Part shown: piece by piece, positions 1-64,000 of the stretch
How positions within the stretch are numbered: position 1 is the first letter of the stretch
Layout: each line of letters begins with the position of its first letter
Source of the DNA: Prolixibacteraceae bacterium
GTDB lineage: Bacteria; Bacteroidota; Bacteroidia; Bacteroidales; Prolixibacteraceae
Direction: 5' to 3'
Assembly (NCBI GenBank): GCA_018648265.1
Contig: JABGRN010000007.1
Coordinates: 1 to 64,000, forward strand
DNA: 64,000 nt
Notes under the pieces: model-generated
What the model was told of the DNA's origin: nothing
Databases searched by the model: none
The model's input: the letters and a program-made list of their open reading frames with translations, nothing else
Position numbers and translations under genes: made by a program

Positions 1-24
1 ATTTATCAAAATAAAAAGATAATA

Positions 25-1008
25 ATGTTTATTAAGCTGTATCAAATTACAAAATTTCTTATTTTAAAAATCATATATTTCATTTATCCGATTAAATATC
101 AAAAAGTATTGTGGCTAATTGGCTCAGGGAGAAGTGGAACAACATGGATTGCTTCATTAATTAATACAAATAATTTATATCGAGAGTTATTCGAACCATT
201 TCATTCTGGTATATGTGAAATGAAGTTAAGTGGATTTAAGAAAAATCTTTACTTGAGTGAAGATGTCAAAAATATTAGGCTAAATTTTTTATCAAAAAAA
301 ATTTTTAACGGCAATTTCTATAGTCCTGGGGTAGAAGGAACTAACAAGTTCTTGACTTTGTACAGGAAAGATGTTCTTCTTGTTAAGGATATATTTGCTA
401 ATCTACTTGCAAAAAATATTTGTGCCAGAAACGAAAAAATTAAACCTATCCTTCTTATAAGAAATCCCTTTGCCGTTGCATTGTCTATTAGGAATAAAAA
501 GAATTGGGATTGGATGAACGATCCAGCTGTACTATTAAAACAAAAATCACTTTTAGATGATTATTTGAAACCATTCCAAAAGCTTATTCTTAATACCTCG
601 AAAAATGGAAGTTGTTTAGATAAGCAAATTTTAATTTGGTCAATAATTAATTATATCCCGTTGGTGCAATTTGGAGAGGATGAACTATTGGTAACTTTTT
701 ATGAAGACTGGATTAGCAATCCAGAATTTGAGCTTGAGAAAACGTATATTTTCATTAATGAAAAACCTTTTTTCCCATTGCAAATTCAAAACAGCAAAAT
801 TTTTATTAATGCATCAAAGACAACTACTAAAAGTACATTTGATATTTTGGATTGGAAAGATATTTTAACGGTTGATGAGGTTTCTTCAGGAGAAAGAATT
901 CTCAAACAATTCGGGTTTGGGAATTTATATGATAAATTTTCAATTCCTAACCGAGGTGTTATTCAAGAAGTCCGTTCCAAATTTAAGACTCGTGTTGTTC
1001 ATTTTTAG
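25..1008 (+). CDS. sulfotransferase family protein
   Basis: A 327-residue protein that probably moves a sulfuryl group from PAPS to a sugar or other acceptor. The PAPS 5'-phosphosulfate loop is clear at residues 33-41 (GSGRSGTTW), after a hydrophobic N-terminal stretch that may touch the membrane. The second PAPS-binding region is seen as IRNPFAVALS, with Arg146. The length fits the Sulfotransfer_1/3 type. The acceptor cannot be read from the sequence. The gene ends inside the 3' end of the convergent glycosyltransferase (26-base overlap), and the pair suggests sulfated surface polysaccharide synthesis. The upstream context is outside the window. Confidence 0.8.
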   Translation: MFIKLYQITKFLILKIIYFIYPIKYQKVLWLIGSGRSGTTWIASLINTNNLYRELFEPFHSGICEMKLSGFKKNLYLSEDVKNIRLNFLSKKIFNGNFYSPGVEGTNKFLTLYRKDVLLVKDIFANLLAKNICARNEKIKPILLIRNPFAVALSIRNKKNWDWMNDPAVLLKQKSLLDDYLKPFQKLILNTSKNGSCLDKQILIWSIINYIPLVQFGEDELLVTFYEDWISNPEFELEKTYIFINEKPFFPLQIQNSKIFINASKTTTKSTFDILDWKDILTVDEVSSGERILKQFGFGNLYDKFSIPNRGVIQEVRSKFKTRVVHF

Positions 1009-2152
1009 CAGTATATAGGATTATTTCTCTGATTTTCTTTCCCCAAACCTCCCAATTTAATCTTTTTTCGTATTCAATTCTTGAATTATTAGCCATTTTT
1101 TTAAGTCTATTTCTATCTCCTAGTAGTTGTTTTAAAATCAAAAAATACTCTTCAGCGCCTGATTCCAAAGGTAGAGTAATTCCGTTCAATCCATCTTCTA
1201 TTATGGAGTTAACTCCCCCAGTATTAGTAGTTATAACAGGAATCCCATTGGCATTGGCTTCACAGAACACAATTGGGGTGCAATCTGCTTGTGTGGGGAC
1301 AAACAATATATGGGCCTGATTCATTAGTTGAAGAAAAACATCATTATCTTCTTTATTATTTTTATTTAAAAATGGAATAATCTTAACTTTAGGATGCGTA
1401 ATTTTTTTTGGAGGTGTACATCCGCATATTGTTAATTGTAAATTATAACCCGCCTTGTCCAACATTAAAAAGGTGTTAAAAACTATATCACCACCCTTCC
1501 GTTCCCAATCAACTCCTAAAAAAAGAAGGTGGATTTTTCCATCAAAGTCTTTGTTTGTATTTATTTTAGGGACATGATTAATATTGGCTCCAAAACTGAC
1601 AGTAAAAATATTATCTTTTTTTGAAACATAGTTTTGAGCCACATACTCAGAAGCCCATTTTGAAGAGTAAACCTGAGTGGTTGAATTATCAATGGCCCTT
1701 TTCTCGATTAAATTTCCTTCTAAAGAAGAGAGTCTTGACATACGACTAAATTCCTCATAATAGTTCTCAATTTGACCATATGAGGTATCGGCAAGATAAC
1801 AAATCGGAATATTGGTTTTTAAATAAGCAATTTCTACGGAACCAGAAGCTGCAAATAAAACGTCTAATTTCTTTTGTTTTAATTTTTGTTTTAATCGAAG
1901 TGCAAAGTATCTACTTGAAAGAATATTATGCCATTGATTATATCTTTTTTTTGCAATTAAATGAACCAGATGAACAAATAAATTGAATCCTTTAATAAAA
2001 AAATTCTTATGAATGGGACCCAATATGTGCACAACCTTAAATTCATTTGACAATGTTTGGTACATACTATGATGTATCCCAGACCAGCTTCTTTTATCCA
2101 AAGGATCAGAGGCAGTTAAATACCCGACTGAAAGTTCTTCTTTCTCTTTCAT
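983..2152 (-). CDS. glycosyltransferase, GT4-like
   Basis: A 389-residue GT-B fold glycosyltransferase, probably cytoplasmic and adding a sugar from a nucleotide donor to a growing glycan. The C-terminal half shows the group 1 pattern: a LLFLGVDWERKGGD segment near residue 210, then PIVFCEANANGIPVITTNTGG with the donor-phosphate-binding E-x7-E region near residues 290-325. The N-terminal half is less conserved. Its 3' end overlaps the sulfotransferase on the other strand. Donor and linkage are unknown. It could belong to an exopolysaccharide, O-antigen or T9SS-linked A-LPS-like pathway. Confidence 0.8.
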   Translation of the reverse strand: MKEKEELSVGYLTASDPLDKRSWSGIHHSMYQTLSNEFKVVHILGPIHKNFFIKGFNLFVHLVHLIAKKRYNQWHNILSSRYFALRLKQKLKQKKLDVLFAASGSVEIAYLKTNIPICYLADTSYGQIENYYEEFSRMSRLSSLEGNLIEKRAIDNSTTQVYSSKWASEYVAQNYVSKKDNIFTVSFGANINHVPKINTNKDFDGKIHLLFLGVDWERKGGDIVFNTFLMLDKAGYNLQLTICGCTPPKKITHPKVKIIPFLNKNNKEDNDVFLQLMNQAHILFVPTQADCTPIVFCEANANGIPVITTNTGGVNSIIEDGLNGITLPLESGAEEYFLILKQLLGDRNRLKKMANNSRIEYEKRLNWEVWGKKIREIILYTAKNEQHES

Positions 2153-2436
2153 AAATTCAAGTTTTATTGTTCAATTCAATCTTTTAATAAAGAAGGCTAT
2201 TTTTTTCACAAAGTACTAGGCGATTATTTCTGCATAAAACAATTTTGAAATGAATATATCAAATTTCTAATTATTAACTCTAAAAACAAATATACATTCT
2301 TAAAAAAACAAAGAAATTAAACAAAGAAAAAACTCATCAAGACTTGGAGAAGACAAAAGAGCTTTGTGGATCTAGCTAATCTATTATTCCCAGTCACGGA
2401 ATATTTCTTTCCTTTCTGTTCTTTCAAAAATTCCAG
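2153..2436. other. intergenic stretch without a gene
   Basis: About 280 AT-rich bases between the glycosyltransferase start and the promoter of the gltX remnant. I see no credible coding sequence, no terminator with a T-run, and no exact promoter element for the glycosyltransferase. Confidence 0.5.
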
Positions 2437-2444
2437 TACTTTTG
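2437..2444 (+). promoter_or_regulatory. relic -7 promoter element of gltX remnant
   Basis: TActTTTG is an exact match to the Bacteroidota -7 consensus TAnnTTTG. It lies 23 bases before the GTG at 2468 that opens the gltX remnant, so the copied or stranded piece includes its promoter and leader. No good -33 element is visible. It may still fire and make a useless transcript. Confidence 0.4.
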
Positions 2445-2467
2445 CATCAAAATTTAAGGGCTTTAAA

Positions 2468-2682
2468 GTGACTGCCAGAAAGTTACGGGTACGTTTTGCC
2501 CCAAGTCCTACCGGACCTTTACATATGGTTGGTGTAAAAACTGCTTAATTCAATTATCTATTTGCTAAAAAAAATGGTGGTGATTTTATTCTTCGCATTG
2601 AAGATACAGACCAAAATCGTTTTGTGGCAGGAGAAGAAAATTTATAATTGAAAGTTTAAACTGATGCGGACTAAGTCCGGTT
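2468..2682 (+). pseudogene. gltX: decayed 5' fragment of glutamyl-tRNA synthetase (gltX)
   Basis: Reading from GTG 2468 gives MTARKLRVRFAPSPTGPLHM, the class I synthetase N-terminus with the HIGH-region motif of GltX. At 2546-2548 a Leu codon has become TAA. The same frame then resumes as [20 protein letters not shown], again GltX. After RFVAG an indel shifts the frame, and the next piece reads IIESLN, a TGA in place of the expected Trp codon, then CGLSP. Homology stops near 2682. Only about the first 70 of roughly 500 codons remain, with a frameshift and two nonsense changes, so this is a dead fragment. A working gltX must exist elsewhere. Confidence 0.85.
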
Positions 2683-2684
2683 TA

Positions 2685-3515
2685 AAGATCCAGGAATTAG
2701 TGTGTTTATTTCAATTGAAAAGTATTTTACGAACATTCTTCAACTATCTAATTGAGAAAGACGACTACATCTTGAAAAATGTATGAAAGAAAGTAAAACC
2801 AAAATCAGAGAAGCCAACAAATATCAGTATCTCAGATAAAGAATTCTATGATTTACAATCTGTGACAAGTCCTGATGATGCAATTGCACAAATAGGTAAA
2901 ACAAAAAGAAATATGTATCGTCCATGGTTAAAAGATTTAATCAAACTGAAAGCTTTTACTGGTAGAAGAAATGCTGAACTTTTTGCAATGAGATGGAATA
3001 TGATTCACTTTGAAGATGATATGCCAATATATATTGAAAGTCCAAATATTAAAGTGAATAAGCATCAAAACAACTTTGATGAAAAAGATTATCAGTATGC
3101 TTATGTTCCAGTCGGAGACGAACTCTTGGAACTATTGGTTGATCTTAATTTGGAAAATATGCAAAATAGTGATGAATACATTATAGCACCAGATGTTGAA
3201 AACAGGGGAAATATTGAAAGGTATGCCAGTAGTTGCTTTGCTTTCTTCTTTAAGAAACTGAAACGAGGTTACATTAGACAATTAAAACACCTACGTAAAA
3301 CCTATGTAACCAGAGAAAGTTTATTTGTAAACGGTGGATTTTCAATGCAACATAGTAATTATCGAACCACGGAAAAACATTACATTGATAAGCGTGAGGT
3401 TGCTACACAAATGGTCAAAAATGGCTTTCGAATTTCTCCAAAACAAAACAAAAAGTGCACTCCAGTAGTGCACTCCAGTCATAAACAAAGAAGTCACACT
3501 TCTGTAACGTCTTGA
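2685..3515 (+). pseudogene. truncated tyrosine recombinase/integrase
   Basis: The catalytic half of a phage-type integrase survives: TGRRNAELFAMRW (catalytic Arg), LKHLRKTYVT (HxxR-like box) and HSNYRTTEKHYID with the likely nucleophile Tyr. An open frame from GTG 2862 gives 217 residues. Upstream in the same frame, 2685-2783 reads as the end of a core-binding domain (KSILRTFFNYLIEKDDYIL), separated by an in-frame TGA at 2784-2786. The N-terminal SAM-like domain is missing and the homology begins next to the gltX remnant. It is probably inactive. It sits just before a tRNA gene, the usual place for an integrase. Confidence 0.8.
3455..3479. repeat. short tandem repeat, unit GTGCACTCCAGTA
   Basis: GTGCACTCCAGTA at 3455-3467 is followed at once by GTGCACTCCAGT at 3468-3479. 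The repeat lies in the last codons of the integrase remnant, and each unit starts with the palindrome GTGCAC. It may be slippage in a decaying gene. Confidence 0.7.
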
Positions 3516-3524
3516 CAATCAAGG

Positions 3525-3599
3525 TGGGACATACTGGATTCGAACCAGTGACTTCTACCCTGTCAAGGTAACACTCTAAACCAACTGAGTTAATGTCCC
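3525..3599 (-). tRNA. tRNA-Val (anticodon GAC)
   Basis: The minus strand folds as a complete cloverleaf: acceptor GGGACAT/ATGTCCC, D-stem ACTC/GAGT, anticodon stem TTACC/GGTAG with loop TTGACAG (anticodon GAC in positions 34-36), and T-arm ACTGG-TTCGAAT-CCAGT with discriminator A. The CCA end is not encoded; the genome continues CCT. It is 75 bases long. It flanks the integrase remnant and is followed on its 5' side by a partial copy of itself. Confidence 0.92.
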
Positions 3600-3600
3600 A
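3576..3600. repeat. 25-bp direct repeat, copy 1 (5' half of tRNA-Val)
   Basis: The 25 bases covering the tRNA 5' acceptor strand and D-arm recur exactly at 3659-3683. A perfect copy of part of a tRNA beside an integrase remnant looks like an attachment-site duplication. However, elements usually duplicate the tRNA 3' end, and this is the 5' half. Confidence 0.8.
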
Positions 3601-3621
3601 TAAAACGATATTACAAAAAGA

Positions 3622-3682
3622 ACCACAATTTCTAACCTGTCATCCGTCGATTGACGGACTAAACCAACTGAGTTAATGTCCC
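3622..3682 (-). pseudogene. mosaic tRNA-Val pseudogene with inserted hairpin
   Basis: Read on the minus strand, this starts with the same 5' acceptor and D-arm as the tRNA-Val next door. It then carries TCCGTCAATCGACGGA, a perfect 6-bp hairpin with a 4-base loop (3643-3658), where the D-stem closing strand and anticodon 5' strand should be. It then returns to TGACAGGTTAGAA, close to the anticodon loop and 3' stem of the true gene. No T-arm or acceptor 3' strand follows. It cannot fold as a working tRNA and is probably a decayed tandem duplicate or attachment-site relic. Confidence 0.75.
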
Positions 3683-3752
3683 ATTCTGCAAAAGTAAAAA
3701 ACAAGTTCAGTAACGAAAAATATTACTGAACTTGTTTCTTTTAAAGTTCTAT

Positions 3753-5045
3753 TTATATAAAAAACTTCAAAATAAATAAAACCGCTAAAACAACCATTAC
3801 CACTGAGATATCCTTGAACTTTCCGGTTAAGGTTTTTAGCAAAACGTAAGTAAGCATCCCAAATACAATTCCTTCGGCAATACTATAAGTTAGCGGCATT
3901 ACAATAATTGTAATAAATGCCGGAATAGACTCTTTAAAATCATCAAACTTAATATTTAAAATTGGCGACATCATAAAGAAACCTACCAAAACCAGTGCGG
4001 GTGCAGTTGCAGCAGCGGGTACCATTGTAAACACCGGAGCAAAAAATAAGGCCAATAAAAATAAAACAGCAGTTGCCAGTGAGGTAAGTCCGGTTTTACC
4101 ACCCTCGGCAACCCCGGAAGCACTTTCAACATAAGTAGTAACAGTACTTGTCCCGAACATTGCGCCAAAAGTAGTACCGATTGAATCGGCGAAAAGAGCT
4201 TGTTTTACACGTGGTACTTTTCCATCTTTGTCTAACATTCCGGCTTTCGACGAAACGCCAACCAAGGTTCCAACGGTATCAAACATGTCAACAAAAAGAA
4301 AAGTAAACAGTACAATTAACATGTCGAAAGTAAATACTTTTGAAAAATCAAATTTCCAAAAAATGGGAGCAAGAGAAGGCGGCGTGTCAACCAAATTTCC
4401 TTCTGGCATATGAGTTACACCCAATGGAATTCCAACAATGGTAGCCACAAAAATTCCGATTAACAATGCACCTTTTACTTTTAAAGCAAGCAAAACAGCA
4501 ATTAAAACTATTCCACCCAAAGCAATTAAAACTGCCGGCGAGCCCATATTTCCCAATCCTACCAATGTTGCATCGTTATTTACTATCAGCCCGGCATTTT
4601 GCAAACCTATAAAAGCTATAAATAATCCAATACCAACAGAAACAGCATGTTTTAGTGAGAGGGGAATTGCATTAACAATGAGTTCGCGAATGTTGAAAAT
4701 GGTTAAAATCAGAAATATAATTCCTTCGAGAAAAACAGCGGTTAACGCAAATTGCCAACTATAGCCCATTCCGAGAACTACGGTAAACGCAAAAAAGGCA
4801 TTTAAGCCCATCCCGGGGGCAAGTGCAAATGGCAATTTTGCCACCAAAGCCATAACTAAAGTAGCCACAAAAGCCGAAAGTGCCGTTGCCGTAAACAGGG
4901 CATTTTTGTCCATTCCGGTTGCGCTTAGAATATCAGGGTTTACCGCTAAAATATAGGCCATCGTCATAAAAGTGGTAATTCCCGCCACTATTTCAGTTTT
5001 AACAGTGGTATTATTTTCTTTTAATTTGAAGAATTGGTTTAGCAT
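3753..5045 (-). CDS. NCS2-family nucleobase permease
   Basis: A 430-residue inner-membrane permease with about 12-14 hydrophobic segments, of the AzgA/PbuG/AdeP branch of NCS2 that imports purine bases with protons. Family marks are the N-terminal EIVAGITTFMTMAYILAVNP, the LAPGMGLNAFFAFTVV helix motif and the FVDMFDTVGTLVGV segment with acidic residues in the substrate site. The length is normal. Adenine versus guanine/hypoxanthine preference cannot be decided. It lies 10 bases downstream of a putative outer-membrane protein gene in the same direction, so the two are probably co-transcribed and serve one uptake route. Confidence 0.88.
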   Translation of the reverse strand: MLNQFFKLKENNTTVKTEIVAGITTFMTMAYILAVNPDILSATGMDKNALFTATALSAFVATLVMALVAKLPFALAPGMGLNAFFAFTVVLGMGYSWQFALTAVFLEGIIFLILTIFNIRELIVNAIPLSLKHAVSVGIGLFIAFIGLQNAGLIVNNDATLVGLGNMGSPAVLIALGGIVLIAVLLALKVKGALLIGIFVATIVGIPLGVTHMPEGNLVDTPPSLAPIFWKFDFSKVFTFDMLIVLFTFLFVDMFDTVGTLVGVSSKAGMLDKDGKVPRVKQALFADSIGTTFGAMFGTSTVTTYVESASGVAEGGKTGLTSLATAVLFLLALFFAPVFTMVPAAATAPALVLVGFFMMSPILNIKFDDFKESIPAFITIIVMPLTYSIAEGIVFGMLTYVLLKTLTGKFKDISVVMVVLAVLFILKFFI

Positions 5046-5055
5046 AATTTTTTAT

Positions 5056-5736
5056 TTAGAAGGTAATTTTAGCACCTAAAGTTGGCATCACATTAAAACC
5101 TTTCATTCCTCCAAAATTGGCATTTAACTCAACCTCGCTACCCAAAGCAAAATTTTTATTGAAATTATACCAAAGTTGTGGTTCAGCCAAAAAAACAAAT
5201 TTAGTTTCTTCGAACCCGAATACAAAATCTTCGCGCCATAAATCAGCAAAACCTGTAAACGACAATTTATTGTTTGCGAAATTCACATACCAAATTCCCG
5301 TCAATTGAAAAGAAGCATTATGTTTCCCACGAATATATTTGTAAAGGGCTTGTAATGTAAATCCTTTTGAAAAATCGCTGGCATTCCATGAATAATCGAA
5401 ACCTGTTAACCATGCATCTTCAATTTGAAACGACCCTCCTGGTGCATATTGCCCGAATCCACCGTTATATTCAGCATGAAAAGCAAAAGACGAGTCTCCC
5501 AATTTTAAAGCACGGGCAATTTCCCAGTAAGCCATACTAATACCTTCAATATCACCAACATTGTAATCCATGTCGATAAATAAAAAAGTACTTCCCATTT
5601 TATCGGGTTTAAACATTTCTATTGTTGAAGTAAAAAATCCCCTACCCTCGCCCATATCGTAATGCAATTGTACATTTTGTGCATTTCCGATCATAATTAT
5701 TCCTACAAATAAAAAAACAAGTTGAATTCTTTTCAT
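5056..5736 (-). CDS. DUF5020-like putative outer-membrane channel protein
   Basis: A 226-residue protein with a signal peptide (MKRIQLVFLFVGIIMIGNAQ) followed by alternating aromatic/polar strands (VQLHYDMGEG, TSTIEMFKPD, STFLFIDMDYN) and a terminal strand NVMPTLGAKITF, as in a small 10-12-stranded barrel. It resembles the DUF5020 family, which is compared with the Tsx nucleoside channel. Placed just upstream of the NCS2 permease, it may let nucleosides or bases through the outer membrane. Family assignment is from memory of the pattern, and channel function is inference. Confidence 0.65.
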   Translation of the reverse strand: MKRIQLVFLFVGIIMIGNAQNVQLHYDMGEGRGFFTSTIEMFKPDKMGSTFLFIDMDYNVGDIEGISMAYWEIARALKLGDSSFAFHAEYNGGFGQYAPGGSFQIEDAWLTGFDYSWNASDFSKGFTLQALYKYIRGKHNASFQLTGIWYVNFANNKLSFTGFADLWREDFVFGFEETKFVFLAEPQLWYNFNKNFALGSEVELNANFGGMKGFNVMPTLGAKITF

Positions 5737-5876
5737 ATAAATAAACTTAATGTTAAACCCTGTTTAAATTTTGACGCTAAAATAAACAAATAACTTTAAC
5801 CGAAATAATGAAAATGTGCTGAGGTTTTTTATATTCATTTCAAATTTTTATATTAACCGACATAAATACAATCAAA

Positions 5877-6776
5877 ATGAAAAAAATAGGCAGGAGAAAT
5901 TTTATTCAAAAAAGTGCTCGAGGTTTGGCAGGTGCAGTTGCTTTGGGTTCTGGCTTTTCGAACATGAGTTTTATTCCAACCGGTAGTGCTACAATCGACA
6001 TGGTTGATTTAGGCAAAACCGGAATGAAAATACCCCGGCTGGCCCTGGGGACAGGTTCGCATGGTTGGGCAAATACCTCGAACCAAAAAAAACTTGGAGA
6101 AAAAAAGTTTATTCAACTGGCTAAACATGCTTACGATCGCGGTGTCCGTTTTTTTGACACAGCCGATATGTACGGAACTCACGAACTTGTTGGAAGGGCT
6201 TTAAAAGAATTTCAACGCGAAGAAGTTACGGTCCTATCTAAAATAATGGTTTACAAACATCAGGATTGGTACACACCCGAACCGTTTCAGAAAAGTATCG
6301 ACCGGTTTAGAAAAGAATTAGATACCGATTATATCGACATTCTGCTATTACACTGCATGGTAAACAGCGAGTGGCCCGATGAATATAAACGTTACATGGA
6401 TGCGTATTCTGAGGCAAAAGAAAAAGGGATTATTAAAAAAATTGGGTTCTCTTGCCATGATTTGGGTGCACTTAAAGTTGGTGCAAAAAGTGATTGGCCC
6501 GATGTACTGCTTGCCCGGATAAATCACAACGGCGCAAAAATGGATGGTCCGCCTTCAGAAATTATGCAGGTTCTTAATGAAGCTCAGCAAAGTGGAAAAG
6601 GGGTGATTGGAATGAAAATTTTTGGTTGTGGGGATCTTGTAAAAGATGAACAGCGTGAAGAATCGTTAAATTATGTACTCAAAAGCAACAATGTACACAG
6701 CATGACAATTGGCATGGAAAACACCGAACAGGTTGACGATGCTGTTGAGCGGATTATGCGTATCGTAAAATCGTAA
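5877..6776 (+). CDS. Tat-exported aldo/keto reductase
   Basis: A 299-residue aldo/keto reductase with an N-terminal twin-arginine signal (GRRNFIQKSARGLAGAVALG), so it is probably exported folded with its NADP cofactor. The catalytic tetrad is present: Asp and Tyr in FFDTADMYG, Lys in VLSKIM, His in LLLLHCMV. The C-terminal cofactor-binding part ends in SMTIGMENTEQVDDAV. It stands alone between the DUF5020 gene (divergent) and a convergent DUF2461 gene. The substrate is unknown. It is a distant relative of the two tandem reductases at 41.9-43.9 kb. Confidence 0.85.
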   Translation: MKKIGRRNFIQKSARGLAGAVALGSGFSNMSFIPTGSATIDMVDLGKTGMKIPRLALGTGSHGWANTSNQKKLGEKKFIQLAKHAYDRGVRFFDTADMYGTHELVGRALKEFQREEVTVLSKIMVYKHQDWYTPEPFQKSIDRFRKELDTDYIDILLLHCMVNSEWPDEYKRYMDAYSEAKEKGIIKKIGFSCHDLGALKVGAKSDWPDVLLARINHNGAKMDGPPSEIMQVLNEAQQSGKGVIGMKIFGCGDLVKDEQREESLNYVLKSNNVHSMTIGMENTEQVDDAVERIMRIVKS

Positions 6777-6798
6777 CAAATACAAGTTAAATTAAGAT

Positions 6799-6821
6799 GC
6801 CCTGGTCAGAACAACCAGGGC
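6799..6821 (+). terminator. hairpin after the aldo/keto reductase
   Basis: An 8-bp stem GCCCTGGT / ACCAGGGC with a 7-base loop lies 22 bases after the reductase stop and between convergent genes. The tail (AAGTTTCATT) is only weakly T-rich, so termination is likely but not certain. Confidence 0.55.
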
Positions 6822-6913
6822 AAGTTTCATTGAAATAGGGAAGATAAAAAAAAGGGTCATTTTTAATATATATTCCCAAAAAGCCAAAAAGGTAACCCTA
6901 TTATTTGCGTTTT

Positions 6914-7573
6914 TTACATATTTTTATCTAAGGCTGTATTTAAAAAAGCATTTACATTATATAATTTTCTAAATGCCTTTACAACATTCTCAATGAAATT
7001 TTCACCCAATAATTCCTCCTTTTTAAGATTGGTTGAAAAAGCAAATGATTTATAACGCAGTAAATCAATAAATTCATGATCTTTGGGAAATCCTTTTGGT
7101 GCTGTTTTTAATTTATCACCGTACATTTCAGGATAAACTTGTTTAAATTCCTTGTCGTTAATAATAGCATAAAATTCATCGCCATGATCTGCAATATATT
7201 TGCGAATAGCTTTTAAAGGTTCTGCCGATGGCATGTAAATTCCCCCGCCCATAAAACTTCCTTCAGGCTCGATGTGAAAATAATAACCGGCACTTATACT
7301 TTTCCGCCCATCTTTAGCAATAAAACTGCCGAAATTATTTTTGTAGGGCTGCTTGTTTTTCGAAAACCGAACATCCCTAAAAATCCGGAACATACAATCT
7401 TTTGGATTCATTACGGGGATATCTTTATCCCATTTTCTTATCTCGTTAATCAAAACTTCGGTTATAAAAAGAACTTTATCGCGGTTTTCTTCGTAACGTT
7501 TTCGGTTGGCATGAAACCACTCTTTATTATTGTTCTCAGAAAGTTCATTCAGAAATTGTAATACTTTTTCCAT
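6914..7573 (-). CDS. DUF2461 family protein
   Basis: A 219-residue conserved protein of unknown function (DUF2461/TIGR02453). Recognisable are the N-terminal LQFLNELSENNNKEWFHANR, the central CMFRIFRDVRFSKNKQPYKNNFG and SAGYYFHIEPEGSFMGGGIYMP. No signal peptide or membrane segment is seen, so it is probably cytoplasmic. The conserved charged and aromatic residues suggest a ligand- or nucleic-acid-binding role, but no activity is established to my knowledge. It is divergently transcribed from ispD across about 70 bases. Confidence 0.85.
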   Translation of the reverse strand: MEKVLQFLNELSENNNKEWFHANRKRYEENRDKVLFITEVLINEIRKWDKDIPVMNPKDCMFRIFRDVRFSKNKQPYKNNFGSFIAKDGRKSISAGYYFHIEPEGSFMGGGIYMPSAEPLKAIRKYIADHGDEFYAIINDKEFKQVYPEMYGDKLKTAPKGFPKDHEFIDLLRYKSFAFSTNLKKEELLGENFIENVVKAFRKLYNVNAFLNTALDKNM

Positions 7574-7592
7574 CGTTAATTTGAATTTAAAT

Positions 7593-7600
7593 TACTTTTG
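7593..7600 (+). promoter_or_regulatory. -7 promoter element of ispD
   Basis: TActTTTG matches the Bacteroidota -7 consensus exactly and lies 41 bases before the ispD start codon. No TTTG at the usual -33 distance is visible. Confidence 0.45.
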
Positions 7601-7641
7601 CCGTAAGTTAATATCTCTTTTTTTAATTAACAGAAAGTTAC

Positions 7642-8316
7642 ATGAAAAAGTTTGCTTTAATAGTTGCCGGAGGAAGTGGAAATAGAATGAAAAATTCAAT
7701 TCCGAAACAATTTATTGAATTAGAAGGCAAACCAGTGTTAATGCATACTTTCGATGTTTTTAAAAAATACGATCCCAAAATTGAATTTATTTTAATAATT
7801 CCTGAAGACCAAGTTCAACAATGGAAATCGTTGTGCGATAAATATAGATTTAAACTAAAACACAAACTTGCTTTTGGTGGCAAAACACGATTTCATTCTG
7901 TAAAAAGCGGATTAAATTTAATTTCGGAAGAGGGGATTGTATTTATTCATGATGGAGTGCGACCGTTAGTTTCTGTTAAAACAGTTACAAATTGTTTTAA
8001 TACAACACTTGAAAAAGGAAATGCACTCCCGGTAATTTCGGCAGTTGAATCGATTCGTTTTTCTGATGGGAATAATAACAAATCTGTTGACCGATCTAAC
8101 TATTTTTTGGTGCAAACACCACAAACTTTCAAAGTTGAATTAATTAAAAAAGCATATTCACAAGATTATTCAAAAGAATTTACCGACGATTCTTCGGTTT
8201 TGGAAAAAATAGGAGAAAAAATAAACCTGGTAGAAGGAAACCGCGAAAACATTAAAATTACTTACCCTGAAGATTTATTAATTGCAAAAACTTTGATTGA
8301 AAAATCAGCAAATTAA
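7642..8316 (+). CDS. ispD: 2-C-methyl-D-erythritol 4-phosphate cytidylyltransferase
   Basis: A 224-residue enzyme of the non-mevalonate (MEP) isoprenoid pathway that joins CTP and MEP to give CDP-ME in the cytoplasm. The nucleotide-binding start ALIVAGGSGNRMKNSIPKQF, the FIHDGVRPLVS segment with its metal-binding Asp, and the QTPQTFKVELIKKAY and FTDDSSVLE motifs are all typical. The length is that of a stand-alone IspD, with no IspF fusion. It appears monocistronic under the TAnnTTTG element at 7593. Confidence 0.93.
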   Translation: MKKFALIVAGGSGNRMKNSIPKQFIELEGKPVLMHTFDVFKKYDPKIEFILIIPEDQVQQWKSLCDKYRFKLKHKLAFGGKTRFHSVKSGLNLISEEGIVFIHDGVRPLVSVKTVTNCFNTTLEKGNALPVISAVESIRFSDGNNNKSVDRSNYFLVQTPQTFKVELIKKAYSQDYSKEFTDDSSVLEKIGEKINLVEGNRENIKITYPEDLLIAKTLIEKSAN

Positions 8317-8434
8317 ATTGTTGCTTTTATAAAAAGGCAAGATTAATTTCTACTTCCACAATAAAAAATTACTTGTTTGTTTGTAAATTATCGCCACTTA
8401 CCGATTAAATGTGTGGAAACTTTAATCCTTCCCA

Positions 8435-8442
8435 TAGTTTTG
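8435..8442 (+). promoter_or_regulatory. upstream candidate -7 promoter of the efflux operon
   Basis: TAgtTTTG is an exact match to the -7 consensus, 133 bases before the TetR start. If used, its transcript would carry a long leader containing the inverted repeats at 8479-8514 and 8520-8543. Confidence 0.35.
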
Positions 8443-8478
8443 CATGTAAACAATGTTCAAACAACTTTATTCTTTTTA

Positions 8479-8514
8479 TTTAATATTGATGGCTAAATGG
8501 GGCACAATATTAAA
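8479..8514. repeat. 10-bp perfect inverted repeat upstream of TetR gene
   Basis: TTTAATATTG (8479-8488) and CAATATTAAA (8505-8514) are perfect reverse complements with a 16-base spacer. The repeat could be an operator or a leader hairpin for the efflux operon. It is too AT-rich and lacks a T-run, so it is not an obvious terminator. Confidence 0.5.
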
Positions 8515-8519
8515 TTCGT

Positions 8520-8543
8520 AAACTTTTAACACTAAAAAAGTTT
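8520..8543. promoter_or_regulatory. candidate TetR operator
   Basis: AAACTTTT (8520-8527) and AAAAGTTT (8536-8543) form an 8-bp inverted repeat with an 8-base spacer. The half site AAAAGTTT recurs at 8555-8562, so the last two copies are 19 bases apart. The repeat sits at about the -33 to -55 region of the proximal promoter, where an autorepressing TetR protein would bind. Inference only. Confidence 0.4.
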
Positions 8544-8561
8544 CCGAAGTATAAAAAAGTT

Positions 8562-8569
8562 TATTTTTG
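8562..8569 (+). promoter_or_regulatory. proximal -7 promoter of TetR/efflux operon
   Basis: TAttTTTG matches the consensus exactly and lies only 6 bases before the ATG at 8576. Transcription starting the usual few bases after the element would leave a leader of almost zero length. Confidence 0.5.
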
Positions 8570-8575
8570 CAGGCC

Positions 8576-9202
8576 ATGGAAGAAAAAAAATTACTCATAT
8601 TAAAAGATGTTGGAAAGCTTTATTTAAAGTTCGGGATACGAAGTGTTACAATGGATGAAGTAGCCCGAGAATTTGGTATTTCTAAAAAAACACTCTATCA
8701 GTTTTTTACCGATAAAGAAGATTTGGTCTCGCAGGTTATAGACTATTATCTTAAAAATCCAATTTTCGATTTTAGCAAAAGTGAAAAAGGAAATGCAATT
8801 GACCGGCATTTTGAGTTACGCCAACACATTATTAATGTTTTAAAGTATTTTAATAATAACATAGAATTCGACTTAAAAAAAATATACCCCGATTTATACA
8901 ACCGGGTTCATCGTTTTAAACGCGATCGTATCTATACCAGCACAATAATAAATATTACAGAAGGAATTGAACAAGGTTTGTTTCGTAAAGATTTAGATGT
9001 TGAGTTAATTGCAAAACTTCAGGTTGGGCGAATGCTTTTCACATTAAATCCCGATAACGAAATTTTTATGGAAAGTGAAATCGCCTCAATCGAACTTTAT
9101 GATAAAGTGATTGAATACCACATGCATGCAATCTGCACCGAAAAAGGGATTAAATACTATAAAAAACAATTAAATAGAATTCAGAATGAAGAAGAAAATT
9201 AA
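8576..9202 (+). CDS. TetR/AcrR-family transcriptional regulator
   Basis: A 208-residue regulator with an N-terminal helix-turn-helix of TetR type: SVTMDEVAREFGISKKTLYQ followed by FFTDKEDLVSQVIDYY. The C-terminal two thirds are helical and would bind an effector. I start it at ATG 8576, because the in-frame TTG at 8567 lies inside the promoter element. The 3' end overlaps the TolC gene by 17 bases, so regulator and pump are one transcript. It probably represses its own operon and responds to a toxic compound or envelope signal; the effector is unknown. Confidence 0.88.
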   Translation: MEEKKLLILKDVGKLYLKFGIRSVTMDEVAREFGISKKTLYQFFTDKEDLVSQVIDYYLKNPIFDFSKSEKGNAIDRHFELRQHIINVLKYFNNNIEFDLKKIYPDLYNRVHRFKRDRIYTSTIINITEGIEQGLFRKDLDVELIAKLQVGRMLFTLNPDNEIFMESEIASIELYDKVIEYHMHAICTEKGIKYYKKQLNRIQNEEEN

Positions 9203-10532
9203 AACTTACCTGCTTGTATTTGCAGTAAGCTGGTTTGCTTTGGCCACACAAACTCAAGCCCAAACAAGTACATTTTCGCTGGAAGAAGCCAAGCAGTTTG
9301 CCATGGAAAATTCAAATGTTTTACACAACACCAATCTTGATATTACCAAAGCGCAAAAAGAAGTTTGGAAAACCATTACAATTGGATTGCCCCAGGTTAC
9401 CGGATCGGCAAATTACAATAAGTTCCTGAATTTACCTGTTTCATTAATTCCTGGAGAATTTTTTGGTGGAGAACCCGGCACTTATATGCCAGTACAATTC
9501 GGTCAGGATTATAGCTCCGATTTTGGATTTACCGTTTCGCAACAAATTTTTGATGGATCGTACATTGTTGGAGTTGGCTCGTCGCAAATTTACCTGAACC
9601 TTGCACGGCAAGCCAACGAAAAAACCGAAATAGATATTCGCGATGCTGTTACTCAATCGTACTACTATGTATTAATTGGGCAGGAAAACAAAATTGTGAT
9701 GCAAGAGAACCTGGAAAATATCAATAAACTTTACACCGAAACAAAGGCTTATTTTGAAAACGGCTTTCGCGAAGAACAGGATGTGGACCAAATGAGATTA
9801 ATGGTAAAAAATGCCGAAAACGAAGTTGTTAAAGCCGAACGTGAGATTAAAATTGCCATGGTGGTTTTAAAATATGCAATGGGCTTTGAGTTGGAAAAAG
9901 AAATTGAACTCTCTGATGAATTGGACAAATTCCTTAATCCCCTTCTAACAGTTAATAATATTTCAGGTTTCGATTTCTCAAACCACATCGACTACCGTTT
10001 AGCGCAAACAAATTTTAGTGTTTCCGAAAAATTATTGAACCTTGAAAAGGCAGCGTTTTTACCAAGGTTAAGTGGCTTTTACAGTTATTCAAAAACTGCA
10101 TTCGGAAATTCTGCCAACCTTTTTAAATCGAGTATTTCGTGGTATCCATCTTCCCTGGTGGGATTTCAGCTTTCAATCCCAATATTTAATTCAGGCCAGA
10201 AAATGTTAAAAGTTCAACAAGCTAATATTGAAGTTGACAAAGCCGCCACCCAACGTAAACTCGCAGAAATCACACTTCAGAAAGATTATTTAACGGCTGT
10301 TGCAGAAATGGAATCGGCACTCGAAAAATTTGATAATGACAAAGAAAACAGGGCGCTTGCAGAAAAAATCCTGAACAAATCGAAAATAAAATTCAATAAT
10401 GGAATAACCAGTAGCACAGAACTTTCGCAAATTGAAACCCAATATATTCAATCGTACGGTGCATATATTGGTTCAACCTTGCAACTTTTGCAAGCCGATT
10501 TAAAATTGAAAAAAGCAAACGGGACTTTATAA
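9186..10532 (+). CDS. TolC-family outer-membrane efflux protein
   Basis: A 448-residue outer-membrane factor with a cleavable signal (FAVSWFALATQTQAQ). Two repeats of the TolC fold can be followed: FSLEEAKQFAMENSNVLHNT near residue 30 and a second FDFSNHIDYRLAQTNFSVSE near residue 260, each with long coiled-coil helices. It forms the exit duct for the adaptor and pump encoded just downstream. The start overlaps the TetR gene, which suggests translational coupling. Confidence 0.9.
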   Translation: MKKKIKTYLLVFAVSWFALATQTQAQTSTFSLEEAKQFAMENSNVLHNTNLDITKAQKEVWKTITIGLPQVTGSANYNKFLNLPVSLIPGEFFGGEPGTYMPVQFGQDYSSDFGFTVSQQIFDGSYIVGVGSSQIYLNLARQANEKTEIDIRDAVTQSYYYVLIGQENKIVMQENLENINKLYTETKAYFENGFREEQDVDQMRLMVKNAENEVVKAEREIKIAMVVLKYAMGFELEKEIELSDELDKFLNPLLTVNNISGFDFSNHIDYRLAQTNFSVSEKLLNLEKAAFLPRLSGFYSYSKTAFGNSANLFKSSISWYPSSLVGFQLSIPIFNSGQKMLKVQQANIEVDKAATQRKLAEITLQKDYLTAVAEMESALEKFDNDKENRALAEKILNKSKIKFNNGITSSTELSQIETQYIQSYGAYIGSTLQLLQADLKLKKANGTL

Positions 10533-10564
10533 AAAATAGAAAAAAACAGATTAAAAAATACAAC

Positions 10565-11683
10565 ATGAAACAGATTTTAACAATTATCGCAGCAGCAATA
10601 ATTCTTTCGTCGTGCAGTAGTACAACGGTTAACGACGAAGCAACAAAAAGACAGGAACTACAGCAATACAAACAAGAGCTGCATGGGTTAACACAAAAAA
10701 TTGAAGCACTTGAAAACGAATTGGCCAAAACCGTTGAAGATGAAGTTGTGAAAGTGAAAGTTGCAGAATTAAACAATCAACTATTTGAACATTTTATTGA
10801 AGTTACGGGTAAAGTAGAAGCCGACCTCGATGTTGATATTAGCCCTGAATCGTCGGGAATTATCGAATCAATCCTGGTAAAAGAAGGGGAGCGTGTTTCA
10901 AAAGGCCAGGTTTTGGCAAAACTTAAAATCGATGCTTTGCAACGTTCGCTCGATGAAATGGAAATCCAGCTTGACCTTGCCAATACAAATTTCGAGCGCC
11001 AGAAAAACCTTTGGGAACAAAACATTGGTTCCGAGATGCAATTCCTTCAAGCTAAAACAAACAAAGAAAGCCTGCAAAAACGAATTGAAGGTTTAGAAGC
11101 ACAAATGGAAATGGCTGAAATTAAATCGCCTGTAACTGGTGTTTTAGATATTATTTACCAGAAAAAAGGGCAAATTGGTAGCCCACAGTTTCCGTTTGCA
11201 AAAGTGGTAAACATCGATAAAATTAAAATTTATGCCGATATCTCTGAATCGTATCTTACCAAAATTAAAAAAGGCGATGTTGTGAAAGTAAACTTTCCGG
11301 CACTTGAACGTGATAAAGAGGCTGCCATTCAACAAATTGGAAACACGATTAATCCAAATAACAGGACATTCAGGGTTAGGATTAACCTGAACAACCCAGA
11401 CAAAATGATAAAGCCAAACCTGATTTCCATTATTAAAATCCGAGACTATGTTGCCGAAAATGCAATTGTTGTCCCTTCACTTTATATAAGGGAAGATTTT
11501 AAAGGGGATTTCACCTACATTGTTGAAAACAAAGGCACTAAAAATTTTGTCAAAAAAGTGTACGTTACCACCGGGGTTACAAATAATAATATCACTGAAA
11601 TAACGAATGGTTTGAGTGCCGGCATGAAAATAATTTCAGAAGGTTTTAACCAAATTGTTGATGGTACAACCATTCAGTTTTAA
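10565..11683 (+). CDS. RND efflux periplasmic adaptor lipoprotein (HlyD/MFP)
   Basis: A 372-residue membrane-fusion protein. The signal peptide ends in the lipobox LSSC, so it is lipid-anchored on the periplasmic side. A short predicted coiled coil (residues about 25-60) precedes the first lipoyl half (SGIIESILVKEGERVSKGQVLAKL); the alpha-hairpin and second lipoyl half (AEIKSPVTGVLDIIYQKKGQ) follow, then beta-barrel and membrane-proximal domains. It bridges the RND pump and the TolC protein. It lies 32 bases after tolC and 36 bases before the pump gene. Confidence 0.9.
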   Translation: MKQILTIIAAAIILSSCSSTTVNDEATKRQELQQYKQELHGLTQKIEALENELAKTVEDEVVKVKVAELNNQLFEHFIEVTGKVEADLDVDISPESSGIIESILVKEGERVSKGQVLAKLKIDALQRSLDEMEIQLDLANTNFERQKNLWEQNIGSEMQFLQAKTNKESLQKRIEGLEAQMEMAEIKSPVTGVLDIIYQKKGQIGSPQFPFAKVVNIDKIKIYADISESYLTKIKKGDVVKVNFPALERDKEAAIQQIGNTINPNNRTFRVRINLNNPDKMIKPNLISIIKIRDYVAENAIVVPSLYIREDFKGDFTYIVENKGTKNFVKKVYVTTGVTNNNITEITNGLSAGMKIISEGFNQIVDGTTIQF

Positions 11684-11719
11684 TCTAATTTATACAATCT
11701 ACCATAATTATTTATTAAG

Positions 11720-14700
11720 ATGGTGAAACATAAAGAATCGAATACCCAACATATCCAACGTAAGTTTAAACCTACTTACATGGCGTTGAAAAATAAGACA
11801 ACAGTTTATATTCTTACCGGTTTGCTGGTTTTCTTCGGATTATTCTCGTACAATCAAATGCCCCGGGAATTAATGCCGGAGGTAGTAGTACCTTATATTT
11901 TTGTACAAACTGTTTATCCGGGCAACTCCCCGGTTGATATTGAAAACCTGATTACACGCCCAATCGAGCAGGAATTAAAAGGTTTGCAAGGAGTAAAAAA
12001 GGTCTCCTCAGCTTCGTATCAGGATGTAAGTACCGTTATTGTTGAATTCAACACCAATGTTACTATAAAACAGGCACTGCAAGATACCAAAGACCGTGTT
12101 GACAAAGCAAAATCTGAGTTACCCGGCGACCTTCAACAAGACCCGGTTGTAATGGATATAGACTTATCGGAGTTCCCGATAATGAACGTAAACCTTTCCG
12201 GGGATTTCAGCATGCGCGATCTTAAAAAATATGCCGAAATACTTCAGGATGAGTTTGAAAGCTTAAACGAAATCTCAGAAGCGAATATCCGCGGGATTGA
12301 AGAAAGAGAGATACAAATAAATGTAGATCCCCATAAACTTGATGCCGTAGGATTAACCTTCGAAGACATTGCTTTTGCAATTCAGTTTGAAAACATTACA
12401 ATGGGTGCCGGCGAATTTACCGCCGACCAAATCCGACGGATAATTCGTACCGAAGCCGATTACAAAAATGTAGAGCAAATTGCCAACACCATCATAAAAA
12501 TAAACATGGGCAACCCGGTTTACATTCGCGATGTTGCCAATGTTGTTGATGGTTATAAAGAAAAATCGACCATTGCCCGGTTAAATGACAAACCAGTAGT
12601 TTCACTGTCTATCACAAAAAAATCGGGCGAAAATATCCTTGATGCTTCTGAAAAAATTTTAAATACAATAGAATCGCAAAAAGAAAATGGATATCTGCCA
12701 CAAAACCTGGAAGTGACTACCACCGACGACATGTCGCATTACATCAGAAATGAAATCAAAAACCTGGAGAACAGTATTATTCTTGGGATGATACTGGTAA
12801 TATTTGTCCTCTTTCTTTTCCTGGGGTTTCGAAATGCACTTTTTTCAGGACTGGCAATCCCCATGTCAATGTTCCTGTCGTTTATTATTTTACAGCAAAC
12901 CGGGGTTACCCTGAACAACATGGTACTTTACGGGCTGATCCTGGCCCTCGGAATGTTGGTTGACAACGCCATTGTTGTGGTGGAAAATGTGTACCGTTTA
13001 TATAGTTTGGGATATTCATCGCTTGAAGCAACAAAAAAAGGGGTTAGCGAAATTGCCATGCCCATAGTATCATCGACATTAACAACCCTGGCAGCATTTG
13101 TCCCTCTTTTAATGTGGGAAGGAATGGTGGGACAGTTTATGAGCATTTTACCAAAAACCCTGATTGTTGTATTGGCTTCATCGTTATTTGTTGCACTTAT
13201 TTTAAACCCGGCGTTTGTATCAACATTCATTAAAATAGACAATATTAACACCCGTGTTAACTGGAAAAAATCGTTGAAAAGAGCAGGTATTTACACAATT
13301 GTCGCTGTGCTTTTTTACCTTGCAAAAATCTACTTGTTGGGAAATATTCTGATGACCATTGTTATTCTCACGGTGTTGAATTTTCTTGTTCTCCGGCCTC
13401 TGGCAAGGTGGTTTCAAACTAAATTTTTGGTATGGCTCGAAAATTTCTACAGCCGCCAGTTAAGGTTTGCATTAACAGGCTACCGTCCACTTATATATTT
13501 TATCGGAACCATTTTACTGTTAATTTTTTCGGCTATGTTTTATTTTGGAAGCCAACCTAATGTTGTTTTCTTTCCGAATACCGACCCACAAACTATTTAT
13601 GTAACAATGGAATTGCCAATTGGGACTTCAATCGAAAAAACCGATCAGGTTTCCCGGGAAATTGAAAAAATAATTAACGAAACTATCGAACCTGTAAAAC
13701 CAATAATAAAATCGGTCACTACAAGCGTTGGTTCAGGAAAAGGCGGAATGTTCGAAAATGAATCGAGCCCAAATAAATCGCTAACAAGTATTTCTTTTGA
13801 AGAATACCAATTTCGCGAAGGCATTAGTACCGGAAAAATTATGCAGCAAATTGCAACTAATCTGGATGGATTTGTAGGAGCTAAAATTTTTGTTGAAAAA
13901 GAAGATAACGGACCTCCTACCGGACCTCCTGTAAATATCGATGTTTCGGGAGATGAGTTTAATGAGCTGATCAGGATCACTGACGATTTTATCAGGATAA
14001 TTGAAGAAGATAATATTCCGGGAATTGATGAATTGAAACTAAATATCAATGTCAACCAACCAGAGATGTTGGTGAAAGTAGATCGGGAAAAAGCCCGTTT
14101 ATTCGAACTTTCAACGCAGCAAATTGCAATGGCTTTCAGAAATGCATTGTACGGCTACGAAGCCAGCAAATTCAAAGATGGCGAAGATGAATACGATATT
14201 TTTATTCGTTTAGATGAAAAATATCGAAACGATGTGTCAACATTATTAAATCAAAAACTAATTATTAACGACAATAAAATACCCATCTCTGCTGTAGCAG
14301 ATTTTGAATACTCAACAACCTACGACAAAATAAGCCGCATAGACAACAAACGGGTAATAACCATTTCATCGAATGTAGTAGAAGGGTACAATGCAAACCA
14401 GATTAACGAACGAATTCGCCAAATGCTTGCCGACTACGAAATGCCAAACGGATACAACTATGCGTTTACAGGGGAGCAACAAGAACAAGATGAAAGCAGT
14501 GCATTTTTGCTATTTGCCCTTTTAATTGCGATAGCCATAATAATGATAATTTTGGTAACACAATTCAACTCGTTTATTCGCCCTGCAATTATTATTGCCA
14601 CCGTGATTTTCAGTACTATTGGTGTGTTCCTTGGCCTGGGGATTTTCAACATGGAATTTGTAATTATTATGACAGGGATTGGGATAATTTCGTTAGCAGG

Positions 14701-15157
14701 GATTGTTGTAAATAATGGAATTGTTTTAATTGATTATATCGATTTGCTCCGCAAGCGAAAACGAGAAGAACTGGGGCTTCCCGAAAATGGGTTCCTTCCA
14801 ACAAGTTTGCAGTTAGATGCCTTGGTAGAGGCCGGTCGTACGCGTTTGCGCCCGGTGTTATTAACGGCCATTACAACGGTTCTTGGTTTGTTGCCACTTG
14901 CAATTGGGTTTAACTTCGATTTTTTTGGTTTATATACACATTTCGATCCTAATTTTTCGCTAGGCGGCGAAAGTGTGGCATTCTGGGGACCAATGTCGTG
15001 GACAGTTATTTTCGGGTTAACCTTTGCTACCTTTCTTACCCTTTTAATTTCACCTGTTATGTACATGTTGACAATCAGAATTAATTACAGGATCAGAAAA
15101 TGGACTGGCAATCTACCAAAAGAAAACATTGAAATAAAAGCAGTTACTTCAGAATAA
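11720..15157 (+). CDS. RND-family efflux pump inner-membrane permease
   Basis: An 1145-residue proton-driven pump of the AcrB/HAE1-like class. It has the first membrane helix near residue 30, then porter domain 1 (YPGNSPVDIENLITRPIEQE), helices 2-6 with the proton-relay LGMLVDNAIVVVENVYR, an extra hydrophobic stretch near residues 510-560, porter domain 2, and the second helix bundle with GIVVNNGIVLIDYID. The length is slightly above the usual 1020-1060. It terminates at a strong bidirectional hairpin. Substrates may be drugs, bile-like detergents, fatty acids or metabolites; the sequence does not say. Confidence 0.92.
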   Translation: MVKHKESNTQHIQRKFKPTYMALKNKTTVYILTGLLVFFGLFSYNQMPRELMPEVVVPYIFVQTVYPGNSPVDIENLITRPIEQELKGLQGVKKVSSASYQDVSTVIVEFNTNVTIKQALQDTKDRVDKAKSELPGDLQQDPVVMDIDLSEFPIMNVNLSGDFSMRDLKKYAEILQDEFESLNEISEANIRGIEEREIQINVDPHKLDAVGLTFEDIAFAIQFENITMGAGEFTADQIRRIIRTEADYKNVEQIANTIIKINMGNPVYIRDVANVVDGYKEKSTIARLNDKPVVSLSITKKSGENILDASEKILNTIESQKENGYLPQNLEVTTTDDMSHYIRNEIKNLENSIILGMILVIFVLFLFLGFRNALFSGLAIPMSMFLSFIILQQTGVTLNNMVLYGLILALGMLVDNAIVVVENVYRLYSLGYSSLEATKKGVSEIAMPIVSSTLTTLAAFVPLLMWEGMVGQFMSILPKTLIVVLASSLFVALILNPAFVSTFIKIDNINTRVNWKKSLKRAGIYTIVAVLFYLAKIYLLGNILMTIVILTVLNFLVLRPLARWFQTKFLVWLENFYSRQLRFALTGYRPLIYFIGTILLLIFSAMFYFGSQPNVVFFPNTDPQTIYVTMELPIGTSIEKTDQVSREIEKIINETIEPVKPIIKSVTTSVGSGKGGMFENESSPNKSLTSISFEEYQFREGISTGKIMQQIATNLDGFVGAKIFVEKEDNGPPTGPPVNIDVSGDEFNELIRITDDFIRIIEEDNIPGIDELKLNINVNQPEMLVKVDREKARLFELSTQQIAMAFRNALYGYEASKFKDGEDEYDIFIRLDEKYRNDVSTLLNQKLIINDNKIPISAVADFEYSTTYDKISRIDNKRVITISSNVVEGYNANQINERIRQMLADYEMPNGYNYAFTGEQQEQDESSAFLLFALLIAIAIIMIILVTQFNSFIRPAIIIATVIFSTIGVFLGLGIFNMEFVIIMTGIGIISLAGIVVNNGIVLIDYIDLLRKRKREELGLPENGFLPTSLQLDALVEAGRTRLRPVLLTAITTVLGLLPLAIGFNFDFFGLYTHFDPNFSLGGESVAFWGPMSWTVIFGLTFATFLTLLISPVMYMLTIRINYRIRKWTGNLPKENIEIKAVTSE

Positions 15158-15168
15158 TTGCCCCATAA

Positions 15169-15216
15169 AAAATAATTTGCAGAGACAATATTAATTGCGT
15201 CTCTGCAAATTATTTT
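15169..15216. terminator. bidirectional terminator between the RND operon and manC
   Basis: The arms AAAATAATTTGCAGAGAC and GTCTCTGCAAATTATTTT are a perfect 18-bp inverted repeat with a 12-base loop. It has A-runs on one side and T-runs on the other, so it can terminate both convergent operons. The right arm overlaps the manC stop codon (15215-15217). Confidence 0.85.
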
Positions 15217-16303
15217 AAACCAACGAATCCCCTTTTTTAATCCTTACATCGGTCACAAATTGTTTAATCTGTTGTTCGTCCTCCTTTTTGCAAATCATTA
15301 GCGTATCGTTTGATTCAGCGATAATGTAACCGTCCAGCCCTTGCAAAACTGCCACTTTTTGATCTGAAATATCTACAATGCAATTTTGGGTATCGTAAGT
15401 CAAAATATTGTCCCCGCTTATTACATTCCCCTCCTCGTCTTTTTCTTTGTTTTCGTATAACGAGCCCCAGGTCCCCAGATCGCTCCATCCAATATCAGCC
15501 GTTAACACAAACACATTTTGGGCTTTTTCCATTATTCCATAATCAATTGAAATTCCTTTACATTCAGAATAGGTTTTATTGATAAAATGAACTTCATCTT
15601 CGGTATTGTATAATTTTGCCCCTCTTTCAAACAGCGAAGAAACATCTTTTAAATGCAAATCCATGGCCTCCAAAATAGAGGAAAGCGACCAGATAAAAAT
15701 TCCGGAATTCCAGAAAAATTCGCCACTATCAATAAAAACCTTTGCCATTTCCAGGTCGGGTTTCTCTGTAAAAATTTTTACTTTGTACAGATTGTCCAGG
15801 CTATTAAAATCAACTTTCTTTTTTACCTGGATGTAACCGTACCCAGTTTCCGGGCGGCTGGGTTTAATACCCAGGGTTAACAACGCATTGTTGCTTTTTA
15901 CAAATTCAAGTCCGTTTTTAATTTGCGCGATAAATTCTTCTTCCTTTAAAATTAAATGATCTGCCGGTGCTACAATTAGATTTGCATTGGGGTTTTGAGT
16001 TTTAATTTTATAAGCAGCATAAGCAAGACAAGGTGCAGTGTTGCGCCTGAGAGGTTCCAGCAAAACCTGTTTTTCGTTTAGTTCAGGAAGTTGTTCAAGT
16101 ACCATGTCCTTATAATTAACGCTGGTTACAACCAAAAAATTTTCGTTTGGAATTAATTTTGAGAACCTGTCGAAAGTTTGTTGGATAAATGTTTTACCGG
16201 TACCTAAGATGTCAATAAATTGTTTAGGCCTTTCTTTTCTGCTCAGAGGCCAAAAACGGCTTCCGATACCCCCTGCCATAATTATACAATAGTTGTTATC
16301 CAT
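15215..16303 (-). CDS. manC: mannose-1-phosphate guanylyltransferase
   Basis: A 362-residue nucleotidyltransferase making GDP-mannose from GTP and mannose-1-phosphate, for glycan synthesis. The N-terminus CIIMAGGIGSRFWPLSRKER followed by PKQF is the sugar-nucleotidyltransferase signature. LIVAPADHLI and KPSRPETGYGYIQ are typical of the ManC/GMP branch, as is FTEKPD. There is no C-terminal cupin isomerase domain, so it is the short, monofunctional form. It may feed the surface polysaccharide or protein O-glycosylation found in this phylum. Confidence 0.9.
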   Translation of the reverse strand: MDNNYCIIMAGGIGSRFWPLSRKERPKQFIDILGTGKTFIQQTFDRFSKLIPNENFLVVTSVNYKDMVLEQLPELNEKQVLLEPLRRNTAPCLAYAAYKIKTQNPNANLIVAPADHLILKEEEFIAQIKNGLEFVKSNNALLTLGIKPSRPETGYGYIQVKKKVDFNSLDNLYKVKIFTEKPDLEMAKVFIDSGEFFWNSGIFIWSLSSILEAMDLHLKDVSSLFERGAKLYNTEDEVHFINKTYSECKGISIDYGIMEKAQNVFVLTADIGWSDLGTWGSLYENKEKDEEGNVISGDNILTYDTQNCIVDISDQKVAVLQGLDGYIIAESNDTLMICKKEDEQQIKQFVTDVRIKKGDSLV

Positions 16304-16326
16304 TTGATTTTCTTTTTATCCGGGCG

Positions 16327-16334
16327 CAAAAATA
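16327..16334 (-). promoter_or_regulatory. -7 promoter element of manC
   Basis: On the minus strand this reads TAttTTTG, an exact consensus match, giving a leader of roughly 20 bases before the manC ATG at 16303. Confidence 0.5.
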
Positions 16335-16457
16335 TTTAAATATTGAACTAAAGAACATAAAAAATAAATGATATTTTGATGAAGATACACAGGTTATTCT
16401 TGATTACAAAATTTTGATTCACCCATTAATGTTGTAATTTTAACCAAAATCTTTACA

Positions 16458-17198
16458 ATGAAGTTTTTTTATCATGTTGGCCGATATTTTATAATGCTTA
16501 AACGGGTATTTGCCCGGCCCGAAAGACATAAAATGTATATCAGGCAACTATTCCACGAGATTGACACACTTGGGGTAAACTCAATAGGAATTGTAATAAT
16601 TATATCCGTTTTTATTGGAGGGATTATGACAATTCAATTTGCATACAGCATGATGAACCCACTTTACCCGTCAACCCTTATTGGGCTAGGAACACGCGAC
16701 ACACTCATCCTCGAATTCTCTTCAACCATGCTTGCCCTGATTATGGCTGGCAAAATTGGGTCGAATATTACTTCTGAAATAGGTACAATGCGGGTTACCG
16801 AACAAATAGATTCTTTGGAAATAATGGGCATTAATTCGGCAAGTTACCTCATTTTGCCAAAAATTATTGCAGTGGTTTTTATTTTTCCTTTTCTATTTAT
16901 TATAAGTGTGTTTTTTGGCTTAATCGGGGGTTTGATAACCGGACCTGCAGCCGGGGTAATTACAATGCCTGAATACATTGAAGGTATAAAATGGCTATTT
17001 GAGCCATACTACGTAACATTTTCTCTAATTAAATCGCTGGTATTTGGATTTTTGGTGGCTTCCGTGCCAGCGTATTTTGGTTATTATGTTCAAGGTGGGG
17101 CGTTAGAAGTTGGGAAGGCCAGTACAAGGGCAGTGGTAAATACCAATATACTTATTTTACTTTTCGATTTAATTTTAACCCGTTTATTGTTAACATGA
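16458..17198 (+). CDS. mlaE: MlaE-type ABC transporter permease
   Basis: A 246-residue inner-membrane permease of the MlaE/YrbE family, which moves phospholipids or other lipids between the inner membrane and the periplasm. Typical segments are IGIVIIISVFIGGIMTIQFA, the EIGTMRVTEQIDSLEIMGIN coupling helix and GYYVQGGALEVGKASTRAVV near the C-terminus. Its stop overlaps the start of the ATPase gene by 4 bases, so the two are translated together. No MlaD-like substrate-binding gene follows. Confidence 0.88.
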   Translation: MKFFYHVGRYFIMLKRVFARPERHKMYIRQLFHEIDTLGVNSIGIVIIISVFIGGIMTIQFAYSMMNPLYPSTLIGLGTRDTLILEFSSTMLALIMAGKIGSNITSEIGTMRVTEQIDSLEIMGINSASYLILPKIIAVVFIFPFLFIISVFFGLIGGLITGPAAGVITMPEYIEGIKWLFEPYYVTFSLIKSLVFGFLVASVPAYFGYYVQGGALEVGKASTRAVVNTNILILLFDLILTRLLLT

Positions 17199-17959
17199 TT
17201 GAAGTTAAAAATCTATATAAATCGTTCGACGGCAATCTGGTTTTAAATAATATCTCAACCCGGTTTGAAAAAGGAAAAACCAACCTGATAATTGGACGAA
17301 GCGGCTCGGGAAAAACAGTTTTGCTGAAATCGATTCTCGGATTGTACGAAATTGACGAAGGGGAGATTTGGTACGACAAGCGGAATTTTATAGAAACCGA
17401 GGAAAAAAAACGTAAAAAACTGAGGCAGGAAATTGGGATGGTATTTCAAGGCGGAGCACTTTTCGACAGTATTACCGTTGAAGCGAACATCCGTTTCCCA
17501 CTCGACATGTTCACCCAAATGACAAGCAAGGAAAAAAAGAACCGGGTTAATTTTTGCCTCGACCATGTAAATATTGAAAAAACCGCCCATAAACTTTTCC
17601 CCAGCGAAATAAGTGGCGGGATGCAAAAACGTGTGGCAATTGCCCGGGCAATTGCATTAAATCCAAAATACCTTTTTTGCGATGAACCCAACTCAGGCCT
17701 GGATCCTGAAACAGCAACAGTTATCGATAAACTTATCCAGGATTTAACAAAAGAGTTTCAGATGACAACGATTATTAATACCCACGATATGAACTCGGTA
17801 ATCGAAATTGGCGAATCGGTTTTATTTATCAGTAAAGGCGAAAAAGAGTGGGTAGGTACAAAACATGAAATCCTGAATAGCGGAAGTAAAAAATTAAACG
17901 ATTTTATTTTTGCAAATAAATTATATGCTCAAATGAAAAAGGGAGAAAACGATCAATGA
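17195..17959 (+). CDS. mlaF: MlaF-type ABC transporter ATP-binding protein
   Basis: A 254-residue ATPase partner of the permease just upstream. Walker A is GRSGSGKT (about residue 33), the signature motif is SGGMQKRVAIARA, Walker B is YLFCDEPNSGLDP and the switch His lies in NTHDMNS. It would drive lipid transport as a homodimer on the cytoplasmic face. The overlap ATGA with mlaE supports coupled expression. In many Bacteroidota an mlaD gene follows; here the operon ends and porX is convergent. Confidence 0.9.
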   Translation: MIEVKNLYKSFDGNLVLNNISTRFEKGKTNLIIGRSGSGKTVLLKSILGLYEIDEGEIWYDKRNFIETEEKKRKKLRQEIGMVFQGGALFDSITVEANIRFPLDMFTQMTSKEKKNRVNFCLDHVNIEKTAHKLFPSEISGGMQKRVAIARAIALNPKYLFCDEPNSGLDPETATVIDKLIQDLTKEFQMTTIINTHDMNSVIEIGESVLFISKGEKEWVGTKHEILNSGSKKLNDFIFANKLYAQMKKGENDQ

Positions 17960-17992
17960 TGTTTTACCTCTATTGTAAATTTTTCCTATCGG

Positions 17993-18010
17993 TTTTGTTG
18001 TGAAACAAAA
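17993..18010. terminator. weak hairpin between mlaF and porX
   Basis: TTTTGTT and AACAAAA form a 7-bp stem with the loop GTGA between two convergent genes. It is AT-rich and without a clear T-run, so termination is only a possibility. Confidence 0.3.
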
Positions 18011-18048
18011 TCAAACCAGTCCACACATATTTTATCGAAACCAAAAGA

Positions 18049-19605
18049 TTAGCCTTTCGGAGCCAATGTAACAACCGGGATTATCATCTCTTCCATTGAA
18101 ATACCACCATGCTGGAAAGTGTCTTTGTAATAATTAGCATAATAATTAAAATTATTTGGATATGCTAAAAAGTCGGTTGTATGGGCAAAAATATAGCTGG
18201 TACTCATGTTCCTCGATGGCAAATGTACTTGTTTTGGGTCGCGCACTTCGAACAATTGTTTTGATTTGTAATTCAAATTTTTGCCGAGTTTGTACCTTAA
18301 ATTTGTGTTTGTGTCGCGATCGCCAATTACTTTTACAGCATTATTTACACGAATTGCCCCGTGGTCGGTTGTTACTATAATTCGAATGTCGTTTTCTGCC
18401 AAACCTTTTAAAAGTTCAAGCAACGACGAATTATTGAACCAACTTAATGTTAGCGAACGATAAGCTTTTTCGTTACTGGCCAGTTCTTTAATCATATCCA
18501 TTTCGGTACGTGCATGAGAAATCATGTCCACAAAATTAAATACCATAACTGAAAGATCGTTTTCGAGGATGTTATTAAGGTTGTCTGTTATCCTGCGATC
18601 CATTCGAATTCCTGATACCTTGTCGAAATAAAGTTTTTCTTTCCTGCCGTGGCGAACAAGTTGTTTTCTCAAAAGTTGTTCTTCGTACTTATTTTTATGC
18701 CCTTCGTTATCGTCGTCATCCCAAAACTCAGGGTAAAGTCTCTCAATTTCTGAAGGCATTAAACCTGCAAACATTGCATTTCGGGCATACATTGTAGCTG
18801 TGGGCAAAATACCAAAATACAAATCTTCCGATACAGTGCGGAAATATTCGTCGAAAACAGAATTAATGGTTCGCCACTGATCGAACCTTAAATTGTCGAT
18901 TACAAGAACAAATACTTTTTTGCCGTCGTCGAGAAGGGGAAAAACTTTGTGTTTAAAAATATCTGGCGACAAAAGCGGCCTTTCTCCAATTTCCTGCTTG
19001 AACCAGTCGATGTAATTATCTTTTATGAACCGGAAAAACGCTTTGTTGGCATCCTCCTTTTGCATAGTCAGAATTTGATCCATCGCCGAATCTCCCGAAC
19101 TACTTAACTCAATTTCCCAATAAACCAGTTTTTTATAAATATCAATCCACTCTTCGTAAGTAAGCCGGTCGTTTATACGCATCCCTATTTGCGCAAATTG
19201 CATTTGATAAGCCGAAGTTGTTTGTTGGGTCACCAAGCGTTTCTGGTCTATATTTTTTTTTAACGAAAGAAGAATTTGTTTTGGGTTTACGGGTTTTATA
19301 AGATAGTCGGCAATTTTTGAACCAACCGCTTCGTCCATAATATTTTCTTCTTCGCTTTTGGTAATCATTATTACGGGTACATTTGGCGAAACCGATTTTA
19401 TCTGTGTCAAAGTTTCCAGCCCGGTCATTCCCGGCATATTTTCATCCAAAAAAATAATGTCATAAAAATTCTCCTTTACCCTTTCTACTGCATCCAGGCC
19501 ATTGTTAGCTGTTTCTACTTCGTAGCCCTTTTCTTGTAAAAATATTATATGCGCACGTAAAAGATCAATTTCGTCGTCAGTCCAAAGTATTCGTGGTTTC
19601 CTCAT
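18049..19605 (-). CDS. porX: PorX: response regulator fused to PglZ phosphatase-like domain (T9SS regulator)
   Basis: A 518-residue protein with a CheY-like receiver (residues 1-120; DD at 10-11, phospho-acceptor Asp54 in IIFLDENMPG, the Thr of VIMITKSEE and the Lys of LIKPVNP) and a C-terminal PglZ alkaline-phosphatase-fold domain (FVLVIDNLRFDQWR, PTATMYARNAMF with the likely catalytic Thr near residue 268, VTTDHGAIR). This is the PorX architecture, a regulator of type IX secretion. I use the ATG at 19605, which gives MRKPRILWTDDE, not the longer frame from 19677. It lies 87 bases after sprE in the same direction. Confidence 0.92.
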   Translation of the reverse strand: MRKPRILWTDDEIDLLRAHIIFLQEKGYEVETANNGLDAVERVKENFYDIIFLDENMPGMTGLETLTQIKSVSPNVPVIMITKSEEENIMDEAVGSKIADYLIKPVNPKQILLSLKKNIDQKRLVTQQTTSAYQMQFAQIGMRINDRLTYEEWIDIYKKLVYWEIELSSSGDSAMDQILTMQKEDANKAFFRFIKDNYIDWFKQEIGERPLLSPDIFKHKVFPLLDDGKKVFVLVIDNLRFDQWRTINSVFDEYFRTVSEDLYFGILPTATMYARNAMFAGLMPSEIERLYPEFWDDDDNEGHKNKYEEQLLRKQLVRHGRKEKLYFDKVSGIRMDRRITDNLNNILENDLSVMVFNFVDMISHARTEMDMIKELASNEKAYRSLTLSWFNNSSLLELLKGLAENDIRIIVTTDHGAIRVNNAVKVIGDRDTNTNLRYKLGKNLNYKSKQLFEVRDPKQVHLPSRNMSTSYIFAHTTDFLAYPNNFNYYANYYKDTFQHGGISMEEMIIPVVTLAPKG

Positions 19606-19692
19606 AATTAATTCTGAATTTTTAATCGATTTAATGATAAAAACATAAAAAGTAAGGCAATAGTATTTGCTTAACAATCTTTAACTACCAAT

Positions 19693-22600
19693 TTATTGCC
19701 CCAGGTAAACCTTTTTGTAAAAATCCATATAATCTAAAATGTTTTTTTCTGAAAGGAAGATCTCAAAATTGGAATCGGTAATCAGGAAATTTCGATAAAC
19801 AGCATCTCCAAGCGGAGAGTACAAATTACGGTTTTGAACCACTTTGCTAAAATATTCCATAGCTCCTGCTTTATCCGATAAGCCTGAAATTAATACCATT
19901 TGCCTGATTTCATCCAGTGGTTTTTCTTCAACCTTAAATTGAAAACTACCATAATTCGCCAGGTTAAATTGTTCAATCCCGCTTATAAAATCTGGTTTAT
20001 TAATCCCTTCGATCGGGATTACAAAAACAAAAAAGTGGCCTTTCTCAACATTTTCGTCATACGGACTTGAAAATTCCTCTGCTACCTCCAGAGCTTCCTC
20101 AACAATTGGTGGCACTACAATATCCTCCACCTGAACTTGCGTCGTATCAGATTCAGTTGTTGTAGCCGGGGCAGGAGACGTAGGATTAACTGTTTGATTT
20201 TGTTTTCGTTGAATATAGTTGCCCCTGAAAAAGTCCATGTAATCGTCAACCTTGTTTTCTTCAATCAGCTTTTGCAGATTTTCGTCGGTAACCAAAAAAT
20301 TTCGGTAAGTTGCCTGTCCGAGAGGTTCGAACAAACTACGGTTTATGACTACCTGCCGGAAATACGACATTGATTCATTTAATGATGGTATCCCTTTAAT
20401 AACTAACAATTGATATTCATCGATGAGTTTTAATTGTAAGGCAAGGTTCCAAATCCTAAACCCGGAGCGGTTAAATTGTGCAAAACCGTTTAATATCTGC
20501 CGCATCGACAATTTTGTATCTTTAACCGCTAAAACATAATTCTGGCTTGTATCGACATTTGCAGAAAATAATGCACTTGCACCGGTATTAACCACCACAA
20601 ATTGACCTCTCTCCCGTAAGGCATCATCTTCTTGTTTTGCTTTTGCCATTAGTTCTTCCGGCGAAACATCAAGTTCATCATCACTAAAATCGGGCCCAAT
20701 AAACCTGCTATAATTTTTTACAAAAAACTTAAGATAATCAGCCATCGATTTTTCAGTAATAATTTGGCGGTAATTTGTTGAAGACACCACAAAATTTGCG
20801 TAAACAACATCGGCCAAAGTTTTAAAAACAGGTGCTTTACGGATAATTGCCCTGTGATATATTAATGCACTTTCCTTATTTTCTATTGCCCTGACAAGTA
20901 TCAAGGCCGTATTGTCGTCCAGATTTTCGGTTTCAATATCAAAATCAATTTTTGTATAATGATCGATGTTATAATTAGCAATATCGAATTTAAGCCTGTT
21001 TAAATCAATGTTGGCCTTGCGGGGATATGCAATAATAAAATAGTGCAGCAAATCGTCCTCATACGAAAATTTACCTCCAAATTCATCGTTTTCATTGTTA
21101 TTGCCAGGCTTCAATTCTTCGTTTTGGATTTCTTCACTTATATAACCCATTTCAACAAGTTTCTGATAGTCGGCAAGAGTACTGTCCTGGATCAAAACAA
21201 GAATTTCATTGGCGAGTGGTGTGGGATCGGCTGCCGGATAACTTTGTATATATGTTTTTAAAAGCGACTCAAAGCCATGGACATCGCTTTGAGTTCCCCG
21301 AGCCACCGTTCCCATAAAATCAATTTTAGAGAGGAGAAGACTATCGGTGCCTATGCTTTTCATTATGTCGGTCAACGATATTACCTGCTGATAATCCCCG
21401 GCTTTGTATTGTCTGAATGTTTCCTGATAGTACCTGTTTAAACTATCGAGTTGGGCTTCCATTTCAATAAAAAAATTGGGGTTAACAAGGAACTGCGCAT
21501 ATTTACTTTCGGGAAAATTAGAAATTATCAGGTTACGATAGTAATCCGATTTTTGTTTATCGCCCATTAATTCATATAAATCGTACAGATCGAAATAAGC
21601 CGAAAGCAGGTATAAATTTTCGGGGTATCTTTGGTTCATATCTTCGAACGATTCTGCCGAACGTGGATAATTATTAAATTCTGACTTGAAAATTTTACCT
21701 GCGTCGTACAACGCGTCCCTGATTCGCTCGTGCGAAAGTACCATCAATGAATCTGTTAAAGGGAGATCCTGTGTATAAAACTCTTTTTTTAGAGGATCTG
21801 CTTCGCGGATTACCATCTGGCTTGAATCAACCAATTCAGCAAATTCGTCCATTTCATCCATCGAAACGGTATTTTTATTCGAACGCCTCCAATCGTCTTC
21901 CAATTTTCGCCGGCCCCAAAGTTGTTGATATGTTACCCGACCATAAGATACAGTTTGTGGATTATAAAAATACCAGCCGGCCCCTTCTTGTTGAGACCCC
22001 ATTCCCATCCTGTATCGGTTCGACCTGTTATACCCCTGATTACTAAGTCCCTGGGTCGCCAAATTTTCCAGGTTACGTTGCAATTCCTGCTCTTCTTTCA
22101 TTAAGCGGGCAATCAGTACTTCCCTTTCTGCATCGGGCATCAATGCAACTTTTTGTAAACTGTCTTCTCTTTCAACAGCAAGTAAATTATCTATTAAATT
22201 GGTTAAACTGCTGTATTTTCCCGAAAGTATTTCATAACCAGGATATGTTTCATCCACAATTATCATTGCACTATCGTAATATGCTTGTGCACCACGATAA
22301 TTCAAATCTTCAAAATAAATATCTCCCAAAGTAACCGACGAAAGGGCGCGTTGATTTTGATTTTGAAAACTTGTTGCAACCGATTTAACATAATTTTCGA
22401 TTGCAACTTCCCTGTTACCTTCTTTAAAAAATAAGTTCCCCATCGCATAATAAATCTGATCCTGAAAATCAATATTTTTATTATCACGCAACATTTTACG
22501 TAACTCCTTTTTTAATTTTTCTGAATCCCCGTCTCCCGAAAAAACGCCTGCCGCATTTATTTTTGCATTAAACGCCATTTTATATTCCGGGTTCATTTTT

Positions 22601-23451
22601 GAAACCGCATTAAAAGCTTCTGATGCTTTAGCCGAATTACCACTTGCCTGATACAACTGTGCAGCAATATATTGCAGCCTCGCCTTTTTACTCCTCCAAA
22701 ATGTTTTTTTTATGGCAATGTCTAAAAATTTTATGGCTTCCTCGTATTCAACCTGTTTCATGTAATAATCGGCGGTAGCCACAGCTAAATCTTTTTCGAG
22801 GTTTTTTGGAAACTCGTCATCCGCCTGAACTGTTTGGATTATTTCTGAAGCTTCAATATATCTTTCCAATTCTGAATAACATCGTAATAACCAAACATTA
22901 GCTTCATGCTTCGAATCTTCTTCTGAAAATTTTCTGACTACGTACGAAAAATTATCGATAGCCGCCATAAAATTATGCTGATAAAAATAGGCTTTGCCCA
23001 TTAAAAGGTAGCTGTCGTCTATCCAATCGTTAAATTCCTCCTTACTGGCAAATTCCTGATATTTCAGGGTCCGCCTCCGCTGACGTTTTGGTTTTTTTGT
23101 AATTGAGTGAACTTCGATTAATTTCGAAGCTTTTATAATGGCATTTTCCATGTCGGATTTTACCATTTTTGCAGCCGACGGATTACTCTCTTTATAAATG
23201 GGAAGTATTCTGGTAAAGTCGTTTTCAAGACCTTCCTCAATTCGCAAAACACCCGATTTTAAACTTTCGTTGGCATTAAAATATACGTTATACTGCGAGG
23301 TAACATTATGAAAAGTCCGCGATGCCCGTGTGTTCTTTTCGGTTGAACAACGCGTGAACAGCGAAACCAGAAAAAATACTCCAACGATATGTAAAATCAG
23401 CTTCTTCAAACAAATCTTTTTAACAACTTTAGGAATAAACTCAATTTTCAA
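19693..23451 (-). CDS. sprE: SprE/PorW-like TPR lipoprotein of type IX secretion
   Basis: A 1252-residue envelope protein. It has a long N-terminal signal with Cys35 after LFTR (an imperfect lipobox) and the family's conserved start NVTSQYNVYFNANESLKSG. A TPR array covers roughly residues 130-420 (paired helices such as LLMGKAYFYQHNFMAAIDNF), followed by a central helical region. The C-terminal half has several copies of a unit seen as YFRQVVINRSLFEPLGQATY and YFSKVVQNRNLYSPLGDAVY, each followed by YRNFL(I/V)TD. SprE/PorW is needed for T9SS secretion and gliding. Transcription runs into porX, tying component and regulator together. Confidence 0.88.
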   Translation of the reverse strand: MKIEFIPKVVKKICLKKLILHIVGVFFLVSLFTRCSTEKNTRASRTFHNVTSQYNVYFNANESLKSGVLRIEEGLENDFTRILPIYKESNPSAAKMVKSDMENAIIKASKLIEVHSITKKPKRQRRRTLKYQEFASKEEFNDWIDDSYLLMGKAYFYQHNFMAAIDNFSYVVRKFSEEDSKHEANVWLLRCYSELERYIEASEIIQTVQADDEFPKNLEKDLAVATADYYMKQVEYEEAIKFLDIAIKKTFWRSKKARLQYIAAQLYQASGNSAKASEAFNAVSKMNPEYKMAFNAKINAAGVFSGDGDSEKLKKELRKMLRDNKNIDFQDQIYYAMGNLFFKEGNREVAIENYVKSVATSFQNQNQRALSSVTLGDIYFEDLNYRGAQAYYDSAMIIVDETYPGYEILSGKYSSLTNLIDNLLAVEREDSLQKVALMPDAEREVLIARLMKEEQELQRNLENLATQGLSNQGYNRSNRYRMGMGSQQEGAGWYFYNPQTVSYGRVTYQQLWGRRKLEDDWRRSNKNTVSMDEMDEFAELVDSSQMVIREADPLKKEFYTQDLPLTDSLMVLSHERIRDALYDAGKIFKSEFNNYPRSAESFEDMNQRYPENLYLLSAYFDLYDLYELMGDKQKSDYYRNLIISNFPESKYAQFLVNPNFFIEMEAQLDSLNRYYQETFRQYKAGDYQQVISLTDIMKSIGTDSLLLSKIDFMGTVARGTQSDVHGFESLLKTYIQSYPAADPTPLANEILVLIQDSTLADYQKLVEMGYISEEIQNEELKPGNNNENDEFGGKFSYEDDLLHYFIIAYPRKANIDLNRLKFDIANYNIDHYTKIDFDIETENLDDNTALILVRAIENKESALIYHRAIIRKAPVFKTLADVVYANFVVSSTNYRQIITEKSMADYLKFFVKNYSRFIGPDFSDDELDVSPEELMAKAKQEDDALRERGQFVVVNTGASALFSANVDTSQNYVLAVKDTKLSMRQILNGFAQFNRSGFRIWNLALQLKLIDEYQLLVIKGIPSLNESMSYFRQVVINRSLFEPLGQATYRNFLVTDENLQKLIEENKVDDYMDFFRGNYIQRKQNQTVNPTSPAPATTTESDTTQVQVEDIVVPPIVEEALEVAEEFSSPYDENVEKGHFFVFVIPIEGINKPDFISGIEQFNLANYGSFQFKVEEKPLDEIRQMVLISGLSDKAGAMEYFSKVVQNRNLYSPLGDAVYRNFLITDSNFEIFLSEKNILDYMDFYKKVYLGQ

Positions 23452-23499
23452 TAGAATATTGTTTGTTTTCCTTTGAATTTATTGGATTTTCAAAAGGTA

Positions 23500-23507
23500 C
23501 AAAAGTA
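23500..23507 (-). promoter_or_regulatory. -7 promoter element of sprE-porX
   Basis: On the minus strand this reads TActTTTG, an exact match, about 48 bases before the sprE ATG. It is the only clear promoter signal for the sprE-porX pair. Confidence 0.5.
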
Positions 23508-23564
23508 TAAATTTTTGAACTGCTTTCCCGAATAACAGCAATAGATTCGTTTAGCAAGCCTTTT

Positions 23565-24680
23565 TTATTTTCGGCTGATTTTTACTTTTTTGGTTGGGGC
23601 CTTTGCTATGTTCCTGACATGCACCTGTTGGGCAACCTTTTTTGCAATTTCGGCAAAAGCAATCCCGGTAACAGAATCGCCATCTGCCGCCACTGGAGAA
23701 CCGTTGTCGCCACCTTCGCGGATACTTTGCACAATGGGAATTTGACCCAAAAATTTCAAGCCAAGTTTATCGGCTAACATTTTTCCACCATCTTTCCCAA
23801 AAATATAATACTTATTTTCAGGAAGTTCGGCCGGTGTAAACCATGCCATATTTTCGACCAAACCAAGCACCGGAACATCGATTGATTTACTTTGGAACAT
23901 ACTTGTACCACGAACTACATCGGCCAGGGCAACGTCCTGCGGAGTAGTTACAATTACTGCCCCTGTTACAGGAACCGATTGAACAAGTGTTAAATGAATA
24001 TCGCTGGTGCCTGGTGGCAGATCGATTAAAAGATAATCGAGTTCGCCCCAGTCTGCATCTGAAATAAGTTGTTTTAAGGCGTTTGAAGCCATTGGTCCGC
24101 GCCAGATTATTGCACTATCTGAATCAACAAAAAAACCTATCGAAAGAAATTTTACACCATATTTTTCTACCGGGAGCAATACATCGCGACCGTCTTTTTT
24201 CTCACCAACTGGACGATCGCCTTCGGCTCCAAACATTTTTGGGATGGATGGGCCAAAAATATCGGCATCAATTAAACCTACTTTTGCCCCCGAGTTAGCT
24301 AAAGCAACAGCCAGGTTTACAGCTACTGTTGATTTTCCAACACCGCCTTTGCCAGAAGCAATCGCAATTATATTTTTTACTTCAGGTAAAACAGGCCTTT
24401 CCATGTTATGGAGGAATTTCACCGAAATATTATCTTCAATTTGGACTTGGTCGCCAAATTGACTTTTTATTGCATTTTCGCATTCTAAAACCAGTGGCTC
24501 AATATTAGGATCGTCGCTTCGTTGAAAAACCAGCGAAAAACTAATTCGTTGCCCGGCAATTCTTATTTCCTGGGCCATATCGAGCGAAACAATATCCTCT
24601 TTACTTCCAGGAAAAATTACACCTCGCAGTGCATCGGTTACATTTTTAGGGACTATTAAACCTTTTGGTATATCAGCCAT
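23565..24680 (-). CDS. mrp: Mrp/NBP35-family ATP-binding protein (Fe-S carrier type)
   Basis: A 371-residue P-loop protein: an N-terminal MIP18/DUF59-like domain (residues about 10-90), then a MinD-like ATPase with the deviant Walker A SGKGGVGKST, GLIDADIFGPSIPKMFG, and the conserved IWRGPMASNALKQ and LLIDLPPGTSDIHL. The family carries or inserts Fe-S clusters. This copy has a single cysteine in the whole chain and no CxxC, so it cannot bind a cluster in the way described for cysteine-pair members. It is expressed from its own promoter and is not obviously in an operon with sprE. Confidence 0.9.
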   Translation of the reverse strand: MADIPKGLIVPKNVTDALRGVIFPGSKEDIVSLDMAQEIRIAGQRISFSLVFQRSDDPNIEPLVLECENAIKSQFGDQVQIEDNISVKFLHNMERPVLPEVKNIIAIASGKGGVGKSTVAVNLAVALANSGAKVGLIDADIFGPSIPKMFGAEGDRPVGEKKDGRDVLLPVEKYGVKFLSIGFFVDSDSAIIWRGPMASNALKQLISDADWGELDYLLIDLPPGTSDIHLTLVQSVPVTGAVIVTTPQDVALADVVRGTSMFQSKSIDVPVLGLVENMAWFTPAELPENKYYIFGKDGGKMLADKLGLKFLGQIPIVQSIREGGDNGSPVAADGDSVTGIAFAEIAKKVAQQVHVRNIAKAPTKKVKISRK

Positions 24681-24729
24681 GGTATTTTTATTTTACTAAT
24701 TTATTATTCCGTATTTTCTTTTCAGTTTG

Positions 24730-24737
24730 CAAAACTA
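24730..24737 (-). promoter_or_regulatory. -7 promoter element of mrp
   Basis: On the minus strand this reads TAgtTTTG, an exact match, about 49 bases before the mrp start codon. Confidence 0.45.
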
Positions 24738-24960
24738 ATAAATCTCTTGTAAAGAACACTTTTTGGTATGAATTGTTCGGCTTGATTTAAATTAAACATT
24801 TGTTTGTTTTCCGGTTAAAAGTATTAGCAAAACTGTCTTCATTAAAAAATACAATATATTGATTAGGAATGGGATTAATGTGTTATTGTTATTCTAAAAC
24901 AACTTGCTATTCTAAAAGACAACCCATTGACATTAAGCAAAAAACAATCAATGTGCATTT

Positions 24961-25299
24961 TTAATTTGAATTCAAATCCAACTCTTTCGACGGATCCCAG
25001 AATTTAGCTTCAAAATTTACAATTTGGTCACCTTTCAATTTAATTCCTTCGTTTTCCAATAGCTCTTTCATTGCTTCCGGGGAGTCGAAATGATGTTTAC
25101 CCGTAAGTAACCCGTTTCGGTTAACAACACGGTGAGCCGGAACAAATTCTGAGTGGCTGTGCGAGGCATTCATTGCCCAACCTACCATCCGGGCCGAGCC
25201 GCTAGTTCCAAGATATTTTGCAATTGCACCGTAAGATGTAATTCTTCCTGTTGGAATCAACTTGACTACTTCGTAAACCTTTGAAAAAAAGTCACTCAT
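24961..25299 (-). CDS. alkyltransferase-like (ATL) DNA-binding protein
   Basis: A 112-residue protein with the fold of the C-terminal half of O6-alkylguanine-DNA alkyltransferase: IPTGRITSYGAIAKYLG, the helix-turn-helix ARMVGWAMNAS, then VPAHRVVNRNG. The active site of the true enzyme is PCHRV; here Ala replaces Cys and there is no cysteine in the chain. It should therefore bind alkylated guanine and flag it for nucleotide-excision repair instead of repairing it directly, as known for ATL proteins. It stands apart from trmB by about 130 bases. Confidence 0.88.
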   Translation of the reverse strand: MSDFFSKVYEVVKLIPTGRITSYGAIAKYLGTSGSARMVGWAMNASHSHSEFVPAHRVVNRNGLLTGKHHFDSPEAMKELLENEGIKLKGDQIVNFEAKFWDPSKELDLNSN

Positions 25300-25432
25300 A
25301 TTAGTTATAATTTGTCATTTCGAATCACAAAAGACGATTTGGGAAAATTCTTATTGAAACAGATTTCTCATCCTTCTCCGTCGGAATGCCATTTTTTTTA
25401 CTAAATACTAACCGCTATGTACTCACTACTAT

Positions 25433-26176
25433 TCAATGAATATCCTTTGCGCTTCTTCCAAAACTTCTATATTCGTCTTTTTCAATATCAATTTCCGGTT
25501 CAATCAAATCGTCTTTGTTCAACTCGAAAGCCAGGTATTTAATTGCAATACCACGACTTAACCACTGTTTTTCGTAAAAGGTTTTAATCCGTAAAGTATC
25601 GTTTAACAATTCAGATTGATACAGGTTGTCAGTTTCAAACAGAACTTTTAATCCATTTAATTTTACTAAAGCGGCAGTGTATGAATATTGAAAATTACTA
25701 TCGGTTTTTAAATGAATAACCCCATCATTTTTTAGAAACTGTTTGTATTTATTAAGAAAAATGGTTGAAGTTAAACGCTTACGTGTTTTTTTCATTTGAG
25801 GATCGGGAAACGTTAACCAAATTTCTAAGATCTCACCAGCACCAAAGAATTGGGTAACGATTTCAATATTCGTACGAAGAAAAGCTACATTTTTTAGGTT
25901 TTTGTTAAGGGCTTGTTTTGCTCCATTGAATAATCGTGATCCTTTTATATCGACACCAATGTAATTAAAATTTGGATTTTTTTCGGCCAATTTAACAGTA
26001 TATTCTCCTTTGCCACAACCAAGCTCAACAATTACCGGATTTGTGTTTTTAAAGAATTTTTCTGCCCAATACCCTTTTAAATAAAAATCGTTTTGTTTCA
26101 CCAAATGATATGGGGCTTGAACCACATGTTCAAAAGCCGCCATTTCTTCAAATTTGGCCAGTTTGTTTTTTCCCAC
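25433..26176 (-). CDS. trmB: tRNA (guanine-N7)-methyltransferase
   Basis: A 247-residue SAM-dependent enzyme that methylates G46 in the tRNA variable loop. It shows the SAM site IVELGCGKGEYTVKLAEKNP, the YIGVDIKGSR strand, and the TrmB signature WLTFPDPQMKKTRKRL. It starts one base after the gldH stop and is the third gene of the ricT-gldH-trmB run. The C-terminal part after about residue 215 is acidic and variable. Confidence 0.92.
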   Translation of the reverse strand: MGKNKLAKFEEMAAFEHVVQAPYHLVKQNDFYLKGYWAEKFFKNTNPVIVELGCGKGEYTVKLAEKNPNFNYIGVDIKGSRLFNGAKQALNKNLKNVAFLRTNIEIVTQFFGAGEILEIWLTFPDPQMKKTRKRLTSTIFLNKYKQFLKNDGVIHLKTDSNFQYSYTAALVKLNGLKVLFETDNLYQSELLNDTLRIKTFYEKQWLSRGIAIKYLAFELNKDDLIEPEIDIEKDEYRSFGRSAKDIH

Positions 26177-26177
26177 G

Positions 26178-26651
26178 CTAATTCAAATTTTCTACCCGAA
26201 ACCCAATATCACTAATCCCCATCAATTTTTCATCCCGCATTCCGTGTTGGATATTTATCGTGTAGTGGCCCGAAACAGGAAAATATACATTTCTGCGGTA
26301 AATCACCTGCCGGGTTTTTAATCCCCCAAAACCCTCACCAAGCCATTTCCCCGATGGATGGGCCAGCGATAATTCAAAGGTGTCTATAATTGAAGGGCCG
26401 CCGGGCTGATCGATTTCAATAAACAGCCAAAGGTTACTGTATTTATAGGAAATCTCATTTCGCACATTAACTAGTAAATTATGATTTTGTATAGTGTCGA
26501 ACAGCGGGATATTAAAAACAACGAGCGAATCTTTATGCCATCCTGCTTTTGCGATAGGTTTGTATTCCTCAAAAACCCTGGTATTATCGCACGACGCAAT
26601 TAGTATCAGGAAAACCCAGGCAATAAAAAGCTGAACTACAAATTGTTTCAT
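26178..26651 (-). CDS. gldH: gliding motility lipoprotein GldH
   Basis: A 157-residue lipoprotein with a signal peptide ending in LILIASC. It matches GldH by the start of the mature part (CDNTRVFEEYKPI), LLVNVRNEISYKYSNLWLFI, the PSGKWLGEGFGG segment and the terminal IQHGMRDEKLMGISDIGFRV. GldH is needed for gliding in Flavobacterium; its exact role is unknown. The start codon overlaps the ricT stop (ATGA), so it is coupled to ricT. Placement next to trmB and ricT is common in the phylum and need not mean a shared function. Confidence 0.88.
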   Translation of the reverse strand: MKQFVVQLFIAWVFLILIASCDNTRVFEEYKPIAKAGWHKDSLVVFNIPLFDTIQNHNLLVNVRNEISYKYSNLWLFIEIDQPGGPSIIDTFELSLAHPSGKWLGEGFGGLKTRQVIYRRNVYFPVSGHYTINIQHGMRDEKLMGISDIGFRVENLN

Positions 26652-27805
26652 CGTTGATTTGGTTTTCGGTGTATTTTCTTTTTAAAATGCCTTTTTTTTG
26701 AACGTGCGGGTTTTTTAGGCTGTTCGAAACGGGTTAAATCTTCCTGCCCAACCATATTAAGAAAATTATCGTCATCTTTTTTCGGGGTTTCATTTCCGAT
26801 AGCAATTAAATTTTCGGGCCTTTTGCCCAATTTATTTAAATTTTGAATCCTTTTTACCCTGTCAACTGGTACAGAAACCTGGTTCGAAGGAGTGTTCCCC
26901 CGCAATGTGTACCAATAATTTCCATTAAAAATATCGGCCTTAAAAAAAACATAAGTACCTTTTTCAGTTTCCAGCGGGATGTAATTTGGGGGGAAATTCT
27001 TTTGTGCGTCTATGTACGAATCTACTTCGAAGTTAAGGCAGCATTTTAATTTACCACATTGCCCGGCCAGTTTTTGAGGGTTTAGTGAAATTTCCTGATG
27101 GCGTGCCGCATTTGTGGTTACCGAAATAAAATTTCCCAACCAGGTAGAACAGCAAAGTTCCCTTCCACATGGTCCAATCCCCCCAATCCTTCCGGCTTCC
27201 TGGCGGGCTCCAATTTGTTTCATTTCAATCCTAATCCGAAAAGTATCTGCCAGTACCCTGATCAGCTGACGAAAATCAACCCGTTCGTCGGCAATGTAGT
27301 AGAAAATAGCTTTTGTACCATCGCCCTGATATTCCACGTCGCCAATTTTCATGTTAAGTTTTAAATCGGCAGTAATTTGCCTCGAACGGATCATGGTTTG
27401 GTGTTCCAACGAAATGGCCTCTTTCCATTTTACAACATCGACAGATTTGGCTTTCCGGTAAATTTTTCTGAATTCGCCATTAAACAGGGTTACCTTATGT
27501 TTTTTCATCTGATCAGAAACGAGCTCGCCCATTAATGAAACAAGGCCAATATCGTGGCCAGGATTTGCTTCAACGGCAACCAAATCGCCAACCTGCAACT
27601 TCAGGTTATTTACATTTTGATAATAATCTTTTCGTGTATTTTTAAAACGGATCTCTAGAATATCGTCTGGTTTTCCATCATTTTTAAGATCATTCAACCA
27701 ATCGGTTACATGTAATTTTGCACAACATCCCGATTTCGAAGGGCAGATACCTCTATCAATTGTATCAACATTTTCCATATTCACAGTTTCGTGTAAGCTT
27801 TTCAT
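26648..27805 (-). CDS. ricT: PSP1-domain protein, RicT/YaaT-like
   Basis: A PSP1-domain protein of 385 residues from this start. A cysteine cluster at the N-terminus (CPSKSGCCAKL) and two more in the PSP1 region (CGRELCCSTW and GQCGKLKCCLNFE) match the RicT type, which binds Fe-S clusters with partner Ric proteins in Bacillus. The C-terminus is Lys/Arg-rich (KKPARSKKRHFKKK). The open frame begins at TTG 27853, but that codon lies in the promoter element, so I start at ATG 27805; ATG 27778 is also possible. The function in Bacteroidota is not settled. Confidence 0.82.
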   Translation of the reverse strand: MKSLHETVNMENVDTIDRGICPSKSGCCAKLHVTDWLNDLKNDGKPDDILEIRFKNTRKDYYQNVNNLKLQVGDLVAVEANPGHDIGLVSLMGELVSDQMKKHKVTLFNGEFRKIYRKAKSVDVVKWKEAISLEHQTMIRSRQITADLKLNMKIGDVEYQGDGTKAIFYYIADERVDFRQLIRVLADTFRIRIEMKQIGARQEAGRIGGIGPCGRELCCSTWLGNFISVTTNAARHQEISLNPQKLAGQCGKLKCCLNFEVDSYIDAQKNFPPNYIPLETEKGTYVFFKADIFNGNYWYTLRGNTPSNQVSVPVDRVKRIQNLNKLGKRPENLIAIGNETPKKDDDNFLNMVGQEDLTRFEQPKKPARSKKRHFKKKIHRKPNQR

Positions 27806-27840
27806 TCCAAAAAAATGAAGGTGATTTACATTACCCGGCA

Positions 27841-27848
27841 CAAAAATA
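27841..27848 (-). promoter_or_regulatory. -7 promoter element of ricT-gldH-trmB
   Basis: On the minus strand this reads TAttTTTG, an exact match. It overlaps the first codons of the longest ricT frame, which argues for a shorter protein and gives a leader of about 30 bases to ATG 27805. Confidence 0.5.
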
Positions 27849-27920
27849 ATCAATAATAATAATTACTTACCTTTTTTAAATGAAATATAAAAATTACAAG
27901 GGTTTGAAAATATCGGCCAA

Positions 27921-29045
27921 TTATCGCTTTATCAGCCTCACCATTCTTAAGGCAGTGTCGAGAAAAATAATACGGGGGTTTCCGTTCATCGAAATATGTT
28001 TAACCCCTAATTCAAATTCCTTAGAAAAAGGGACAATATTCCGTTCGTTAATAAAAGGGGCAAATTGCCGGCCCCAGTTTTTTTCTTCGCTATTAAGGTA
28101 AACCAGATCGCCTCTTTTCATATTCATTACAAAATATTCTCGCAGCAACCGTAGGGCAAAATTAAAAAACGACTTCTGCTTGTCGCGGCCAATTTGTGCC
28201 ATTTCTTCTGCCCAATTTATCAACTCAATCACTTCGCGTTTGTAGGCAAACCTCATCATCTCCTGAAATTTCACAAAAAAGAATTGAGCATCTTCTCCCG
28301 GATTTAAATATTCGTGTGCTTTAATATAATTTCCGTTTGAAAGGCGGGCCGCATCTTCTACCAAAGCAGAATCGGCTCCATCAATATTTAACAATGCCTT
28401 TTTTACCGACTCGTTATCGATAAAAGGAAACTTAATTAATTGTGCCCTTGAACGGATGGTTGTAATTACCGACTCTTCGTTTTCCGTTATCAACAAAAAA
28501 AGGGTTTTATTAGGGGGTTCTTCAATTAATTTTAACAATTTGTTTGAACAGGAAGCGTGCATTTTTTCAGGCAGCCAAATTATCATTACTTTGAATTCAG
28601 ACTCAAACGATTTTAAATTTAGTTTCCGAAGAATAGAATCGCTTTCCTTTTCGTAAATTAAACCTTGTGAATTTCCGGCTCCGATATAATTTAGCCACTG
28701 GCTGAGGTTAAAATAAGGATTGTCTAAAACCATGTCGCGCCACTCTTTGATAAAATCGTCGCTAACCGGAAATTTTATTTTTGCAGGTTTAAAGATTGGG
28801 AAAACAAAATGTAAATCGGGGTGGGCTAATTTTTGGTATTTGTGGCACGAAGGACAAGTTCCACAAGAATCGGTTTCGCCCCGATTACGACATGAAATAT
28901 ACTGGGCATAAGCCATTGCCAACGCAAGCTTTCCTGTCCCCTCCGATCCTGAGAACATTTGAGCATGGCTAATCCTCTCTTCTTTAACCGACCTGATTAA
29001 CCGCTTTTTTAACTCTTCCTGCCCAACCACATCTTTAAAAAACAT
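27921..29045 (-). CDS. holB: DNA polymerase III delta' subunit
   Basis: A 374-residue clamp-loader subunit. It has the N-terminal FKDVVGQEELKKRLIRSV, a degenerate P-loop GSEGTGK, the zinc-binding run CRNRGETDSCGTCPSC, and the MHASCSNKLLKLIEEPPNKT segment typical of the AAA+ clamp-loader core. It loads the sliding clamp with the tau and delta subunits. The gene precedes ricT by 67-115 bases, a frequent order in this phylum. Its promoter lies 4 bases before the ATG. Confidence 0.9.
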   Translation of the reverse strand: MFFKDVVGQEELKKRLIRSVKEERISHAQMFSGSEGTGKLALAMAYAQYISCRNRGETDSCGTCPSCHKYQKLAHPDLHFVFPIFKPAKIKFPVSDDFIKEWRDMVLDNPYFNLSQWLNYIGAGNSQGLIYEKESDSILRKLNLKSFESEFKVMIIWLPEKMHASCSNKLLKLIEEPPNKTLFLLITENEESVITTIRSRAQLIKFPFIDNESVKKALLNIDGADSALVEDAARLSNGNYIKAHEYLNPGEDAQFFFVKFQEMMRFAYKREVIELINWAEEMAQIGRDKQKSFFNFALRLLREYFVMNMKRGDLVYLNSEEKNWGRQFAPFINERNIVPFSKEFELGVKHISMNGNPRIIFLDTALRMVRLIKR

Positions 29046-29049
29046 CTTC

Positions 29050-29057
29050 CAAAAATA
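29050..29057 (-). promoter_or_regulatory. -7 promoter element of holB, nearly leaderless
   Basis: On the minus strand TAttTTTG is followed by GAAG and then the holB ATG. Transcription starting the usual 4-7 bases downstream would begin at or next to the start codon. Confidence 0.5.
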
Positions 29058-29315
29058 GCGTTTTAAAAATTATCGCCATTCAAATAAATTGAAACTTTGC
29101 GAAACAAATTAAATACATCAATAAAACACTTCTAAAATTCTAAATAACAGACAAAAACAAATTTCATTTTTTAAGATCGTATTCAGAAGGATTGATTTTT
29201 GAAATGAAAGTTTCATTTATCTTTTGGGATTTGAGTTTTTTTTTGTTTTGTATTACCTCAACATTAAATAGTTTTCGGCTAAAAATAACTCTGAATTGGT
29301 AAGAGATATATTTTT
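29058..29315. other. holB-pgk divergent intergenic region
   Basis: About 260 AT-rich bases between divergent genes. It holds a perfect inverted repeat AAATGAAA-G-TTTCATTT at 29202-29218, with a lone further TTTCATTT near 29162. It has no coding sequence. The repeat is a candidate binding site for a regulator of pgk. Confidence 0.4.
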
Positions 29316-29323
29316 TATCTTTG
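29316..29323 (+). promoter_or_regulatory. -7 promoter element of pgk
   Basis: TAtcTTTG matches the consensus exactly, 35 bases before the pgk ATG. A TTG at 29296-29298, 17 bases upstream, can serve as the -33 element. Confidence 0.55.
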
Positions 29324-29358
29324 ATTGATTTTCAAGGAATAATTTAAAAACAGATAAA

Positions 29359-30555
29359 ATGCAAACTATCCACAATTACAATTTTAAAGGTAAAAAAGCA
29401 CTAATTCGTGTTGATTTTAACGTACCATTAAACGAAAATTTCGAAATTACTGATGATACCAGAATGAAAGCAGCACTCCCAACAATTAAGAAAATTATTG
29501 AAGGGGATGGTTCACCAATTATTATGTCACATCTTGGCCGCCCGAAAAACGGGCCCGAAGACAAATTCTCGCTAAAACCATTAGTAAAACATTTATCGGA
29601 ATTATTGGGTGGCACAATTGTTAAAATTGCCCCGGATTGTATTGGTGACGAAGTAATAAAAATGGCAAATAATGTTCTTCCGGGCGAAGTTTTGATTCTG
29701 GAAAACCTGCGTTTTTACAAGGAAGAAACAAAAGGCGATGAAGATTTTGCCAAAAAACTGGCCGAAAATGGCGATTGCTGGGTTAATGATGCTTTTGGAA
29801 CTGCACACCGTGCTCACGCTTCAACAGCGGTTATCGCGAAATTTTTTCCAAACGATAAAATGTTTGGTTACCTTATTGAAAGCGAAGTTGAAAGTTTAGA
29901 CAAAGTGGTAAAAGCACCTCAACGTCCTTTGACTGCAATTATGGGCGGGGCAAAAGTTTCGTCTAAAATTACAATCATCGAAAACCTGCTCGACAAAGTT
30001 GACAACCTGATTTTAGGTGGAGGTATGACTTACACTTTTGTAAAAGCAAACGGTGGAAAAGTTGGAAACTCAATTTGCGAAGATGATTTTCTGGAAACAG
30101 CAAAAAATATTCAGAAACTGGCCGTTGAGAAAGGCGTAAAATTGATTATTGCTACAGATGTATTGGCAGCCGATGATTTTAGTCAGGATGCAAATACTCA
30201 AATTGTTCCGGCAAGTGCAATTCCTGACGGTTGGGAAGGCTTGGATGCCGGCCCGGAAAGTATTGCAAGATTTAAAAAGGTAATTGAAAACTCTGGAACT
30301 ATTCTTTGGAACGGACCGGTTGGCGTTTTTGAAATAGAAAAATTTGCAGGCGGTTCAACAGCAATTGGAGAAGCAGTTGTTGAAGCAACAAAAAAAGGTG
30401 CTTTTTCGCTTGTGGGTGGTGGCGATTCAGTAGCTTTAGTAAATCAGTTTGGTTTTGCCGATGGCGTTTCATACATCTCAACTGCTGGTGGAGCTCTCCT
30501 TGAGTATTTGGAAGGGAAAGTACTTCCGGGTATTGCAGCAGTTCGTGGAGAATAA
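29359..30555 (+). CDS. pgk: phosphoglycerate kinase
   Basis: A full-length 398-residue glycolytic kinase that makes ATP from 1,3-bisphosphoglycerate in the cytoplasm. It has the substrate site [53 protein letters not shown], the domain hinge [14 protein letters not shown], and the nucleotide site [12 protein letters not shown]. It appears as a single-gene unit with its own promoter and terminator. Confidence 0.96.
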
Positions 30556-30613
30556 AAACACACCTGGTATTCCATCTGAAAAGGAATAGTAAAAAAATAA
30601 AACAACATTTATC

Positions 30614-30643
30614 AAACCCGTAGCATTTTGTTCCGGGTTTTTT
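30614..30643 (+). terminator. rho-independent terminator of pgk
   Basis: The arms AAACCCG (30614-30620) and CGGGTTT (30634-30640), followed by further T residues, form a classical hairpin with a T-run 60 bases after the pgk stop. Confidence 0.8.
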
Positions 30644-30676
30644 AATGCTGAAAATTCAATTATCTTTAAATAAAAA

Positions 30677-31105
30677 ATGTCCAAAAAAGCCGACTTTGTT
30701 GTTGAACGGTTTCCTGAATTTAACTGCTCGCAAACCGTTTTTAGTTTATTTGCCCCCGATTTGGGAATTAATGAAAAAACAGCCTTAAAAATTGCAAGTG
30801 GGTTTGGAGGAGGCATGACTTGTGCCGAAACATGTGGGGCAGTTACCGGATCGTACATGGTTATTGGGATGAAACATGGCCACTCAAATCCTACCAGCGA
30901 AAACAAAGCAAATACCAAATTAATGATTCAGGAATTCAACCGGAAATTTAAAAAAATACATGGCAGCCTAATTTGTAAAAAACTAATCGGCTTTGATATT
31001 TCAACGAAGGAAGGAACTGCTGCCGCCCACGAAAATAATGTGTTTAACACAATGTGCCCCGGTTTTATAAAAACTGCTTGTACTATTTTGGAAAATGAAT
31101 TATAG
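30677..31105 (+). CDS. C_GCAxxG_C_C family redox-type protein
   Basis: A 142-residue small protein with the spaced cysteines that name this family: NCSQTVF near residue 18, GGGMTCAETCGAVTGS near residues 48-60, and a C-terminal pair in TMCPGFIKTAC. Cysteines and glycines suggest a redox or metal-binding role; the function is not established. No signal peptide is seen. It is followed 60 bases later by a small membrane protein of the DUF2892 type on the same strand. Confidence 0.85.
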   Translation: MSKKADFVVERFPEFNCSQTVFSLFAPDLGINEKTALKIASGFGGGMTCAETCGAVTGSYMVIGMKHGHSNPTSENKANTKLMIQEFNRKFKKIHGSLICKKLIGFDISTKEGTAAAHENNVFNTMCPGFIKTACTILENEL

Positions 31106-31166
31106 AACCAAACAAATTTAATTTTGTTATACTTAGACACTATTTAAAAACTTAAAAATAAATAAA

Positions 31167-31355
31167 ATGAAATGTAATGTTGGATTAGTTGACCGAGTAT
31201 TGCGAATAACTTTTGGTTTGGCAATTGCAGTTTTGGGCATTGTTTTTAACAGCTGGTGGGGATTAATTGGAATAATTCCACTGGCAACCGGAATATTTAA
31301 AATTTGCCCATTGTACATTCCGTTTAAATTATCAACGACCAAAAAAGAGAAATAA
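31167..31355 (+). CDS. DUF2892 small inner-membrane protein
   Basis: A 62-residue protein of the YgaP-transmembrane (DUF2892) family: KCNVGLVDRVLRITFGLAIA, a second hydrophobic helix GLIGIIPLATGIFKICPLY and a short basic tail. Such domains are often fused or linked to rhodanese and other sulfur or redox proteins. The neighbouring C_GCAxxG_C_C protein fits that pattern. Confidence 0.82.
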   Translation: MKCNVGLVDRVLRITFGLAIAVLGIVFNSWWGLIGIIPLATGIFKICPLYIPFKLSTTKKEK

Positions 31356-31380
31356 ATTTCTACTGTGTTTTTTAAGAAAT

Positions 31381-31409
31381 GCGGCTGGTAAATACTATGC
31401 CGCCTTTTT
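31381..31409 (+). terminator. terminator after the DUF2892 gene
   Basis: GCGGC (31381-31385) and GCCGC (31399-31403), followed by CTTTTTA, lie 26 bases downstream of the stop codon. The stem is short but GC-rich with a T-run. The remaining bases to 31621 contain nothing else I can name. Confidence 0.65.
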
Positions 31410-31621
31410 ATTTTAACATTCCTCCGATGTTTTTTTGCCGAAAAAAAATCTCAAACATTATTAATTTTTGGGTGGGACAAAATAAATTCGTTCACCGTAA
31501 CTTATAAAAATTAAATCCTGCGATCACGGCTCCAGGATTGCATCGACAAAATAAAAATCTTCAAATTAACAGCGTGGGTATGCAATTTCCCTTATCTCAT
31601 CAACATTAAATCACAAATTGT

Positions 31622-33226
31622 TTATCCCAGCGTTTTTAAAAATCCGGGTGCTTTCCTGTGTTTGCTTGCCTGTTCGAATGCATAAGCAATTTTCAATAAT
31701 TTTGGTTCGCTCCAGGCTTTCCCGAAAAATGAAATTCCCACTGGCAAACCATGTACAAAGCCCATTGGAACTGTAACATTTGGATAACCAGAAATTGCCG
31801 CCGGAGAAGAACTTCCGCCACTAAAATGGTCGCCGTTTACCCAATCGATTGTCCATGCCGGGCCATTTGTTTGCGCGATTACCGCATCAAGGTTATGTTC
31901 TTCCATTGCAGCATCAATTCCTTCTTTCCCTGCAAATTGTTTCGATTCTTTTAACGCAGTCAAATATTCTTCAGTCGATAAATCCCCCTTTTCCTGTGCC
32001 TGTTCAAATATTTCCTGATCGAACCAGGGCATTTCCATGTCAGCATTATTTTTATTGAATTCGATAATTTCTTTCATACTTCTAACCGGGGCGTTTGGAT
32101 GTTCCTGCAAATATTTGTTCAAGTCGGCCTTAAATTCATAAAGCAAAACCTGGTACGAAGGACCGCCCCATTTACGACGGTTTTTAAATTTCACCTCTTC
32201 AATTATTTCAGCACCATTTTCTTTCATAGCTTCCACCGCCTTTTTAAAAAGTGCATCAACTTTAGAATTAAAACCTATCATTTCAGATGCAATCCCAATT
32301 CGCATCCCGGCCAAACCCTTGGCATCTAAAAACGAGGTATAATCGGTAAAAATTTCTCCGGCCCCCAGGTTTGTTTTAGTATCGCCGGCATCAAATTCAG
32401 CCAGCGAACCTAATAGAATAGCTGCGTCCTTTACTGTTCGTGCCATTGGTCCGGCAGTGTCCTGACTGTGGGCAATGGGAATTATTCCCCGGCGGCTCCA
32501 CATTCCGAGCGTTGGTTTTATGCCAACTAATCCGTTTACGCCTGATGGACAAACAATGGAACCGTTGGTTTCAGTTCCAATCCCAATTGTGCATAAATTG
32601 CCTGAAACGGCAGCCCCGGTTCCCGAGCTTGAACCACAAGGACTTCGATCGAGACAAAACGGGTTTCTCACCTGTCCACCTCTTCCACTCCACCCACTGG
32701 ATGAGTTTGTTGATCGGAAATTAGCATATTCGCTCAAATTGGTTTTTCCCAGCAAAACTGCTCCGGCTTCGCGTAGTTTATTTACAATGAATGCATCTTT
32801 TTCGACAACATTACCAACCAACGCCAAAGAACCGGCAGTTGTCTGCATCTTATCACCCGTGTCGATATTGTCCTTAATCATAATCGGAATTCCGTGCAAT
32901 GGTCCACGGATTTTTCCTTCATTCCTTTCTTCGTCTAATTTCCCTGCTATCTCCAAAGCATCAGGATTTAACTCAATAACTGATTTTAAAATCGGATCGA
33001 CCTCTTTTATCCGGTTTAAATATTTCTGACAAATTTCAACTGACGATAATTCGCCAGCTTCCATTTTTTTCTGAAGCTCATCAATTGTAACTTCATTTAA
33101 TCCGAAGCTTGTAAAATCTATTTTGTTTCCCTGCTCGTTTGAACCAGGATTGCAGGCTGCTAACCCTGTAACGGCAAGAGCAGAACCACTTAAAGCTGTT
33201 GTTTTAAAAAATGTGCGGCGTTTCAT
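31622..33226 (-). CDS. exported amidase (amidase signature family)
   Basis: A 534-residue amidase with an N-terminal Tat/lipoprotein-like signal (MKRRTFFKTTALSGSALAVTG followed by LAAC). The Ser-cisSer-Lys triad region is present: the Lys in GIPIMIKDNIDTG, and the Gly/Ser-rich signature SSSGTGAAVSGNL with TETNGSIVCPSGVNGLVGIKP. The family hydrolyses C-N amide bonds. Because it is exported it is not the GatA subunit of tRNA amidation. The substrate is unknown. It is flanked by 213 bases with no clear feature on its 5' side. Confidence 0.88.
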   Translation of the reverse strand: MKRRTFFKTTALSGSALAVTGLAACNPGSNEQGNKIDFTSFGLNEVTIDELQKKMEAGELSSVEICQKYLNRIKEVDPILKSVIELNPDALEIAGKLDEERNEGKIRGPLHGIPIMIKDNIDTGDKMQTTAGSLALVGNVVEKDAFIVNKLREAGAVLLGKTNLSEYANFRSTNSSSGWSGRGGQVRNPFCLDRSPCGSSSGTGAAVSGNLCTIGIGTETNGSIVCPSGVNGLVGIKPTLGMWSRRGIIPIAHSQDTAGPMARTVKDAAILLGSLAEFDAGDTKTNLGAGEIFTDYTSFLDAKGLAGMRIGIASEMIGFNSKVDALFKKAVEAMKENGAEIIEEVKFKNRRKWGGPSYQVLLYEFKADLNKYLQEHPNAPVRSMKEIIEFNKNNADMEMPWFDQEIFEQAQEKGDLSTEEYLTALKESKQFAGKEGIDAAMEEHNLDAVIAQTNGPAWTIDWVNGDHFSGGSSSPAAISGYPNVTVPMGFVHGLPVGISFFGKAWSEPKLLKIAYAFEQASKHRKAPGFLKTLG

Positions 33227-33440
33227 TCTTTTATTTTTATTTTTTTGAAGATAGAGAAAGAATTTATTTCTTACAAATAGTTTAAACCCCTTAAAGTAAA
33301 ATAAAATTCAAACAGAAATTGCATCGAAAAAACTCAGAAATATCACTTATTACAAAAACAGCCTTATAAAAAAAATGAATCCCTGAAAATTACATGATTT
33401 ACTTTTCTGAGAAATAAGGCTGAAAAAATCGCTATTTCAA

Positions 33441-34493
33441 TTATCTTTTCACGTACTGTTGTTTGTAATATTTCTGATAATCGCCAGAAGTTACGTTGTT
33501 CATCCACTTTTCGTTTTCCAGATACCAATCGATGGTTTTTTCGATACCTTCCTCGAATTGCAACGACGGTTCCCAGCCCAATTCATTTTTAAGTTTTGTT
33601 GCATCAATGGCATATCGTAAATCATGTCCGGCACGATCTTTTACATAAGTAATTAGCTTTTCTGATTCTCCGGCAATTCGCTTTAATTTTCTGTCCATTA
33701 TCCGGCACATCGCCCGAATCAGATCGATATTTTTCCATTCGTTAAATCCCCCGATATTGTAGGTTTCCCCTATTTTACCTTCGTGAAAAATGACATCGAT
33801 TGCTACAGCGTGATCCTCCACCCAGAGCCAGTCGCGAATATTTTCGCCTTTCCCATAAACCGGCAAGGATTTGTTGTTTTTAATATTATTAATAAAAAGT
33901 GGGACTAATTTTTCGGGGAATTGAAACGACCCATAATTATTCGAGCAATTTGAAATTACCGAGGGCAAACCAAATGTATCGAGATAAGCCCGCACAAAAT
34001 GATCGGAACTTGCTTTTGATGCCGAGTACGGACTGTGCGGATCGTAAGCTGTTTTTTCGGTAAAAATACCTTCTTCGCCCAACGAACCATAAACTTCATC
34101 GGTAGAAATGTGATAAAATTTCTTGCCCGTAAAATTGTTGTTCCAAATATGTTTCGCCGCGTTCAGCAAATTAACTGTTCCAATTACATTAGTAAAAACA
34201 AATTCTGTTGGATTTGAAATTGAACGGTCAACATGCGATTCGGCAGCCAGATGAATAACTCCGTCAAATTTTTTTTCTTCGAATAAATTCTGAATAAATT
34301 CCGAATCGACAATATCGCCTTTTACAAACTCGTAATTGGTTTTATTTTCGATATCTATTAAATTGGCCAGGTTTCCGGCGTAAGTTAACTTATCGAGATT
34401 AACAATTTTATAACCGGGATATTTATTTACAAATAAACGAACAACATGAGAACCAATAAAACCGGCGCCACCAGTAATTAGGATTGTTTTCAT
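33441..34493 (-). CDS. rfbB: dTDP-glucose 4,6-dehydratase
   Basis: A 350-residue short-chain dehydrogenase/reductase that converts dTDP-glucose to the 4-keto-6-deoxy sugar on the way to dTDP-rhamnose and related sugars. NAD binds at GGAGFIGSHVV. The active site shows HISTDEVYGSLG and YSASKASSDH (YxxxK), and AESHVDRSI is typical of the RmlB branch. No rmlA, rmlC or rmlD lies nearby; galE follows upstream on the same strand. Confidence 0.93.
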   Translation of the reverse strand: MKTILITGGAGFIGSHVVRLFVNKYPGYKIVNLDKLTYAGNLANLIDIENKTNYEFVKGDIVDSEFIQNLFEEKKFDGVIHLAAESHVDRSISNPTEFVFTNVIGTVNLLNAAKHIWNNNFTGKKFYHISTDEVYGSLGEEGIFTEKTAYDPHSPYSASKASSDHFVRAYLDTFGLPSVISNCSNNYGSFQFPEKLVPLFINNIKNNKSLPVYGKGENIRDWLWVEDHAVAIDVIFHEGKIGETYNIGGFNEWKNIDLIRAMCRIMDRKLKRIAGESEKLITYVKDRAGHDLRYAIDATKLKNELGWEPSLQFEEGIEKTIDWYLENEKWMNNVTSGDYQKYYKQQYVKR

Positions 34494-34517
34494 TCTGTGA
34501 AATATTTATGTTTGATT

Positions 34518-34525
34518 CAAAAATA
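34518..34525 (-). promoter_or_regulatory. -7 promoter element of rfbB
   Basis: On the minus strand this reads TAttTTTG, an exact match, giving a leader of about 20 bases to the rfbB ATG. It shows that rfbB can be expressed independently of galE. Confidence 0.5.
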
Positions 34526-34623
34526 GCAATAAATTAGACAAAAGAACATTGCGCATAAATTGTTTCTTCTGACTCCGGAAAATGAAATTAATATAATATC
34601 TGAAAACTGCGACTGTCCACTGG

Positions 34624-35652
34624 CTACTTTATTTCCCTCACCCGTTTTTCCCAGTTCCACGCTGAAAGTAATGTCTCTTCCAACTCTTTTTCAGCTTTCC
34701 AGCCTAATTCTTTATTTGCCAAATTAGTATCTGCCCAAATTTTTTCAATATCTCCGGTCCGGCGTGGAACAATTTTATATTTCAACTTTGCTCCTGTTGC
34801 TTTTTCAAACTTGTTAATAATTTCCAATACTGATAAACCCTTTCCGGTTCCAAGGTTAAAAACTTCATAGTTTGTTTTGTTTTTCCCTTTTAGTAAACGG
34901 CGGATTGCAACTACGTGTGCTTTTGCCAAATCAACCACATTTATGTAATCCCGGATGGCCGAACCGTCGGAAGTATTATAATCATCGCCAAAAACCTTTA
35001 ATTCTCCACGAATTCCTGCGGCAGTTTGAGTGATAAACGGAACCAGATTATTTGGAATTCCCGAGGGTAATTCACCAATCAATGCCGAACTGTGGGCACC
35101 GATTGGATTAAAATAGCGAAGTGAAATTCCTGTCAGTTGCGGATTGGCTGCAATTGAATCGCGCAAAATATCTTCATTTACCCGTTTTGTATTTCCATAC
35201 GGCGATTCTGAATCTTGCCGCGGTGTTTCTTCTGTAACCGGTAAAATATTGGGTTGCCCATAAACTGTGCACGACGACGAAAACACAATATTCGGCACAT
35301 CAAATTTAATCTGGCATTCCAGCAGATTTATCATCGAAACCAAATTATTCCGATAGTACAAAAGTGGTTTCTCAACCGATTCGCCAACTGCCTTCGAAGC
35401 AGCAAAATGGATAATCGCCTCAATCCCGACATTTCTCCTGAAAAAATCCTCAGTCCTCTCAGAGTCAACAAGATTAAATTTTTCAAAAGCCGGTTTTACT
35501 CCAGTTATTTTTTCAATATTATCGAGAACATTAATATTTGAGTTCGACAGATCATCGACAATAATTACTTTGTACCCCGATTCCTGTAACTCAACAACCG
35601 TGTGCGATCCGATGTAACCAGTTCCGCCGGTAACCAAAATTTTGTGTGACAT
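34624..35652 (-). CDS. galE: UDP-glucose 4-epimerase
   Basis: A 342-residue epimerase interconverting UDP-glucose and UDP-galactose. It has the NAD site VTGGTGYIGSHTVVELQ, VFSSSCTVYGQP, the catalytic SPYGNTKRVNED, and SLRYFNPIGAH with the GalE-typical C-terminal sugar-binding part. I start at ATG 35652 (MSHKILV), not at the in-frame codon at 35667. It supplies nucleotide sugars for surface glycans together with rfbB and manC. Confidence 0.92.
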   Translation of the reverse strand: MSHKILVTGGTGYIGSHTVVELQESGYKVIIVDDLSNSNINVLDNIEKITGVKPAFEKFNLVDSERTEDFFRRNVGIEAIIHFAASKAVGESVEKPLLYYRNNLVSMINLLECQIKFDVPNIVFSSSCTVYGQPNILPVTEETPRQDSESPYGNTKRVNEDILRDSIAANPQLTGISLRYFNPIGAHSSALIGELPSGIPNNLVPFITQTAAGIRGELKVFGDDYNTSDGSAIRDYINVVDLAKAHVVAIRRLLKGKNKTNYEVFNLGTGKGLSVLEIINKFEKATGAKLKYKIVPRRTGDIEKIWADTNLANKELGWKAEKELEETLLSAWNWEKRVREIK

Positions 35653-35799
35653 ATAATTATTTTTCAACTGTAAAATTAGAAAATTAAAGCTACTGTTTTA
35701 AATAGTTGACCATTTACTTTAAATGAATCCAAAAAACTAATCTCATTTTCATAACTACAATGTATGTTTTTATACATTTACATTTTTAAAATTTATTTA

Positions 35800-36858
35800 G
35801 TGAAATTTGGCAATTACATAAGAGAACTTATTCTGGCACACGAAACTGTTATTATTCCGGGTTTTGGTGCTTTTATTTCAAATTACAAACCAGCCGGATT
35901 TGATTCCGAAAACGATAATATTCTCCCGCCATCGAAAGAAATTTCATTCAATCAAAAAATAAGAAATAACGATGGGCTTTTAGTTGGATACATTGCTGAA
36001 AGTGATGGTATTTCTCATTTTGATGCACTTAAAAAAATCGAAAAAGAACGTGAAAATATAATTTATCAGCTCGATAAAGGAGAAAAAGTTACACTTGAAA
36101 ATACCGGGATTTTGTTTTTTGATGAGAATCATAAAATTCAATTTGAGCCATTTCAAAAAGATAATCTGCTTTTAGATTCTTTCGGGTTAGAAGCCACTTC
36201 ATTAAAAACTACGGTTGCCGTGGATTTGGAAAAAGAGCTTGTTGTAAAAAACGACGAACCTGAAATAATAAATTCTGATAACTCAATTATAGAGACAGAA
36301 CCAGAAATCGCTGACCAGACGATTGGAACGATACCTGAAAAAGAAACTGGCAAGTTACCCGAACCAAAACCAGAAAAAGAAAAGAAAAGAAGCTGGCTGT
36401 GGTATTTTCTGATATTAATTCCAATAATTATTGCTGGGTGGTTTGTAATTACAAAAGAAAAAAATACCCCAAAAGATGAAGTTGAAATACGGGATAATTC
36501 TCGTTCAACTATCATTCCTGAAAAAATGGAAAAAAGTATTCCCACCATCGACTCAACCGGGTTTTTAACTACTGATTCAACCCAATTTATAGAAGAGAAG
36601 ATCGATTCAACCGAGTTGCCAAAGCCTGATTCACCAATATACTATCTCGTTGGAGGAAGTTTCAAAAAAGAAGAAAATGCAGACAAATACCTTCAACAAT
36701 TAAAAAAAGAAGGATACGAACCATTTCATTTTGGGAAAAGAGGGAACTTCTATATTATTGGCATTGGCAAATATAATTCAGAAGAAGATGCCTCAGCAGC
36801 TAAAAACAATTTCCTGAAAAAAAATCCCGGATCGGGAATCTGGATTTTTAAAGAATGA
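35800..36858 (+). CDS. HU-CCDC81-like and SPOR domain membrane protein
   Basis: Three parts are visible: an N-terminal HU-like domain (residues about 1-70, LILAHETVIIPGFGAFISNY), a single membrane helix (YFLILIPIIIAGWFVI) after a Pro/Glu/Lys linker, and a C-terminal SPOR domain (YLVGGSFKKEENADKYLQQL ... FYIIGIGKYNSEEDA) that should bind denuded peptidoglycan at the division site. The open frame reaches back to 35764, but the GTG at 35800 (VKFGNYIREL) fits the domain start better. The HU-like part may act as an oligomer or DNA contact; its role is not proven. Confidence 0.8.
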   Translation: MKFGNYIRELILAHETVIIPGFGAFISNYKPAGFDSENDNILPPSKEISFNQKIRNNDGLLVGYIAESDGISHFDALKKIEKERENIIYQLDKGEKVTLENTGILFFDENHKIQFEPFQKDNLLLDSFGLEATSLKTTVAVDLEKELVVKNDEPEIINSDNSIIETEPEIADQTIGTIPEKETGKLPEPKPEKEKKRSWLWYFLILIPIIIAGWFVITKEKNTPKDEVEIRDNSRSTIIPEKMEKSIPTIDSTGFLTTDSTQFIEEKIDSTELPKPDSPIYYLVGGSFKKEENADKYLQQLKKEGYEPFHFGKRGNFYIIGIGKYNSEEDASAAKNNFLKKNPGSGIWIFKE

Positions 36859-36887
36859 ATTTGAATTAAAAAACAAAGGTTAAACAT

Positions 36888-36895
36888 TATTTTTG
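36888..36895 (+). promoter_or_regulatory. -7 promoter element of the oxidoreductase-isomerase operon
   Basis: TAttTTTG matches the consensus exactly, 38 bases before the ATG at 36934. A TTTG lies at 36860-36863, 24 bases upstream, a little far for a -33 element. Confidence 0.5.
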
Positions 36896-36933
36896 ACTGT
36901 TAGTAAATTTTATAAATCAAAAACCTACGGAAA

Positions 36934-38262
36934 ATGAATCCATCAAGAAGAAATTTTTTGAAAAAATCGGCAATTGCAGTCTCAGCTTTGGGGGCAACAT
37001 CTGTAATTCCATCAAAAGTATGGTCGTCAGAAATTGCAGCCAGCGACAAAATAAATGTTGCTTTAATTGGTTGCCGTAACATGGGGTTTGGGATTTTAAA
37101 ACACCATCTCGACACAGGAATGGTCAATTGTTTAGCACTTTGCGATGTCGATAAAAATGTGCTAAAAGAAAAATATAAACTTGTCAAAAAAGATTATAAT
37201 CAGTCGCCTGAATTATTTGCCGATTACCGGAAAGTACTTGAGCGCAAAAATATAGATGCGGTAATTATTGGCACACCCGATCACTGGCACTGTTTAATTA
37301 TGGTAGAAGCGAGCCAGGCCGGCAAAGATGTTTATGTAGAAAAACCGATGTCGAATACAATTGGTGAATGTAATATTATGGTAAAGGCGGCAAATAAATA
37401 CAATCGTGTTGTTCAGGTGGGGCAGCAGCAACGCGACAATAAAGTTTTTTTAGATGCAATGCAACTTATCAAATCGGGTGAAATTGGCACATTACGAAAA
37501 GTAAACATTTGGGCAAATTTTAATTATGGGCTTGGCTCAACTCCAAAACCAGATGGTAAAGTCCCAAATGGTGTAGATTACGATTTTTGGTTGGGACCCG
37601 CACCAAAACGTCCATTTAATCCCAATCGCTTCCACGGTAGTTGGAGGCATTATTGGGATTATGGTGGTGGCTTAATGTCCGACTGGGGAGTTCATCTTCT
37701 TGACATGGGAATCTGGGCCGGGGATTTGGTGGAAGCACCTAAAAAGGTAATTACCTACGCGGCAAACCTTTCAAAAAAAGAGATGCAACGCGAAACCTTT
37801 GATACCATGAATGTGGTTTTCCCAAAAGACAATTATGTAATTAATTGGGACATGACTGCTGGAATTCAACAGGGACCATTCGATTCAAGTTATGGGGTGC
37901 AATTTATTGGCGAAAATGGAACTTTGGTTGCCGACCGCCACAAATACCATTTGTATCCGGAATGGGACAACGATAAAAAAGCGCCAAAAGTAGAAGCAAT
38001 CTCGTTTGAAAAAGGTAGAGAATCGCACCGGCAGCATGTCGATAATTTTCTGGAATGTATTAAGTCGCGAGAAAAAACATCGTGCCCGCCTGAAGTTGGA
38101 AGGGCAGCCGCTTTACACGCACACATTCCAAACATTGCCGCAAGAGTGGGTGCCGACATTTTAGAATGGGACGACAAAAATAACCAGTTCACAAATTGCG
38201 ATAAAGCAAACGAATTAATTACGCCTGTTTACCGTGCACCCTGGAAACTTCCCGAATTATAA
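36934..38262 (+). CDS. Tat-exported Gfo/Idh/MocA oxidoreductase
   Basis: A 442-residue NAD(P)-dependent sugar oxidoreductase with a twin-arginine signal (SRRNFLKKSAIAVSALGA). The Rossmann part shows INVALIGCRNMGFGIL and the family motif EKPMSN; the C-terminal half has the substrate-domain segments WRHYWDYGGGLMSDWGVHLLDM. Exported members commonly oxidise or epimerise sugars or glycosides in the periplasm with a tightly bound cofactor. First gene of a three-gene run with two isomerase-like proteins (12- and 20-base gaps). Confidence 0.9.
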   Translation: MNPSRRNFLKKSAIAVSALGATSVIPSKVWSSEIAASDKINVALIGCRNMGFGILKHHLDTGMVNCLALCDVDKNVLKEKYKLVKKDYNQSPELFADYRKVLERKNIDAVIIGTPDHWHCLIMVEASQAGKDVYVEKPMSNTIGECNIMVKAANKYNRVVQVGQQQRDNKVFLDAMQLIKSGEIGTLRKVNIWANFNYGLGSTPKPDGKVPNGVDYDFWLGPAPKRPFNPNRFHGSWRHYWDYGGGLMSDWGVHLLDMGIWAGDLVEAPKKVITYAANLSKKEMQRETFDTMNVVFPKDNYVINWDMTAGIQQGPFDSSYGVQFIGENGTLVADRHKYHLYPEWDNDKKAPKVEAISFEKGRESHRQHVDNFLECIKSREKTSCPPEVGRAAALHAHIPNIAARVGADILEWDDKNNQFTNCDKANELITPVYRAPWKLPEL

Positions 38263-38274
38263 AATATTAGAATT

Positions 38275-39126
38275 ATGAACACAAGAAGAAATTTTATTCG
38301 GACCGGCGCGCTTGCAACTGCAGGAATTTTAAGTGCAAATCCTATTTTTAGTTACGCGTCTGAAGGTAAAAGTCAACTTAAAAATTTCGGGTTTATTTCG
38401 GGTATCGCAAAATCTGCGATGGAATCCGATTGGAGGGAAACCCTCAAAAAAGCTGTTGATTTTGGGTTTACCGAAATCGAAGGGGGAAATAATTATGCAA
38501 ATTCACCCAAAGAATTTGTGGATTTTTGCACCGAAATTGGAATTAAACAAATTGCCGGAAGTACAAGTTTCGAACAAATAAAAACAGATGCCAACAAATA
38601 TTACGATCAGTACCACGAATTAAATTTAAAATACATTGTTGTTTATTGGCCCTGGATTGGTGGCGGTCCGTTTATGCTCGACGATTGCAAAAAATCGGCA
38701 GAAACGCTGAATATTTTGGGTGCCAAAGCAAAACATAACGGATTAACACTTTTATGGCATAATCACGATAAGGAATTTCATGAAATGGAAAAGGGATTGC
38801 CATTCGATTATTTAATGGAAAATACCGACCCAAGTCTGGTTCAATGCGAACTAGATATTTATTGGGTAAAAAAAGGGGGCGGCGATCCACTCACCTATCT
38901 AAAAAAATATCCGGGAAGATATTCGATTTTGCATGTAAAAGATATGGCTCCCGGAGATGAACAGGATTTTATTTGTCCCGGTTCAGGAATAATTGATTTT
39001 GCCCCTATTTTTAAAGAAGCACAAAAACAGGGAATTGAACATTATATTGTTGAACGCGACAATGAACCAGATGGTTTGGGCTGCCTGAAATCGAGTGCAG
39101 AATATTTAAAAAATTTACGGTTTTAA
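38275..39126 (+). CDS. exported sugar isomerase/epimerase-like TIM barrel
   Basis: A 283-residue xylose-isomerase-like TIM barrel with a Tat-type signal (NTRRNFIRTGALATAGILSA). Metal-binding positions are seen in LLWHNHDKEF, CELDIYWVKKGG, LHVKDMAPG and VERDNEPDG. The annotated family is sugar phosphate isomerase/epimerase, but an exported enzyme is unlikely to act on sugar phosphates; lyases and epimerases of keto-sugars are found in this fold. It follows the Gfo/Idh/MocA gene by 12 bases and precedes a cytoplasmic homologue. Confidence 0.85.
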   Translation: MNTRRNFIRTGALATAGILSANPIFSYASEGKSQLKNFGFISGIAKSAMESDWRETLKKAVDFGFTEIEGGNNYANSPKEFVDFCTEIGIKQIAGSTSFEQIKTDANKYYDQYHELNLKYIVVYWPWIGGGPFMLDDCKKSAETLNILGAKAKHNGLTLLWHNHDKEFHEMEKGLPFDYLMENTDPSLVQCELDIYWVKKGGGDPLTYLKKYPGRYSILHVKDMAPGDEQDFICPGSGIIDFAPIFKEAQKQGIEHYIVERDNEPDGLGCLKSSAEYLKNLRF

Positions 39127-39146
39127 TTTTCAAACAGTAGATAAAT

Positions 39147-40064
39147 ATGTTAGACTTAGGATTTGTTAGTGCCATTCTTGCTGAAAAAAGTTTTAAAGAA
39201 GTAATAGAATTTGCTTCTGCCAATCAGTTCAAATGTGTTGAAATAATGTGCTGGCCAAAAGGGAAAGCCGAGCGCAGATACGCCGGTGTAACGCATATAA
39301 ATGTGGATGAAATTGATGATGCAAAAGTTATAGAAATAAAATCTATCCTCGAAAAAAATAAAGTTTATATTTCAGGATTGGGCTACTATCCAAACCCGCT
39401 TGATGACGATAAAAATCAATCTGTCGTTTATATCGAACACATCAAAAAAGTTATTGTGGCGGCAGCGAAACTGGGAATTCCGGTGGTAAACACTTTTGTT
39501 GGACGCGACTCGGAAAAAAGTGTGGAAGATAACCTGGAAAAATTTGCGGAAGTCTGGCCAGGAATAATAAAAGTTGCCGAGGAAAACAAGGTGAAAATTG
39601 GCATTGAAAACTGCCCGATGCTTTTTACCCGCGATGAGTGGCCCGGAGGTAAAAACCTCGCAACCACTCCGGCCATCTGGAAAAAAATGTTCGAAATTAT
39701 TCCGAGTCCGGCGTTTGGATTAAACTACGATCCTTCACATCTGGTTTGGCAACAAATGGACGAGGTTAAACCCATTTACGATTTCAGCGAAAAACTTTTT
39801 CATATTCATTTGAAAGATGTGAAAATGTATCGTGATAAACTGAACGAAGTTGGAATAATGGCTTATCCGCTTGATTATCATTCACCTAAAATCCCGGGGT
39901 TGGGGGATGTCAATTGGCGAGGATTTTTCTCAGCACTCACTTCGGTAAAATACCGCGGTCCGGTTTGTATTGAAGTGGAAGACAAAGCCTTCGAAGGTTC
40001 GGAGGAAGATGTAAAAGCAGCAATTTTAACCAGCCGCAATTATTTGAAGCAGTTTTTAGGTTGA
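39147..40064 (+). CDS. sugar isomerase/epimerase-like TIM barrel (cytoplasmic)
   Basis: A 305-residue AP-endonuclease-2-fold protein with no signal peptide. It keeps the metal ligands (IGIENCPM, GLNYDPSHLVWQQMD, LFHIHLKDVKMY, VCIEVEDKAFEG) and starts directly at the first barrel strand (MLDLGFVSAILAEKSF). It resembles inosose dehydratase or hydroxypyruvate isomerase-like proteins. As the third gene of the run it may handle a product after import. Substrate unknown. Confidence 0.85.
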   Translation: MLDLGFVSAILAEKSFKEVIEFASANQFKCVEIMCWPKGKAERRYAGVTHINVDEIDDAKVIEIKSILEKNKVYISGLGYYPNPLDDDKNQSVVYIEHIKKVIVAAAKLGIPVVNTFVGRDSEKSVEDNLEKFAEVWPGIIKVAEENKVKIGIENCPMLFTRDEWPGGKNLATTPAIWKKMFEIIPSPAFGLNYDPSHLVWQQMDEVKPIYDFSEKLFHIHLKDVKMYRDKLNEVGIMAYPLDYHSPKIPGLGDVNWRGFFSALTSVKYRGPVCIEVEDKAFEGSEEDVKAAILTSRNYLKQFLG

Positions 40065-40083
40065 AAAAATATTTTACAATTTT

Positions 40084-40629
40084 TCAATAAGAATTAAAAC
40101 TGCTCATATTTTCAGCGGGTTTTCTTATTTTCTTCCGATGTTTATAGTCATCGGGAAAATAACCAAGCGTAATCACAAGGCCAATCCGTTTCTTTTTGGG
40201 GATATTTAATAAATGTTTGATTTTCTTTTCGTTAAACCATCCAAGCATACAAGTTCCCAATCCGAGTTCAGTTGCTTGCAAACAAAAATGTTCGGCTGCA
40301 ATTCCAATATCGATTAATGGGAACTCACGTTTTTTTATACTTCCCCCAAGTTGCGTGATTACTTTGGGTTTCTCGATTACCAAAACTGCCACTACCGGAG
40401 CTTGCGGGGCAAATTTATTAAACGATACAACTTTACTAAATGTGGCGCGGGCAACTTTATCTTTTAATCCAGGTTCGTCAACAATTATCAGTTTCCAAGG
40501 CTGTGAATTACTTGCTGACGGCGCTAAACGAACCGCTTCAATTAGTTGTTGTAATTTCTCACGTTCAACCGTTTTCTCCTGGTATTTCCGAACACTTTGA
40601 CGACGGTTTATTAATTCTTTAAATGTCAT
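40084..40629 (-). CDS. nitroreductase-family flavoprotein
   Basis: A 181-residue FMN-dependent oxidoreductase of the small nitroreductase type. The N-terminal NRRQSVRKYQEKTVEREKL binds the FMN phosphate, APSASNSQPWKLIIV is the second FMN contact, and LGLGTCMLGWF and LVITLGYFPDD close the fold. Natural substrates may be quinones or nitro compounds. It is transcribed toward the isomerase operon and away from the phosphatase gene, so it is a separate unit. Confidence 0.88.
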   Translation of the reverse strand: MTFKELINRRQSVRKYQEKTVEREKLQQLIEAVRLAPSASNSQPWKLIIVDEPGLKDKVARATFSKVVSFNKFAPQAPVVAVLVIEKPKVITQLGGSIKKREFPLIDIGIAAEHFCLQATELGLGTCMLGWFNEKKIKHLLNIPKKKRIGLVITLGYFPDDYKHRKKIRKPAENMSSFNSY

Positions 40630-40717
40630 AATTAAATTATTCGATTATTTGCTAAATTACATTTATTATCATTTTTATTATTCTTCTACCTTTATAAAAT
40701 CTTTTCAAAAAATTAAT

Positions 40718-41875
40718 ATGAATAAAATACGGCATGCATTTTTCATAATTTCTCTGTTTTTGGTAAACCCGGTGTTTTCCCAAAACGTAGTAATTGTTAT
40801 TATTGATGGTGCACGTTATTCTGAAACATTTGCAGATCAAAATAATAGTTACACTCCAAAAATGTGGGATCTTGCAAAAGGAGGAACGTACATAAATGAC
40901 TTTTATAACGACTCGACAACTTACACGGCAGCTGCAATTCCGGCACTTTGGTGTGGAACCTGGACAGATCGGGTGGATACATTTTACAACGGGGCAAACA
41001 CGCAATATGCAGTTAAACCCTCCATTTTTGAATATTTCAGGAAACAAAAAAATATTGCCGAAGAAAAATGTTTGTACAGCCTGAAATATGTGAGTTCGTT
41101 GTGGTTGCAAAGTTTTCATAAAGATTACGGGGTAAACTATTGGCCACATACAATCAGCCAGGGATGGAACGACGACGATGTTTTACAAAACACCTTGAAT
41201 TACATGCAGCTTGAACATCCACAATTAACAGTAATGTACCTTGCAGGGGTTGATGGTGCCGGGCACACGGGAAACTGGAATAACTACGTAAACACTCTTG
41301 AGAATGCCGATAAAATTGTTGCTGATTTCTGGGAAACCATTCAGCAAGACGATTTTTATAAAGAGAAAACAACCATGATTGTAACCAACGATCACGGTCG
41401 CCACGACGATGCTCATGGAGGTTTTCAGGGCCATGGTTGCGGCTGCTCTGGCTGCCGCCGGATAATGTTTTTGGCAGTTGGCCCAAATATCAAAAAAAAT
41501 TATGTATCAACACAAACCCGAAGAATTCCTGACGTTGCAGTTACTGCAGCTTCAATTTTAGGTGTAAATATGGAATATTCTTCGGGTGAAGTAACAACCG
41601 AAATTTTCGAATCTACCGAAATTTCAAAACTAAATAATTCAATTAGTTGGCTGGTTACTCCTTCCGAAATCAGGGTAAATATTCAAAATAAAAGTAAAAT
41701 TTCATTGTCGGTTTATAATATTACAGGAAAAAAAGTAAAAGAAATTGCCAATAATCTTGAAGTATCTCATCATCAGAATTTCAACTGGAACAACAATTTA
41801 AATGAAGGAATATATTTTATCAGATTAATGATTGACGGCATAAAAGAGACTAAAAAAGTAGTTGTTCTGAATTAA
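40718..41875 (+). CDS. secreted alkaline-phosphatase-superfamily enzyme with T9SS sorting domain
   Basis: A 385-residue protein: signal peptide (FFIISLFLVNPVFSQ), an alkaline-phosphatase/phosphodiesterase fold (VVIVIIDGARYSE with a metal Asp, AGVDGAGHTG, VTNDHGRHDDAHGG metal ligands), and about 80 C-terminal residues forming a type A T9SS sorting domain (LSVYNITGKKVKEI, NLNEGIYFIRLMIDGIKETK, ending KVVVLN). It should be secreted across the outer membrane by the system that sprA, sprE and porX serve. An unusual CGCSGCRR cluster follows the metal site. I start at ATG 40718, where the signal peptide begins. Confidence 0.85.
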   Translation: MNKIRHAFFIISLFLVNPVFSQNVVIVIIDGARYSETFADQNNSYTPKMWDLAKGGTYINDFYNDSTTYTAAAIPALWCGTWTDRVDTFYNGANTQYAVKPSIFEYFRKQKNIAEEKCLYSLKYVSSLWLQSFHKDYGVNYWPHTISQGWNDDDVLQNTLNYMQLEHPQLTVMYLAGVDGAGHTGNWNNYVNTLENADKIVADFWETIQQDDFYKEKTTMIVTNDHGRHDDAHGGFQGHGCGCSGCRRIMFLAVGPNIKKNYVSTQTRRIPDVAVTAASILGVNMEYSSGEVTTEIFESTEISKLNNSISWLVTPSEIRVNIQNKSKISLSVYNITGKKVKEIANNLEVSHHQNFNWNNNLNEGIYFIRLMIDGIKETKKVVVLN

Positions 41876-41910
41876 AAATTCATTCAAAATTAAACCTTAA
41901 TTATTTAAAA

Positions 41911-42834
41911 ATGGCATTAGATAATCCGCATTTAACATTGCAAGAGATTAAGAGTTTTGGAAATAATTTTTCGCCCAATTATAAACTTCCGAGGCGGGAA
42001 CTGGGAAAAACTGGCGAAAAACTTTCGATCATAGGTTTTGGTGGAATTATGTTGAACGATAATCCACAGGAATTTGCCAACGAAATGGTAGCCAAAGCAT
42101 ACGAACTGGGAGTAAACTATTTTGACGTTTCACCCAGGTATGGAAATGCAGAAGATAAACTTGGCCCGGCATTAAAACCATTTCGCAAAAACTGTTTTTT
42201 AGCCTGCAAAACCCGCGAACGAGATGCCGTTGGAGCACAAAAAGATTTGGAGAATTCACTTAAAAAACTTCAAACTGAATATTTCGATTTATATCAGATG
42301 CACGAATTAAGTTCTGTTGAAGAAGTTGAGCAGGCATTTTCCGAAGGCGGTGCAATGGAAACAATTATAAAAGCCAAAAAAGAGGGAATAATTAAATATG
42401 TTGGTTTTTCGGCACACTCGGTTGATGCGGCTTTGCTGGCCATGAAAAATTATGATTTCGATTCAATTTTGTTTCCGATTAATTTTGCCTGTTGGAATGC
42501 AGGAAGTTTTGGTCCTCAAGTTTTTGCCGAAGCCGAAAAGCGTGGATTGGGAATATTGGCTTTGAAAGCCATGGCCTTAACACATTTGGATGAAGGAGAA
42601 AAAAGCATCTTCAAAAATGTATGGTACCGACCAATAAAAGATGAAACAATTATGAAAATGGCCTTAAAATATACATTATCGAAAAATATAACTGCGGCCA
42701 TTCCTCCCGGACAAAGTACATTATTTTTAAAAGCGCTGGAATTTATGAATGATTTTGAAGCGATTTCAGAAAAGGAGACCCAAAAACTATTGGCCCTTGC
42801 TAAAATTACCAAACCGGTTTTTATACATACTTAA
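41911..42834 (+). CDS. aldo/keto reductase without export signal
   Basis: A 307-residue aldo/keto reductase with an intact catalytic set: Asp and Tyr in YFDVSPRYGNAEDKLG, Lys in FLACKTRERD, His in YQMHELSS. It is a close tandem copy of the next gene, but the first residues (MALDNPHLTLQEIK) replace the Tat signal. The paralogue's junction SFGNNF is still present at residues 15-20. The enzyme should therefore be cytoplasmic. It begins 35 bases after the T9SS phosphatase gene. Confidence 0.88.
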   Translation: MALDNPHLTLQEIKSFGNNFSPNYKLPRRELGKTGEKLSIIGFGGIMLNDNPQEFANEMVAKAYELGVNYFDVSPRYGNAEDKLGPALKPFRKNCFLACKTRERDAVGAQKDLENSLKKLQTEYFDLYQMHELSSVEEVEQAFSEGGAMETIIKAKKEGIIKYVGFSAHSVDAALLAMKNYDFDSILFPINFACWNAGSFGPQVFAEAEKRGLGILALKAMALTHLDEGEKSIFKNVWYRPIKDETIMKMALKYTLSKNITAAIPPGQSTLFLKALEFMNDFEAISEKETQKLLALAKITKPVFIHT

Positions 42835-42927
42835 AATCTAATTTGCAGAAAATTTCATTTTTATCCAATTCAGTTTTTAACTATCTTCGTAGATACCAAC
42901 TTTGTATTCAACCTAAAATAAAAAATT

Positions 42928-43878
42928 ATGAAACGGAGATCATTTATTAGAAACAGTGCTCTTGGAAGTCTGGCACTAACTATTCCGGCTATCAGAAGTT
43001 TTGGAAATAATTTCACAGCAGATTTTCACATCCCAAAACGTGTACTCGGAAAAACCGGCGAAAAACTTTCGATTATTGGATTTGGGGGAATAATGTTAAA
43101 TAACAATCCACAGGATTTTGCAAACGAACTGGTTGCCAAAGCGTACGATCTTGGTGTAAATTATTACGATGTTGCACCAAATTATGGAAATGCTCAGGAA
43201 AAAATGGGGCCGGCTTTAAAACCTTTTAGGAAAGATTGCTTTTTAGCATGTAAAACGCATATGAGAGATGCAGTTGGTGCGCAAAATACTTTGGAAGATT
43301 CGCTTACGAAATTACAAACCGACTATTTCGATTTATTCCAATTACATGCACTGAGTTCGGTTGAACAGGTTGAACAAGCATTTGGAACTGGTGGTGCAAT
43401 GGAAACGATTATAAAAGCTAAAAAAGAAGGTAAAATAAAATATGTTGGTTTTTCGGCACATTCAGTTGATGCAGCACTATTGACCATGAAAAATTACGAT
43501 TTCGATTCAATTTTATTTCCATTAAATTTTGCCTGTTGGAATGCCGGAAATTTTGGTCCTCAGGTTTATGCTGAAGCAGAAAAACGTGGAATGGGAATTC
43601 TGGCCCTGAAAGCAATGGCCTTAACTCCATTAAAAAACGGAGAAGAAAGATTATATAAAAACGTTTGGTACCAACCAATCCAGGATGAAGAAATAATGAA
43701 AATGGCATTAAAATATACACTTTCGAAAAATATTACTGCTGCAGTTCCCCCCGGAAAAAACACTTTGTTTTTAAAAGCACTGGAATTTATGAATGAATAT
43801 AAACCGATAAGCGAAGAAGAAACAAATAAATTGTTGGCTTTGTCGAAAATTACCAAGCCCATTTTTATGCACACATAA
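42928..43878 (+). CDS. Tat-exported aldo/keto reductase, tandem paralogue
   Basis: A 316-residue reductase with a twin-arginine leader (MKRRSFIRNSALGSLALTIP) and then the same domain as the upstream copy, starting at SFGNNF. Catalytic residues are Asp/Tyr in YYDVAPNYGNAQEKMG, Lys in FLACKTHMRD and His in LFQLHALSS. Long stretches are identical to the neighbour (KPFRK.CFLACKT, VGFSAHSVDAALL.MKNYDF). It ends at a bidirectional terminator shared with the sulfatase gene. Confidence 0.9.
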   Translation: MKRRSFIRNSALGSLALTIPAIRSFGNNFTADFHIPKRVLGKTGEKLSIIGFGGIMLNNNPQDFANELVAKAYDLGVNYYDVAPNYGNAQEKMGPALKPFRKDCFLACKTHMRDAVGAQNTLEDSLTKLQTDYFDLFQLHALSSVEQVEQAFGTGGAMETIIKAKKEGKIKYVGFSAHSVDAALLTMKNYDFDSILFPLNFACWNAGNFGPQVYAEAEKRGMGILALKAMALTPLKNGEERLYKNVWYQPIQDEEIMKMALKYTLSKNITAAVPPGKNTLFLKALEFMNEYKPISEEETNKLLALSKITKPIFMHT

Positions 43879-43903
43879 TTTTTCGATTGTTCCGAAAATA
43901 TAA

Positions 43904-43946
43904 AAGGATGCCATCAGTCTGTGTTTTACATTCGGATGGCATTCTT
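43904..43946. terminator. bidirectional terminator between reductase and sulfatase
   Basis: AAGGATGCCATC and GATGGCATTCTT pair over 12 positions (one G-T wobble) with a 19-base loop, between two convergent stop codons. A and T runs flank it. Confidence 0.8.
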
Positions 43947-43955
43947 TGCAAAACT

Positions 43956-45428
43956 TCAAAGCCAATTTTCCTGAACTTTTATACTATCATTTCTATCCCA
44001 ATCGTGATTCCACATTTTCATGTATTCATCGCCGGATAAAAAATTGTCGTTTGTTTTTTGGAGTAATTCCTTTAACTGACTTTCTAAATCAGATTGAATA
44101 AAAATATACTCATCGGCTCCAAGTAAATTATTCATTTGAAAAGGATCCAAAATATTGTCGTACAAAAGCCAGGGTCCGGTTAAATCGCGAACATAGGTAA
44201 ATCGTTTGGTCCTGACCCCCCGATATTCCCTCCCTCCTTTTTCATAATTCCACTGGTGAAAAGGAACCGGGCACTGAATTAAAACAGCCTCATTTTCATC
44301 TCCCCTTTCACCTAAAATTACTTTCGAAAAATCTGTTCCTTCAACAGTTTCTGGTATTTCAATTTCGGAGAAACCAAGCAGGGTTGGTAAAATATCTGGG
44401 GTATTTACCGGCATTTCAATTAGTTTTTGAGCTTTCCCTAATTTCTCTGGATAACGTAAAAGGAAAGGCACAATTAACGATTCGTCCCAGGGTTTTTGTT
44501 TTTTTACCATTCCGTGCGAGCGAAGCATATCACCATGATCGGATGTAAAAACAAAAATTGTATTTTCTGCAATACCGGATTTTTCAACAGCTAATAAAAG
44601 TTCTTTCATACAATCATCCAATGCTGCAATATGGGCATAATAACCTGCAATTTCTTTCCGTGCAGTTTCACGTAATTCGTCGGGAACATTTGGGCGGATT
44701 TCAATATCTTCTGGCGAAAACATTTGCCGGTATTTTTCAGGGGCAGTTTGGTAGGGTGCGTGAGGCGGCCCCCACGAAAGCATCAGTAAAAACGGGTTTT
44801 CTCCTTTCGATTTTTCGTTAATATAACCAATTGCCGATTTTGTTTGTGCAATGGCATCATATTCTTCCCACTTTAATCGCTCTGGAGAATCTTCATAATA
44901 GTATGAATTATTGTAATCGTGGGTACATTCTAAAACCTGCCAAAAATCGAATCCCTGCCTGCGTTCTTTTGGAATAAATTTCAACCGGGCTTCGAAAGTT
45001 TCTTCTCCTGGATCGTGCCCATTTAAATGCCATTTACCAATATAACCAGTTTCGTAACCAGCTTGTTTATAGATTTTAGCAATTGAATTTGCTCCCGGGT
45101 TCAGTGCTTTATCGTTATAAAAAACACCGTGGGTTAATGGGTATTGACCCGTTAATAAACTTGCACGGTACGGGCAACAAACCGGGCAGCCCGAAACGGC
45201 ATTTGTAAAAACCACACTTTCTTCTGAAAGTTTATTAATGGTTGGGGTTTTTACAATTTTATTTCCATTGTATCCAATGTCCTGCGCACGCCACTGGTCG
45301 GCAAACACAAAAATAATATTTGGTTTTGGAGGATCTTTTATAGAGCAAGAAAAAAACAAAAATAACGCAAAAACCAGGAGTAATTTTAATGAAGCAATTT
45401 GCTTTTCAAGTCTATTAAAGCATTTCAT
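43956..45428 (-). CDS. lipoprotein sulfatase
   Basis: A 490-residue sulfatase with a lipobox at LFLFFSC (Cys28), so it is anchored in the envelope. The metal site starts at IIFVFADQWRAQDIG. The formylglycine motif is C84-C-P-Y-R88 followed by ASLLTG, which fits CxPxR with Cys84 as the residue to be converted. KWHLNG, FTSDHGDML and the C-terminal segment complete the family pattern. It would remove sulfate from a glycan or small sulfate ester. No maturase (anSME) gene is in the window. Confidence 0.9.
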   Translation of the reverse strand: MKCFNRLEKQIASLKLLLVFALFLFFSCSIKDPPKPNIIFVFADQWRAQDIGYNGNKIVKTPTINKLSEESVVFTNAVSGCPVCCPYRASLLTGQYPLTHGVFYNDKALNPGANSIAKIYKQAGYETGYIGKWHLNGHDPGEETFEARLKFIPKERRQGFDFWQVLECTHDYNNSYYYEDSPERLKWEEYDAIAQTKSAIGYINEKSKGENPFLLMLSWGPPHAPYQTAPEKYRQMFSPEDIEIRPNVPDELRETARKEIAGYYAHIAALDDCMKELLLAVEKSGIAENTIFVFTSDHGDMLRSHGMVKKQKPWDESLIVPFLLRYPEKLGKAQKLIEMPVNTPDILPTLLGFSEIEIPETVEGTDFSKVILGERGDENEAVLIQCPVPFHQWNYEKGGREYRGVRTKRFTYVRDLTGPWLLYDNILDPFQMNNLLGADEYIFIQSDLESQLKELLQKTNDNFLSGDEYMKMWNHDWDRNDSIKVQENWL

Positions 45429-45461
45429 AATTTCAAACCCGTTTAATTTTGCATAAAAATA

Positions 45462-45566
45462 CTAACCTCTTTTAGCTTTCTTTTCTCTCTTTTCTGCTTT
45501 TTTTTCCTTTGCACTTTTAAGTGCTTCCTTTTTTACGTTTTTCTTTGCGTCTTGTGATTTTGCCAT
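45462..45566 (-). CDS. 34-residue lysine-rich small protein
   Basis: ATG 45566 opens MAKSQDAKKNVKKEALKSAK and continues with EKKAEKREKKAKRG to a TAG at 45462. Thirteen Lys and two Arg in 34 residues, with Ala and Glu, suggest a basic helix that may bind RNA or DNA. I recall very similar tiny proteins in other Bacteroidota, which supports a real gene, but I cannot check this. It lies between the sulfatase and isomerase genes on the same strand. Confidence 0.6.
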   Translation of the reverse strand: MAKSQDAKKNVKKEALKSAKEKKAEKREKKAKRG

Positions 45567-45661
45567 GATATTTAAATTTTAACCATCTATTTACAGATTC
45601 AATTACATTAACTTCTAAACCTTTGTAAAACTACATTCTTATTTCAATTTATCGATAAACA

Positions 45662-46597
45662 CTAAAGAATAATATTATTCTCTTTTCCAACTGAACGGAT
45701 ATAACCGACGGCTTTATTATACTCTTCGGCAGAATTCAGGTGTTCCATCATTAATGGAATATTTTTCAGTTTTGCTAATTCTTTTAAGAAAATTGCATAA
45801 TTCAAATTACCCAATCCAGGTCGAACTTCGGGTAAATGCGGAGTTAATTTTTCGTCTAAAAGCAGAATGTCTTTTGCATGACAACTTCTGATAAAAGGCC
45901 CCAGTTTTTTGAATGCTTCTTTTATCATCTCTCCATTTTTATAATAAACCTGTGGACTGATTACCAAATTTACCGGGTCGAAATGCACGCCAAACTGTTT
46001 TCTGTCGATTGCCTTAAAAAGCCTTTCGTACGATTCAACCGAATCGGGATACGACCACGGCATAGTTTCCAATGTATAAAAAGTGCTTTTGGGATTAACT
46101 GCATCAATAATTTTACGGGTAGTTTCAACAATTAAATCGAAAGTTACCGGGGTGAGGTTGTCTTTGTGAGGACCCGCCCATTTTTCAGGATTTCGCGAAC
46201 CACTGATATTCACACAACAATTGGCTCCAATTTCATCGGCCAGTTGTAATGATTTGATACATTTTTCGAGGGCAGTTTTACTTTTTTCTGAATCAGGATC
46301 AATTGGATTACTCCACGCTCCCACTTCAGAAATAACGATATCCGATTTTAAAGCGGCACCTTTGTAATCCCTGATTTCCTCGGAACTTGCCCCAATTTTT
46401 ACTGGACAATAAGCGGCTTTATAATTAAGCTCATTAATTGCAGAAATCCATTCATCAGGATTCTTGTACTTTCTAAAAACCGGGCCGCCCAACCGTACAT
46501 TACCATTTTCCACCTTTATTGAATTTGCTATTACCGGTGTTATTAAAGTCCCCCCAATTGCAGACAATAATAGTTTATTAAAATTTCTACGTTTCAT
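45662..46597 (-). CDS. exported sugar isomerase/epimerase-like TIM barrel
   Basis: A 311-residue TIM-barrel protein of the same broad fold as those at 38.3 and 39.1 kb, with an N-terminal signal (KRRNFNKLLLSAIGGTLITP) of Tat type. Barrel elements and metal ligands are seen in YTLETMPWSYPDS, QFGVHFDPVNLV, RSCHAKDILL and MMEHLNSAEEY. Third member of this family within 9 kb. It may work on the same sugar pathway, outside the cytoplasm. Confidence 0.82.
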   Translation of the reverse strand: MKRRNFNKLLLSAIGGTLITPVIANSIKVENGNVRLGGPVFRKYKNPDEWISAINELNYKAAYCPVKIGASSEEIRDYKGAALKSDIVISEVGAWSNPIDPDSEKSKTALEKCIKSLQLADEIGANCCVNISGSRNPEKWAGPHKDNLTPVTFDLIVETTRKIIDAVNPKSTFYTLETMPWSYPDSVESYERLFKAIDRKQFGVHFDPVNLVISPQVYYKNGEMIKEAFKKLGPFIRSCHAKDILLLDEKLTPHLPEVRPGLGNLNYAIFLKELAKLKNIPLMMEHLNSAEEYNKAVGYIRSVGKENNIIL

Positions 46598-47010
46598 TTT
46601 GTATTATTTTGAAGAATTTAAATTTAAACTATTTTCTATAAAAAAGTATAAAGCTTAAGTGTATTAAACAATGAAACTTTGGGATAAATGATTTTACCTT
46701 AAGACTCAGCTGAACAACGGAAATCTAAATCGCTAGTTATCAGTCCGTTTTGTCCTGATTTTTGTTCAAAGAAGATAAAAATCCCGCCAAAACTACCACC
46801 ATTTACAATATTCAACCCCAAGCTAAAGCATGGGGCTATTGATAATAAATGCATTTGGGTCGCTGAGTAGTAACGATTTTGCAATATTAGCAGCACAAAT
46901 AAGTAAAAAAAGCTGCACTCTATTTGAAATTACTAACAAATAAAGTAACAGCCTTTTTTTAACCAAACATTACTATTAAACCTATAAAAAATAACGGCTT
47001 TTAAAGTTTT
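46598..47010. other. intergenic region with a REP-like hairpin
   Basis: About 410 bases without a credible gene, between the isomerase start and the SusD stop. The only structure I see is the hairpin at 46816-46835 and the 10-base palindrome AAATGCATTT at 46846-46855. Confidence 0.5.
46816..46835. repeat. REP-like hairpin
   Basis: CCCCAAGCTAAAGCATGGGG folds with CCCCA/TGGGG, an A-A mismatch, then GC/GC around a TAAA loop, and can extend outward through TCAA/TTGA with a bulge. It resembles repetitive extragenic palindromes mobilised by RAYT transposases, but only one copy is in this window. Confidence 0.4.
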
Positions 47011-48825
47011 TTACCAACCAGGATTTTGAACTAAATTAGGGTTGGTTAATCTTGCTCCTTCAGGAATTGGGTAAAAATAATTCTTTTCTTCCCAGGTCCT
47101 TGTTATAGTGTTTAACCAGGTAATTTCGCCGGAAGTACCATTTGATAAACGATAGTCATTAGGTTTTCCACCATAAAGTTCGCTTACCGGGATAGCCGGA
47201 TAACCAGATGTTGAAGGTGCAGTATCCATGTAATAAACAACATCCATCAAACCATCCTGATTTAAATCCAATGGTGTATCTAGTGCCGGAACATAAATTC
47301 CGTTCCATTCCATTTCCATAAGTTCACCCTTTTTCCACCGAACAATGTCGTAAAAACGTAAACCTTCCATAAATAGCTCTATTCCTCTGTCCCTGCGAAC
47401 TTCAAGAATAACCGGGTCTGAAATACCTGGAAAATACTTCTCCTGCAGATAAGGATCAACAACAGTTGGTTTTGTAGAAAGTCCACCTGTGATACCTGCT
47501 CTGGCTCTTAACGCACCAATCGTGACAGCCCAGTCGGCATCGGTTAATGTACCAAGTTCAGCTTTTGCTTCGGCATAATTTAATAACACTTCACCATACC
47601 GAAACATCGATACTGAATTGTCATTTAAATCCCTTGTATCAACATTAATATCGTCAAGGGTCCATTTTATAGGTTGATACCCGGTATAAGAATATAACAT
47701 GTTGGCTGCCGACTTAAATGGAACATTATTACTTAGCCTTTCATAATCTCCCAACCTAATGGTTTGTTTTAACCTTTTATCTCTACCTACAACTTCTTCG
47801 TGAAATTGCATGGTTTTATAATCAGGATTATTGGTAAAAGGCGTACCATCTAAGTTTAAATAAGTATTAACAAATGTGCGAATAAGATTAAACCTCACAC
47901 CTGTTGTTGTACTTGTATAATACCAATTTGCAGCATGGGTTTTAGCAAATGATTCGCTCATTACTGCTGCCAACATTATTTCTTCGCCTACGGGTGCCGG
48001 GTTAATAAACAGTTTTCTGTAGGACAAATCGGTACCATCTCCTGTATAAACTTCGTATTCCGACTGATCCATAACAACTTTTGCAGCATTAGCTGCTTCG
48101 TTCAACCAGTCGTTGGCCGTTCCTTGTAACCCCAATTCAGTATGGTATTTTCTGAATGTTCCTTCAAACAGACAGACCCTTGCTTTAAGTGCATATGCAA
48201 CCCATTTGGTAACCAAACTGCGCGAACCATCAGATTCTAATGTAATATTTTGCGTTGCAAAATCAAGATCAGCCAAAATCTCGTTCATTACTAATTCACG
48301 AGAATCTCTGCCTTTGTATAAGTCTTCATCTTCAACATCAAGTGGCGTGCTTATCCATGGAACATCTCCATAACGTTTTACTTTCTCGAAATAGAAAAAT
48401 GCCCTGAAAAACCTCGCTAATCCAATGTAATGATTCCTTACACTTTCTGAAATACGTTCATCGGTACAATTTTCAATAAAAAAGTTAAAATTTCGCAGAT
48501 GTCCCCAGCCCCAATCACGGTCGCCACCCCAGGAAACAATATCGTTACCCGACGCACTTCCGTCATCTTCTGAAGTGGAGCTGTATGCACCCGCCATTAT
48601 GAAAGGCGGAGCCCCTCTTCGCGCAGCATAGTCAGACATGCCATCAGCTGTATGTATATTATTTGCACTTGGCAAAAAATCATAAAATGAATAGGAGTAT
48701 AGTTCAAGTCCAGTTTCGGAGCCAAATACAGCATCTTTCGATGTGCTATCCTGTGGTATTTGTTCCAAATCGCAGCTAAATAGAAAGACTGCAATTAATA
48801 TAAACCATTTATATTGTATTTTCAT
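47011..48825 (-). CDS. SusD/RagB-family nutrient-binding lipoprotein
   Basis: A 604-residue outer-membrane lipoprotein (lipobox AVFLFSC, Cys18). It has the SusD start LEQIPQDSTSKDAVFGSETG, the TPR-like helical region (GLARFFRAFFYFEKVKRYGD), and the C-terminal LEVRRDRGIELFMEGLRFYD with IVRWKKGELM. It caps the SusC channel and binds an oligosaccharide or other ligand. It follows susC by 24 bases and is the last gene of the sigma-fecR-susC-susD block. Confidence 0.94.
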   Translation of the reverse strand: MKIQYKWFILIAVFLFSCDLEQIPQDSTSKDAVFGSETGLELYSYSFYDFLPSANNIHTADGMSDYAARRGAPPFIMAGAYSSTSEDDGSASGNDIVSWGGDRDWGWGHLRNFNFFIENCTDERISESVRNHYIGLARFFRAFFYFEKVKRYGDVPWISTPLDVEDEDLYKGRDSRELVMNEILADLDFATQNITLESDGSRSLVTKWVAYALKARVCLFEGTFRKYHTELGLQGTANDWLNEAANAAKVVMDQSEYEVYTGDGTDLSYRKLFINPAPVGEEIMLAAVMSESFAKTHAANWYYTSTTTGVRFNLIRTFVNTYLNLDGTPFTNNPDYKTMQFHEEVVGRDKRLKQTIRLGDYERLSNNVPFKSAANMLYSYTGYQPIKWTLDDINVDTRDLNDNSVSMFRYGEVLLNYAEAKAELGTLTDADWAVTIGALRARAGITGGLSTKPTVVDPYLQEKYFPGISDPVILEVRRDRGIELFMEGLRFYDIVRWKKGELMEMEWNGIYVPALDTPLDLNQDGLMDVVYYMDTAPSTSGYPAIPVSELYGGKPNDYRLSNGTSGEITWLNTITRTWEEKNYFYPIPEGARLTNPNLVQNPGW

Positions 48826-48849
48826 GATGATAGTTTTTAAAATTTTAGA

Positions 48850-51800
48850 TTAGAATGTTACAGTTAAACCAATGCTTAAACTTTTCAGCATTGGGTAATT
48901 ATATCCATCACCAGAACCACCTAATAACGCATCCGCTGAGCCAGTATTTTCAACATCGAGATCTCGTGTGATTTTATAAAGCGGCGACCAGGTCCAAAGA
49001 TTTTCTCCTGAGATATAAACTTTTGCTTTCTCTGCACCGATTTTAGAAATTAGAGCGGTAGGTAAATTGTAACCTAACTGAAAATTCTTCATCCTTATAT
49101 AAGCAATGTTCTGAAGATAATCGGTTTGTGGATTGTTCCTAAGAATTCCACTACTTCTGTTAGCCACACGGCCAACGTATCTTGGTAAATAAGCATCAGG
49201 ATTTTCAGGAGTCCAGTGGTTATCGAGATGCCACGAAGGAAGCGGATTATAAGGTCTGTTGTATTGCCCCCAGAAAGCACTTGCTTCTCTACTCGGAAAC
49301 CAATTCTGTTTCCCGACTCCCTGAAAGAATGCAGAGAAGAAAAAGCTGTTATAGTCAGCTCCCAGATTTATTCCAAATGTAAAACGAGGTGCTTCATTTC
49401 CTATAATTGTTCTATCGCCAGGATCATCTGCTCTATTAGTTCCCGGATCAACAACACCGTCGCCATTTAGATCCATTAATTTTATATCTCCAGGAAAAAT
49501 AATTCTTGCATTTGTGGTTTTAAATCTACTTTGGTCTGCGTGACTGTCAATATCTGCCTGGTCAACAAAAAATCCATCGTTTGTATAACCCCAAATTTCT
49601 CCAACAACCATTCCTTCGTAAAAATCGTCTAGATATTTTTCAGGATTATTGAATTTAGTAATAACAGATTTGTTGTCGGCAAGTGTAAATCTTAAATCGT
49701 AATTAAACGGTTTCGATTTCAAAATAAACTTATCTCTCCATGAAATAGAAGCTTCCCATCCTTTAGTTTCCAAATCGGCATAATTACCTTTTGGGGCGGT
49801 TGCTCCAAATACAGCCGGGAGAGTCATGCCAATGGTAAACATATCCGTAGTTTCTCGCAGATACATATCTCCAACAAACAATAAGCGGTTAGAAGCCATG
49901 GCAATATCTAATCCAATATTTGTAGTTGTCGCAGTTTCCCAGGTAAGCCCATCGGGAAGAACATCTGGTTTACTGGTTAATTGTGGTTTTGTGCCACCCA
50001 AAACATCACCTGATTGACCAATACCGAATATTTCCTGATATACATAAGCATCAATATTACCATTACCTAACGAACCATAAGAAGCTCTTAGTTTTAGATT
50101 GGAAATCAAATCATCCGATACATTCCAAAACGATTCATTTGAAACTCTCCACCCAACTGAATAAGAAGGAAAGAAAGCATACCTTTCGTTATCAGGGAAT
50201 TTTGATGAACCATCGTAACGGCCGTTGATTTCAAACAAGTATTTATCCTTAAACGAATAGTTAATTCTTGAGAAACCTCCTAAAAGATTCCAAGCTGTAT
50301 AACTTCCATCAATATTCATATCTTCGCCCAATGCCAAACTTAAATCAATAGCATCTTCGAAAATAAGACCATTTCGCTCGGCTTCCAGTTTTGTGTATAA
50401 CGACTCCTCGTAGTTATAACCTACCATTGCTTTTAAATAATGCACTTCGTTAAAAATATTTTCATATTCGGAATATACGTTTAATGCCATATATTTGGTT
50501 TCTCTCCATGTATCTCTAAGATCGTCGTATTTTGTTCCGACGTAAGAAGTTACTCCCGGACTTTTATCGTAAGGAACACTAACCCTAACCCTTTTTTCAT
50601 TATTGTCGGAATTCTGATAAGTGAAATCTCCTTTAACTCTTAGTTTATCTTCAAAGAATTGTGCAACAAAACCGGTTGTACTTTTAAACACACGCTTAGT
50701 GTTGTCGTAACCACTTCTACCGTACCACATATTACCTACATTATAAACTGAAGTATGAGTTAAAGTTCCATCTGGGTTAAACAGAGGTGACATTGGATTA
50801 CCTTCGTCAGCAATATTTCTCCAAACATTTCCACCTTCTCCCGTTTGCAAAGGATTGTGGTAACTAGAACTGCTATATTGTGAATTATTTTCAAATCTCA
50901 ACCAAGGAAGTACCTGAATAGATCCTTTAGATCTGAAATTATACATTTCATAATCATCGGTATTATAAGTATAAAGTCCTTTTTGCCCCAGGTATCTACC
51001 TGTAATCATAAAACTTGTTGTTTCTGAACTACCCGAAACAGTAATATTATGATCGTTTGCTGTGGTAAAATCCTTGTATAACAAGTCATACCAATCTGTA
51101 CTCCCATAATATACGTATTCTCCATTTATTGGATTAATTGCCCAATCTTCGGTGTAATTTCCAGGGTTCTCCGACCTCATTCTGAGTTCTTCCAAATATT
51201 CCTGCGAAAATCGAATAGTTTTATTTGCCTTACTTGGATAAGAACCTTCCCAGTTATAAGTTGCTTCATTAAACATTTTAGCCCAAGTGTATCCATCCCA
51301 AACATAATCAGGCATTACAACTGGGTTTTTAACTGCAAAATTACCTGAATAGGTTATACTCGTTTTTTCTTTTGAAGGGCTTTTGGTGGTAATTAAGACA
51401 ACACCAAAAACTCCCCTTGCTCCGTAAATAGAAGCTGAAGCTGCATCCTTTAATAAGGAAATACTTTCAATATCGTTAGGATTAATCAAACTTGGATCAC
51501 CTTCAACTCCATCGATTAATACCAACGCATTTCCACCCTGACCGATGGAAGTAGTACCCCTGATATTATAACTTGGCGAACTATTTGGTTTACCATCGGG
51601 AAGTGTAATATTTAGATTTGGCATAACTCCCTTAAGTCCCTGCGTAATGTTACCCATGGAACGATTTTCGAAAACTTCGCTGGTTACCTGGTCAACTGCG
51701 CCGGTAAGGTTCGCTTTCTTTTGAGTACCATAACCAACTACAATAACTTCTTCCAGGCCAATTGCATCTTCCGACATAACAACTACAAACTGGCTTTTAT

Positions 51801-52380
51801 CGCCAATTGCCATTTCCTGAGCCACCATTCCAACAAATGAAAATACTAAAGTTTCGGCACTTGCTGGAACCGAGAATTGGAAATTACCGTCAACATCGGA
51901 AACAGTTCCTAAAGTAGTACCCTTAACAATAACTGTAACTCCAGGCAGTGGAATCCCCTGAGCATCGGTTATCATTCCAGAAACTGTTTTTTGTTGCTGT
52001 GTAATAGTTGGTTTTTCCGATGCCTTTCTTATAACAATCTGGCGTTCGTAAACATCATAAGTAACATCCGTATTCTCAAAAACTTCGTCAAGAATTTGAT
52101 TAATCGAAGCATTAACCAAATTAACATCGACTTTCTTTTCGAGGTTAACATCATCGTTGCGGTACAAAAAAACAAAATCGCTGTTTTTTTCCACAAATTG
52201 AATCACACCAGCAATTGTTGAATTAGCCAGGTTAATGTTCATCCTCTTAGCCTGCGAATAGCTTTCAGCCGAAACCGTCATCGCAGAAACAATCAGAATT
52301 AAAATCGCTACACGCATAATTCGAAATAGTTTTTTTAGATTTTCACATGGTGGAAAATCGTACAACAAAAATTTTTCCAT
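48850..52380 (-). CDS. SusC/RagA-family TonB-dependent transporter with STN domain
   Basis: An 1176-residue outer-membrane transporter: signal region (ILILIVSAMTVSAESYS), an STN/secretin-like domain (residues about 45-120) that signals to FecR, a carboxypeptidase-regulatory-like domain (SGMITDAQGIPLPGVTVIVK), the plug (EEVIVVGYGTQKKANLTGAV), and a 22-stranded barrel ending in LKSLSIGLTVTF. The STN domain shows it is both importer and sensor for the sigma/anti-sigma pair next to it. The ligand is unknown; nearby sulfatase and sugar enzymes suggest a glycan. Confidence 0.94.
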   Translation of the reverse strand: MEKFLLYDFPPCENLKKLFRIMRVAILILIVSAMTVSAESYSQAKRMNINLANSTIAGVIQFVEKNSDFVFLYRNDDVNLEKKVDVNLVNASINQILDEVFENTDVTYDVYERQIVIRKASEKPTITQQQKTVSGMITDAQGIPLPGVTVIVKGTTLGTVSDVDGNFQFSVPASAETLVFSFVGMVAQEMAIGDKSQFVVVMSEDAIGLEEVIVVGYGTQKKANLTGAVDQVTSEVFENRSMGNITQGLKGVMPNLNITLPDGKPNSSPSYNIRGTTSIGQGGNALVLIDGVEGDPSLINPNDIESISLLKDAASASIYGARGVFGVVLITTKSPSKEKTSITYSGNFAVKNPVVMPDYVWDGYTWAKMFNEATYNWEGSYPSKANKTIRFSQEYLEELRMRSENPGNYTEDWAINPINGEYVYYGSTDWYDLLYKDFTTANDHNITVSGSSETTSFMITGRYLGQKGLYTYNTDDYEMYNFRSKGSIQVLPWLRFENNSQYSSSSYHNPLQTGEGGNVWRNIADEGNPMSPLFNPDGTLTHTSVYNVGNMWYGRSGYDNTKRVFKSTTGFVAQFFEDKLRVKGDFTYQNSDNNEKRVRVSVPYDKSPGVTSYVGTKYDDLRDTWRETKYMALNVYSEYENIFNEVHYLKAMVGYNYEESLYTKLEAERNGLIFEDAIDLSLALGEDMNIDGSYTAWNLLGGFSRINYSFKDKYLFEINGRYDGSSKFPDNERYAFFPSYSVGWRVSNESFWNVSDDLISNLKLRASYGSLGNGNIDAYVYQEIFGIGQSGDVLGGTKPQLTSKPDVLPDGLTWETATTTNIGLDIAMASNRLLFVGDMYLRETTDMFTIGMTLPAVFGATAPKGNYADLETKGWEASISWRDKFILKSKPFNYDLRFTLADNKSVITKFNNPEKYLDDFYEGMVVGEIWGYTNDGFFVDQADIDSHADQSRFKTTNARIIFPGDIKLMDLNGDGVVDPGTNRADDPGDRTIIGNEAPRFTFGINLGADYNSFFFSAFFQGVGKQNWFPSREASAFWGQYNRPYNPLPSWHLDNHWTPENPDAYLPRYVGRVANRSSGILRNNPQTDYLQNIAYIRMKNFQLGYNLPTALISKIGAEKAKVYISGENLWTWSPLYKITRDLDVENTGSADALLGGSGDGYNYPMLKSLSIGLTVTF

Positions 52381-52440
52381 AAATTTGTTTGATTTTTTAA
52401 ATTAATAATTACTGTTAGTCATAATGGTAGTATTTAATTC

Positions 52441-52470
52441 AACCGGGAAGTGTTGCCGCATTTCCCGGTT
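52441..52470 (-). terminator. hairpin between fecR and susC
   Basis: AACCGGGAA and TTCCCGGTT form a perfect 9-bp stem with a 12-base loop directly after the fecR stop codon. The T-rich tail is on the plus-strand side, so for fecR it may act as a partial terminator or mRNA 3'-end stabiliser that separates low sigma/fecR from high susC expression. Confidence 0.5.
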
Positions 52471-53651
52471 TATTTTATTTTATAATTTTTTTCATCATTT
52501 TTTTCAAATGCGGTTGTTGAGACTTTTGCCAGGTACTCAAAAACTTCTTCTTTGTTTTGTTTTAGATCTAATTTGCCACTTATCTTTATCGATCCCAACA
52601 TTGGATCTTCAAACTGAATATTTATATCGTAATACCTTTCCAGTCTTTTAATTACCCTGTTCATGTCGAGGTTTTCGAAGCTTAGCAAACCATCGATCCA
52701 TGACACATAGAAATCGGTATTTACATTTGTGACTTTCGATAATTTTGTGCTTTTATCGAAAGAGGCAAGTTGGTTAGGTTTAAGTATAATTTCGTTTTCA
52801 AATTTTGTTTCGCCAATCTGCCTGATAGACACGCTCCCCTTTTTTAATACTGTTTGAATAACATTGTCTTCGGGGTAAGCCGAAATATTAAATTGGGTTC
52901 CAAGGACTTTTATTTCCAGTGCTGAAGTTTGAACCAGAAATGGTTTGTTATTATCTTTTGCAACATCAAAATATGCTTCACCAAACAAAACAACCTCCCT
53001 GGTTTTATTCATAAAAACTGAGGGGTAAATTAAACGGCTCCCGGCATTTAGCCAAACTACTGTATTGTCGCATAAAACAACTTTCGAACTACTGCCATGC
53101 GGCATTACCAGTTGATTCATTATTGATAGTTCAACGGCAATAACAATACTATCCTCGTTTAATACAATTTTCCCCGAATTTCTATAGTCTAGTGTTGATT
53201 CCCCGTTTTTTAACGGAATACTTTTTCCCTCAGGTAAAATTAACATCGGGCCGTTTACGGTTGGGGGGATTTTTATTTCGCTTACATATTTAACCAGGTC
53301 CTCTTTACCGATACTGAAATAAACAACTGATGCCCCAACAGAAAAAAACAAAATTGCCACAGCCGCGTATTTGAAAAAATTATTTAGCCTTTTCTTTTGC
53401 GTAATCCTTTTGTCCACTCCATCAAGTCTCTTTGAAATATCATAAGCAAGCTTTAATTTTTCGGCTTCAGAGAGCATGTTATTTATCAAGTTTATGTTCC
53501 TCAATTTTAATTTGAGTTCAAGAATCATGTTCGCTTCTTGAGGGTGTTCCTCGATATAACTATCCCAATACAAATCTAATTCTATCGTTGGGTTGAAAAT
53601 CCATTTAATAAAAAACGGATTCTCGATAATGTCTTTGTAATTATTCATCAA
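52470..53651 (-). CDS. FecR-family anti-sigma factor
   Basis: A 393-residue inner-membrane protein: a cytoplasmic N-terminal region (about 110 residues) that holds the sigma factor, one membrane helix (YAAVAILFFSVGASVVYFSI), a periplasmic FecR domain (LPEGKSIPLKNGESTLDY and VVWLNAGSRLIYPSVF) and a C-terminal DUF4974-like STN-related domain (LLSFENLDMNRVIKRLERYY). It receives the signal from the SusC STN domain and frees the sigma factor encoded just upstream. Confidence 0.92.
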   Translation of the reverse strand: MMNNYKDIIENPFFIKWIFNPTIELDLYWDSYIEEHPQEANMILELKLKLRNINLINNMLSEAEKLKLAYDISKRLDGVDKRITQKKRLNNFFKYAAVAILFFSVGASVVYFSIGKEDLVKYVSEIKIPPTVNGPMLILPEGKSIPLKNGESTLDYRNSGKIVLNEDSIVIAVELSIMNQLVMPHGSSSKVVLCDNTVVWLNAGSRLIYPSVFMNKTREVVLFGEAYFDVAKDNNKPFLVQTSALEIKVLGTQFNISAYPEDNVIQTVLKKGSVSIRQIGETKFENEIILKPNQLASFDKSTKLSKVTNVNTDFYVSWIDGLLSFENLDMNRVIKRLERYYDINIQFEDPMLGSIKISGKLDLKQNKEEVFEYLAKVSTTAFEKNDEKNYKIK

Positions 53652-53734
53652 TTTTTCGCGATTTAATTATAAGAGAAGGTTAGTATTGAAAAGGGACAAA
53701 ATAGAGAAAGAAAATTAATGTGTTTTAAAACACA

Positions 53735-54346
53735 TTAAAATAAAATTAGTGATTTATTTTTGAAATTTTTGCGCAACCCGGAAATTATACGGTACACCTG
53801 CTTTTTAACTGTATCGGGATTCATCCCAATAAGTTGCCCAATTTCTTTATAAGTTAGGTTGCTGTTAAATTTATAAAAAAGCAATTCGCGGTAGTTTTCA
53901 TCCATTTCATTTAAAGCTTTGTTTAAAACCTGTAACCTTATTTGTTCAGTTTCGTTTTGGATGTAATCTTCTTCTAAATTGAATTTAATTTCGAAAGTAA
54001 AAAAATCTGATTCTTCGATATTTTTAAACTTCCTACTCAGTAGCAGTTTTTTTTGAATTAACCTTTTTAATGCTTTAAATAAGTAAAATTCAAGGCTTTC
54101 GGGTTTATGTAAGTCTATCTTGTACCTATAAATATCGATAAACAAATCCTGAATGGAATCAAAAACAATATCCCTGTTGTTTGTAATTTTTGAACCATAA
54201 GCAAAAAGGGAATCAATATATTCAGAGTAAATTTCTTGAAAAGCAAACCTGTCACCAGATTTAAATCTGGACCATGTGGTTTTCCAATAGGTTTTATCTT
54301 TAAAAAGATTGCTCTTTTTTTTTGATTTGGCCAAAGTTAGTATCAA
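53735..54346 (-). CDS. ECF RNA polymerase sigma factor (FecI-like)
   Basis: A 203-residue sigma-70 ECF factor: region 2 (GDRFAFQEIYSEYIDSLFAY, then DIVFDSIQDLFIDIYRYK) and region 4 (MDENYRELLFYKFNSNLTYK, EIGQLIGMNPDTVKKQVYRI). It should direct transcription of the susC-susD pair and is controlled by the downstream FecR. The start is uncertain: the first candidate is TTG 54346, there is no nearby in-frame ATG, and a TAacTTTG promoter-like match lies inside the first codons. Confidence 0.9.
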   Translation of the reverse strand: MILTLAKSKKKSNLFKDKTYWKTTWSRFKSGDRFAFQEIYSEYIDSLFAYGSKITNNRDIVFDSIQDLFIDIYRYKIDLHKPESLEFYLFKALKRLIQKKLLLSRKFKNIEESDFFTFEIKFNLEEDYIQNETEQIRLQVLNKALNEMDENYRELLFYKFNSNLTYKEIGQLIGMNPDTVKKQVYRIISGLRKNFKNKSLILF

Positions 54347-54510
54347 TTAGGTTGTCTCAAAATTATTAAAAAACTTAGCAAAAACAAGGTTTACTTCAAC
54401 ACTTATCCCTTATTTTTTCATTAGAATTTAATACCTTGTACAAATTCAAAACAGTTTATTTCTTTTTGATTTACAGTTACCTAAAAACAATAAGTTTAAA
54501 TATCAATCTT

Positions 54511-55509
54511 ATGTTTAAATCCTATAAACAAATTGGTTTAATTAACACACAGGAATTATTTCAAAAAGCTTTTGCAGGTCAATACGCAATCCCGGCCTAC
54601 AATTTTAACAATTTAGAACAGATGCAGGCAATTGTTGAAGCAGCAGTTGAAGCTCAATCGCCTGTAATATTAATGGTTACCGAAAGTGCTTTGAATTATA
54701 TCAAAAAATCAATCCTTCCATTTTTAACAAAGGGTGCTGTAAATTATGCATTAAAATTAAATTCCGGGAAACCGATCCCCCTCGTCCTACATCTCGATCA
54801 CGGTCATGGATTTGAGATTTGTAAAGAGTGTGTAGATATCGGGTTTTCATCGGTTATGATTGACGGGTCGATGTTATCGTATGGCGAGAATATTAAGTTA
54901 ACTAAAAAAGTAGCTGATTATGCACACCAATTTGATGTTTCTGTTGAAGGTGAATTGGGTGTTTTAGCAGGAATTGAAGATAATGCTGAAGCAGCAAAAT
55001 CGGTTTACACGAATCCTGAAGATGTTTCTGATTTTATCCAAAAAACGGGTGTCGATTCCCTGGCTATTTCAATCGGCACTTCGCACGGCCCAAATAAATT
55101 CAAGCCTGAACAATGCACTTATAAAAATGGTGTGCCAATTCCTCCTGCATTACGTTTCGACATCCTCGAAAAAATTGGAAAACAATTACCTGGCTTCCCT
55201 ATTGTTTTGCATGGCTCTTCTTCCATTCCCCGCCAATTGGTCGATAGCATTAATAATAATGGGGGTGATATTAAAAATGCTATCGGAATTCCTGAAGAAC
55301 AATTACGCAAAGCTTCAACTTCATCGGTTTGTAAAATAAATATCGATGCTGATGGTAGATTGGCAACCACCGCGACTATCCGAAAAATTTTCAATAATGA
55401 GCCTACCGAATTTAACCCCCGAAATTATTTGGGAAAAGCAAAAATCGAGATGAAAGAAATTTATAAACACAAAATAATAAACCTGTTTGGGTCGGGTAAC
55501 ACCATTTAG
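54511..55509 (+). CDS. class II fructose-bisphosphate aldolase family protein
   Basis: A 332-residue zinc aldolase from ATG 54511. It has the N-terminal AFAGQYAIPAYNFNNLEQMQ, the metal site LVLHLDHGHGFEICKECVD, FSSVMIDGS, SVEGELGVLAG, and the phosphate-binding IGTSHGPNKF and VLHGSSSIP. It cleaves fructose-1,6-bisphosphate or a related ketose bisphosphate (tagatose type cannot be excluded). It is divergent from the sigma factor gene and could be either central glycolysis or part of the sugar island. Confidence 0.9.
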   Translation: MFKSYKQIGLINTQELFQKAFAGQYAIPAYNFNNLEQMQAIVEAAVEAQSPVILMVTESALNYIKKSILPFLTKGAVNYALKLNSGKPIPLVLHLDHGHGFEICKECVDIGFSSVMIDGSMLSYGENIKLTKKVADYAHQFDVSVEGELGVLAGIEDNAEAAKSVYTNPEDVSDFIQKTGVDSLAISIGTSHGPNKFKPEQCTYKNGVPIPPALRFDILEKIGKQLPGFPIVLHGSSSIPRQLVDSINNNGGDIKNAIGIPEEQLRKASTSSVCKINIDADGRLATTATIRKIFNNEPTEFNPRNYLGKAKIEMKEIYKHKIINLFGSGNTI

Positions 55510-55553
55510 ATTCTGATTTAAAAGCCTGCATTCGAAATTATTAATCTCAATAG

Positions 55554-56666
55554 TTAAGGGGCCTCTCTAACTGTGAGAGGCAAATCTTCCGTCTCGTATG
55601 CCTGGTTCCGGTACCTTGGCACAAAACCGGAATCTTGAATTGCTTGTTGAATTCCGCTTGCATTCATTTTGTATCTTGCCCCGGCAGCCGAAACTACATT
55701 TTCTTCCATCATTATCGAGCCAAAATCGTTGGCACCACCATGCAAACAAAGTTGTCCAGTTGTTGCACCAACCGTTAACCACGACGCTTGTATATTTATT
55801 ACATTGTTCAACATAATACGACTTATAGCAATTAGCCGCAAATAATCATTGGCAGTAGAAGTATTTCTGATTCCCTGTTTTTGAAGAGTTGTTCCTTCGT
55901 CCATAAAAGGCCATGGCACGAAAGTTACAAAACCGTGTGCACCTTCCGGTTTTTCGTTTTGAACCTGACGTAGAAAAACCAAATGCTCAATCCGTTCTTT
56001 TTTTGTTTCAATATGGCCAAACATCATTGTTGCCGAAGTTACCAAGTTCATTTTATGGGCTTCGCGCATAACATCTAACCACTCCTGTGTATTGCATTTT
56101 CCTGGCGAAATGGATTTCCGCACCCGATCGGAAAGAATTTCGGCTCCGGCACCAGGCAGGCTGTCCATTCCTGAATCGACTAAAATTTCCAATACTTCGC
56201 GATAACTTTTTCGTTCTTTTTTCGAAAGAAACACAATTTCCGGTGGACCAAGAGTGTGCAATTTTAAAACCGGGTAACGTCTTTTTAATTCCGAAAAAAG
56301 ATTAGTGTAAAAATCAAGTCCGAGTTTAGGGTGCATTCCACCCTGCATTAATAATTGCCGTCCGCCCGCCTTTAACAGTTCCGCTGTTTTTTCGCAATAT
56401 TCATCAATGCTTGTTATGTACTGCGCTTCTTCGTTAATTTTACAATGAAAATTACAAAACTTGCACCCCGAAATACATACATTGGTAATATTTACATTGC
56501 GGTCAATTATCCAACCTACCCTATTCCCCGGAACCTGCAACTGGCGACATTCGTTAGCCACCAACATTAATTCGTTGGTTGGAACCTGTTCGTAAATAAA
56601 CAATCCTTCTTCAAATGTCAATGGCTCCAACCTAATTGCTTTTATTAAAATCTTATCTGCCACCAT
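55554..56666 (-). CDS. mqnC: cyclic dehypoxanthinyl futalosine synthase
   Basis: A 370-residue radical SAM enzyme of the futalosine route to menaquinone, closing the spiro ring from dehypoxanthinyl futalosine. The cluster cysteines are C64, C68 and C71 in NVCISGCKFCNFHC. The conserved LLMQGGMHPKLGLDFYTNLF, LPGAGAEILSDRVRKSISPG and LCLHGGANDFGSIMMEENVV place it with MqnC and not MqnE. A 7-bp hairpin GCCTCTC/GAGAGGC lies within its last codons. Confidence 0.9.
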   Translation of the reverse strand: MVADKILIKAIRLEPLTFEEGLFIYEQVPTNELMLVANECRQLQVPGNRVGWIIDRNVNITNVCISGCKFCNFHCKINEEAQYITSIDEYCEKTAELLKAGGRQLLMQGGMHPKLGLDFYTNLFSELKRRYPVLKLHTLGPPEIVFLSKKERKSYREVLEILVDSGMDSLPGAGAEILSDRVRKSISPGKCNTQEWLDVMREAHKMNLVTSATMMFGHIETKKERIEHLVFLRQVQNEKPEGAHGFVTFVPWPFMDEGTTLQKQGIRNTSTANDYLRLIAISRIMLNNVINIQASWLTVGATTGQLCLHGGANDFGSIMMEENVVSAAGARYKMNASGIQQAIQDSGFVPRYRNQAYETEDLPLTVREAP

Positions 56667-56754
56667 GTAAACTTACAGCTCCTCTCTGTGTTTATTTTAC
56701 TTGTTCGATGCCGAACATTATTAATTGTATTATTTTTAGAAAAAATTTAAATCT

Positions 56755-58176
56755 ATGCTACCAAAAATTTCAAAAATAACAGAATTAAAAGAAAATACTT
56801 CAACTGTCAGGTTATTTGACAACTTAAGCCAATTTCCCCATTCTTTTCTTATCGACAATGAATTGGAGTATTTAAAAAACAAATTAGAAAAAGAAAACGA
56901 CTGTACAATTTACAGGCATCCTAATTTGCTCTTTTTCAACAAAGTTAAAGAAGAAAAAGAAAAACACCTTCAAAAGGAGGCTGCCCGAAAAGCCGGGTCA
57001 AAATTGTTTGATCTTTTAAAAACAGAAAAAATAAAATCTGTACAATTATTAAATTTCAGCAAATATGAATTAATGTTGCCATTTATCGAAGGGCTTTTAC
57101 TTTCAGGATATTCATTTTCAAAATATAAAAAAGAAAAGGATGAATTTGATTTAGATGAAATTTTAATTTCTGACAAAAAAACAAACACATCGCAAACTGA
57201 GGAGTTAAAATTTTTAACGCAGGCAGTTTTTTACGCTCGTAACCTGGTAAACGAGCCTCTCTCCTTTTTAACTGCAACAAAATTCTCTGAAGAAATTGAA
57301 AGATTAGGTGAGAAGGCAGGGTTTTCAGTCGAGGTTTTCAACAAGAAAAAAATTGAATCGCTTAAAATGGGCGGTTTGTTGGCTGTAAACAAAGGAAGCA
57401 TCGACCCGCCAACTTTCAACATCCTGGAATGGAAACCAGAAAATGCCAAAAATAAAGAACCTGTAGTTTTGGTTGGTAAAGGAATTGTTTTCGACACCGG
57501 TGGATTAAGTTTAAAACCCACTCCAAAATCGATGGATTATATGAAATGTGACATGGCTGGGGGTGCTGTCGCGGCAGCCACCATTTACGCCGTTGCAAAA
57601 AACAAATTGCCGGTTCATGTGCTTGCCCTCATTCCTGCCACCGACAACCGCCCCGATGGAAATGCGTATGTTCCGGGCGATGTAATTACCATGTTCGACG
57701 GAACAACCGTGGAAATAAAAAACACAGATGCGGAAGGCCGTCTGATTTTGGCAGATGCTTTAAGTTATGCGAAAAAATATTCACCAAAACTGGTAATCGA
57801 TATTGCAACTTTAACCGGATCGGCAGAAATTATTGCCGGATCGCATGCCATAGTTGGAATGGGGAATTCAAAAGAAAATCTTCAAAAACTAAAAAAAACC
57901 GGCGAAGAAACTTATGAACGAATTATTGAAGTCCCACTTTGGGAAGAATATTCAAAACCGCTGGAATCGACAATTGCCGATTTAAATAACCTGGGAGGCC
58001 GGGAAGCACAAACAACAATTGCCGGAAAATTTCTGGAACATTTTACCGATTTCAATTGGATTCACCTCGATGCTGCAGGGGTTTCATTTAATTTTGAAAA
58101 ATACAATTATCGTCCAGTTGGTGGTACAGGCTTTGGTACGCGCCTTCTATATAACTTTTTGAAAAAACTCAATTAA
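56755..58176 (+). CDS. M17 leucyl aminopeptidase family protein
   Basis: A 473-residue cytosolic metallo-aminopeptidase. The C-terminal catalytic domain has the two-zinc site and active residues in VLVGKGIVFDTGGLSLKP, YMKCDMAGGAVAAAT and the family signature NTDAEGRLIL. The N-terminal 150 residues are the variable macro-like domain. It removes N-terminal residues in peptide turnover. It stands alone, divergent from mqnC. Confidence 0.92.
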   Translation: MLPKISKITELKENTSTVRLFDNLSQFPHSFLIDNELEYLKNKLEKENDCTIYRHPNLLFFNKVKEEKEKHLQKEAARKAGSKLFDLLKTEKIKSVQLLNFSKYELMLPFIEGLLLSGYSFSKYKKEKDEFDLDEILISDKKTNTSQTEELKFLTQAVFYARNLVNEPLSFLTATKFSEEIERLGEKAGFSVEVFNKKKIESLKMGGLLAVNKGSIDPPTFNILEWKPENAKNKEPVVLVGKGIVFDTGGLSLKPTPKSMDYMKCDMAGGAVAAATIYAVAKNKLPVHVLALIPATDNRPDGNAYVPGDVITMFDGTTVEIKNTDAEGRLILADALSYAKKYSPKLVIDIATLTGSAEIIAGSHAIVGMGNSKENLQKLKKTGEETYERIIEVPLWEEYSKPLESTIADLNNLGGREAQTTIAGKFLEHFTDFNWIHLDAAGVSFNFEKYNYRPVGGTGFGTRLLYNFLKKLN

Positions 58177-58181
58177 AAACG

Positions 58182-58189
58182 TAACTTTG
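58182..58189 (+). promoter_or_regulatory. -7 promoter element of pdxA-ruvA-sprA
   Basis: TAacTTTG is an exact match 46 bases before the pdxA ATG. As the gaps to ruvA (26 bases) and sprA (6 bases) are small, this is probably the promoter for all three. Confidence 0.5.
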
Positions 58190-58235
58190 CCCCTCATTTT
58201 TTAAGTGATTTTCTATTTATCTGAAACTGAATAAT

Positions 58236-59339
58236 ATGACACAAAAAAATATAATTAAAGTAGGTATTTCGCACGGCGACATTAATGGGATTGGTTACGA
58301 GATAATCATGAAAACACTACTCGATCCGCGAATCCTTGAAATGTGTACACCCATTATTTACGGATCGCCAAAAGTTGCTGCATACCATCGAAAGGCCTTA
58401 AATATAAACAACCTCAGTTTTAACCATATACGTACTACTAAAGAAGCAAACCAGCGAAGGGTTCACATAATTAATTGTATAGACGACAGTGTCAGGGTTG
58501 AATTAGGGAAATCCACAACCCTCGCCGGGGAATCATCTTTTATGGCATTAGATCGTGCGGTGTTTGATCTCGAAAAAGGAGATATTGATGTTTTGGTTAC
58601 TTCACCAATTAACAAAGACAATATTCAAAGCGAAAATTTTGATTTCCCGGGACACACCGAATTTCTGGCCCAAAATTTCAACACCAAAAATTATGCTATG
58701 TTAATGGTTAGCGAAACCATGAAAATAGGTGTTGTAACTTCACATATCCCAATTTCCCGTGTTGCTCAAAATTTATCGAAAGAAGCAATTTTGTCAAAAA
58801 TCAGGATTATTGCAAAATCGTTGAATCAAGACTTTGCGATAAGCAGGCCACGAATTGCTGTTTTTGGATTGAATCCACACGCCGGAGATAATGGTTTACT
58901 CGGAAATGAAGAAAAAGATATTATTATCCCTGCAATTATTCAGGCTAAAAAAGAAGGAATTATAGCACTCGGGCCTTATTCTGCCGACGGATTTTTTGGC
59001 TCCAATGATTACCGGAAATTCGATGCTATTTTAGCTATGTACCACGACCAGGGATTAATACCATTTAAACTGGCATCCTTCGAAAGAGGTGTAAATTATA
59101 CTGCCGGGCTACCCGTGGTACGTACTTCTCCTGCGCACGGCACGGCATATTCACTCGCTGGTGAGGATAAAGCATCTCCAGAATCGTTCAGGCAGGCCCT
59201 GTACCTGGCCATCGATATCCATAAAAACCGGATGTTATACAAAGAAATTTCAAAAAACCCTCTTATAAGACACGAAATTAATCCTGCCCAGGTAGATGAA
59301 AGCGTGGATATTGAAGCAGGGGAAAACGAGCTTAATTAG
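58236..59339 (+). CDS. pdxA: 4-hydroxythreonine-4-phosphate dehydrogenase
   Basis: A 367-residue NAD-dependent enzyme of the DXP-dependent pyridoxal phosphate pathway. Conserved parts are the N-terminal GISHGDINGIGYEIIMKTL, LVTSPINKDNIQ, FPGHTEFLA with the metal His, GLNPHAGDNGLLG, and AMYHDQGLIPFKL with the second metal ligand. It is followed closely by ruvA, probably one transcript. Confidence 0.93.
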   Translation: MTQKNIIKVGISHGDINGIGYEIIMKTLLDPRILEMCTPIIYGSPKVAAYHRKALNINNLSFNHIRTTKEANQRRVHIINCIDDSVRVELGKSTTLAGESSFMALDRAVFDLEKGDIDVLVTSPINKDNIQSENFDFPGHTEFLAQNFNTKNYAMLMVSETMKIGVVTSHIPISRVAQNLSKEAILSKIRIIAKSLNQDFAISRPRIAVFGLNPHAGDNGLLGNEEKDIIIPAIIQAKKEGIIALGPYSADGFFGSNDYRKFDAILAMYHDQGLIPFKLASFERGVNYTAGLPVVRTSPAHGTAYSLAGEDKASPESFRQALYLAIDIHKNRMLYKEISKNPLIRHEINPAQVDESVDIEAGENELN

Positions 59340-59365
59340 TAAGTTTAAATTAAATTTGGATTAAG

Positions 59366-59947
59366 ATGTACGAATATATCCGTGGTAACATTACAGAACT
59401 CAATCCGACAAACATTATTATTGAAGGTAACAATATTGGCTATTTCGTGAATATTTCGTTAAACACGTACAGCAAGTTAAACGGGAAAAAAGAAGCACTA
59501 ATTCTTATCCATCAAATAGTACGCGAAGACGCCCATATTTTATATGGTTTTGCCGACAAAAACGAACGCGATTTGTTTCGAAACCTGATATCGGTTAATG
59601 GCGTTGGTGCCAGCATTGCAATTATGATGCTTTCATCGTTGAATTCAGACGAAATTGTAGCTGCTGTAACAAGCGAAAAAGTTGATGTTTTAAAAGGGAT
59701 CAAGGGAATTGGCACCAAAACTGCCCAACGCATAATAATCGATCTAAAAGATAAGTTCGGAAAATTACCAGAAACAGGCCAATTTTTATATTCGCCAGAC
59801 AATAGTATCCGAATTGAATCGTTATCAGCATTAGTCATGCTCGGATTCGCTAAAAAGGATGCTGAAAAAATTGTCGTGAAAATAGTTCAGGAACAACCAG
59901 GGGCAACGGTTGAGAGTGTGATTAAACAAGCTTTAAAACGGTTATAA
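59366..59947 (+). CDS. ruvA: Holliday junction branch migration protein RuvA
   Basis: A 193-residue junction-binding protein that loads the RuvB motor. It has the OB-fold start MYEYIRGNITELNPTNIIIE, tandem helix-hairpin-helix motifs (FRNLISVNGVGASIAIMML and LKGIKGIGTKTAQRIIIDLK), and a C-terminal domain III (LSALVMLGFAKKDAEKIV). It sits 6 bases before sprA, an arrangement known from other Bacteroidota. Confidence 0.95.
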   Translation: MYEYIRGNITELNPTNIIIEGNNIGYFVNISLNTYSKLNGKKEALILIHQIVREDAHILYGFADKNERDLFRNLISVNGVGASIAIMMLSSLNSDEIVAAVTSEKVDVLKGIKGIGTKTAQRIIIDLKDKFGKLPETGQFLYSPDNSIRIESLSALVMLGFAKKDAEKIVVKIVQEQPGATVESVIKQALKRL

Positions 59948-59953
59948 ACAGGA

Positions 59954-62900
59954 ATGGAATTGACCCGGAATTTAAAAAACATATTCTTCTTTTACCTACT
60001 TATTGTCTCACTAACTTTCGCTAAAAAAGGTGTTGGTGCAGATATAAGTACGTCAACAGATATGGTAGTAATTCAAACCATCGACACTGTTGAAATTGAC
60101 ACCATTGGACCACTTCCTTTTCCGTTTGAAGACCAACCCGCTTTTGGGCAACTTGACCAGGATTCATTAAAACTATTTCTAAACAAACCAAGTAATATTA
60201 AGTATGAAATTGAATACGATCCCGTAACTGGTGAGTACGTATTTTACGAAAAAATTGGGAACCTGAATTATCGTTTGCCACAAACTATGTCTTTAGACGA
60301 TTATGTTGATTACGATTTCGAAAAATCAATTAAAGACTACTGGAAAGAACGGACAAAGATCCAGGATTTGGAAGCCAAAAACTCACTCATTCCAAAGCTG
60401 ACCATTGGAGGAGAAGCATTTAACCGCATTTTTGGTGGCAATACTATTGATATCCAACCACAAGGTTATGTTGAGGTGAGTTTTGGTTACCAGATGAATG
60501 CTACCGAAAACCCGGCTATCCCGGAACGTTTGAGGAAAGTGCCCACTTTCGATTTCGACGAAAAAATACAAATGAACGTGATGGGGCAAATCGGTTCGAA
60601 AATGAACATGAGGGTTAATTACAACACGGAAGCAACGTTCGATTACGAAAACAAAATGAACCTGGAATACACCGGCGACGAAGACGAAATTTTAAAAAGA
60701 ATTGAAGCCGGGAATGTTTCATTGCCTTTAAACGGGTCATTAATTACAGGGGCTTCTAACCTCTTTGGTATTAAGGCCGAAATGCAATTCGGGCGAATGA
60801 CCCTGACAACTGTATTTTCGCAACACAAAGGTGAAACACAAACCGTGGAAACCGAAGGAGGCGCACAGATTTCAAATTTCGAATTATCTGTTGCCGACTA
60901 CGATGCTAACCGGCACTTTTTCCTGGCACAATATTTTCGCGATCACTACGATGAATGGTTGGAAAACACTGCCGTTCCTCGATCGCCAATTCACATTAAC
61001 AAAGTTGAAATCTGGATAACAAACAAATCGAATAATTTTACCGAATCGAGAAATATTTTTGCCTTGCAGGATTTAGGTGAACACGACCCAAATATTTATA
61101 ATCAAGTTCCATCATTTCAGGCAACACCTGCCCTGCCCTATCCAGAAAATATATTCCCACATAACGATGCCAATGGTTTGTATTACGAAATGACAAATAC
61201 ACATAACAGTATTCGTAATGTGGAAAACATAACGGCAGAAATGTCGCAATTTAGCCCGGGATATGTTGGGGGCCAGGATTTCGAGAAAATTGAGCAGGCA
61301 CGGAAACTGAACCCTTCTGAATATACAATTAACGAACGTTTGGGATATATTTCGCTAAACACTTCGCTTAATACAGACGAAATTTTGGCAGTAGCATTTA
61401 ACTATACGTCAAACGGAAAAATATTTCAGGTAGGTGAATTTTCAACCGATGGGGTTGATGCTCCACAAACACTGTTATTAAAACTTATCAAAGGGACCAA
61501 TCTTACGCCCAACCTGCCGACCTGGAAACTGATGATGAAAAACATCTACAACCTTAATGCTTATCAGCTTTCAAACGATGAGTTCCTTTTTAATGTGGTT
61601 TACCAAAACGATTCAACGGGTACTTACATTAATTACATTCCCGAAGGAAATATAAATGGACAAATCCTTTTAGAGGTGATGAACCTCGACAAACTCAATA
61701 AACAACTCGACCCGTATAAAGACGGTGTTTTCGATTATATTGAAGGGATTACAGTTTATTCAAATAACGGAAGGATAATTTTTCCGGTTATTGAACCCTT
61801 TGGATCTCATTTGGCCAAAGCCATTCAAGACCCTACCCTCATCGAAAAATATACATTCCAGTCGCTTTACGACTCTACCCGTATCTTTGCCCAACAAGAT
61901 GCAGAACACAATAAATTCAGGCTGACAGGTAGTTACAAGGGTTCTTCAAGTTCCGATATTATGTTAGGTGCTTTAAACCTTGCACAGGGTTCGGTAAAAG
62001 TAACTGCTGGAGGCCGCGAATTAATGGAAAATGTGGATTACACCGTTGACTACACATTGGGACGTGTAAAAATTATCAACCAGGCATTGCTCGAAGCAGG
62101 AACACCAATCCAGGTTTCAACCGAGAGCGAAGATCTCTTTACGATGCAACGAAAAACCCTGATGGGGGCACACGCCAATTACGCATTTAACGACAATTTT
62201 AATCTGAGTGCAACAGCGTTATACATGCACGAAAGGCCATTGACGCAAAAAGTAGATTATGGCGAAGATCCCATTTCAAACTTAATGGTTGGTTTCGACA
62301 CACGTTATACAACAGAAAGTATGTTCCTGACCAAAGTCATCGATGCAATTCCGTTCTACAGCACAAAAACACCATCGAGTATTGATTTCGAAGCTGAAAT
62401 TGCCCAGTTAATCCCGGGCCATTCGAAAGTTATTGAAAAAAGCGGGACAGCTTATGTTGACGATTTTGAAGGGACAAAAACAACCATCAGTTTAAAAACC
62501 CGGCAATCGTGGACCCTGGCAAGTACACCGCAGTTTCAATCAAATAATTTCCCCGAAGGAAACTTAACAAATTCGCTGGAATATGGATATAACAGGGCAA
62601 AATTGGCATTCTATATTATCGATCCTTTATTTTTAAGAAATAACAGCCTTACCCCCGATCATATTAAAAACGACAATAACCAGCAATCAAATCACTTTGT
62701 CCGCGAGATTTTCGAAAAAGAAATTTTTCCTGCCAAAGAATCTCCGGTTGGGCAACCAACCAATATTCCAGTTTTCGATTTGGCATTCTACCCAACCGAA
62801 CGTGGACCGTACAATTACGATGCACAACCTGGCAATTATTCAGCAGGAATTAATGCCGACGGATCGTTAAAGGCTCCGGAATCACGCTGGGGAGGGATCA

Positions 62901-64000
62901 TGCGAAGAATTGAAACAAGCGACTTTGAAACTTCAAATATTGAATTTATTGAATTCTGGTTGATGGATCCATTTGTAAACGATACGCTAGGGATGCACCA
63001 GGGAGGGGATTTATATTTCAACCTTGGCGATATTTCGGAGGATATATTAAAAGATTCGCGAAAAGCATTTGAAAACGGGTTACCAACTACTGAATTAGTA
63101 ACCAATGTTGACCCAACGATTTGGGGAAGGGTATCAACTTTACAATCACTGGTAAATGCTTTCGATAATAACCCGGAATCACGTAGATATCAGGATGTTG
63201 GTTTTGATGGAATGAATGACCAGGACGAACAAAATCACTTTGAACAATATTTAGATGATCTCAGGCAAAATGCAAACCAGGAAGCATTGACCAAGGCACT
63301 TAATGATCCTTCTTCTGATAATTACCATTATTACCGTGGTTCAGATTTTGATGACCAGCAACTGGATATACTTGAAAGATATAAACAATATAACGGCCCT
63401 GAAGGGAATTCGCCAACTACCGAAATGTCACCCGAATCATACCCAACTTCATCTTCTACAATTCCTGATATTGAAGATATTAATAACGATAACACACTTA
63501 ACGAATACGAACGGTATTATCAATACAAAGTCAGCATCAGAAAAAACGACATGCAGATTGGGCAGAATTACATTTCTGATATCAAGGAAAGCCGGGTCCA
63601 ACTAAAAAACGGGCAAATTGGAGAAGTAAAATGGTACCAATTTAAAATTCCTATTCGCGATCCCGATCAGGTTGTTGGTAATATTCGTGATTTTAAATCC
63701 ATCAGGTTTTTACGGATGTTTATGCGTGAATTCCAGGATCCGGTTGTTATGCGGTTTGCAACACTCGATTTAGTACGCGCAGACTGGAGACGTTACACCC
63801 GCGATATTGGCGAAGTAGGTACAAGCTCTCCTAATTCAACCTTCGATGTATCAGCCGTTAACATTGAGGAAAACGGTAGCCGCGAACCCGTAAATTACAT
63901 CCTCCCACCAGGAATCGATCGGGTTATCGACCCTGCCAATCCACAGCTCAGACAATTAAACGAACAGTCGATGGTTTTAAAAGTAACCGAACTGGAACAA
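59954..64000 (+). CDS. sprA: SprA/Sov, outer-membrane translocon of type IX secretion (partial)
   Basis: The frame is open from ATG 59954 to the window end, 1349 codons with no stop; the full family is about 2300-2500 residues, so the C-terminal half is missing. A signal peptide (NIFFFYLLIVSLTFA) is followed by SprA segments: NSLIPKLTIGGEAFNRIFGG, MNVMGQIGSKMNMRVNYNTE, YVDDFEGTKTTISL and FYPTERGPYNYDA. SprA forms the giant barrel through which T9SS cargo crosses the outer membrane. It is coupled to ruvA by position only; expression probably comes from the pdxA promoter or a local one I cannot see. Confidence 0.95.
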   Translation, partial: MELTRNLKNIFFFYLLIVSLTFAKKGVGADISTSTDMVVIQTIDTVEIDTIGPLPFPFEDQPAFGQLDQDSLKLFLNKPSNIKYEIEYDPVTGEYVFYEKIGNLNYRLPQTMSLDDYVDYDFEKSIKDYWKERTKIQDLEAKNSLIPKLTIGGEAFNRIFGGNTIDIQPQGYVEVSFGYQMNATENPAIPERLRKVPTFDFDEKIQMNVMGQIGSKMNMRVNYNTEATFDYENKMNLEYTGDEDEILKRIEAGNVSLPLNGSLITGASNLFGIKAEMQFGRMTLTTVFSQHKGETQTVETEGGAQISNFELSVADYDANRHFFLAQYFRDHYDEWLENTAVPRSPIHINKVEIWITNKSNNFTESRNIFALQDLGEHDPNIYNQVPSFQATPALPYPENIFPHNDANGLYYEMTNTHNSIRNVENITAEMSQFSPGYVGGQDFEKIEQARKLNPSEYTINERLGYISLNTSLNTDEILAVAFNYTSNGKIFQVGEFSTDGVDAPQTLLLKLIKGTNLTPNLPTWKLMMKNIYNLNAYQLSNDEFLFNVVYQNDSTGTYINYIPEGNINGQILLEVMNLDKLNKQLDPYKDGVFDYIEGITVYSNNGRIIFPVIEPFGSHLAKAIQDPTLIEKYTFQSLYDSTRIFAQQDAEHNKFRLTGSYKGSSSSDIMLGALNLAQGSVKVTAGGRELMENVDYTVDYTLGRVKIINQALLEAGTPIQVSTESEDLFTMQRKTLMGAHANYAFNDNFNLSATALYMHERPLTQKVDYGEDPISNLMVGFDTRYTTESMFLTKVIDAIPFYSTKTPSSIDFEAEIAQLIPGHSKVIEKSGTAYVDDFEGTKTTISLKTRQSWTLASTPQFQSNNFPEGNLTNSLEYGYNRAKLAFYIIDPLFLRNNSLTPDHIKNDNNQQSNHFVREIFEKEIFPAKESPVGQPTNIPVFDLAFYPTERGPYNYDAQPGNYSAGINADGSLKAPESRWGGIMRRIETSDFETSNIEFIEFWLMDPFVNDTLGMHQGGDLYFNLGDISEDILKDSRKAFENGLPTTELVTNVDPTIWGRVSTLQSLVNAFDNNPESRRYQDVGFDGMNDQDEQNHFEQYLDDLRQNANQEALTKALNDPSSDNYHYYRGSDFDDQQLDILERYKQYNGPEGNSPTTEMSPESYPTSSSTIPDIEDINNDNTLNEYERYYQYKVSIRKNDMQIGQNYISDIKESRVQLKNGQIGEVKWYQFKIPIRDPDQVVGNIRDFKSIRFLRMFMREFQDPVVMRFATLDLVRADWRRYTRDIGEVGTSSPNSTFDVSAVNIEENGSREPVNYILPPGIDRVIDPANPQLRQLNEQSMVLKVTELEQ

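Follow-up and report, generated by a model that had tools for sequence, protein, structure and literature searches.

In relatives of the bacterium studied here, nucleotides (nt) 25–34 of the host tRNA-Val(GAC) gene have been precisely replaced by a hairpin-ended unit that carries a tRNA together with GIY-YIG coding sequence. The window (the whole 64,000-nucleotide stretch of DNA analysed) contains an intact tRNA-Val(GAC) gene and, next to it, a mosaic of tRNA segments and a hairpin, which is probably the displaced 5' half left by a GIY-YIG unit that inserted at the anticodon arm (nt 24/35).

Organization of the tRNA-Val(GAC) locus

The sole tRNA gene in the window is tRNA-Val(GAC), which ARAGORN places on the minus strand at 3523-3599 and which matches the Rfam tRNA family RF00005 at 3525-3599 (64.8 bits). 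An earlier, sequence-only reading had reported this complete gene, followed by a second copy of its 5' half. The copy is real, but it lies upstream of the minus-strand tRNA, between a promoter-like box and the gene, rather than after it. The blocks described in that reading, with the copy resuming at the anticodon loop beyond the hairpin, are correct. Read on the minus strand, the mosaic consists of GGGACATTAACTCAGTTGGTTTAG (3682-3659, tRNA nt 1-24), the 16-nt hairpin TCCGTCAATCGACGGA (3658-3643), TGACAGG (3642-3636, from U33 and the anticodon on) and TTAGAAATTGTGGTTC (3635-3620), a decayed stretch with GGTTC as its last bases. Where the mosaic holds the hairpin, the intact tRNA has the 10 nt AGTGTTACCT (nt 25-34). 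The run of identity between mosaic and intact gene is 26 nt, including two bases ahead of the tRNA. The copy differs from an ordinary decayed tandem tRNA: 24 identical nt are followed by a block replacement rather than by gradual point changes. The same layout of the resumed copy is found in genome G027 and in Mariniphaga sp.

The box TACTTTTG resembles the Bacteroidetes -7 box, TAnnTTTG, and comparable boxes precede the mosaics in relatives. If TACTTTTG is a promoter box, the mosaic would be transcribed as part of the tRNA's 5' leader.

Table 1. Features of the tRNA-Val(GAC) locus in the window
Feature	Position	Strand	Basis or remark
Truncated tyrosine recombinase, C terminus toward tRNA 3' end	2787..3515	+	PHROG 1 integrase, 2.1e-9
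Two direct copies of GCACTCCAG beside recombinase	3457..3478	.	
Intact tRNA-Val(GAC)	3524..3599	-	ARAGORN; Rfam RF00005
A+T-rich spacer, mosaic to intact tRNA	3600..3619	-	
Resumed copy: TGACAGG (U33, anticodon GAC, following) and decayed 3' anticodon arm, variable loop, T arm	3620..3642	-	
Hairpin TCCGTC-AATC-GACGGA replacing tRNA nt 25-34	3643..3658	-	Same as terminal palindrome of element in relatives
Displaced copy, tRNA nt 1-24 (5' arms of the acceptor and D stems, D loop)	3659..3682	-	Identical to intact tRNA
Promoter-like box TACTTTTG	3689..3696	-	Sequence
Permease gene	3753..5045	-	Conserved in relatives as the gene upstream of tRNA-Val(GAC)

Empty and filled sites in related genomes

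Relatives hold both empty and filled versions of the site. Genome G024 has a plain tRNA-Val(GAC), and G010 matches it on both sides of the locus, through 722 bp (95.4%) that end at tRNA nt 24 and 725 bp (90.5%) that begin at nt 35. The 10 nt in between are replaced in G010 by a 732-bp insert, which has TCCGTCAGCTGACGGA at its start and end; inside it are two GIY-YIG ORFs and a whole tRNA-Val(GAC) whose stems differ. A comparison of G005 (empty) with G002 (filled) gave the same junctions and the same insert length (732 bp, two ORFs). Site-specific insertion, with empty and filled alleles, was thus found in the pairs G024/G010 and G005/G002, though in no pair that includes the window's own genome. 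The unit in G028 is 398 bp long, with a complete tRNA-Val(GAC), one GIY-YIG ORF and the hairpin at both ends. For G032 (empty) and G004 (filled), in which the upstream permeases are identical, the left junction is as in G010, and the 3' half is missing in G004. In G002, G020 and G028, the acceptor arms of the two flanking halves are native and match each other, and the enclosed tRNA has a different one; in G010 the native arms of the halves match with one mismatch, and the enclosed tRNA again differs.

We then surveyed the locus across 37 genomes of the genus. Seven had no readable intact tRNA-Val(GAC) locus and were left out, giving 30 loci from Draconibacterium/Maribellus relatives. A mosaic lies upstream of the tRNA in 11 of these and is absent from 19. 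In nine of the 11 mosaic loci, the acceptor arm of the intact tRNA differs from that of the mosaic; for G020, the stretch compared in this count is a second insert, and the native acceptor was identified separately. The window departs from this pattern, as its intact tRNA and its mosaic have the same arms. The anticodon arm of the intact tRNA is CATGC/GCATG in eight genomes and otherwise TTACC/GGTAG (CTACC in G007). Seven of the eight CATGC-arm genomes have a mosaic, compared to 4 of the 22 others (Fisher P = 0.0011, uncorrected for kinship). The CATGC-arm state is spread over the tree built from the neighbouring permease, its 8 rows entailing 8 changes, at least 6 of them forced by supported branches; permease readings are missing for 3 of the 30 loci (too short in G015, another ORF in G026, none in G027). 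Together with the empty/filled pairs, this scatter looks like mobile insertion. Among named records, the mosaic occurs in 21 stretches, from Draconibacterium, Maribellus, Mariniphaga and other Bacteroidetes.

These comparisons support two suggestions made from the sequence alone, that the mosaic is a relic of integration and that it is more than a simple attachment-site repeat, as relatives hold empty and filled sites with identical junctions. The case that would have spoken against the earlier description, a tandem tRNA that decayed in the ordinary way and has no insertion, is not what the relatives show.

Recurrence and dispersal of the hairpin

Hairpins with a 6-bp stem and a 4-nt loop are common, numbering 24 in the window, and shuffling the mosaic produced a 6-bp stem in 0.097 of cases. 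The hairpin alone is therefore not significant. Its recurrence is another matter: of the 25 genus genomes searched, 21 have TCCGTCNNNNGACGGATG, as opposed to 1 of 16 outside the genus (order sample), and the reversed-pattern control gave none in the 41. Matches to TCCGTCNNNNGACGGATG number up to 18 per genus genome, palindromic sites being counted twice. The combination of tRNA and hairpin, searched as a strict pattern, is present in 11 of the 37 genus genomes. Both the hairpin and the mosaic thus recur in the genus far beyond coincidence. Recurrence makes a chance origin of the hairpin unlikely, although single copies stay compatible with chance.

In a class-wide set of 395 genomes, TCCGTCRRYYGACGGATG is present in 10, from several families, and the exact hairpin occurs in 14 stretches of viral contigs. 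Read by eye, the contexts include terminator-like stems, tips of longer palindromes, side stems of cobalamin riboswitches and repeats of type CGTCATTGCGAGA; the sites read were a hand-picked part of the matches listed, and the selection pattern required a following TG, which carries no meaning there. A cobalamin riboswitch (Rfam RF00174) was detected in 5 of the 8 hairpin loci searched. GIY-YIG units are not the palindrome's only setting; it also occurs far from tRNAs and GIY-YIG genes. Mobilization by a RAYT/REP system was considered and rejected: the TCCGTC..GACGGA hairpin was seen at none of 30 Y1_Tnp loci, one of which had the shorter CCGTCATAGACGG.

Among the riboswitch loci, L136, L119, L087, L085 and L075 carry the TCCGTC..GACGGA hairpin in variable stems. 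L136 has three stems of this type, two of them imperfect, in one riboswitch, and the L119 riboswitch has a CCCGAT..ATCGGG stem in addition. The palindromes at loci L123-L129, all in G001, are longer: the TCCGTC hairpin forms their tip, their arms are long and imperfect, and they are repeated within the genome.

GIY-YIG ORFs adjoining other tRNA genes

The GIY-YIG ORFs of relatives were identified by Pfam matches (1.2e-17 and 4.1e-15). A two-sequence GIY-YIG profile recovered the ORF in 25 of 30 loci; tRNAs of many kinds adjoin these ORFs, with a same-strand tRNA within 700 nt in 14 of the 25. To see how the proteins relate to their neighbours, we collapsed identical sequences (77 to 61), relabelled arrays by their head tRNA and built a tree. 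The tree sorts by adjoining tRNA: 13 groups require 13 changes, where the minimum is 12, while label shuffles averaged 38.3 changes and in 0 of 200 cases fell as low as 13. The 15 Val(GAC) rows lie on one side of a branch with support 92/83. One caveat here is that the tree rests on 88 columns only and that near-copies inflate the clustering. As evidence on the target specificity of the putative nuclease, the sorting is an association only.

Displaced tRNA copies next to GIY-YIG ORFs of other tRNA families bear palindromes of other sequences. Val(TAC) and Asn copies have TCCCGAT..ATCGGGA in the anticodon arm, a Met copy has TCCGCCAGCCGGCGGA, His copies have TCCCGATTCAGGTCGGGA in the T arm, and an Arg-like copy has CCTGCCTGCCGGCAGGCAGG in the D loop; the Ser(GGA) case and one Gly case are ambiguous, and for tRNA-Asp, no displaced copy was found beside a GIY-YIG ORF. 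By shuffling, the hairpin reaches P < 0.05 in 8 of 20 displaced copies. A native anticodon arm that looks uncut stands beside the ORF at the tandem GIY-YIG loci of G009 and G019, and in G020 as well.

Tandem arrays occur in G009 behind tRNA-His (L293; 6 ORFs, ~446-bp units) and behind tRNA-Gly (L294; 3 ORFs, ~435-bp units). At copies beside GIY-YIG ORFs in L296, L299, L303, L305 and L295, ARAGORN reports tRNA-Lys, -Cys, -Arg, -Phe and a stop-reading tRNA. Those of the calls matching a displaced Val(TAC) copy appear to be artefacts of annotation.

Two tRNA-Val halves on different contigs and a tyrosine recombinase

The window corresponds to C91, one of the 164 contigs that make up the 5.58-Mb genome. 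A 3' half of tRNA-Val is found on contig C133 (38776-38818; 95%, query 136-177, E = 1.2e-11), preceded by CAACTGACGGATGACAGG, which comprises the right arm of the hairpin and a mosaic-like junction. A candidate direct att repeat, TGACAGG.TAGAA, is present on both C91 and C133, which are unjoined. Since the halves lie on different contigs and the neighbours of the C133 half are not found beside tRNA-Val in the relatives examined, the split is not demonstrated in the window's own genome; C133 as the conserved right flank of tRNA-Val was likewise unconfirmed in those relatives. No GIY-YIG ORF was found in positions 1-8000 of the window or around the C133 half. Elsewhere in the genome, contig C162 has a GIY-YIG relic (7.2e-8) behind a tRNA-Val(TAC), whose leader copy carries another hairpin.

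In the window, on the side of the intact tRNA-Val(GAC) away from the mosaic and 8 bp from the end of the gene, lies an integrase remnant, the C-terminal part of a tyrosine recombinase whose frame is broken by stops upstream; its Pfam match (PF00589, 0.0025) is below the cut-off. The copies of GCACTCCAG beside it are possibly recombinase arm sites. The 9-mer CTGGAGTGC, present twice beside the recombinase, also lies near both ends (2239 and 14839) of a 12.8-kb insertion in the tRNA-Val(GAC) of G031 (L071, 2165-14946). That insertion is bounded by 13-bp direct repeats of tRNA nt 34-46, has its own CATGC-arm tRNA-Val and no hairpin at its junctions, and encodes a recombinase fragment related to that of the window (67% over 43 aa). 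It also contains an ORF for a 3255-aa repeat protein. Inserts of two kinds thus make use of this tRNA-Val site, and both may have occurred at the window locus.

Origin of the mosaic

As we picture insertion of the GIY-YIG unit, its protein would make a cut within the anticodon arm of the host gene, and repair from a filled copy would install the element, as in homing. The hairpin that takes the place of the cut site would keep both junctions from being recut and stop the halves from forming a tRNA, and the tRNA carried by the unit would keep the cell alive. In the window, the GIY-YIG ORF would since have been lost, and the halves separated by insertion of the tyrosine recombinase or by another rearrangement, leaving the 3' half on what is now C133. 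The native arms beside the ORF in G009, G019 and G020 are difficult to reconcile with cutting of that arm by the nuclease. A broader proposal is that of a natural cleave-and-rescue family, in which isotype-specific GIY-YIG nucleases would cut an essential tRNA gene, bring its replacement and close the two junctions with a palindrome drawn from a pool of dispersed hairpins, solo hairpins then being partly footprints, akin to the solo LTRs of retrotransposons. We offer this generalization tentatively and consider it somewhat doubtful.

The split could instead have been made by the adjoining tyrosine recombinase. An island would then have entered at TGACAGG.TAGAA, with the intact tRNA as its restored end, C133 as its far end, and the hairpin foreign to the event. 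The nearness of the integrase remnant to the tRNA end fits this account, as do the G031 insertion, with its 13-bp repeats, own tRNA-Val and related recombinase fragment, and the 9-mer that it shares with the two sites beside the window's recombinase. However, the G031 halves are hairpin-free, whereas the window's 5' half carries the hairpin and the right arm, at least, precedes the half on C133; moreover, the recombinase is truncated and the 9-mer has no copy near the C133 half. We therefore regard a recombinase-made split as unlikely. Binding of a recombinase by the hairpin, a possibility raised in the sequence-only reading, stays hypothetical: the hairpin marks the ends of GIY-YIG units, and the G031 insert, which carries a recombinase fragment, has none at its junctions. 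Template switching, also put forward there, is not supported as the source, the hairpin being a dispersed repeat that does not derive from the local tRNA.

This dispersal (21 of 25 genus genomes, 10 of 395 in the class, and sites in terminators, palindrome tips and riboswitches) would also suit a decayed tandem tRNA copy hit by an ultra-short mobile palindrome, of the repetitive hairpin element type, with no nuclease involved. Truncated leader copies lacking an intervening GIY-YIG ORF, in G027, Mariniphaga, and beside tRNA-Gly and tRNA-Ser, point the same way. Against such an origin, the junction of nt 24, hairpin and U33 is common to the Val copies and has its matching place in Gly and Ser, the palindrome stands at both ends of whole inserts, and displaced copies beside other-family GIY-YIG ORFs bear other palindromes; we think it quite improbable. 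Finally, the mosaic might be a functional 5' leader RNA, its hairpins between the loops insulating the real tRNA from the half-copy or serving in processing or control. Its placement in relatives, between a promoter-like box and the tRNA, would allow this, and for 4 of the 9 leaders the predicted pairing of the tRNA falls once the native arm is restored (the window's own, 0.61 to 0.51; G027, 0.49 to 0.27; Mariniphaga, 0.53 to 0.33; G020, 0.90 to 0.61). The effect is absent in the other 5, and for the window's own leader 0.70 of the shuffled versions score no higher than the real hairpin, which is thus not special; 19 of the 30 genus loci have no upstream mosaic at all. With a predicted effect this weak and inconsistent among leaders, we rejected insulation, and a leader function of any kind seems very improbable. 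A group I intron was also rejected, as only tRNA was matched, at gathering cut-offs, in the window and in 8 further loci searched.

Relation to known systems

Tyrosine-recombinase islands target a tRNA, restore a working tRNA and leave displaced fragments. The GIY-YIG units described here differ in that, at 0.4-0.7 kb, they are too small for a recombinase, and their junctions are hairpins rather than direct att repeats. Engineered cleave-and-rescue drives combine a nuclease against an essential gene with a carried replacement copy; here, by contrast, the system is natural and bacterial, cleavage is putative, and the replacement is not recoded in G020, G009 and G019.

Phage SegB is a free-standing GIY-YIG homing endonuclease that, according to the accessible part of one report, often lies near tRNAs of many isotypes (PMC13096335). 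As far as that part goes, the likeness to SegB of T-even phages extends to GIY-YIG ORFs beside many tRNA isotypes and to segments tandemly amplified with tRNA (PMC13096335). Unlike SegB, the ORFs of the present units are of ~80 aa, reside in bacterial chromosomes and encode a putative nuclease; the host tRNA is split at the anticodon arm, a whole replacement tRNA is carried, and palindromes mark both ends. The available portion of a study of mitochondrial repetitive and double hairpin elements describes very short palindromes in intergenic DNA and RNA genes, some of them without flanking duplications (PMC2800124). Ours are likewise very short and dispersed, but are bacterial and also form the ends of a GIY-YIG unit. 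REP palindromes with a CGTC tag occur in Bacteroidetes with no flanking transposase, as stated in the accessible text of another study (PMC3733652). These and GTAG-tagged REPs are, like the present hairpin, short dispersed bacterial palindromes; in that text, however, the tag is unpaired and CGTC-tagged REPs have 8-9-bp stems, whereas here CGTC lies inside a 6-bp stem (PMC3733652). The accessible part of a GIY-YIG survey contains passages on tRNA, none of them on tRNA-splitting, hairpin-ended units (PMC1564403), and the papers listed for the hairpin's half-sites concern, by title, other subjects. A search of open-access papers by title and start of abstract gave none that describes hairpin-ended GIY-YIG units in bacterial tRNA genes.

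If the proposed reading is right, it shows a way for a selfish nuclease to live in an essential tRNA gene that does not depend on an intron: the nuclease unit carries that gene's replacement. It would also explain tandem tRNA/GIY-YIG arrays and pseudo-tRNAs annotated with odd anticodons, and would provide a source or sink for tiny dispersed palindromes whose movement is poorly understood. Closely related bacteria in culture, with naturally empty and naturally filled alleles, would offer a test bed.

Hairpins in further leader copies

In G188, from another family of the class, leader copies of tRNA-Ser(GCT) and tRNA-Gly carry the hairpin (L235, L226), and in the tRNA-Gly copy the anticodon loop itself is replaced by it. 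In the Val leader copies of L199 and L210, hairpins precede both the D loop and the anticodon loop; L210 has a further one before the T loop. In both of these Val copies, the loops survive and the stems are replaced.
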